A program made the position numbers and the translations under genes. 23,733 nt of DNA. It comes from a virus. Location of the stretch: IMG/VR virus record IMGVR_UViG_3300018080_000593, positions 1 through 23,733 of that record; one strand, written 5' to 3'. Shown in pieces: positions 1 to 23,733 of this stretch. The notes beneath the pieces were generated by a model, which was not told the origin of the DNA, made no database searches, and worked only from the letters and a program-made list of their open reading frames with translations. The number at the start of each line of letters is the position of its first letter. Position 1 is the stretch's first letter.

Positions 1-137
1 AATACTGACTATTATATATGTTTTATTTAAGCACGGGTTTGATGGTCCATTAATGTTTAATTATACAGCTAATTTAGTTTTCTTAGTAATAATATATAAA
101 TATAAAATATTTCCAAGACACAAATATGGAGGTTTAT

Positions 138-539
138 ATGCGTAGTTGGCACCCAATACCCCCTAAATATTTAGATAGAGGACGTCTTTTAGGCGAACAC
201 AATGAACTTTATATAATGGTTAGATCTATTTTTGGGCACAACAAACGTAAACCTAATCATCCTGAAACGAAGCGTTGGATAGGTAGAACTAAGGCTTTAA
301 AGCTTAGACACGACTTAATAGTTGAAGAAATGCTTAAAAGAGGATATAATCATAAAAGCCCTTGGCCAGAGGAATATATTAAGGAGGCTGATTCAGAAGA
401 TATGCCGGGATTATGGGAACCTTTAGAAGTTATGTTAGCTAAACTATTAGAAAAACAAGGAGATTTTAATGGATTTCAAGAAATACCCGAGCTTAGAGAA
501 TCATTATCAAGAGAAATGGATACAACGTTGGCTGGATAA
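138..539 (+). CDS. Pyrimidine dimer DNA glycosylase (endonuclease V-like)
   Basis: Likely base-excision repair enzyme of the T4 endonuclease V family, which removes UV pyrimidine dimers and nicks the abasic site. Seen: 133 aa, starting MRSWHP, then YLDRGRLLGEHNELY, a NHPETKRW segment and LRHDLIVEEMLKRGYNHKSPWP, the pattern of bacterial and phage pyrimidine-dimer glycosylases. From the ATG at 138 the family's catalytic glutamate falls at Glu23, the T4 position. An in-frame ATG at 126 exists, but GGAGG at 128-132 fits the ATG at 138. Oddities: residue 2 is Arg, not the Thr whose amino group is the nucleophile in T4 endonuclease V, so the chemistry of the N-terminus is unclear. The last 23 codons overlap the RNA ligase gene by 71 nt. 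Family assignment is fairly firm; activity is inferred. Confidence 0.72.
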   Translation: MRSWHPIPPKYLDRGRLLGEHNELYIMVRSIFGHNKRKPNHPETKRWIGRTKALKLRHDLIVEEMLKRGYNHKSPWPEEYIKEADSEDMPGLWEPLEVMLAKLLEKQGDFNGFQEIPELRESLSREMDTTLAG

Positions 540-2460
540 CTATCCAGAATTGATAAATGAAACTTATTATATTACTGAAAAGATACATGGCTGCTTATCA
601 TCCGAGACCAAAATTTCAATGGCTGACGGAACTACTAAAAAAATAAGAGATATTATTATAAATAAGATAACCGATAAAGTTTTAGGCATGGATAATTTTG
701 GAAATATAGTAGAAACCGAAATATTAAATCACTTTAATAATGGGAAAACGGAAGATTGGTTAAATGTTTATATAGAATCTAAAGGAGGAGATCGTGGTGG
801 CAGTAGTTTTAATACTATTAGATGTACTCCGAATCATAAATTTTTTGTAAAATCTAAAAATAAATACATAAGAGCCGATAAATTAAAACCAGGAGATTTC
901 GTTTTAAGAAAGAGAAGGGATCATGAATTAACTTTTATTCAAAAAGAGATTTTAAAGGGTAAAATGCTGGGCGATGGAAGTTTAGTTAATAGATCAGTCA
1001 CTTTTAATCATAAAAAAGAGCATGAAGAATATATTAATTATACTTTAGATTTATTACAAAATATAGCGGGCAATAAACAAAGGGAACAAATCAGTGGATA
1101 CGGAACCAAGATGTGTCGTGCTAGAACTATTAGTAACTATTGTATAGAAAACCTATTTAAAGAATGGTTTTATACTGGAAGTAAGCAAGTGCCCAAAGAT
1201 ATTGATTTATCCCCAATTTCTTTAGCATTTTGGTTCATGGATGATGGAAGTTTAGGGCACCATACAGCTCAACAAGATCGAGCATGTTTTGCTACAAATG
1301 GATTTGAAGAATATAGTATCGATAATTTATTAAAAGCTTTATCTAAATTGGGAATAGCCGGAGTTAAATACCAATCTAAAGGTTGGAGAATTAGGTTAAA
1401 TTGTGACGAAGCCGACAAATTATTTACACTAATATCACCCTACATACCTAAATGTATGCAATATAAATTACCTGAAAGATATAAAAATAATAATGTTTTT
1501 AATTTAAAAAAAGATGCATTATATAAACCTACTCTAATCGAACAAAAAATTTTAGAAGTTGCTAAAGATTTTAGTAAAAAAGGTAAAACTAAATGGGATA
1601 TTGAAACGGGCACTCATAATTTTTTTGCTAATGGAATTTTAGTACATAATTCTAATATTTCTGTTTATTTTCAACCACATACACCAATGCTCTATGGAAA
1701 GCGAACCTCGTGGTTAATGCATACCGAAAAGTTTTACGATATCCATAACACTATTAAAGAATACCAAGATTTATGGAATATTATTCAAAATATAGCTGAC
1801 AAAGAAGGAAAAACTATTAGGTTATTTGGAGAATACTTCGGAGGTAATATCCAAAAAGGCGTGGACTATGGTCGAGAAAAAAGAATCATGTTCTTTAATG
1901 GTTACGTGAACGATAAACTATTAACTCCTTCGGAATTTCGTAATTTAAATTGGGGATTACCCTATGTCCCATTACTAGACATAGTAGGTGACTTTAAAAC
2001 AGCCATTGAGTATAATACCGAATTAGATAGTCGCGTGCTCGGGGAAGCTAATAACGAAATGGAGGGCGTGGTAATTATGCCCTTTGATAAAATTTATAGA
2101 TCTCCGGTAGGAGAGCTTTTCCATATTAAAAAGAAGAATAAAAAGTTTAAAGAAGTAGCCGGAGAGTTGAAACGTAGAAAGCAGAAGCTCCAAAAAGAGG
2201 GAAACCCTTTGGTTAGAAAGCTAAATGATGAGTTTAGGAAATATATAAACGAGAACCGCTTACAATCAGTATTTTCTAAGCATGGCGAGATTGAAAGTAT
2301 CAAAGACATGGGCAAGTATATAAGATTATTACTAGAAGACGCTCAAATTGACTTTGAAAAGGATAAAGTTGACGAAATTGCCGAGTTGGAGCCTAAAGAC
2401 CTCAAGAAAGTTTATAACGTCGGCGGAAGCTCCGCTGCTTTGCTTAAAAAACACTTATAA
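469..2460 (+). CDS. Rnl2-type RNA ligase containing a LAGLIDADG intein
   Basis: ATP-dependent RNA ligase of the T4 Rnl2 family, which seals nicked RNA through an enzyme-AMP intermediate. The precursor is 663 aa; without the intein (residues 42-394) the mature ligase would be 310 aa, close to T4 Rnl2 (334 aa). The N-terminus MDFKKYPSLENHY closely resembles that of T4 Rnl2, which fixes the start; AGGAG lies just upstream of the ATG. Seen: nucleotidyltransferase motif I EKIHG with Lys38 as the AMP-accepting lysine, completed by SN after splicing; motif III GEYFGG at 454-459; motif IV EGVVIM at 532-537; motif V around HIKKKNKKF from 552. The gene starts inside the preceding glycosylase gene. In phages such ligases commonly repair RNA cut by host defences; that role here is inference. 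Confidence 0.92.
   Translation: MDFKKYPSLENHYQEKWIQRWLDNYPELINETYYITEKIHGCLSSETKISMADGTTKKIRDIIINKITDKVLGMDNFGNIVETEILNHFNNGKTEDWLNVYIESKGGDRGGSSFNTIRCTPNHKFFVKSKNKYIRADKLKPGDFVLRKRRDHELTFIQKEILKGKMLGDGSLVNRSVTFNHKKEHEEYINYTLDLLQNIAGNKQREQISGYGTKMCRARTISNYCIENLFKEWFYTGSKQVPKDIDLSPISLAFWFMDDGSLGHHTAQQDRACFATNGFEEYSIDNLLKALSKLGIAGVKYQSKGWRIRLNCDEADKLFTLISPYIPKCMQYKLPERYKNNNVFNLKKDALYKPTLIEQKILEVAKDFSKKGKTKWDIETGTHNFFANGILVHNSNISVYFQPHTPMLYGKRTSWLMHTEKFYDIHNTIKEYQDLWNIIQNIADKEGKTIRLFGEYFGGNIQKGVDYGREKRIMFFNGYVNDKLLTPSEFRNLNWGLPYVPLLDIVGDFKTAIEYNTELDSRVLGEANNEMEGVVIMPFDKIYRSPVGELFHIKKKNKKFKEVAGELKRRKQKLQKEGNPLVRKLNDEFRKYINENRLQSVFSKHGEIESIKDMGKYIRLLLEDAQIDFEKDKVDEIAELEPKDLKKVYNVGGSSAALLKKHL
592..1650 (+). 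mobile_element. Intein with LAGLIDADG homing endonuclease, in RNA ligase motif I
   Basis: A 353-residue in-frame insertion (precursor residues 42-394). It starts with Cys (block A, CLSSETKISMADG) and ends with FFANGILVHN followed by Ser as the +1 extein residue, the class-1 intein signature. Block B is CTPNH with His123. Two LAGLIDADG-type helices are visible, LKGKMLGDGSL at 162-172 (Asp169) and LAFWFMDDGSL at 252-262 (Asp258/Asp259), so it should be a full splicing plus homing intein. It separates EKIHG from SN, three residues after the catalytic lysine, so ligase activity should depend on splicing. Confidence 0.93.
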
Positions 2461-2477
2461 AAATACGAGGAGTATAA

Positions 2478-2750
2478 ATGACTAAATTTATTAAATATTT
2501 ATTTGTAATTACACTTATTTTTAATTTTTTTGCAGCACCGCTATACGCTAAAAAAGAGAAATCCTTTCACGTAGATTTAATTGCGCGAGATGCAGTCAAA
2601 GACGGGAGCTTATCTTATGTTTGCAAAGGTTATCAATGGCAAGATAGCGTAATCATGCTAGTAAACTGTACTACCGACAACAAAGTAACCAAATATTATA
2701 AAATTTATGTACCAATTGATAGGTATATGGTTTATATTAAGGAAAAATAA
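2478..2750 (+). CDS. Small secreted protein, function unknown
   Basis: A 90-aa protein with an N-terminal signal peptide: MTK and other lysines, a hydrophobic core (YLFVITLIFNFFAAP) and a plausible signal peptidase I site after LYA (about residue 24). The mature part of about 65 aa contains two cysteines (CKG and NCT) that could form a disulfide, and it is rich in Tyr, Val and Lys, suggesting a small beta fold. GAGGAG precedes the ATG. The stop overlaps the next start by one base, so the two are probably co-translated. No family was recognised. Export could place it in the host envelope, for example to exclude other phages, but nothing in the sequence shows this. Confidence 0.7.
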   Translation: MTKFIKYLFVITLIFNFFAAPLYAKKEKSFHVDLIARDAVKDGSLSYVCKGYQWQDSVIMLVNCTTDNKVTKYYKIYVPIDRYMVYIKEK

Positions 2751-3238
2751 TGAAAGATAGAATTATTGATTTTTATAACTTAGTTAGATATGCGATACCG
2801 CGTAGAATTAAAAAAATCATAGACTATATTCCGATTTTATGGAAAGATTTTGATTGGGACGATAGTTATTTATATATCTTAATGCGCTACAAGCTATCTA
2901 GAATGGAAAAAGTAATACGTAAAGGATATTCCATAGATGCGGAAAAGCATGCTAATGAAATTTTACATGCGATTGAGTTATTAGACCGGATTATAGACAA
3001 TGATTACTGTGAAAAAGCGTTTGACTTATATGATAAAAAATGGGGAGAACTTGACTGGATACCCGTCAATGGCGGTAATAGGTTAAATGGGCACGTAAAT
3101 GCCAAAACTGAGGAAGAAAAAAAGCAGTGTGCAAAAGAGTTTGACGAAATAATAAAGCGCGAAAGACACTTAGCAGAGCGTGATTGGAATTGTTTCTGGA
3201 AATTTATGAGGAAACATTCACTAAAATGGTGGGATTAA
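2750..3238 (+). CDS. Conserved phage protein of unknown function, 162 aa
   Basis: A 162-aa, Trp- and Tyr-rich, mostly helical soluble protein. Seen: an N-terminal basic stretch (RRIKKIIDYIP), a WKDFDWDDSYLYILMRYKL segment, and a C-terminus ERDWNCFWKFMRKHSLKWWD. Proteins with this 'DFDWD...L...RMEK' middle and Trp-rich tail occur as hypothetical proteins in many phages, as far as I recall; no biochemical role is known to me. It overlaps the stop of the secreted-protein gene by one base (taATG), and no membrane segment is apparent. Probably an early, host-interacting or metabolic protein, judged only by its place among small early-type genes. Confidence 0.7.
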   Translation: MKDRIIDFYNLVRYAIPRRIKKIIDYIPILWKDFDWDDSYLYILMRYKLSRMEKVIRKGYSIDAEKHANEILHAIELLDRIIDNDYCEKAFDLYDKKWGELDWIPVNGGNRLNGHVNAKTEEEKKQCAKEFDEIIKRERHLAERDWNCFWKFMRKHSLKWWD

Positions 3239-3251
3239 CAAAGGATGTCTA

Positions 3252-3557
3252 ATGACTAAAAAAGAAAAGAAAGACACTTTACGTAAAATTAAAGATAAAA
3301 GAAAGGTGGTAAAAGTGAAAGATGTAACAACTCAAAGGGCGCCGGATGATTTTATTAGATTAGAAGCCCCCGAATGGGCCGAATTAGACGAGTTAGACTT
3401 TGAAACCGACTTCGAGATTGGGGATGATGGAATTACTACAGACGAGGATAAGACGCGACTAAACGATGAGATGGAAAAACGCGTTCAAGAAAAAGAGTAC
3501 CAGGAAGAAAAAGACAACCGTAAGATACTAGAATTATGGAACAAACAAAGGGGTTAA
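3252..3557 (+). CDS. Acidic hypothetical protein, 101 aa
   Basis: A 101-aa highly charged protein: the first 25 residues are lysine-rich (MTKKEKKDTLRKIKDKRK), followed by a strongly acidic middle (LDELDFETDFEIGDDG) and a charged helical tail (MEKRVQEKEYQEEKDNRK). It has no cysteines and no hydrophobic segment and looks partly disordered. Two other ATGs or GTGs could serve as starts; the one chosen follows GGATGTCTA and is the first in the frame. No family recognised. It sits in a run of small genes with spacings under 20 nt, so it is probably expressed with them. Confidence 0.6.
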   Translation: MTKKEKKDTLRKIKDKRKVVKVKDVTTQRAPDDFIRLEAPEWAELDELDFETDFEIGDDGITTDEDKTRLNDEMEKRVQEKEYQEEKDNRKILELWNKQRG

Positions 3558-3558
3558 A

Positions 3559-3699
3559 ATGTCCATAGAAGATGTAGAATGGGAAGCTCAACAAGAGCGG
3601 GAACATTACAGGAAATCAGAGAAATTAAAAAGCAAATCTTTTTGGCAACAACTAATTAATGTCTTTAAAAAGCTCTTGAATAGTAACAAAAAAGCTTGA
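3559..3699 (+). CDS. Very small hypothetical protein, 46 aa
   Basis: A 46-aa frame, MSIEDVEWEAQQEREHY and then a lysine-rich helix ending KKLLNSNKKA. The ATG starts one base after the preceding stop and follows GGGG at a usable distance, which favours real translation. It is predicted helical and amphipathic, with no recognisable domain. The end of the frame overlaps the -35 box of the promoter for the next gene. It is short, so it could be spurious. Confidence 0.45.
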   Translation: MSIEDVEWEAQQEREHYRKSEKLKSKSFWQQLINVFKKLLNSNKKA

Positions 3700-3727
3700 C
3701 ATAATAACGCCGTTTTGTTACTATAAT
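3696..3727 (+). promoter_or_regulatory. Sigma-70-like promoter before the 63-aa gene
   Basis: Perfect TTGACA at 3696-3701, then TACTAT at 3719-3724 with a 17-bp spacer, or the overlapping TATAAT at 3722-3727 with a 20-bp spacer. The start of transcription would fall near 3731-3734, right at the AGGGGG that serves as ribosome binding site for the ATG at 3744. The -35 lies at the end of the upstream small gene. Confidence 0.7.
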
Positions 3728-3743
3728 TATATAGGGGGATTAT

Positions 3744-3935
3744 ATGGATATTAAAGTACTCAAAGATGGTAGTTTGGAAATTAGAATCGTACAATTAAGA
3801 GGCACTCCGTTAGTTGTAAATATTAGAAAGTATTCAGATTTACAGATAATTAAGGATAAAGTTAACATGGCGCAGCACGTTCAATTAGAGCTAGAGGCTG
3901 ACGTCCTAAACAAGCTAGGCAAAAAGGCGGCATGA
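3744..3935 (+). CDS. Hypothetical protein, 63 aa
   Basis: A 63-aa protein with a beta-rich first half (DIKVLKDGSLEIRIVQL) and a helical second half ending LNKLGKKAA. AGGGGG is 5 nt upstream of the ATG and a promoter lies directly in front, so this gene starts a new transcript. Its stop overlaps the start of the next gene by 4 nt (ATGA), implying translational coupling. No family recognised. Confidence 0.6.
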   Translation: MDIKVLKDGSLEIRIVQLRGTPLVVNIRKYSDLQIIKDKVNMAQHVQLELEADVLNKLGKKAA

Positions 3936-4132
3936 ACTATAAAAACCACATGTATAAGAAGTTTCCTAAGTTAAAGAAAACGGAAATAAAGTGTTCTAAT
4001 TGCGGCCATTTGATAGAACCGGATCAGCCTTATATAAATAAAGATTTTGTGGGACTGATCTCACAAAGTTGCCCGAAGTGTGGTAATACTAAAGACAGTT
4101 GCATGACTGTAACTTCCCGGGAAAGTAAATGA
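3932..4132 (+). CDS. Small zinc-ribbon protein, 66 aa
   Basis: A 66-aa basic protein with two CxxC knuckles, CSNC at residues 21-24 and CPKC at 47-50, each followed by Gly, which is the four-cysteine pattern of a zinc ribbon. Such small phage proteins often bind nucleic acid or a host protein; neither is shown here. It overlaps the previous gene by 4 nt, and its stop overlaps the phosphoesterase start by 4 nt, so the three genes form a tightly coupled set. Confidence 0.68.
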   Translation: MNYKNHMYKKFPKLKKTEIKCSNCGHLIEPDQPYINKDFVGLISQSCPKCGNTKDSCMTVTSRESK

Positions 4133-4887
4133 AAGTAGCGCTAACCTCCGACAATCATTTAGGTTTAACCCCTTATAAGACATTGCGTAATATGTATTTA
4201 GAAATGCGAAAGCATAATCCAGACGTAATAGTTAATGCCGGAGATAATAACGGAAATAAATGTGGCTATAAAAAATGCCGATCAGTATTTAGATTAATGC
4301 GCGAGATCTTTCCAGACACCCCTATATTATTTGTAAAGGGTAATCACGATTATTGGAATCGATCTAGTTTTCAGCAGCACGTAAAGGTTTCTCAGTCTAA
4401 TTTTGAGTATAATTTAGAGCGTATAAACGCTTCAGCTAAAGACTTTAATATATGGCAATTAGACGTGGACGGAGTTTATAGACGCGCAGACTTTGAGGGA
4501 ATAATGTTCCTAGGACATCCCCGGTTTTACAAACATCGCCCGTTTAGTAACGACTTCAATTTTATGCCCGAATTTATTAACGGAGAAGACATCTTCGATC
4601 ACTTAAAAGATATCGAACAAAAAGAAATAGATGAATCATTACAAAAACTTACTGATAAAGATAAAATAAGAATCTTTGTCAGTCACATACCCGTCGCATA
4701 TGGTGCCGGACAACAACGGGCGCATGGAACGGACCGTAACATGGGAGATTTTCTTAGACACTACTATGGCGTTACGTATTTTTTAGCAGGGCATGTGCAT
4801 AATGTAGAAAGTATTCCAGAAAACGGTATATACTTTTCAGGAAGTGACTATAGAGAACCGCGGTTCGTGATTTTCGAGGTTAAATAG
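4129..4887 (+). CDS. Calcineurin-like metallophosphoesterase
   Basis: A 252-aa member of the binuclear metallophosphoesterase fold, enzymes that hydrolyse phosphomono- or diesters of nucleotides, proteins or nucleic acids. All the family's metal-binding blocks are visible: TSDNHLG with Asp8 and His10, NAGDNNG with Asp39, VKGNHDYW with Asn72-His73-Asp74, VSHIP with His186, and AGHVHN with His222 and His224. The set is complete, so it should be active; the substrate cannot be told. It lacks a signal peptide and should be cytoplasmic. It is translationally coupled to the zinc-ribbon gene (ATGA overlap). Candidates include phosphodiesterase acting on signalling nucleotides or a 5' nucleotidase-like activity. 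Confidence 0.9.
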   Translation: MKVALTSDNHLGLTPYKTLRNMYLEMRKHNPDVIVNAGDNNGNKCGYKKCRSVFRLMREIFPDTPILFVKGNHDYWNRSSFQQHVKVSQSNFEYNLERINASAKDFNIWQLDVDGVYRRADFEGIMFLGHPRFYKHRPFSNDFNFMPEFINGEDIFDHLKDIEQKEIDESLQKLTDKDKIRIFVSHIPVAYGAGQQRAHGTDRNMGDFLRHYYGVTYFLAGHVHNVESIPENGIYFSGSDYREPRFVIFEVK

Positions 4888-4913
4888 AGGTAATACTAGT
4901 TTTGGAGGATTAA

Positions 4914-5066
4914 ATGGTAAAGATTAAACTTAAATTTATGAAATTAGTATGTTATTTTATGGTAAATTGGTACGAACACCTTTCTAATGAAGATTTTTAT
5001 GGCGCGGATATAGAAGAGTGTATGGATTTGGTGGAAGATATTAAAGCGGAAGAGGGGAAAATTTAA
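4914..5066 (+). CDS. Hypothetical protein, 50 aa
   Basis: A 50-aa frame preceded by an ideal GGAGG 5 nt from the ATG. The first half is hydrophobic with basic residues (MVKIKLKFMKLVCYFMVNWY), the second half acidic. The hydrophobic stretch could be an amphipathic or marginal membrane helix. The stop shares a base with the next start (taATG). No family recognised. Confidence 0.55.
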   Translation: MVKIKLKFMKLVCYFMVNWYEHLSNEDFYGADIEECMDLVEDIKAEEGKI

Positions 5067-5191
5067 TGAGTAAAGAAAAAACTTGTAAAAAATGTAAAAA
5101 AGCAATTAAACGGCGAATTTGCTATATCGGATCTATCGGTCCATATTGCACGACGTGCTTACGGATCCGGACCAAGCCTAAAGATAAATAA
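5066..5191 (+). CDS. Very small zinc-ribbon-like protein, 41 aa
   Basis: A 41-aa basic protein with CKKC at residues 7-10 and CTTC at 28-31, a minimal four-cysteine zinc-binding arrangement, plus a further Cys19. It begins on the last base of the preceding stop codon, which suggests coupled translation. Function unknown; size and charge fit a nucleic-acid or protein-binding accessory factor. Confidence 0.55.
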   Translation: MSKEKTCKKCKKAIKRRICYIGSIGPYCTTCLRIRTKPKDK

Positions 5192-5192
5192 A

Positions 5193-5201
5193 TGATATAA
5201 T
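5193..5201 (+). promoter_or_regulatory. Extended -10 promoter for a leaderless gene
   Basis: TGATATAAT (extended -10; TATAAT at 5196-5201) with no visible -35. Exactly 6 nt separate it from the ATG at 5208, so transcription should start on that ATG. No SD is present. The same TATAATTAA string recurs at other promoters in this window. Confidence 0.6.
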
Positions 5202-5207
5202 TAACTT

Positions 5208-5405
5208 ATGTCCGAATATAAAGAATGGGTAAATAGATTAAAAGGCTTTGAAAGCGAATTAGAAGAATCTCGAGAAAAGTCATGGCTAATCAGCTCTAAA
5301 AAAATGGAATGCGAGTGCGGCCAGTGGCACGCATATCCCCAACTTCGTTATAAAAAGTCTAAAATGCACGACGACTATTGTGTACTTTACGACAAAGATA
5401 GTTGA
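5208..5405 (+). CDS. Hypothetical protein, 65 aa, probably leaderless
   Basis: A 65-aa charged protein with ECECGQWH in the middle and a further Cys near the end; too few ligands for a clear zinc site. There is no SD upstream; instead an extended -10 box ends 6 nt before the ATG, consistent with a leaderless mRNA. The stop codon region contains the -35 (TTGAAA) of the next gene. No family recognised. Confidence 0.58.
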   Translation: MSEYKEWVNRLKGFESELEESREKSWLISSKKMECECGQWHAYPQLRYKKSKMHDDYCVLYDKDS

Positions 5406-5430
5406 AAATTGTTAAATAATATGGTATAAA
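5402..5430 (+). promoter_or_regulatory. Promoter for a leaderless gene at 5437
   Basis: TTGAAA at 5402-5407, 17-bp spacer, TATAAA at 5425-5430 with an upstream TGG (extended -10). Six nt separate the -10 from the ATG at 5437, and no SD is present, so the transcript should begin at the start codon. Confidence 0.65.
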
Positions 5431-5436
5431 ATTAAT

Positions 5437-5661
5437 ATGGAAGATAAATATTATAATAAAGTAAGAGCATTGGCGCGTTTTAGAGCGATAAATTACCTAA
5501 TTAGTAAGAATCCTAAGAAATACGAGCTAAATCATGTGGACTTGGGAACCGCTTATCAAATAATGTTATCAGACGACACCGGATTAGTGCACGATTTTCG
5601 TTTAAGCAAGGCTTTATGTCGCGAAATTATGCGAAAAGTCCGTCTTAGTAAAGAGGTATAA
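5437..5661 (+). CDS. Hypothetical protein, 74 aa, probably leaderless
   Basis: A 74-aa basic, helical protein (MEDKYYNKVRALARFRAINYL, then LSKALCREIMRKVRLSKEV at the end). The layout of two or three short helices is compatible with a small DNA-binding or adaptor protein, but no HTH can be assigned. It has its own promoter spaced for leaderless initiation. The stop directly abuts the next ATG. Confidence 0.58.
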   Translation: MEDKYYNKVRALARFRAINYLISKNPKKYELNHVDLGTAYQIMLSDDTGLVHDFRLSKALCREIMRKVRLSKEV

Positions 5662-5853
5662 ATGGTTCCGAAATTTAAAGCCGGGGATTTATTTGACAAA
5701 GGTGTCATTTTATACGTAGGAAGGGACCGATATTTTGCGGCATTCACTGCATACTCCATTTATTATGAAGATTCTATGGATATTGAAATGTTTGACAAGT
5801 TTCATCAAAAATTAGAAAAGGCGGATCCCCATGACATCGAATTCGACGATTAG
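5662..5853 (+). CDS. Hypothetical protein, 63 aa
   Basis: A 63-aa acidic protein, aromatic-rich and probably a small beta fold in its first half (FKAGDLFDKGVILYVGRDRY). AGAGG lies 5 nt before the ATG and the start abuts the previous stop. Its last 23 nt overlap the next gene. Function unknown. Confidence 0.57.
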   Translation: MVPKFKAGDLFDKGVILYVGRDRYFAAFTAYSIYYEDSMDIEMFDKFHQKLEKADPHDIEFDD

Positions 5854-6094
5854 TATGCCCGTTAACGTCAATGATTTAGAAGACATAGTATGTCCTTGTG
5901 GGTGTTCTCAGTGGATTGTTATACATTCTGCCAAACTTGCCCCCGCATTATTAGCTCCCAGCGGTAGAGAGGAAGTTATACTAGGTCCTCCCGGAATGTC
6001 GTGTGTTCAATGTAAAGCACCAATAGCCGTAGCGGTAGCTGCTTTACACAAAAATAAAGAAATCGAAAAACCTTCAATAATTATAAAGCCTTAA
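5831..6094 (+). CDS. Small zinc-ribbon protein, 87 aa
   Basis: An 87-aa protein with CPCGC at residues 21-25 and CVQC at 58-61, the shape of a zinc ribbon, separated by a hydrophobic Ala/Leu/Pro-rich loop. AAGGCGG precedes the ATG at 5831; an in-frame ATG at 5855 would remove the first eight residues and avoid the overlap with the previous gene. It ends one base before the terminase start. In some phages a small zinc-ribbon protein directly precedes the large terminase. Here it occupies that position, but nothing shows it is the small terminase subunit. Confidence 0.62.
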   Translation: MTSNSTISMPVNVNDLEDIVCPCGCSQWIVIHSAKLAPALLAPSGREEVILGPPGMSCVQCKAPIAVAVAALHKNKEIEKPSIIIKP

Positions 6095-6095
6095 T

Positions 6096-9000
6096 ATGGA
6101 AGAAATTACTTTTAAATCGCAGAAGGATTTTATTGAAAAGTTTCAAATTCTATTAGCAGAGATTGAAAAAGATCCCATAGAAAACTTTGTAAAGCATCCC
6201 TGGTTTTGTAACTTCGAACCAACTCCAGCACAAATGGTGGCGCTAAAGCTGGCCTTCAACAAGGAGTTAGACACAATAATTCCGCATGATATTTGGAGAG
6301 AGACCGTCAATGAAGCTGAGGAGTTTGACTTAGAACTAGTAAAAATGACTGAAGTAGATCTTTTTGAGTTTATGACGGGAAAAGATTATTCGCTCTATAA
6401 AGATTCTGACGATGTTTTCAATATGATCGATTTTATAATAGGAAGACGTGGCGGCAAATGCTTAAAATCATTGGAGAAAATCCATTTAGAGGATGGATCT
6501 TTCGTAAAAGTGGGAGACTTTGTCAATAAAGAGATTAGACTAAAAGCCTGGGATGAAGCTAGTAAAGATTATGTTAGCGCGAAGGCAAATGTAATTGATA
6601 ATGGCGTAAAAGATATTTATAAGATAAGGACAAAATACGGATATGAGTTTGAGCGCACCGGAAACCACCCATTCCTAACCGCGGAAGGATGGGCATGTGT
6701 AGATAATGAAAATGAACCGGATTATAAAAAGCTTAAAGAAAAAATGAGGATAGGAGTGCCTACTAACAATCCATATGAGGGAAGTACTCCACAAGATATA
6801 AAGTTAGTAAAATTATTGGCTTATTTTTTGGCAGATGGCTACTTAGTAAGTGAGGGATCGCATTACACCCTCTGTAACACTGAGCAAAAAACAGAAATAT
6901 TATCATTAATAGAGGGTAATTATAAAATAAGACCACATAATGTTAGTAAGATTGCGGAGGATATGAGAGTAAGCACTCATTCTAATATTCAAAAACTCTT
7001 AGATCAGCTAAATTTATTAGGTACGCATTCAGATACTAAATTTATACCTAATTGGGTTTATCGTTTGCCCAATAATCAACTAAGTATTTTCCTAAATCGC
7101 CTAATATCTACCGATGGATGGGCTTGTGTTTCTAAAGAGGGTAAAAAGTTAAGACCACAAATAGGTTTTTCTTCGGCTTCCAAGGATATGTCTTTGTCGG
7201 TAAAGCGTTTACTAGCACGTTTTGGCATTATTTCTAACATCCACAAAGCCAAATCGGGATATAAGATTGGGGGTGTTAAAAAGGAATGTAAAGATCGGTA
7301 TTCTGTAATTATTCAAAATGGTTCTGAAATATCTAAATTTTTAGATAGAATTGGCCTGTTTGGAAAAGATGATGAAATAGCGGCAATAAATGCCGCATTA
7401 AACGACAAAAACTCATTTAATACACAAATAGATTCAATGCCTTTGGATTTTTGCATTCGATTTTCTAAAAAACTAAAGAAATTACTATCTTATACAGTCC
7501 AAGAACGTGATTATTTTGGTAGAATTAGACCGGATAGATGCGCTCGCAAAGATCGACTAATTAAATATGCAGAAATGTTTCCGGAACACTTTAGAGAAGA
7601 GTTGAGTTTGCTAAAAAGTGATTTATATTGGGACGAAATCGTCTCTATTGAATATAGCGGAAAACACCATACTGTAGGAATAGAGGTTCCAAAATACCAC
7701 ACTTATATTAACGATGTCGTGGAGCATAACACTACTTTATCGGCCATTTTAGCCATTTATCGGTCTATTGTAACTAATTGGAAACCCTTTTTAAGAAAAA
7801 CCCCCTTCGCTACTGTATTAATTCTTAGTCATAGTAGGGAGTTTAGTGACGAAGTATTGGAAATTATTAGAACTTTTATAGAAGAGTCTCCTATATTGCA
7901 AAATGTTATTAATAAGAAAAAGAAGAATACCGCTAGTACAATGAATCTTAGCGTGCCGCACACACTCCCCAATGGCCGCGTCAATGATTCCCGGGTTCAA
8001 ATTAAAGTCGGTGCCGCCAGCTCTAAGACCACTCGGGGAACCGCTGCATGTACCGTTTTAACGGATGAAATAGCGTTCTGGAACCTAGACGAAAACTTAA
8101 AAGAGTCCGATGCCAAAATTTTAAAAGCTGTTAGGCCAGCCATGAAACAGTTTGGAGAAAAGGGCTTATTAATCAAGCTATCCTCTCCAGGGATTAAGCA
8201 GGGTATTTTGTATGAGGAGTATTTACGTTGGCGAGAAGGCACTTTGCCCGAAAACTACCTAGTATTAAAAGCCCCTTCGTGGGTGTGGAATAATATTATC
8301 AATAAACGCGAATACTTTATTGAGTGGAAACTAGATCAAGAAGGTTTTGATACAGAATATCGTGCAAATTTCGTAGATGCCATATCAAATTTTATTATAC
8401 CCGAATTTGTAGACATGGCAATTCTTCAGAGCACTTTATTCAATCCCCCAGAAGATAAAAAAGCAAACGTAAAGTATTATGCATCCGTGGATGCAGCTTT
8501 CAAAGGTGATACATTCACTTTCTCGGTCATGGGCCATTTTGAGAACAGGATCAAGCAATATATAATGAAAGGGTGGCGCGGAACTAAGAAAGAGCCGGTA
8601 AAAGCCATAGAATTAGCTAAATATATCAGTGCTATATGCAAAGAATATGATGTTCAAGAAGTTGAAGCCGATCAATATGCTTTTCAACCACTTAAAGAGA
8701 TCTTCGAGCAATTTGGGATTACCCTAAAAGAGCGTGTATATTCACAAACTTACAAGAAACAAATATATTTTAACATAAAACGCTTAATTCATTCCCAGCA
8801 AATAGACCTCTTGGACCATCCCAAAGCTCCCAAAGAATTAAAGGAGTTAGTGGTTGAACAAACTGCCGGAGGACATGTTAAAATAGGGCATCCCATTGGC
8901 GGATCAGATGATTATGCAGATGCCATTGCAATGTCCGCATTTGCAGCCATAGAGGGCGCAGGATCTTTAGGATTTTCTTTTAATGACACTAATATTATTA

Positions 9001-9206
9001 AAAATTATGATCTAAATACCGACATTAATGGGAATTATTTTAAAGCACCACCTCCCGAAGCTCTTCAAGAAGAGTTTGGACACCTGGTTTTAGATAATGC
9101 CGATTTATTTATGAAACATCCAGAAACTGGAAAAATAGTGCCAATACAAGAGGTTATAGAGGAAGAATTAGACGAAGAGCTCAATGAACCGGAGTTTTTA
9201 ATATGA
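6096..9206 (+). CDS. terL: Terminase large subunit containing a LAGLIDADG intein
   Basis: ATP-driven DNA packaging motor and headful/cohesive-end nuclease. The precursor is 1036 aa; removing the intein (122-545) leaves 612 aa, within the usual range. Seen: Walker A GRRGGK at 116-121 completed by TT after splicing; Walker B VLTDEIAFW with Asp657-Glu658; a coupling-type SSPG shortly after; and the RNase H-like nuclease with Asp799 (SVDAAFKGD), Asp859 (VEADQYAF) and Asp942 (DDYADAIAM). Start choice: ATG at 6096, one base after the previous stop; there is no good SD, so reinitiation or a near-leaderless transcript (TATAAA at 6082-6087) are possible. The stop overlaps the HNH gene by 4 nt. A small terminase subunit is not recognisable in the window. 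Confidence 0.95.
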   Translation: MEEITFKSQKDFIEKFQILLAEIEKDPIENFVKHPWFCNFEPTPAQMVALKLAFNKELDTIIPHDIWRETVNEAEEFDLELVKMTEVDLFEFMTGKDYSLYKDSDDVFNMIDFIIGRRGGKCLKSLEKIHLEDGSFVKVGDFVNKEIRLKAWDEASKDYVSAKANVIDNGVKDIYKIRTKYGYEFERTGNHPFLTAEGWACVDNENEPDYKKLKEKMRIGVPTNNPYEGSTPQDIKLVKLLAYFLADGYLVSEGSHYTLCNTEQKTEILSLIEGNYKIRPHNVSKIAEDMRVSTHSNIQKLLDQLNLLGTHSDTKFIPNWVYRLPNNQLSIFLNRLISTDGWACVSKEGKKLRPQIGFSSASKDMSLSVKRLLARFGIISNIHKAKSGYKIGGVKKECKDRYSVIIQNGSEISKFLDRIGLFGKDDEIAAINAALNDKNSFNTQIDSMPLDFCIRFSKKLKKLLSYTVQERDYFGRIRPDRCARKDRLIKYAEMFPEHFREELSLLKSDLYWDEIVSIEYSGKHHTVGIEVPKYHTYINDVVEHNTTLSAILAIYRSIVTNWKPFLRKTPFATVLILSHSREFSDEVLEIIRTFIEESPILQNVINKKKKNTASTMNLSVPHTLPNGRVNDSRVQIKVGAASSKTTRGTAACTVLTDEIAFWNLDENLKESDAKILKAVRPAMKQFGEKGLLIKLSSPGIKQGILYEEYLRWREGTLPENYLVLKAPSWVWNNIINKREYFIEWKLDQEGFDTEYRANFVDAISNFIIPEFVDMAILQSTLFNPPEDKKANVKYYASVDAAFKGDTFTFSVMGHFENRIKQYIMKGWRGTKKEPVKAIELAKYISAICKEYDVQEVEADQYAFQPLKEIFEQFGITLKERVYSQTYKKQIYFNIKRLIHSQQIDLLDHPKAPKELKELVVEQTAGGHVKIGHPIGGSDDYADAIAMSAFAAIEGAGSLGFSFNDTNIIKNYDLNTDINGNYFKAPPPEALQEEFGHLVLDNADLFMKHPETGKIVPIQEVIEEELDEELNEPEFLI
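6459..7730 (+). mobile_element. Intein with LAGLIDADG homing endonuclease, in terminase Walker A
   Basis: A 424-residue in-frame insertion (precursor residues 122-545). It begins with Cys (CLKSLEKIHLEDG) and ends YHTYINDVVEHN with Thr as the +1 residue. Block B is RTGNHPFLT. Two homing endonuclease helices are seen, LLAYFLADGYL and FLNRLISTDGWA. It splits GRRGGK from TT inside the P-loop, a conserved site favoured by terminase inteins, so packaging ATPase activity should depend on splicing. Confidence 0.93.
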
Positions 9207-9958
9207 AAACGTGCAGTAAATGTGGTATTGAAAAAGAAGTTTCCGAGTTTTATAACAAAGGTCGTCAATGCAAACTTTGTAAAAATGAAATTAATAAAGC
9301 ATATGCTGCGAAAAACGCCGACTTAATCAGGCGGAAAAAGCGAGAATACGCTAAGAAAAACAAAGAAAGAATAAAGGATTACAAAGCGCGTTATTATCAA
9401 GAGAATAGAGATTCCGAGGTAAAAAAACGTAAGCTTTATTATCAAGAAAATAAAGACATTATAATAGAAAATGTCAAGGAGTATTATAGGGAGCATAAAG
9501 AAAAAGTCGCTGTTTATAATAAAAAGTATCAAGAGGCTAACAGGGCAGTCATTAAGGAGCAAAGAAAACTTTATAGAAATTCCAATAAGGACATTTTATC
9601 TTATAAGTTTATAGAAAAGTATAAAAATGACGTAATAACTAAATTAAAAGTGCAATTAAGAAATCGTTTAAATAAAGCACTTAAGAACAATTATAAGACT
9701 GGTTCCGCCGTTCGAGACCTTGGATGTTCTATCGAGGAAATTAAAGCTTATTTGGAATCCAAATTCCAGCCCGGAATGTCTTGGGAAAACTGGACGACTT
9801 CGGGCTGGCATATAGATCACATAGTTCCGCTGGCTAGTTTCGATTTAACAAACCGGGAAGAACTGCTAAAAGCTTGTCATTATACCAATTTACAACCCTT
9901 GTGGGCCGCGGACAACCTACGCAAAGGATCTAAGGTTGACGTGGCTGAAAACAAATGA
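9203..9958 (+). CDS. Free-standing HNH endonuclease 1
   Basis: Predicted homing-type nuclease, 251 aa. Seen: an N-terminal zinc ribbon, CSKC at residues 4-7 and CKLC at 23-26; a long Lys/Arg/Tyr-rich helical region (about 40-140) with repeated YYQEN-like units that probably lies along DNA; and a C-terminal HNH nuclease core with GWHIDHIVPL at 201-210, then ACHYTNLQPLWAADN. The start ATG overlaps the terminase stop by 4 nt, so the gene rides on terminase translation. Residues 161-244 match HNH endonuclease 2 at 73 of 84 positions while the middle parts differ. Phage HNH genes of this kind typically cut homologous loci in competing phages; that use here is inference. Confidence 0.88.
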   Translation: MKTCSKCGIEKEVSEFYNKGRQCKLCKNEINKAYAAKNADLIRRKKREYAKKNKERIKDYKARYYQENRDSEVKKRKLYYQENKDIIIENVKEYYREHKEKVAVYNKKYQEANRAVIKEQRKLYRNSNKDILSYKFIEKYKNDVITKLKVQLRNRLNKALKNNYKTGSAVRDLGCSIEEIKAYLESKFQPGMSWENWTTSGWHIDHIVPLASFDLTNREELLKACHYTNLQPLWAADNLRKGSKVDVAENK

Positions 9959-9979
9959 TATATTTATAAATGATATAAT
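9936..9979 (+). promoter_or_regulatory. Tandem promoters before the 128-aa gene
   Basis: TTGACG at 9936-9941, 17-bp spacer, TATATT at 9959-9964; and a second, extended -10 TGATATAAT at 9971-9979 followed by TAA. Either would give a short leader holding the ACGGAG ribosome binding site for the ATG at 10014. They sit between the HNH gene and the structural genes and could restart transcription of the head operon. Confidence 0.6.
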
Positions 9980-10013
9980 TAAATAGAAATATAAGAAAAA
10001 ACGGAGTCCTAGC

Positions 10014-10400
10014 ATGGCAAACAAACCCCTAAGATTAATTTTGGACTTTTTAGCCTATAGCGGCAATCAAACCAATGATCCTCAAGATGCTCAAAAAATC
10101 AAAAGTAGTGTGGAGGAGGATAATGTTAATGAAATATATAGATATCAAGCCGCGATAGCGGACGGGGCTGCGGATCAAGCTATTAATTTACCAGACGCTG
10201 ACACCGATTATTTGATCATCCATTCCGATCAGGAAATTAGCTTTAAGCTAAACGGCTCTTCCGACATCATCGAAGTCAAAAATGTGTATCCGGGCATCAA
10301 AAACCCTGTATTTTTTATGAGGGGTAGTATTTCTAGCTTATCAATCTCTAATGCCAGTGGCAATATAGCAAACGTCGATATAGTAGCCATAAATATTTAA
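10014..10400 (+). CDS. Small beta-rich protein, possibly virion-associated
   Basis: A 128-aa protein with no cysteine. The first 45 residues are polar and helical, the rest is predominantly beta: INLPDADTDYLIIHSD, EISFKLNGSSDIIEV, VFFMRGSISSLSISNASG, ANVDIVAINI. This beta-sandwich-like pattern, together with its location next to the portal and its own promoters, suggests a head decoration, neck or fibre-type virion component; that is inference. A good SD (ACGGAG) precedes the ATG. No specific family is recognised. Confidence 0.6.
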   Translation: MANKPLRLILDFLAYSGNQTNDPQDAQKIKSSVEEDNVNEIYRYQAAIADGAADQAINLPDADTDYLIIHSDQEISFKLNGSSDIIEVKNVYPGIKNPVFFMRGSISSLSISNASGNIANVDIVAINI

Positions 10401-10418
10401 TTTTAAAAGGAATCTACG

Positions 10419-12368
10419 ATGTCAGATAATGAAAATAACGAGAATAAACCTAATATTTTCCAAAAAATAGCCGCTGCCGGTAATAGCTGGCTAGATTCCC
10501 AAATTATAAAGGGACAATCTATCGTTAAGACTGAAGAGGATGATGAATCCGATTATTTTTATAGAAAATCAATTGTCAGAGATTCTACGCACTATACTGG
10601 ATCTCAAGGCTTTATCGAAAAGCCGCATCGTCTAACTTTTAATGAATTGCGTCAAATGGCGTTGAAAAATTCTATAGTTGCGGCCATTATTAGAACTAGA
10701 CAAAATCAAGTAGCTGGATTTTCCAAATTATCAAAGAATAAAATGGAAAAGGGCTTTAAAATCAGACTCTTGGATGAGCAATCGAAGTTAGAAGAAATTA
10801 TTGACGAGCTAGAAGAAGAGCAACACGTCGAACAAATGGCTAAACCCGATGAACAATCCGAACCGGACTTAAATGGAGAGATGGTCGAGGAAGATTATGC
10901 TAAATATGACCTGGATGATGATCGAGAGTTTAATCGCTTGGAATTAGAGAGAAAAGCCAGGGACTTACTAGAAAAGAAATACAGTAAGCGTAGAAGGTAT
11001 CTAGAGGATTTTATTGTCAATTGTGGCAGGAAAGAAGATCGCCCCTTCGAAAGCCGTCGATGGAATTTAGACACCATATTAAGGGCGACTATCCAGGATT
11101 CTTTTACATATGATCAATTTGGCTGGGAAATAGTTCCGGACAATGCTGGTAAGCCGCATCACATAGTTCCGGCCGACGGATCTACCATTAGATACGCCAG
11201 TCCATCTTTAAAGAATTACAAGGGTTTTACTTCGACGGCGGGATTTGATATTCTTTATCCGGAAAAAGAAATCCAAGCATTAGAGGAAAATGGAGCTTTA
11301 GAGCTAGACGAAAATCTATTAGAGGAAGAAAAATATAAATATGTACAGGTAGTTAAGGGTAAAATAGAGCGTGCGTTTACCGCGGACGAGCTTAAAGTAG
11401 GGCATCGTAATCCTACTACTGATATTTATGTTAACGGATATCCAATTCCGGAACTAGAGCTATTAGTGGCACTGGTTACAAGTCACTTAAATGCAGAATA
11501 CTATAATCAAGCATATTACACTCAAGGCTTTAGTGCCAAGGGAATTTTGCATATTAAAGCGGCTTTGAGCAGGCGAAAACTGGAGACAATTAGACAACAG
11601 TGGTACCATATGATTCGTGGCTCTAAAAATAGCTTCCAAACCCCTATTTTTAGCGGAATTGACGAAGTTAAGTGGATTCCGCTGACTCAAAACCATACCG
11701 ATATCGAATTTGCCGGATGGATGCAATATTTAATCAAAATGATTTGTAGTATTTATCAAATAGATCCCGCAGAAATTGGAACGGGGTTTAAAGAACAGGG
11801 CGGCTCCGGCGGAGGCTTAAGCGGTGATAATACTCAGGAAAAGCTAGATCAATCTAAGGATAAGGGATTACTGCCTTTACTAAGATTTTTAGAAAACTTC
11901 ATAAATGCCAATATAATTGACTCCATAGATCCCGACTTTTGTTTCGAATTCGTGGGAGTTAAAGACGAATCTCCTAAAGAAGCTTTGGATCGACAAGAAA
12001 AGGAAGTCAAATTCAAAAAAACGGTAAATGAAATTCGTGCAGAAGATGGATTACCCCCACTTCCCGGCATGGATGATATAATATTAGATCAGAATTACAT
12101 CCTATGGTATAACCAATATAGTAAAAAGGCCAAAGATAATCAACAAGAAATAATGCAACAAGAACACCAACTTGGACAAGAAAATGTTTCTCACGAGCAA
12201 GAATTAGCGGAGCAAGATCGCATGCATGAGCATCATTTAGATAAAGAAGCTCGGGAGCATGAACAAGATCTTGCTCAAGAAAATATAGAAGTTGAAGCCA
12301 GTAAAGAAGATTCTGGAGTGGAGAAGTCTCAAAAAATAGCTATAGAATACTATACTTTAGATGATTAA
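10419..12368 (+). CDS. Portal protein
   Basis: Predicted dodecameric portal through which DNA is packaged and to which the neck attaches. 649 aa. Seen: an N-terminal acidic segment, then the portal core with RQMALKNSIVAAIIRTRQNQVA (a helical 'one-residue-past-terminase' portal signature region), a stem/clip region with NAEYYNQAYYTQGFSAKGIL, and IYQIDPAEIGTGFKEQGG followed by LDQSKDKGLLPLLRFLENFIN, typical of phage portals. The last 90 residues are an unusual Gln/Glu/His-rich coiled coil. AAGGA precedes the ATG. Its position between terminase and minor head protein fits. Unusual length comes from the acidic insertion near 120-150 and the C-terminal coil. Confidence 0.9.
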   Translation: MSDNENNENKPNIFQKIAAAGNSWLDSQIIKGQSIVKTEEDDESDYFYRKSIVRDSTHYTGSQGFIEKPHRLTFNELRQMALKNSIVAAIIRTRQNQVAGFSKLSKNKMEKGFKIRLLDEQSKLEEIIDELEEEQHVEQMAKPDEQSEPDLNGEMVEEDYAKYDLDDDREFNRLELERKARDLLEKKYSKRRRYLEDFIVNCGRKEDRPFESRRWNLDTILRATIQDSFTYDQFGWEIVPDNAGKPHHIVPADGSTIRYASPSLKNYKGFTSTAGFDILYPEKEIQALEENGALELDENLLEEEKYKYVQVVKGKIERAFTADELKVGHRNPTTDIYVNGYPIPELELLVALVTSHLNAEYYNQAYYTQGFSAKGILHIKAALSRRKLETIRQQWYHMIRGSKNSFQTPIFSGIDEVKWIPLTQNHTDIEFAGWMQYLIKMICSIYQIDPAEIGTGFKEQGGSGGGLSGDNTQEKLDQSKDKGLLPLLRFLENFINANIIDSIDPDFCFEFVGVKDESPKEALDRQEKEVKFKKTVNEIRAEDGLPPLPGMDDIILDQNYILWYNQYSKKAKDNQQEIMQQEHQLGQENVSHEQELAEQDRMHEHHLDKEAREHEQDLAQENIEVEASKEDSGVEKSQKIAIEYYTLDD

Positions 12369-12370
12369 TT

Positions 12371-12379
12371 TGGTAAGAT
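12371..12379 (+). promoter_or_regulatory. Extended -10 for leaderless HNH gene 2
   Basis: TGGTAAGAT, an extended -10 with TAAGAT at 12374-12379, ends 6 nt before the ATG at 12386. No convincing -35 and no SD are seen. It lies in the 17-nt gap after the portal gene. Weaker than the other -10 boxes; the identical 6-nt spacing supports it. Confidence 0.45.
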
Positions 12380-12385
12380 GGTAAT

Positions 12386-13078
12386 ATGAGGACTTGCACT
12401 AAATGTGGAATCGAAGAAGATAAAACAGAATTTTGTAAGGATCGCAGTGTTTGTAAAGCGTGTTATTTAACCCAACACGCTGAATATCGTAAAAAAAATA
12501 GAAGTTTATTAAAAGAAAAAAGTCGAGAATATAGAAAACATAATAGTGAATATTTAAAGAATTATCATAAAAAGTATAATAATGAAAATGAAAAGAAGAG
12601 AAGTGACTACCATAAACAGTATCGTAGTAAGAATAAAGATAAAATAGCTAATAGAGATAAACTTTATTATGAAAAACATAAATATGACGATTCTTTTAAA
12701 GAAAGAAGATTTACTTATTACGAAAAAAAACTTAAAAATAATATTTTTTTTAAACTAAGTAAGTCACTTCGCGTAAGACTTCATCACGCAATCAAAAACA
12801 ATTATAAGACCGGTTCCGCTGTTCGAGACCTTGGATGTTCCATCGAAGAGCTTAAAACCTATTTAGAATCCAAATTTCAACCAGGAATGTCTTGGGATAA
12901 TTGGAGTACTCGTGGCTGGCATATCGACCATATAATCCCGTTAAGCTCATTCGACTTAACGAACCGTGAAGAACTATTAAAGGCTTGTCATTACACCAAT
13001 TTACAACCGTTATGGGCCGTGGATAATCTAAAGAAAAGTAATAAAATGGAGCGTAAGAATGCCGAAGATCAAGATTGA
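12386..13078 (+). CDS. Free-standing HNH endonuclease 2
   Basis: 230 aa paralogue of HNH endonuclease 1. Seen: zinc ribbon CTKC at residues 4-7 and CKAC at 23-26 with the same spacing; a very basic Tyr/Lys-rich helical middle (about 34-125) unlike that of its paralogue; and the HNH core GWHIDHIIPL at 177-186 followed by ACHYTNLQPLWAVDN. Residues 137-220 match the paralogue at 73 of 84 positions. The gene sits between portal and minor head genes, a region where head genes are usually contiguous, which suggests insertion. It lacks an SD and probably is read from a leaderless transcript. Its 3' end overlaps the next gene by 20 nt. Confidence 0.87.
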   Translation: MRTCTKCGIEEDKTEFCKDRSVCKACYLTQHAEYRKKNRSLLKEKSREYRKHNSEYLKNYHKKYNNENEKKRSDYHKQYRSKNKDKIANRDKLYYEKHKYDDSFKERRFTYYEKKLKNNIFFKLSKSLRVRLHHAIKNNYKTGSAVRDLGCSIEELKTYLESKFQPGMSWDNWSTRGWHIDHIIPLSSFDLTNREELLKACHYTNLQPLWAVDNLKKSNKMERKNAEDQD

Positions 13079-13277
13079 ATTACAAAAAGGAGAAACCCGA
13101 GATGCCGCTAAGGAAGCTCTTTACAAGGCGCTGGATTCTCAAGTAAACGGCACTAAACATGATGAATTTTTGGACCCTGCCATGAATGACTTGGAATCAT
13201 TAATGGCTAGTGAGTATGAAAAAATGTATTCAACACTAATAGAAGATATTATTGAGCTTATAAAAGAGGAGCACTAA
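13059..13277 (+). CDS. Small hypothetical protein between HNH and minor head genes, 72 aa
   Basis: A 72-aa acidic helical protein (EALYKALDSQVNG, then LESLMASEYEKMYSTLIEDIIELIKEEH). GGAG lies about 9 nt before the ATG, within the end of the HNH gene. The stop shares a base with the minor head start (taATG), so it is probably coupled to it and may be a head-assembly factor. No family recognised. Confidence 0.6.
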   Translation: MPKIKIELQKGETRDAAKEALYKALDSQVNGTKHDEFLDPAMNDLESLMASEYEKMYSTLIEDIIELIKEEH

Positions 13278-14185
13278 TGGTAACCTCTAAAAATGCCCTA
13301 GCAAAGATTAAAAAACTAATCGAAAGACGTTATAAAATGCTAACCCTCGGGATTGTGGGCAATAAAGTATTCAGCAGAAGAGAGTTAACTGATTTAGAAC
13401 GGGAAGGATTAGACACTACTAACGAGGATTCCCTATTAGATTTGGCATATGAACACAACTTCTTAACTAAGGATGGTATTCCTAACAGGGCCAAAAGTGT
13501 GGAAGAAATGCGCGACACAAAAATCATGCATGAAAATGACTTAGAAGGTGTGGCACACGATGCCGCCAAAGAACATTTAAATGAAACCATGCAGCACTTG
13601 ATCGAAAAGCAGAAAAACAATATTATTTCCAGAATAGAAGGGTTAATCAGGGATAATAACAATCAATATAAATCCAATGCTCTCATGAACCTAGACCGTC
13701 CCGACGAAGTCGACAAATTAATAAAAGAATCCACCTTAGACGCACTCTCCTCTAAGCTTAGAGATACCACGGGCGATGCAAATAGAGATTGGAGAACAGT
13801 GGCCATAACCGAAATTTCCAACACCGTAGGTATGGGATCTACCGACCGGATAGCTAGTGAAAATAAAGGTAATGATGCTAGAGAGGTATATGTATATCGG
13901 ATAAATCCCGACGATGCTAAGACATGTATTCCTTGTAGAAAATTCTACATAGATTCCGACGGATCCCCAAAAGTATATAAATTTTCCACTATTTTAAGCA
14001 ATGGTAGTAATTATGGTAAAAAACGCGATTCGTGGAAGCCTGTTACTACTGCGACGCATCCGAGATGTCGTGATTCCCAGCTTATTGAGCTTAAACCGGG
14101 GTGGAAAGTATTGCCCGGCGGTAGGCAAACCTATATAGGGTTGGAAGCTTGGAATGACTATATATCGGGAAAAGTACAAGCTTAA
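13277..14185 (+). CDS. Minor head protein, Mu F / SPP1 gp7-like
   Basis: Predicted minor capsid/head morphogenesis protein of the Mu gpF family, which sits near the portal and, in SPP1, affects DNA injection. 302 aa. Seen: a helical N-terminal half, then AITEISNTVGMGSTDRI, VYRINPDDAKTCIPCRKFY with Cys217 and Cys220, and TTATHPRCRDSQ with His261 and Cys264. These four residues form the metal-binding-like CxxC...HPxC hallmark of the family's C-terminal domain. GAGGAG precedes the ATG. Its location downstream of the portal is the canonical place, here separated by the HNH gene. Confidence 0.86.
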   Translation: MVTSKNALAKIKKLIERRYKMLTLGIVGNKVFSRRELTDLEREGLDTTNEDSLLDLAYEHNFLTKDGIPNRAKSVEEMRDTKIMHENDLEGVAHDAAKEHLNETMQHLIEKQKNNIISRIEGLIRDNNNQYKSNALMNLDRPDEVDKLIKESTLDALSSKLRDTTGDANRDWRTVAITEISNTVGMGSTDRIASENKGNDAREVYVYRINPDDAKTCIPCRKFYIDSDGSPKVYKFSTILSNGSNYGKKRDSWKPVTTATHPRCRDSQLIELKPGWKVLPGGRQTYIGLEAWNDYISGKVQA

Positions 14186-14188
14186 TTC

Positions 14189-14220
14189 ATGTAACAAAAA
14201 CTACTAACTTTTCGTTACAT
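14189..14220. repeat. Inverted repeat between two transcription units
   Basis: Left arm ATGTAACAAAA and right arm TTTTCGTTACAT are complementary apart from one mismatch, separated by about 9 nt. The stem is AT-rich and only A-tract on the left/T-tract inside the stem, so it is weak as an intrinsic terminator; it could equally be a protein-binding operator next to the promoter at 14236. Confidence 0.55.
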
Positions 14221-14235
14221 ATTGGTTTTAAAAAC

Positions 14236-14264
14236 TTGCAATTTTTGATATTATTTGATATCCT
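14236..14264 (+). promoter_or_regulatory. Promoter of the chaperone/protease operon
   Basis: TTGCAA at 14236-14241, 17-bp spacer, TATCCT at 14259-14264. The expected start at about 14271 coincides with the AGGAGGGG ribosome binding site, giving an 11-nt leader before the TTG start at 14282. It would drive the genes from 14282 to 17220. Confidence 0.62.
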
Positions 14265-14281
14265 AACTGTAGGAGGGGCTA

Positions 14282-14479
14282 TTGAATACTATGATTTTGG
14301 TTCAAAAAAGTAAGCATCAATGGATCATCACCAATGCAACGGGTTTTGAAATCAGTACATTACAGCAATTTGACACTCTACAAGCTGCAAAAGAATGGGC
14401 CAGGGCCTTTACTTCTTCATGGAAGTGTGTTACACTAGAGATTAGAAAACTCCCGCAGGAGCTTAAATGTCAAAAATAG
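14282..14479 (+). CDS. Hypothetical protein, 65 aa, TTG start
   Basis: A 65-aa protein with a small alpha/beta look (ILVQKSKHQWIITNATGFEI, then a Trp- and Ala-rich helix). The TTG at 14282 lies 5 nt after GGAGG; the ATG at 14291 would be 14 nt away, so the TTG is favoured. It is the first gene after the promoter at 14236. The end overlaps the next gene by 13 nt. No family recognised. Confidence 0.58.
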   Translation: MNTMILVQKSKHQWIITNATGFEISTLQQFDTLQAAKEWARAFTSSWKCVTLEIRKLPQELKCQK

Positions 14480-14979
14480 ATGAAATGATTAAACAATTAC
14501 AGATTAAGAAGCTAAAAGCAGATGCTTACGTGGCTATTTTAGAATTGGCGACGTCTTTAGATTCTTCTAAATTTAAAGCGGTTAAAGACGAGGTTATTTC
14601 CGACTTAAATAGCTATGTTCAATTAAAAATTGAAGAAATAGAGGGCGGGGAAGAGCTTTCTCCAAAAAAACCCGATAGTGCAGTAGCTTCACATTTTACC
14701 CCTGAGGATGTGGGAATTTTAACCCAGGTAATTAACCAAGTTAAGGGAAAAAAACCCGGGGTAAAAGTCTCAGCTAATTCAGTAAGTCTAGAAGAAAAGA
14801 AACGTTTTGTTAAAGAATATCAACATCTTAATAATAAAAGATATACGGTAGATACTGAAGAGGGTGAGATGCGGGCTACTATTATTGGATTGGACGCGGT
14901 TAACGCGCAAATTAATATTCAACTCGATGGAGGGCGAAGAACCTCCATCGATCCACAAGCTTTATTAAAGGAGATTTAA
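14467..14979 (+). CDS. Hypothetical protein, 170 aa
   Basis: A 170-aa protein with an N-terminal helical part (residues 1-55, Lys/Leu/Glu rich), a linker with KKPDSAVASHFTPEDVGIL, and a C-terminal beta-rich part of about 50 residues (KRYTVDTEEGEMRATIIGLD, then INIQLDGGRRTSIDP) resembling a small barrel. GCAGGAG lies upstream of the ATG. It overlaps the previous gene by 13 nt and is one base away from the next. Function unknown; presence in the chaperone/protease run is the only clue. Confidence 0.62.
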   Translation: MSKIDEMIKQLQIKKLKADAYVAILELATSLDSSKFKAVKDEVISDLNSYVQLKIEEIEGGEELSPKKPDSAVASHFTPEDVGILTQVINQVKGKKPGVKVSANSVSLEEKKRFVKEYQHLNNKRYTVDTEEGEMRATIIGLDAVNAQINIQLDGGRRTSIDPQALLKEI

Positions 14980-14980
14980 T

Positions 14981-15613
14981 ATGGGAAAGAAGAAAAAACC
15001 AAAGGGCACTGCTAGTAATCCGGGCCTTAAAAAATCCGCTGCGCAAATGATGTCTAATATGGCGGCTGAAGCTACTACTAAGCAATTACATGCTTATATT
15101 GATCAGCAAGTATATAATTCCATTGCACAACTTAATCAAGGTTTTGTTACTCGCTTTAAAAATCACGGGCATAGAATGCTGGCTATCGAGCGGCTTTTAA
15201 ATTTAACCGAAGAGCAAGTTTCTTTAGAAATTAGCAATATTGAAGACGAAGTAACCGGTCATTTTACGGTAGATCGTCCATGTAAAACTGAAGATTTAGT
15301 TCGCCTTGCTTTGAGACACAAAGCTAAGGAAGATGCTGATTTCAAAGCATGGGACAAGGTTTTAGTCACAAATTTAAATATGGCCCCGTTTTCTCTGGGA
15401 GTTGAGATTGAATCCAAGCTAATTGGTGCTTCGGTAGGAGATATTGTTTCTATCGGTTTCAAAGGCGATTTCCAAAAAGCTGAATTCGTAGAAAATTTAG
15501 AAGAAGCTGATCATGTTTATGAAATTAAGGTAGAAAAGGTGTCAGAACCTAAACAACCTAAGCATAAACCGGAAGAAGAGGAGCCTTCAAATGAAATTAA
15601 AGATGCGGAATAA
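14981..15613 (+). CDS. Protein with trigger-factor/FKBP-like C-terminal domain
   Basis: A 210-aa soluble protein. The N-terminus is basic (MGKKKKPKGT) and helical to about 115. From about 122 the sequence has the order of a shortened FKBP-type peptidyl-prolyl isomerase as in trigger factor: DKVLVTNLN, then FSLGVEIESKLIGASVGD (139-154), VSIGFKGDF, and YEIKVEKVSEP (180-190). A Pro/Glu-rich tail follows. Trigger factor is a ribosome-associated chaperone; whether this one binds nascent virion proteins is inference. The similarity is to motif order and I could not align it properly, so it may be an unrelated beta fold. Its end overlaps the GroES-like gene by 23 nt, which strengthens the chaperone context. 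Confidence 0.5.
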   Translation: MGKKKKPKGTASNPGLKKSAAQMMSNMAAEATTKQLHAYIDQQVYNSIAQLNQGFVTRFKNHGHRMLAIERLLNLTEEQVSLEISNIEDEVTGHFTVDRPCKTEDLVRLALRHKAKEDADFKAWDKVLVTNLNMAPFSLGVEIESKLIGASVGDIVSIGFKGDFQKAEFVENLEEADHVYEIKVEKVSEPKQPKHKPEEEEPSNEIKDAE

Positions 15614-15848
15614 TTTAGTAGGCATTATTAACGTAAAAAAGCCCACTAAAACCACAGCTTTTGTAATTCCCGAGGATAATAATAATTGTGGGATTGTTAA
15701 GTATGTCGGTGATAATATCCCGGCGGATTCTGCTATTAAAGAGGGCGTGAAAGTTTACTACGGAAAAGATCGTCAAACCATAAAAATTAAAAATGAGGAT
15801 GTAGAGGTCATGGAGGATTCTAATATCCTAATGATTGAGGAGGAATAG
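15591..15848 (+). CDS. GroES-like co-chaperonin
   Basis: An 85-aa protein with the GroES/Cpn10 order: FVIPED at about 24-29 (position of the mobile loop's hydrophobic tripeptide followed by P), CGIVKYVGD (33-41), IKEGVKVYYGKD (49-60), KIKNEDVEVMEDSNILMIEEE to the end, where GroES has a similar EEV-MSESDILAIVE ending. It is slightly shorter than GroES (about 97 aa). Phage GroES analogues such as T4 gp31 cap host GroEL and widen its cavity for capsid protein folding; that role is inferred. AGGAG lies 7 nt before the ATG. It is followed by an overlapping ClpP-like gene. Confidence 0.75.
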   Translation: MKLKMRNNLVGIINVKKPTKTTAFVIPEDNNNCGIVKYVGDNIPADSAIKEGVKVYYGKDRQTIKIKNEDVEVMEDSNILMIEEE

Positions 15849-16426
15849 TGTCTAAAGTAGAGCTCGAAACGCTCAAGCTAGAACAATTCAAAACGCGCCT
15901 GGAATATTTATATGAGCGCGGAATTGATATTGAAGAGCGGGTTATAAGCATTCATGGAGTAATCGATTCTAAGACGGCCAAGCTAATAGATTTTGGAATG
16001 ACTATCTTGGAATCAGTATCCAAAGGAGCAATAACTATTCGAATTCACTCAGAGGGCGGAAGTTTTTACGATTCCTTAGCCGTCGTGGGCCGCCTTACTA
16101 GCAGCAAATGCAAGATAATTACCGAAGGCTGTGGATGTGTCATGTCTGCCGCATGCATGATATTTGCATGCGGGAAAACCCGTAAAGTGTCAGAATTTTG
16201 CCAGTTTATGTTACATGAGTCTATCTACGAGACTGGAGAGCGTAAACATTATGAGCACAAAAGTATAGTAAGTCGTGCAGAAGAAGAAGAGATAGTTTAT
16301 TCAAAATGGTTAGCACGCTTCTCCTTTAAATCCCCCAAATTTTGGAGAAATAAATTGAATGGTAAGGAGTTTTATATAGAACCAGCTACTTTATTAAAAT
16401 ACGGACTTGCAGACGAGATATTCTAA
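15848..16426 (+). CDS. ClpP-like serine protease (cytoplasmic)
   Basis: 192 aa, GTG start overlapping the previous stop by one base, with GAGGAGG close upstream. It has the ClpP/crotonase-fold protease pattern: HSEGG at 67-71 (oxyanion glycines), CVMSAACMIF with nucleophile Ser100, FMLHES with His123, and LLKYGLADEIF at the end. The triad aspartate of ClpP aligns with Glu174, an unusual substitution. A signal peptide is absent. In phages such proteins can serve as head-maturation proteases or as ClpP mimics; here a separate prohead protease gene is present at 18949, so a capsid-maturation role is less likely and proteolysis of host or phage proteins is a fair guess. Confidence 0.85.
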   Translation: MSKVELETLKLEQFKTRLEYLYERGIDIEERVISIHGVIDSKTAKLIDFGMTILESVSKGAITIRIHSEGGSFYDSLAVVGRLTSSKCKIITEGCGCVMSAACMIFACGKTRKVSEFCQFMLHESIYETGERKHYEHKSIVSRAEEEEIVYSKWLARFSFKSPKFWRNKLNGKEFYIEPATLLKYGLADEIF

Positions 16427-17220
16427 TGAAAAAATTTTTACAAAGAAAAAAAGAACCCACTACCTTAATCGGAATGATTGATCGTCATTTGTATATAAAA
16501 GGAAATACTAAGAATTATAAATCAGATCCAAGAGTTCGGCCCTCGGACGTGGGCGCTAAGTGTATGCGCAAGGTTTTATATCGGTATTTTGACGTGGATA
16601 AAGACTTTCCGCTCAGGGCCAAATTGCTAAGAATTTTTAATACCGGCGACGCCTTCCACGAACTAGTATATGAATGGTTAAAGGATATGGGAAAAGTCAT
16701 TGATTATAGAGATGAAAACGGCGAAATTCCTATTAGTAAATGGACCGGAAAGCCGGATTACGAATTCCCCGTTTCTTCTGAGGAATTGGAGATTAAAAAG
16801 GGTAAGGTAGACGGAATTTTAAATTTAAATGATAAAATTTGGGTGCTAGAGATTAAATCTATTAAAGACTCCAAGTTTCAAGAACTGAAAAAGCCCTTAC
16901 CAGAGCATATTATTCAAGGAATGTTATATGTATTTTTAATGGAAGAGGGTTTATTGGATGGAAAATACTATCATATTAAGGAATTAGACGGGCATGCTGC
17001 CATAGAGGGTTGTATATTTTTGTATATAAATAAGAATACCTCCGAATTAAAAGAATTTTATATAGAAAAAGATCCTAATTACTATAAAATTATCAAAATG
17101 AAGATTAAAAAGCTTCAAAATTACGTTAAAAATAAAGAGCTTCCTCCCAAAACCGAGGATTATTGCTTTTTTTGCGATTTTAGAGATAAGTGTACTCGGG
17201 AATTTAACCCGCAAGATTAA
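16426..17220 (+). CDS. Cas4/RecB-like PD-(D/E)XK nuclease with Fe-S cluster cysteines
   Basis: A 264-aa DNA exonuclease candidate of the PD-(D/E)XK superfamily. Motifs in order: Cys46 (GAKCMRK), GDAFHE with His78, GKVDGIL with Asp129, VLEIKSI with Glu142 and Lys144, QGMLY with Gln164 and Tyr168, then Cys247, Cys250 and Cys256 near the C-terminus. One N-terminal plus three C-terminal cysteines around the nuclease core is the 4Fe-4S layout of Cas4 and AddB-type enzymes. All key residues are intact. The start shares a base with the ClpP-like stop. It may process phage DNA ends during replication or recombination. There is no CRISPR array or other cas gene in this window. Confidence 0.88.
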   Translation: MKKFLQRKKEPTTLIGMIDRHLYIKGNTKNYKSDPRVRPSDVGAKCMRKVLYRYFDVDKDFPLRAKLLRIFNTGDAFHELVYEWLKDMGKVIDYRDENGEIPISKWTGKPDYEFPVSSEELEIKKGKVDGILNLNDKIWVLEIKSIKDSKFQELKKPLPEHIIQGMLYVFLMEEGLLDGKYYHIKELDGHAAIEGCIFLYINKNTSELKEFYIEKDPNYYKIIKMKIKKLQNYVKNKELPPKTEDYCFFCDFRDKCTREFNPQD

Positions 17221-17229
17221 TAAAAAACC

Positions 17230-17258
17230 TTGCAACACTGGTTAATTTAAGATATAAT
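17230..17258 (+). promoter_or_regulatory. Promoter for a leaderless gene at 17265
   Basis: TTGCAA at 17230-17235, 17-bp spacer, TATAAT at 17253-17258, ending 6 nt before the ATG at 17265. It is the best-formed of the leaderless-type promoters here, with both boxes near consensus and no SD before the start codon. Confidence 0.75.
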
Positions 17259-17264
17259 TAAAGT

Positions 17265-17468
17265 ATGAGGACTTCAGAAGAGCTTATTATTTTACAAAAA
17301 AGGCAAAGTTTAAGAGATAAGCTTTTGACCCTTAAAAGTCTTGAAGTACTGCCAATTAGCGTTTATAGGGATGTTTACGGGGAAATTAAGCATTGTAATG
17401 AACTACTTAAGGCTCTAAAAGAGTCTTCGGAGTTTAATTTTAGCAGGAGATTTAATGAGTTTAATTAA
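17265..17468 (+). CDS. Hypothetical protein, 67 aa, probably leaderless
   Basis: A 67-aa basic, helical protein (SEELIILQKRQSLRDKLLTL, then YGEIKHCNELLKALKE), likely a small helical hairpin. No SD is present and the promoter's -10 box is spaced for transcription to start at the ATG. The last 14 nt overlap the exported protease gene, whose own AGGAG lies inside this frame. Function unknown; tight coupling suggests joint work with the protease. Confidence 0.6.
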   Translation: MRTSEELIILQKRQSLRDKLLTLKSLEVLPISVYRDVYGEIKHCNELLKALKESSEFNFSRRFNEFN

Positions 17469-18309
17469 GCAAGTACTTACCCTAACCACCCTATTATTTT
17501 TAATCAGCGCATCCCCCAATAAACAAAATACACCCTCTATATTAAAGCTAAATGCTATAAAACCCCTACCGCGTATTACTCTAAGTACTCGAAATACCTT
17601 AAGCTTTAATCAGGTTTTCACTAAACGCTCTATAACTAAGCTCCAATTTGATCTTTTGCGAATGAGTCTAAAGCTAAGCCCTAAAGAACCTATTTATTTA
17701 GTATTATACACACCTGGAGGATATGTAGATCCGGGATTGCGGCTTTTTGAAACTATTGCATCTATTCCACAAGAGGTTAAAACTATTACTATTTTTGCAG
17801 CTTCTATGGGATTTCATTTAGTACAAAATGCCGGAGAGCGTCTAGCCACTCCATATTCCGCATTAATGTCTCATCGTCCCAGCATGGGCATTAAGGGTGA
17901 GTATTTTGGAGAGCTTAATGTTCGGCTAAAACACGCTGAAGCTAAGTTTAATAGGATGGATCAAGTAGTTTCTAATAGAATCGGAATGCCGTTGGCTGAT
18001 TACCGTAAATTAATTGCCGATGAATACTGGATTCACGGATTTGCTGCTAAACGTGATAATATGATCGATCGCGTAGTAATTCCTAAGTGTGACGCGTCTC
18101 TCCAAGGAACATACACTCAATTAGTTAGCACTTTTTTTGGGAAATTCTACGTAACTTATTCCAAGTGCCCCTTACTAACATATCCCCTGAAAGTTAGTAC
18201 TAAAAAGCCCAGAATGCTTAAACTCTTTAACTCATTCTATACCAATCCTTCAGATTTTTATAAAAAATATATTAAAAACAATGAGTGCAAAAAAATATTT
18301 AGAAACTAA
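17455..18309 (+). CDS. Exported ClpP/SppA-like serine protease
   Basis: 284 aa. Seen: an N-terminal hydrophobic segment (residues 6-20, VLTLTTLLFLISASP) acting as signal peptide or membrane anchor; then a ClpP-fold core with YTPGG at 85-89, AASMGF with Ser117, ALMSHRP with His140, and ADEYW with Asp189 as the candidate third residue. The spacing of Ser, His and Asp matches the ClpP/SppA family. About 80 C-terminal residues after residue 205 have no counterpart I recognise and contain several Cys. The signal segment places it in or across the membrane, unlike the other ClpP-like protein in the window. It follows a leaderless gene with which it overlaps and is followed by a terminator. Confidence 0.82.
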   Translation: MSLIKQVLTLTTLLFLISASPNKQNTPSILKLNAIKPLPRITLSTRNTLSFNQVFTKRSITKLQFDLLRMSLKLSPKEPIYLVLYTPGGYVDPGLRLFETIASIPQEVKTITIFAASMGFHLVQNAGERLATPYSALMSHRPSMGIKGEYFGELNVRLKHAEAKFNRMDQVVSNRIGMPLADYRKLIADEYWIHGFAAKRDNMIDRVVIPKCDASLQGTYTQLVSTFFGKFYVTYSKCPLLTYPLKVSTKKPRMLKLFNSFYTNPSDFYKKYIKNNECKKIFRN

Positions 18310-18346
18310 TTGACTTAATCATTATAATATGATATGACTTAAATAG

Positions 18347-18371
18347 GGGGACATAAGCAGTCCCCTTTTTT
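18347..18371 (+). terminator. Rho-independent terminator after the protease gene
   Basis: GGGGAC (18347-18352), 7-nt loop, GTCCCC (18360-18365), followed at once by TTTTTT. A GC stem with a T-run is a textbook intrinsic terminator. It separates the exported protease from the HTH gene. Confidence 0.88.
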
Positions 18372-18389
18372 ATTACAAAATTCCTGAGA

Positions 18390-18419
18390 CTGACAATTCT
18401 CACAAAAAGCTAATCTAAT
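18390..18419 (+). promoter_or_regulatory. Candidate promoter for the HTH gene
   Basis: CTGACA at 18390-18395, 18-bp spacer, TCTAAT at 18414-18419. The start would fall at about 18426, at the GAGG that serves as ribosome binding site for the GTG at 18435. It sits just after the terminator, where a new promoter is needed. One mismatch in each box. Confidence 0.45.
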
Positions 18420-18434
18420 TCAATTGAGGTATCA

Positions 18435-18863
18435 GTGACTAAGGAATCTACTAATAATTTTTGGAATACATGCTCTCGTAAACTAGAATATCTTCCAGAA
18501 ACGCCCTGCAAAATAGCAGAAGAATCTATAAGCAGTCCACGGAATAGTCAAAAATGTGAATGGTGGATTAATTCAGAGGACCATAATTTTTGTTTTTGGA
18601 AATTTATATGGGACCGGAGTAAGAATAGCGGTAACATGGAGCCTCTTTTACAGTCCGAGATAGCTAAACTGTTTGACTGCTCTTCCACAAAAGTCCACTT
18701 TATACTCAGGGATGCGTTAGAAAAGCTTCAAAAAATGCCGGATTTTCGCAAATTATTGGAATTATATAAGAATAATGAGCTATTCGAAGATTCAGAACAC
18801 TCAAATTCTCCTGAATTTGAGTCTTACGTGGACGATTCCTATACTGAGGTTGATGATTTTTAA
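18435..18863 (+). CDS. HTH protein resembling sigma-70 region 4
   Basis: 142 aa with a GTG start 5 nt after GAGG. Residues about 68-100 (LLQSEIAKLFDCSSTKVHFILRDALEKL) form a helix-turn-helix of the sigma-70 region 4 type: a helix ending in Gly/Ser-like turn, then a recognition helix and RxALEKL, as in 'A..lg.s...V......AL..LR'. The preceding CEWWINSEDHNFCFWKFIW is Trp-rich and the C-terminus is strongly acidic. It has only the region-4-like part, not a full sigma factor. It stands at the head of the capsid operon, behind a terminator, and so is a plausible regulator of late transcription; no target site can be assigned. Moderate certainty. Confidence 0.55.
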   Translation: MTKESTNNFWNTCSRKLEYLPETPCKIAEESISSPRNSQKCEWWINSEDHNFCFWKFIWDRSKNSGNMEPLLQSEIAKLFDCSSTKVHFILRDALEKLQKMPDFRKLLELYKNNELFEDSEHSNSPEFESYVDDSYTEVDDF

Positions 18864-18891
18864 GTAAAAAATCCTTTTTTTAGAAATAAGA

Positions 18892-18909
18892 TATAATTAA
18901 ATGTATAAT
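18892..18909 (+). promoter_or_regulatory. Candidate -10 boxes before the prohead protease
   Basis: Two TATAAT boxes, 18892-18897 (followed by TAAA) and 18904-18909, in an 85-nt gap before the gene. No -35 is visible, and only T-runs lie upstream. Transcripts would have leaders of about 35-45 nt with GGAG near 18938. Confidence 0.45.
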
Positions 18910-18948
18910 ATATAACGGATTTTACTTTTAGATTAGCGGAGAATTCTA

Positions 18949-19818
18949 ATGAAGAATAATTTTAATTTTATAATGCCTGCTGAATTAGAAAAGTCTAAAG
19001 ATGGGAATTGGACAGTTAGGGGGCTAGCTTCTACGGAATCCAGGGATCAGCAAGGCGAAATTATTATACAAAAAGGTATGGATTTAACCCCTATAGATAA
19101 AAAACAGGGCTATTTAAACTTTGACCATAAAACCGGACCTGAAAATTTAATAGGAACTATTTCGGGATATACTAAAACCAAAAAGGGTTTATATGTAGAG
19201 GGTAATTTATTTAAAAATCATACTAGAGCTAAGTCTGTTTATGAAATAATGAGCTCTTTATCAGACGGCGACAAGGGACGTGTTGGACTATCCGTAGAAG
19301 GAGCTATTGTAGAAAGAGATTCAAAAAATCCTAAAATTATAAAGAAGTGTAAGATCAAAAATGTCGCATTAACTTTTAATCCGGTAAATACAGATACTTA
19401 CGCAGATTTAGTAAAGTCCTTTAACGATTCAGAAGTGGAATTTGGTGCTACTGAGGACGTTGTTTCTAGTGAAAAAACCGAAAATGCACCGGTTTTTAGC
19501 GCGAATCAAGTGATTACAATTTTAGAAAAGGCTTTGGCCATTTCCGATGGAGCGCAGGCCCCTGCTGAAAAACAGGGCGGTGACGCTTTAGTTACCGAGG
19601 AACTAGACAAAAAGAAGAAAAAGCAAGAACATTCTGTGGAAGTAACTAAGAAATCATTGAAAAAAATGTCTTCAGACCTTTATAAATCCAATATAAAGGT
19701 CATTTTGGACCGCTTACAGGAGCTTTATCCCGATAATTCTCGACAAGATATCTGGAAAGCCGTAAAAGACCGCTTAAATACTAAATTTCCTGAAATAAAT
19801 CCAAAAAAAGATATTTAG
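18949..19818 (+). CDS. Prohead protease
   Basis: Predicted head maturation protease that cleaves scaffold and capsid propeptides during procapsid maturation. 289 aa. Seen: WTVRGLASTESRDQQGEII at the start of the fold, NFDHKTGPENLIGTI with catalytic His60, and GRVGLSVEG with catalytic Ser115, the His/Ser order of caudoviral prohead proteases, then the strand-rich KIKNVALTFNPVN. The C-terminal 130 residues are charged and low-complexity (KKKKKQEHSVEVTKKSLKKM) and might act as a scaffold tail. GGAG precedes the ATG. Position just before scaffold and capsid genes is canonical. Confidence 0.88.
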   Translation: MKNNFNFIMPAELEKSKDGNWTVRGLASTESRDQQGEIIIQKGMDLTPIDKKQGYLNFDHKTGPENLIGTISGYTKTKKGLYVEGNLFKNHTRAKSVYEIMSSLSDGDKGRVGLSVEGAIVERDSKNPKIIKKCKIKNVALTFNPVNTDTYADLVKSFNDSEVEFGATEDVVSSEKTENAPVFSANQVITILEKALAISDGAQAPAEKQGGDALVTEELDKKKKKQEHSVEVTKKSLKKMSSDLYKSNIKVILDRLQELYPDNSRQDIWKAVKDRLNTKFPEINPKKDI

Positions 19819-19823
19819 ATCGG

Positions 19824-19832
19824 TGATATAAT
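19824..19832 (+). promoter_or_regulatory. Extended -10 before the 69-aa gene
   Basis: TGATATAAT at 19824-19832 followed by TAAT, the same core as at 5193 and 9971. No -35 seen. Would give about a 36-nt leader carrying AGGAG for the ATG at 19875. Confidence 0.5.
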
Positions 19833-19874
19833 TAATTAAAGGAAACGAAATCATTAAGATTTAGGAGTTATAAA

Positions 19875-20084
19875 ATGGCAAAAGGTAGAAATCAAAATTC
19901 AAGCGTAGAATTTACTAATACGGTTCCCAATAAGTCGGCTATGCAGGCTATATTACAAAAGCAAGATGCCGTTATTGACGAAATTAAAGCTATTAAAGAT
20001 GCAATTGAAGACGCTGCTGATCTCGCGGCTCTTAAAGTAGCAATCGCCGCTTTAGCAGATCTTGAAAAAGTAGAATTAATTTAA
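19875..20084 (+). CDS. Small helical protein between protease and scaffold, 69 aa
   Basis: A 69-aa protein, polar at the N-terminus (MAKGRNQNSSVEFTNTVPNK), then an Ala/Asp/Ile/Leu-rich helix with heptad character (AILQKQDAVIDEIKAIKDAIEDA...AALKVAIAAL), likely a short coiled coil. AGGAG is present. Its place between prohead protease and scaffold-like gene suggests a head-assembly or decoration accessory; there is no direct sign of this. Confidence 0.6.
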   Translation: MAKGRNQNSSVEFTNTVPNKSAMQAILQKQDAVIDEIKAIKDAIEDAADLAALKVAIAALADLEKVELI

Positions 20085-20098
20085 CATAGAGGTATTGA

Positions 20099-20860
20099 AT
20101 GGACGAACTAAATAAGAGTATTGATGCATTAGTAGATGAGCTTTTTGGCGAAGAAGAACTAGAAGTCGTAGAAAAGTCTATTGAGATTGCTGCTGATTCA
20201 GAAGAAACCGCCGACGAAGCTGTTAAAAAAGCTCCTAAAGCTAAGAAAGACGAAAAGGTTAATCCCGAAAGACCTTCTGAAGTTAGTGATGTTCCCGAAG
20301 TAGATGAAGACGGAAGCCGCGCTAAAGGGTATGAAGCTGTTCAACACAAGCAAGCGGAATCAGAGCCTAAAGAAGTTAAGCAGTCTAAAGAAAAAAATCA
20401 AGTTAAAAAATCTCTTACAGACGAAGAATACGCCGAATATCAAGAGCTTAAAAAAGCAAAAGAAGAAGCGGCGGTAGAAGAGCTTAAGAAAGCTAAGTTG
20501 GAAGAGCAAAAAGATTTAATTAAATCAGCTATCCACGAAGCTACCAAGGGACTTCGAGAAGAAAATGAAGGCCTTAAAAAATCTTTGGAAGAAACCAGCG
20601 AGCTTATCAAAGCTATGGCCAGTAAACCTCAACGACGTAAGTCTATTGAAAATATCCAGGTTGTAGAAAAGTCTCAGCGAGAAGAAGAAAAAGAAACCCC
20701 CTTTTCCAAGAGCGAAATGCTGGACGTGGCCGAAGAGCTTGCTTTAAATAAATCCGTTTATGATTTTAAAGATGAACATCTTATTGAATTAGAAAACAAC
20801 GGGTTCATTTATGACAACAACGCTAGAGCTATCTTAGAGAAAGCTTTACAAAATAAATAA
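20099..20860 (+). CDS. Scaffold-like protein
   Basis: 253 aa, extremely rich in Lys and Glu, predicted mostly helical with long coiled-coil stretches (DEEYAEYQELKKAKEEAAVE and beyond) and no cysteine. Size, composition and position directly before the major capsid gene fit a phage scaffolding protein, which guides capsid shell assembly and is then removed by the prohead protease. The dipeptide KS recurs about nine times, often as [LV]xKS. AGAGG lies 7 nt upstream of the ATG. Family identity is inferred from context; alternative is a different head-associated coiled-coil protein. Confidence 0.65.
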   Translation: MDELNKSIDALVDELFGEEELEVVEKSIEIAADSEETADEAVKKAPKAKKDEKVNPERPSEVSDVPEVDEDGSRAKGYEAVQHKQAESEPKEVKQSKEKNQVKKSLTDEEYAEYQELKKAKEEAAVEELKKAKLEEQKDLIKSAIHEATKGLREENEGLKKSLEETSELIKAMASKPQRRKSIENIQVVEKSQREEEKETPFSKSEMLDVAEELALNKSVYDFKDEHLIELENNGFIYDNNARAILEKALQNK

Positions 20861-20936
20861 TTTATACAAAATACATTACAACTACCTAACTTAATTACAA
20901 AAATCTAATCAACAAATTAAAAAACTAACCTTTTAA
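20844..20936 (+). other. Guanine-free leader before the capsid gene
   Basis: No G occurs on the + strand from 20844 to 20936 (93 nt), covering the end of the scaffold-like gene and the whole leader up to the AAGGAG ribosome binding site (20935-20940). Such a run lacks G-C pairs and should be unstructured, keeping the capsid SD accessible. No promoter or terminator is seen inside it. Confidence 0.75.
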
Positions 20937-20947
20937 GGAGTAAATCA

Positions 20948-22360
20948 ATGACTAACTCAATTCTCAATCAAGTGGCCGATGAAGGCACTATGCAGGGATT
21001 CGGCGCTCATTCTGCTAAGGAAGTAGAAGAATTACAAAAAGCCCTTTCCATTTCTCAAAATTATGGTTCTACCGCTCCTGGCGATTTAGCTGGCGGATCT
21101 GCTTTATCAGTAGAAGACTTAGATCGTACTTTAAAACTCGTTACTCACGGACTTGAGCATCTTAGAATGTGGAAAGACGTAATTAAAGAAAAAGTAAACC
21201 AAACTGTTCATCAATACAATGTACAAAATAGTTATGGTCAAGAAGTTTCTCCATTCTTCGCAATGGGCGGAACTCCTAATAATACTGACGCTAACTATGA
21301 AAGAGATTTCGTACAAATTAAGTATTTAGGAACCCAAGGTAGTGTTCAACACAATTTGACTTTGATCCAAGCCGCACACGGTCCCGTTGTAGCTCGCGAA
21401 GTTAAAAACAAAACTATCGAACTATTAGCTCGAAATGAAAGATCTATGTTTGACGCCGATTCTTCTATCAACTCACTTGAGTATGATGGTATTTTCAAGC
21501 AAATCGAATCAAAAGAACAAGAATCTACATATAAATCAACTGCATTTGCTGGTTATGATAGCGAAGGCGTTGATAATAGCGTAATTTATGATGTCCGAGC
21601 ATCTTTAGATGATGACATTTGTGAAGAAGCCGCTCTCCGAAACGTAAATAACTTCGGTATGGCCGGTGACATGTACTTAGGTACTGATATTCATAGTAAT
21701 TTCAGCAAAGCATTTTATGCTAAGCAACGAAATTTACCCGGGGAAACTTTGATCGCTGGTCAAAAAGTTAAGGAATTTAATGGTACTTCCGATTTTAGAT
21801 TCAAGCCTAGCTTGTTTAATCGTCCCAGAAAAGCTCCTTTAGCCGTTAGTATTAGTGGTTCTGCCGCTCCTACCATGGCCAACCAAGCCGCCGCCGCCAA
21901 CGCTGCTAGTCAGTTTAAAGCCGCCGACGCTGGAACATATAGCTATGTAATTTCCGCTGTTTATGATGATGGAGAAACCGTTGCTTCTTCCGCATTCGCA
22001 CAAGCCGTTGCCGCCGGTGAGAAAGTAAGTGTAGAAATCACTTATACCGGAAGCCCTCTCTATTTTAACGTATTCAGAGCCCCCGTTGGAACCTCTGCCG
22101 GACACGAATTCATCAAAAGAATTAAGCCCGCAGCTTCCGCTTCCGCTCACGACATCGATTTCAATGCTGATCTTCCCGGATCCGCAAGAGCTTATTTGAT
22201 GATGCATGATCAAGACGTGTATGTCTGGAAACAACTCGGATCACTCATCAAGTATGACCTGGCTGTTACTGATACCAGTTACAAATGGCTTCAGCTTTTA
22301 TATGGAAGTCCCCTAATCGTAGCTCCTCGTAAAAATATTATTATCCGTAACTTAATTTAA
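20948..22360 (+). CDS. Major capsid protein with an Ig-like insertion
   Basis: Predicted main shell protein of HK97-type fold, 470 aa, following protease and scaffold. Seen: an N-terminal region (about 1-50), a segment DLDRTLKLVTHGLEHLRMWK, beta-rich core with SYGQEVSPFFAMGG and a long helical/loop part to about 290. Residues about 323-408 look like an Ig/Fn3-type beta domain: DAGTYSYVISAVYDDGETVAS, VSVEITYTGSPLYFNVFRAP, then a short C-terminal shell segment (WKQLGSLIKYDLAVTDTSYK). The inserted part has noticeably more GC-rich, GCC-type codons than its surroundings. Strong AAGGAG SD. Identity is from context and fold-like pattern, not from a database match. Confidence 0.82.
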   Translation: MTNSILNQVADEGTMQGFGAHSAKEVEELQKALSISQNYGSTAPGDLAGGSALSVEDLDRTLKLVTHGLEHLRMWKDVIKEKVNQTVHQYNVQNSYGQEVSPFFAMGGTPNNTDANYERDFVQIKYLGTQGSVQHNLTLIQAAHGPVVAREVKNKTIELLARNERSMFDADSSINSLEYDGIFKQIESKEQESTYKSTAFAGYDSEGVDNSVIYDVRASLDDDICEEAALRNVNNFGMAGDMYLGTDIHSNFSKAFYAKQRNLPGETLIAGQKVKEFNGTSDFRFKPSLFNRPRKAPLAVSISGSAAPTMANQAAAANAASQFKAADAGTYSYVISAVYDDGETVASSAFAQAVAAGEKVSVEITYTGSPLYFNVFRAPVGTSAGHEFIKRIKPAASASAHDIDFNADLPGSARAYLMMHDQDVYVWKQLGSLIKYDLAVTDTSYKWLQLLYGSPLIVAPRKNIIIRNLI

Positions 22361-22390
22361 TTATTAGGTTTTTAGGTAATTTATTTAAAA

Positions 22391-22416
22391 GGGCGTCTTT
22401 AAGACGCCCTTTTTTT
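22391..22416 (+). terminator. Strong rho-independent terminator after the capsid gene
   Basis: GGGCGTC (22391-22397), 5-nt loop TTTAA, GACGCCC (22403-22409), then seven T. The stem is perfect and GC-rich. Upstream AAAA can pair with the T-run, so it may also work on the other strand. It closes the capsid operon. Confidence 0.93.
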
Positions 22417-22417
22417 A

Positions 22418-22446
22418 TTGATTTTTATAGAAATTAATGATATAAT
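22418..22446 (+). promoter_or_regulatory. Promoter for the HNH-methyltransferase gene
   Basis: TTGATT at 22418-22423, 17-bp spacer, TATAAT at 22441-22446 with the extended TGA. It starts two bases after the terminator. The transcript would begin about 4 nt before the ATG at 22457, with no SD, so initiation would be nearly leaderless. Confidence 0.68.
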
Positions 22447-22456
22447 AATTGTAACC

Positions 22457-23733
22457 ATGGTGTTACTAAAAATAGAAGATCAAGAATTCCATACTTATCA
22501 AAGTATTTTGGATTTTGCAGGTAGTCAAAGAAAAGCGGCTGCTCTGGTAAAGCTAACCCGATCTCAATTCATGTATAAATTAAGAGAGGAACGCGGCCAT
22601 TGTAGATATCCCGGATGCACGAGCACTCCCTTAGAAGGGAAAACTCGGTGCCAAGAACATCGCGTGCCTAAGCAGGATATGGAGCGTAAAAAGCTGTCCC
22701 ATAAAAAATGGCTACAAAGCTTGGTAGGTACAGATCGGGAACGAACTAGGGAGTTTTTAAACAAACAGGGGAGAGACTACTACTATGCCAACTATGAAAA
22801 ACAAAGAAAATACCGTAATGAACGGGCTAGAAGGCCTGAAAATAAAATTAAAAATCGATTAAAAACACAAAAATATAGAAAATTACATAAAAATGATCCA
22901 AACCTAACTAAAGAAGATGTCGCTTCTATTTTTAAGAAATTCAATAACAAGTGTTTTAAATGTGGTAGGGTGGATCGACTAGAATTAGACCATCACCTCC
23001 CCTTATCCAGGGGAGGTTTATTGACGCCCGATAATACCGTAATACTTTGCAAGTCCTGTAATTCTGGTAAGTGCGACAAACTTCCATCGGAGTATTATAA
23101 TAATATCGAAACCTTACAACTAAACGCCTTACTGGGAATTTCTGAGTTAAGAAGGGAATATTCCGAAAAGTCTCTAAAAAGAGAGTTTAATACAATAAAA
23201 ACCACCGAACCCTCTTATCAAAAGCTTCCACAAACTAATAGATTAACCACTCATTTTAACCCACACTTTTATGCGAAAGAGAACGAATTGTGGAAAGATC
23301 TCTCAGTACAAGAAAAGTTAATTGCAAACAGAGTCCGGTATTTATTCAAGGAAGCAAATGACTTAACAGAAAGCGAGCTGTTACGAGGCTTTAAGATCTC
23401 AGGAGCACATATAGGATTTTCGCACCATTCCCCTTTTTGGATTAAGCGATTTATAGAGGATTACGGTATTAAATCCATTTATGATCCTTGTGGGGGGTGG
23501 GGACACCGTTTAATAGGAAGTCATGCCATAAAGTATATCTATAATGATATAGGCAAGCGGTCCACCCGCGGCGCTCAAAAAATAGCTGATTTTTTGGGAC
23601 TGGAAGACAAAACTTTCTATAATCGAGATTGTACTAAATTTACCCCGGTTGAGGATTACGAAGCCGTATTTACATGCCCTCCTTATTTTGACGTGGAATT
23701 ATATGATAATTATGAGCGGTTTTGTAAGAATGG
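22457..23733 (+). CDS. HNH nuclease-DNA methyltransferase fusion, partial
   Basis: An uninterrupted frame of 425 complete codons that runs off the window, so the 3' end is missing. Residues 1-70 hold a short helical part and a putative zinc knuckle, Cys49, Cys54, Cys65 and His68. Residues 166-205 form a complete HNH core: CFKC, LELDHHLPLSRGG with Asp178-His179, Asn193, LCKSCN with Cys198 and Cys201, and Lys205. From about 300 an amino-methyltransferase follows: YDPCGGWGHR (motif I, Asp343) and TCPPYF (motif IV, 406-411), where the usual first residue of [DNS]PPY is Cys. Motifs fit an N6-adenine or N4-cytosine enzyme. Start ATG is chosen by the promoter; a GTG follows directly. Could be a restriction-modification fusion or a methyltransferase carrying a homing nuclease. 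Confidence 0.85.
   Translation, partial: MVLLKIEDQEFHTYQSILDFAGSQRKAAALVKLTRSQFMYKLREERGHCRYPGCTSTPLEGKTRCQEHRVPKQDMERKKLSHKKWLQSLVGTDRERTREFLNKQGRDYYYANYEKQRKYRNERARRPENKIKNRLKTQKYRKLHKNDPNLTKEDVASIFKKFNNKCFKCGRVDRLELDHHLPLSRGGLLTPDNTVILCKSCNSGKCDKLPSEYYNNIETLQLNALLGISELRREYSEKSLKREFNTIKTTEPSYQKLPQTNRLTTHFNPHFYAKENELWKDLSVQEKLIANRVRYLFKEANDLTESELLRGFKISGAHIGFSHHSPFWIKRFIEDYGIKSIYDPCGGWGHRLIGSHAIKYIYNDIGKRSTRGAQKIADFLGLEDKTFYNRDCTKFTPVEDYEAVFTCPPYFDVELYDNYERFCKN

Follow-up and report, generated by a model that had tools for sequence, protein, structure and literature searches.

A homing gene of the free-standing kind does not disrupt its target and must therefore avoid cutting its own genome, and the known routes to such self-protection are sequence divergence and disruption of the site. 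Type IIG/IIC restriction enzymes carry a nuclease and a methyltransferase in one chain, usually with the target-recognition domain after the methyltransferase. The published relatives of the protein described here are Type IIG enzymes (PMC4081073), ParB-methylase fusions (PMC5512222) and Rnl2 RNA ligases with an N-terminal HNH domain (PMC7824862). No report of a homing endonuclease-methyltransferase fusion was found in the open-access literature, a scope outside which most subscription journals lie.

The stretch analysed here, hereafter the window, is a 23.7-kb phage fragment (IMG/VR virus record IMGVR_UViG_3300018080_000593, positions 1 to 23,733) with an SPO1-like major capsid protein. Its last ORF, directly 3′ of the capsid gene, joins an HNH nuclease to a DNA methyltransferase and has the following parts.

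22457..23733, + strand: HNH-methyltransferase fusion ORF of 425 or more residues, open to the contig end, with its 3′ end cut off
22514..22588, + strand: probable Fis-like helix-turn-helix, residues 20-44 (PF02954, E = 0.004, below cut-off; helices in the structure model)
22601..22660, + strand: zinc knuckle C49/C54/C65/H68, seen in the sequence
22952..23101, + strand: HNH nuclease domain, residues 166-215 (PF01844/PF14279; pLDDT about 90)
23159..23731, + strand: first ~60% of an N4/N6-type DNA methyltransferase domain, residues ~235-425 (HMM, E = 1.1e-17)
23483..23503, + strand: methyltransferase motif I, DPCGGWG, residues 343-349, seen in the sequence
23672..23686, + strand: methyltransferase motif IV, TCPPY, residues 406-410 (same motif in 58 viral contigs)

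The HNH core matched PF01844 at residues 166-205 with 30.6 bits against a cut-off of 21.4 (E = 3.8e-7), and Pfam HNH_5 matched residues 166-215. Residues C166/C169, D178-H179, N193 and C198/C201 were all intact, and the protein accordingly has both the above-cut-off profile match and the zinc and catalytic residues of an HNH endonuclease. The core was 51% identical to a free-standing phage HNH protein with NUMOD3. Pfam alone, PF01555 included, gave no match to the methyltransferase half of the protein as cut off by the contig end. This half matched a Vibrio phage N4-cytosine methylase (tblastn, E = 4e-7) and PADLOC mad2 (2e-5), and a family HMM built from nine relatives, with the window protein left out, gave 66.7 bits (E = 1.1e-17 for 1e5 sequences) and matched none of 1000 shuffled sequences. 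The alignment paired residues 276-418 with profile positions 97-236 of 330, and the contig ends ~95 residues short of the profile end. Motifs I and IV together with the profile match identify an N4/N6 DNA methyltransferase, whose start we placed at about residue 235 rather than at about 290 as in the initial annotation. AlphaFold returned two confident cores, HNH and Rossmann, with pLDDT above 90. In Foldseek searches of the PDB, the parts matched Cas9-type HNH domains and SAM methyltransferases with a probability near 1 each; the whole model gave no match at E<0.001. The HNH core and methyltransferase motifs I and IV that had been proposed for a single chain, and the N-terminal zinc knuckle, were thus all recovered in one open frame.

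A sequencing or assembly error might have joined two separate genes, as the contig ends within the gene and a second copy of the HNH-methyltransferase fusion was not found. However, the frame is unbroken over the joint and contains no ATG, GTG or TTG between codons 190 and 277. FNPH (residue 267), which belongs to the conserved N-terminal part of the methyltransferase, precedes TTG-278. Neither of the other two frames has a start codon ahead of the joint from which translation could run on into the methyltransferase, and the sole ATG (23271) lies inside the methyltransferase domain and lacks a ribosome-binding site. Because there is no usable start in any frame, a single sequencing indel cannot yield two plausible genes. 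The initial annotation had named two signs of a false joint, namely relatives in which the methyltransferase begins at about residue 290 as a separate gene, and a frameshift between the domains. Separate-gene relatives are plentiful, but the window frame has no start in the interval given above, and no single-base indel supplies the methyltransferase with a plausible one. Analogous fusions also occur in many independent contigs. An artefact is extremely improbable on these grounds, and we consider the joining of HNH and methyltransferase in one polypeptide confirmed.

The related HNH ORFs (n = 38) mostly end within ~20 aa of the HNH domain and none carries a methyltransferase, indicating that the methyltransferase was added behind a complete HNH protein and that the fusion did not arise by HNH insertion. 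An earlier suggestion that an HNH domain had invaded a methyltransferase is not borne out, since no methyltransferase sequence precedes the HNH domain and the nuclease sits at the N-terminus of the methyltransferase. A search for further proteins with the same domain order, which had also been proposed, returned none besides the window protein from either half. In IMG/VR only the HNH half gave matches, the methyltransferase half gave no match as a single-sequence query, and the window protein had no match among plasmids. The HNH-centred screen (38 loci) held no second HNH-methyltransferase protein, none of the 58 loci of a TCPPYFD screen had an HNH domain, and an HNH HMM run against the collected relatives matched no fused methyltransferase. 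HNH regex matches in five of these relatives (L185, L204, L184, L010 and L241) were taken as zinc-finger false positives, to which the HMM gave no support. The HNH-methyltransferase is a single case with its 3′ end cut off and no close relative, and its methyltransferase forms a long branch that is unplaced on the methyltransferase tree.

The methyltransferase family itself (METHYLTRANSFERASE) is abundant in phages: a single scan found no fewer than 448 related stretches. Its standalone genes encode ~330-360 aa. Prokaryote genomes held few true relatives, indicating that the family is mainly phage-borne. Of the 54 proteins scanned, 40 matched PF01555. Most members have TSPPY as motif IV; the Cys of CPPY, at first considered odd, is ordinary in phages, as one strict DNA pattern for TCPPYFDxE was encoded by those 58 viral contigs. 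Full-length relatives end ~100 aa past motif IV.

Members of this family are fused behind three unrelated nucleases, LAGLIDADG, Vsr-like and, in the window only, HNH, all joined at the same N-terminal edge. A scan of 54 long ORFs found LAGLIDADG_2 in 31 (best E 2e-44), and these fusions matched I-SceI in both sequence and fold (model pLDDT 90). The second group combines helix-turn-helix and MucR zinc modules with a Vsr/PD-(D/E)XK-like domain; most of its members were assigned by the invariant DG, E.HG.QH pattern alone, without a Pfam nuclease match. L010 matched Vsr above cut-off and also NUMOD3, and L142 and L231 carry a further N-terminal domain without a Pfam match. After removal of near-copies, 28 LAGLIDADG and about 14 Vsr-like fusions were left, with L142, L231 and L010 counted among the 14. 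On the methyltransferase tree, the LAGLIDADG and Vsr-like labels were each forced to change at least three times, and methyltransferases of the two types can be 47% identical, indicating exchange of the nuclease in front of a common methyltransferase module. In L231 (1742-4909), a 1056-aa protein apparently has two methyltransferases, a degenerate one after an N-terminal nuclease-like domain and an intact one after MucR-type zinc fingers. In L226 (2416-4987), near a capsid-like gene, a nuclease-like/zinc ORF overlaps a methyltransferase ORF in a different frame; judged from the sequence, it may be a split form or a frameshifted fusion.

Across 19 proteins, LAGLIDADG D74 (nearly invariant) and D176/D177 were conserved together with the methyltransferase motifs, and the catalytic residues of the Vsr-like fusions were conserved too. 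Omega was 0.05-0.15 in both halves in close pairs of the fused relatives, so both halves are under purifying selection. Given this conservation of catalytic residues, it is very unlikely that the nuclease half serves to bind or nick DNA as an aid to directing methylation, or that the protein is a modification-dependent nuclease. In favour of such readings, the nuclease in the fused types comes with helix-turn-helix and zinc modules, and the same methyltransferase family also includes ParB-methylase fusions. The initial annotation had also offered a single-chain restriction-modification protein and a nuclease that protects its own genome, and both readings gain support from the existence of a wider class in which nucleases and methyltransferases are fused.

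The positions of the fusion genes followed a regular pattern. Among non-redundant loci with upstream sequence, LAGLIDADG fusions lay directly downstream of the major capsid gene in 31 of 31 (phrog_2522; phage G gp27, PDB 6wkk), and 11 of 12 Vsr-like fusions had the tail sheath gene immediately upstream. One 141-kb phage has both, a LAGLIDADG fusion after its capsid gene and a Vsr-like fusion after its sheath gene. Methyltransferases without a recognised nuclease were near a capsid or sheath gene in 3 of 107 cases. Near the capsid gene, L142 and L231 carry the N-terminal domain mentioned above, and L245 and L257 are true solo methyltransferases. In the latter two, the order is capsid, gp28 homologue, then the unfused methyltransferase one gene further on, a layout that is a possible precursor arrangement. 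Huge phages related to one another carry the LAGLIDADG and Vsr-like fusions, and genes found at those loci were themselves the source of the capsid and sheath HMMs, so the position counts describe a regular pattern and not independent events; the shared position may stem from common descent instead of repeated gain.

The window gene likewise comes after a capsid gene, in a phage quite different from these carriers. Three elements lie upstream of it.

20948..22360, + strand: major capsid protein gene, SPO1-like/Herelleviridae-type (phrog_752 major head protein, E = 1.4e-57; tblastn to SPO1-like phages)
22387..22413, + strand: intrinsic terminator between the capsid and fusion genes (12-bp stem, six G-C pairs, T tail)
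22418..22446, + strand: promoter-like site TTGATT-N17-TATAAT with TG (same layout at genes 5208, 5437 and 17265)

No such gene follows the capsid gene in the SPO1-like phages Goe26, EalM-132 and Twort or in Bacteroides phage DAC19, and in Lysinibacillus phage LysYB1 a remnant annotated 'similar to HNH nuclease' occupies that place. At the level of gene order, the fusion is a separate gene beside a conserved gene and absent there in relatives, as expected of a free-standing homing endonuclease. For an insertion between a capsid gene and a gp28 neighbour, no clean base-level empty site was found, since the downstream genes were not common to the compared loci.

The TATAAT at 22441 stands 16 nt ahead of the fusion-gene ATG, and a transcript from this site would probably be leaderless. 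Genes 5208, 5437, 17265 and 22457 all lack a Shine-Dalgarno sequence and have TATAAT/TATAAA, often TGATATAATTAA, 12-16 nt before the ATG (TATA boxes at window 5196, 5425, 17253 and 22441); from their sequence, these are probable leaderless phage promoters. The number of promoter-like sites in the window was not above chance. Of the gene's own promoter after a strong terminator, as first proposed, the terminator with its 12-bp stem stands; promoter-like sites are at chance level, but the TATAAT layout is repeated at three other genes.

Homing elements also occur elsewhere in the window: two of its genes are interrupted, and two more encode free-standing endonucleases. An RNA ligase gene (469-2460) has an in-frame, intein-like LAGLIDADG insert between KIHG and SNIS, and the terminase large subunit gene (6096-9206) has an in-frame, intein-like insert. 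The endonuclease genes at 9203-9958 and 12386-13078 are related to each other (phrog_1035, endonuclease VII/HNH type), one following the terminase gene and the other the portal gene. Three packaging or head genes (terminase, portal and capsid) are each followed by a nuclease gene, with the HNH-methyltransferase behind the capsid gene.

The position beside a conserved essential gene, the patchy presence, the homing-type nucleases and the other homing elements in the window together point to free-standing homing genes. In a finely balanced judgement, we favour the reading that the window gene is a free-standing homing-type endonuclease with its own methyltransferase, which would protect the uninterrupted target beside the gene. 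The N-terminal helix-turn-helix/zinc region and the HNH domain would bind a conserved site in co-infecting phages without the element and cut or nick it; the capsid gene or its flank is the most likely place for this site. Repair from element-bearing genomes would then copy the gene into the cut genome. Because the gene adjoins its target without interrupting it, the C-terminal methyltransferase would mark the target site, block cutting there and spare the bearer's genome. The tracking of nuclease type with the neighbouring gene (LAGLIDADG with capsid, Vsr-like with sheath) speaks for this reading, and the tight linkage makes the target directly testable. We extend it tentatively to a general class, in which nucleases of unrelated folds (LAGLIDADG, Vsr-like and HNH) would each have acquired the same kind of methyltransferase and the uninterrupted capsid or sheath target would be protected by modification in place of insertion or sequence divergence.

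The unfused methyltransferase near the capsid gene in L245 and L257 weighs against self-protecting homing, as the methyltransferase may already have been resident there when a nuclease was joined to it. The single, cut-off HNH case and the kinship of the phages with LAGLIDADG or Vsr-like fusions weigh against it too. In the chief rival, a homing gene would have landed by a resident anti-restriction methyltransferase gene and fused with it, each half keeping its own job with no functional link. Unfused family members are very common in phages, these two among them, and fusions of HNH domains with Rnl2 RNA ligases are known from phages (PMC7824862). We regard such an incidental fusion as doubtful, because unrelated nucleases meet the same methyltransferase family at the same edge, a single phage carries two of these fusions, each at a different structural gene, and nucleases of these types are nearly always methyltransferase-fused in the surveyed loci, which were themselves chosen by methyltransferase.

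A Type IIC/IIG-like enzyme, cutting host or rival-phage DNA at short unmethylated sites genome-wide, would account for the nuclease and methyltransferase in one chain with motif order X-I-IV, as in Type IIG (PMC4081073). No target-recognition domain was seen, however, with relatives ending so soon after motif IV, and the nuclease parts belong to homing types, whose recognition sites are long; this role is less likely for both reasons. Siting by one specific gene also fits homing better, and the PADLOC matches were to nuclease, homing endonuclease and methyltransferase families and to no fused restriction enzyme. We therefore consider it unlikely and retain the self-protecting homing gene as the best explanation.

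Compared with known systems, the window protein shares with Type IIG/IIC enzymes a nuclease placed first and a methyltransferase in the same chain, and differs by its homing-type nuclease, its N4-type (T[SC]PPY) methyltransferase and its place as a phage gene beside a capsid gene; the target-recognition domain of those enzymes was seen neither in the window protein, cut off at the contig end, nor in full-length relatives. The Rnl2 ligases of jumbo phages likewise have an HNH domain fused ahead of a phage enzyme, but their partner is a ligase and offers no protection logic. The LAGLIDADG- and Vsr-like-methyltransferase phage proteins (such as L211, L179 and L236/LR745208) share the methyltransferase family, the domain order and the capsid or tail-sheath siting; they differ in nuclease fold, and the phages that carry them have a phage G-like capsid protein whereas that of the window is SPO1-like. 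Together these genes apparently form a scattered, so far undescribed phage group of cutter-plus-methylator genes beside structural genes. Free-standing (intronless) phage HNH homing endonucleases resemble the window gene in the HNH core, the zinc and helix-turn-helix modules, the conserved structural-gene neighbour and the patchy presence, but the window protein, whose mobility we infer, adds a C-terminal DNA methyltransferase. If our reading is correct, this built-in methyltransferase would be a third route to self-protection, bridging homing endonucleases and restriction-modification systems.
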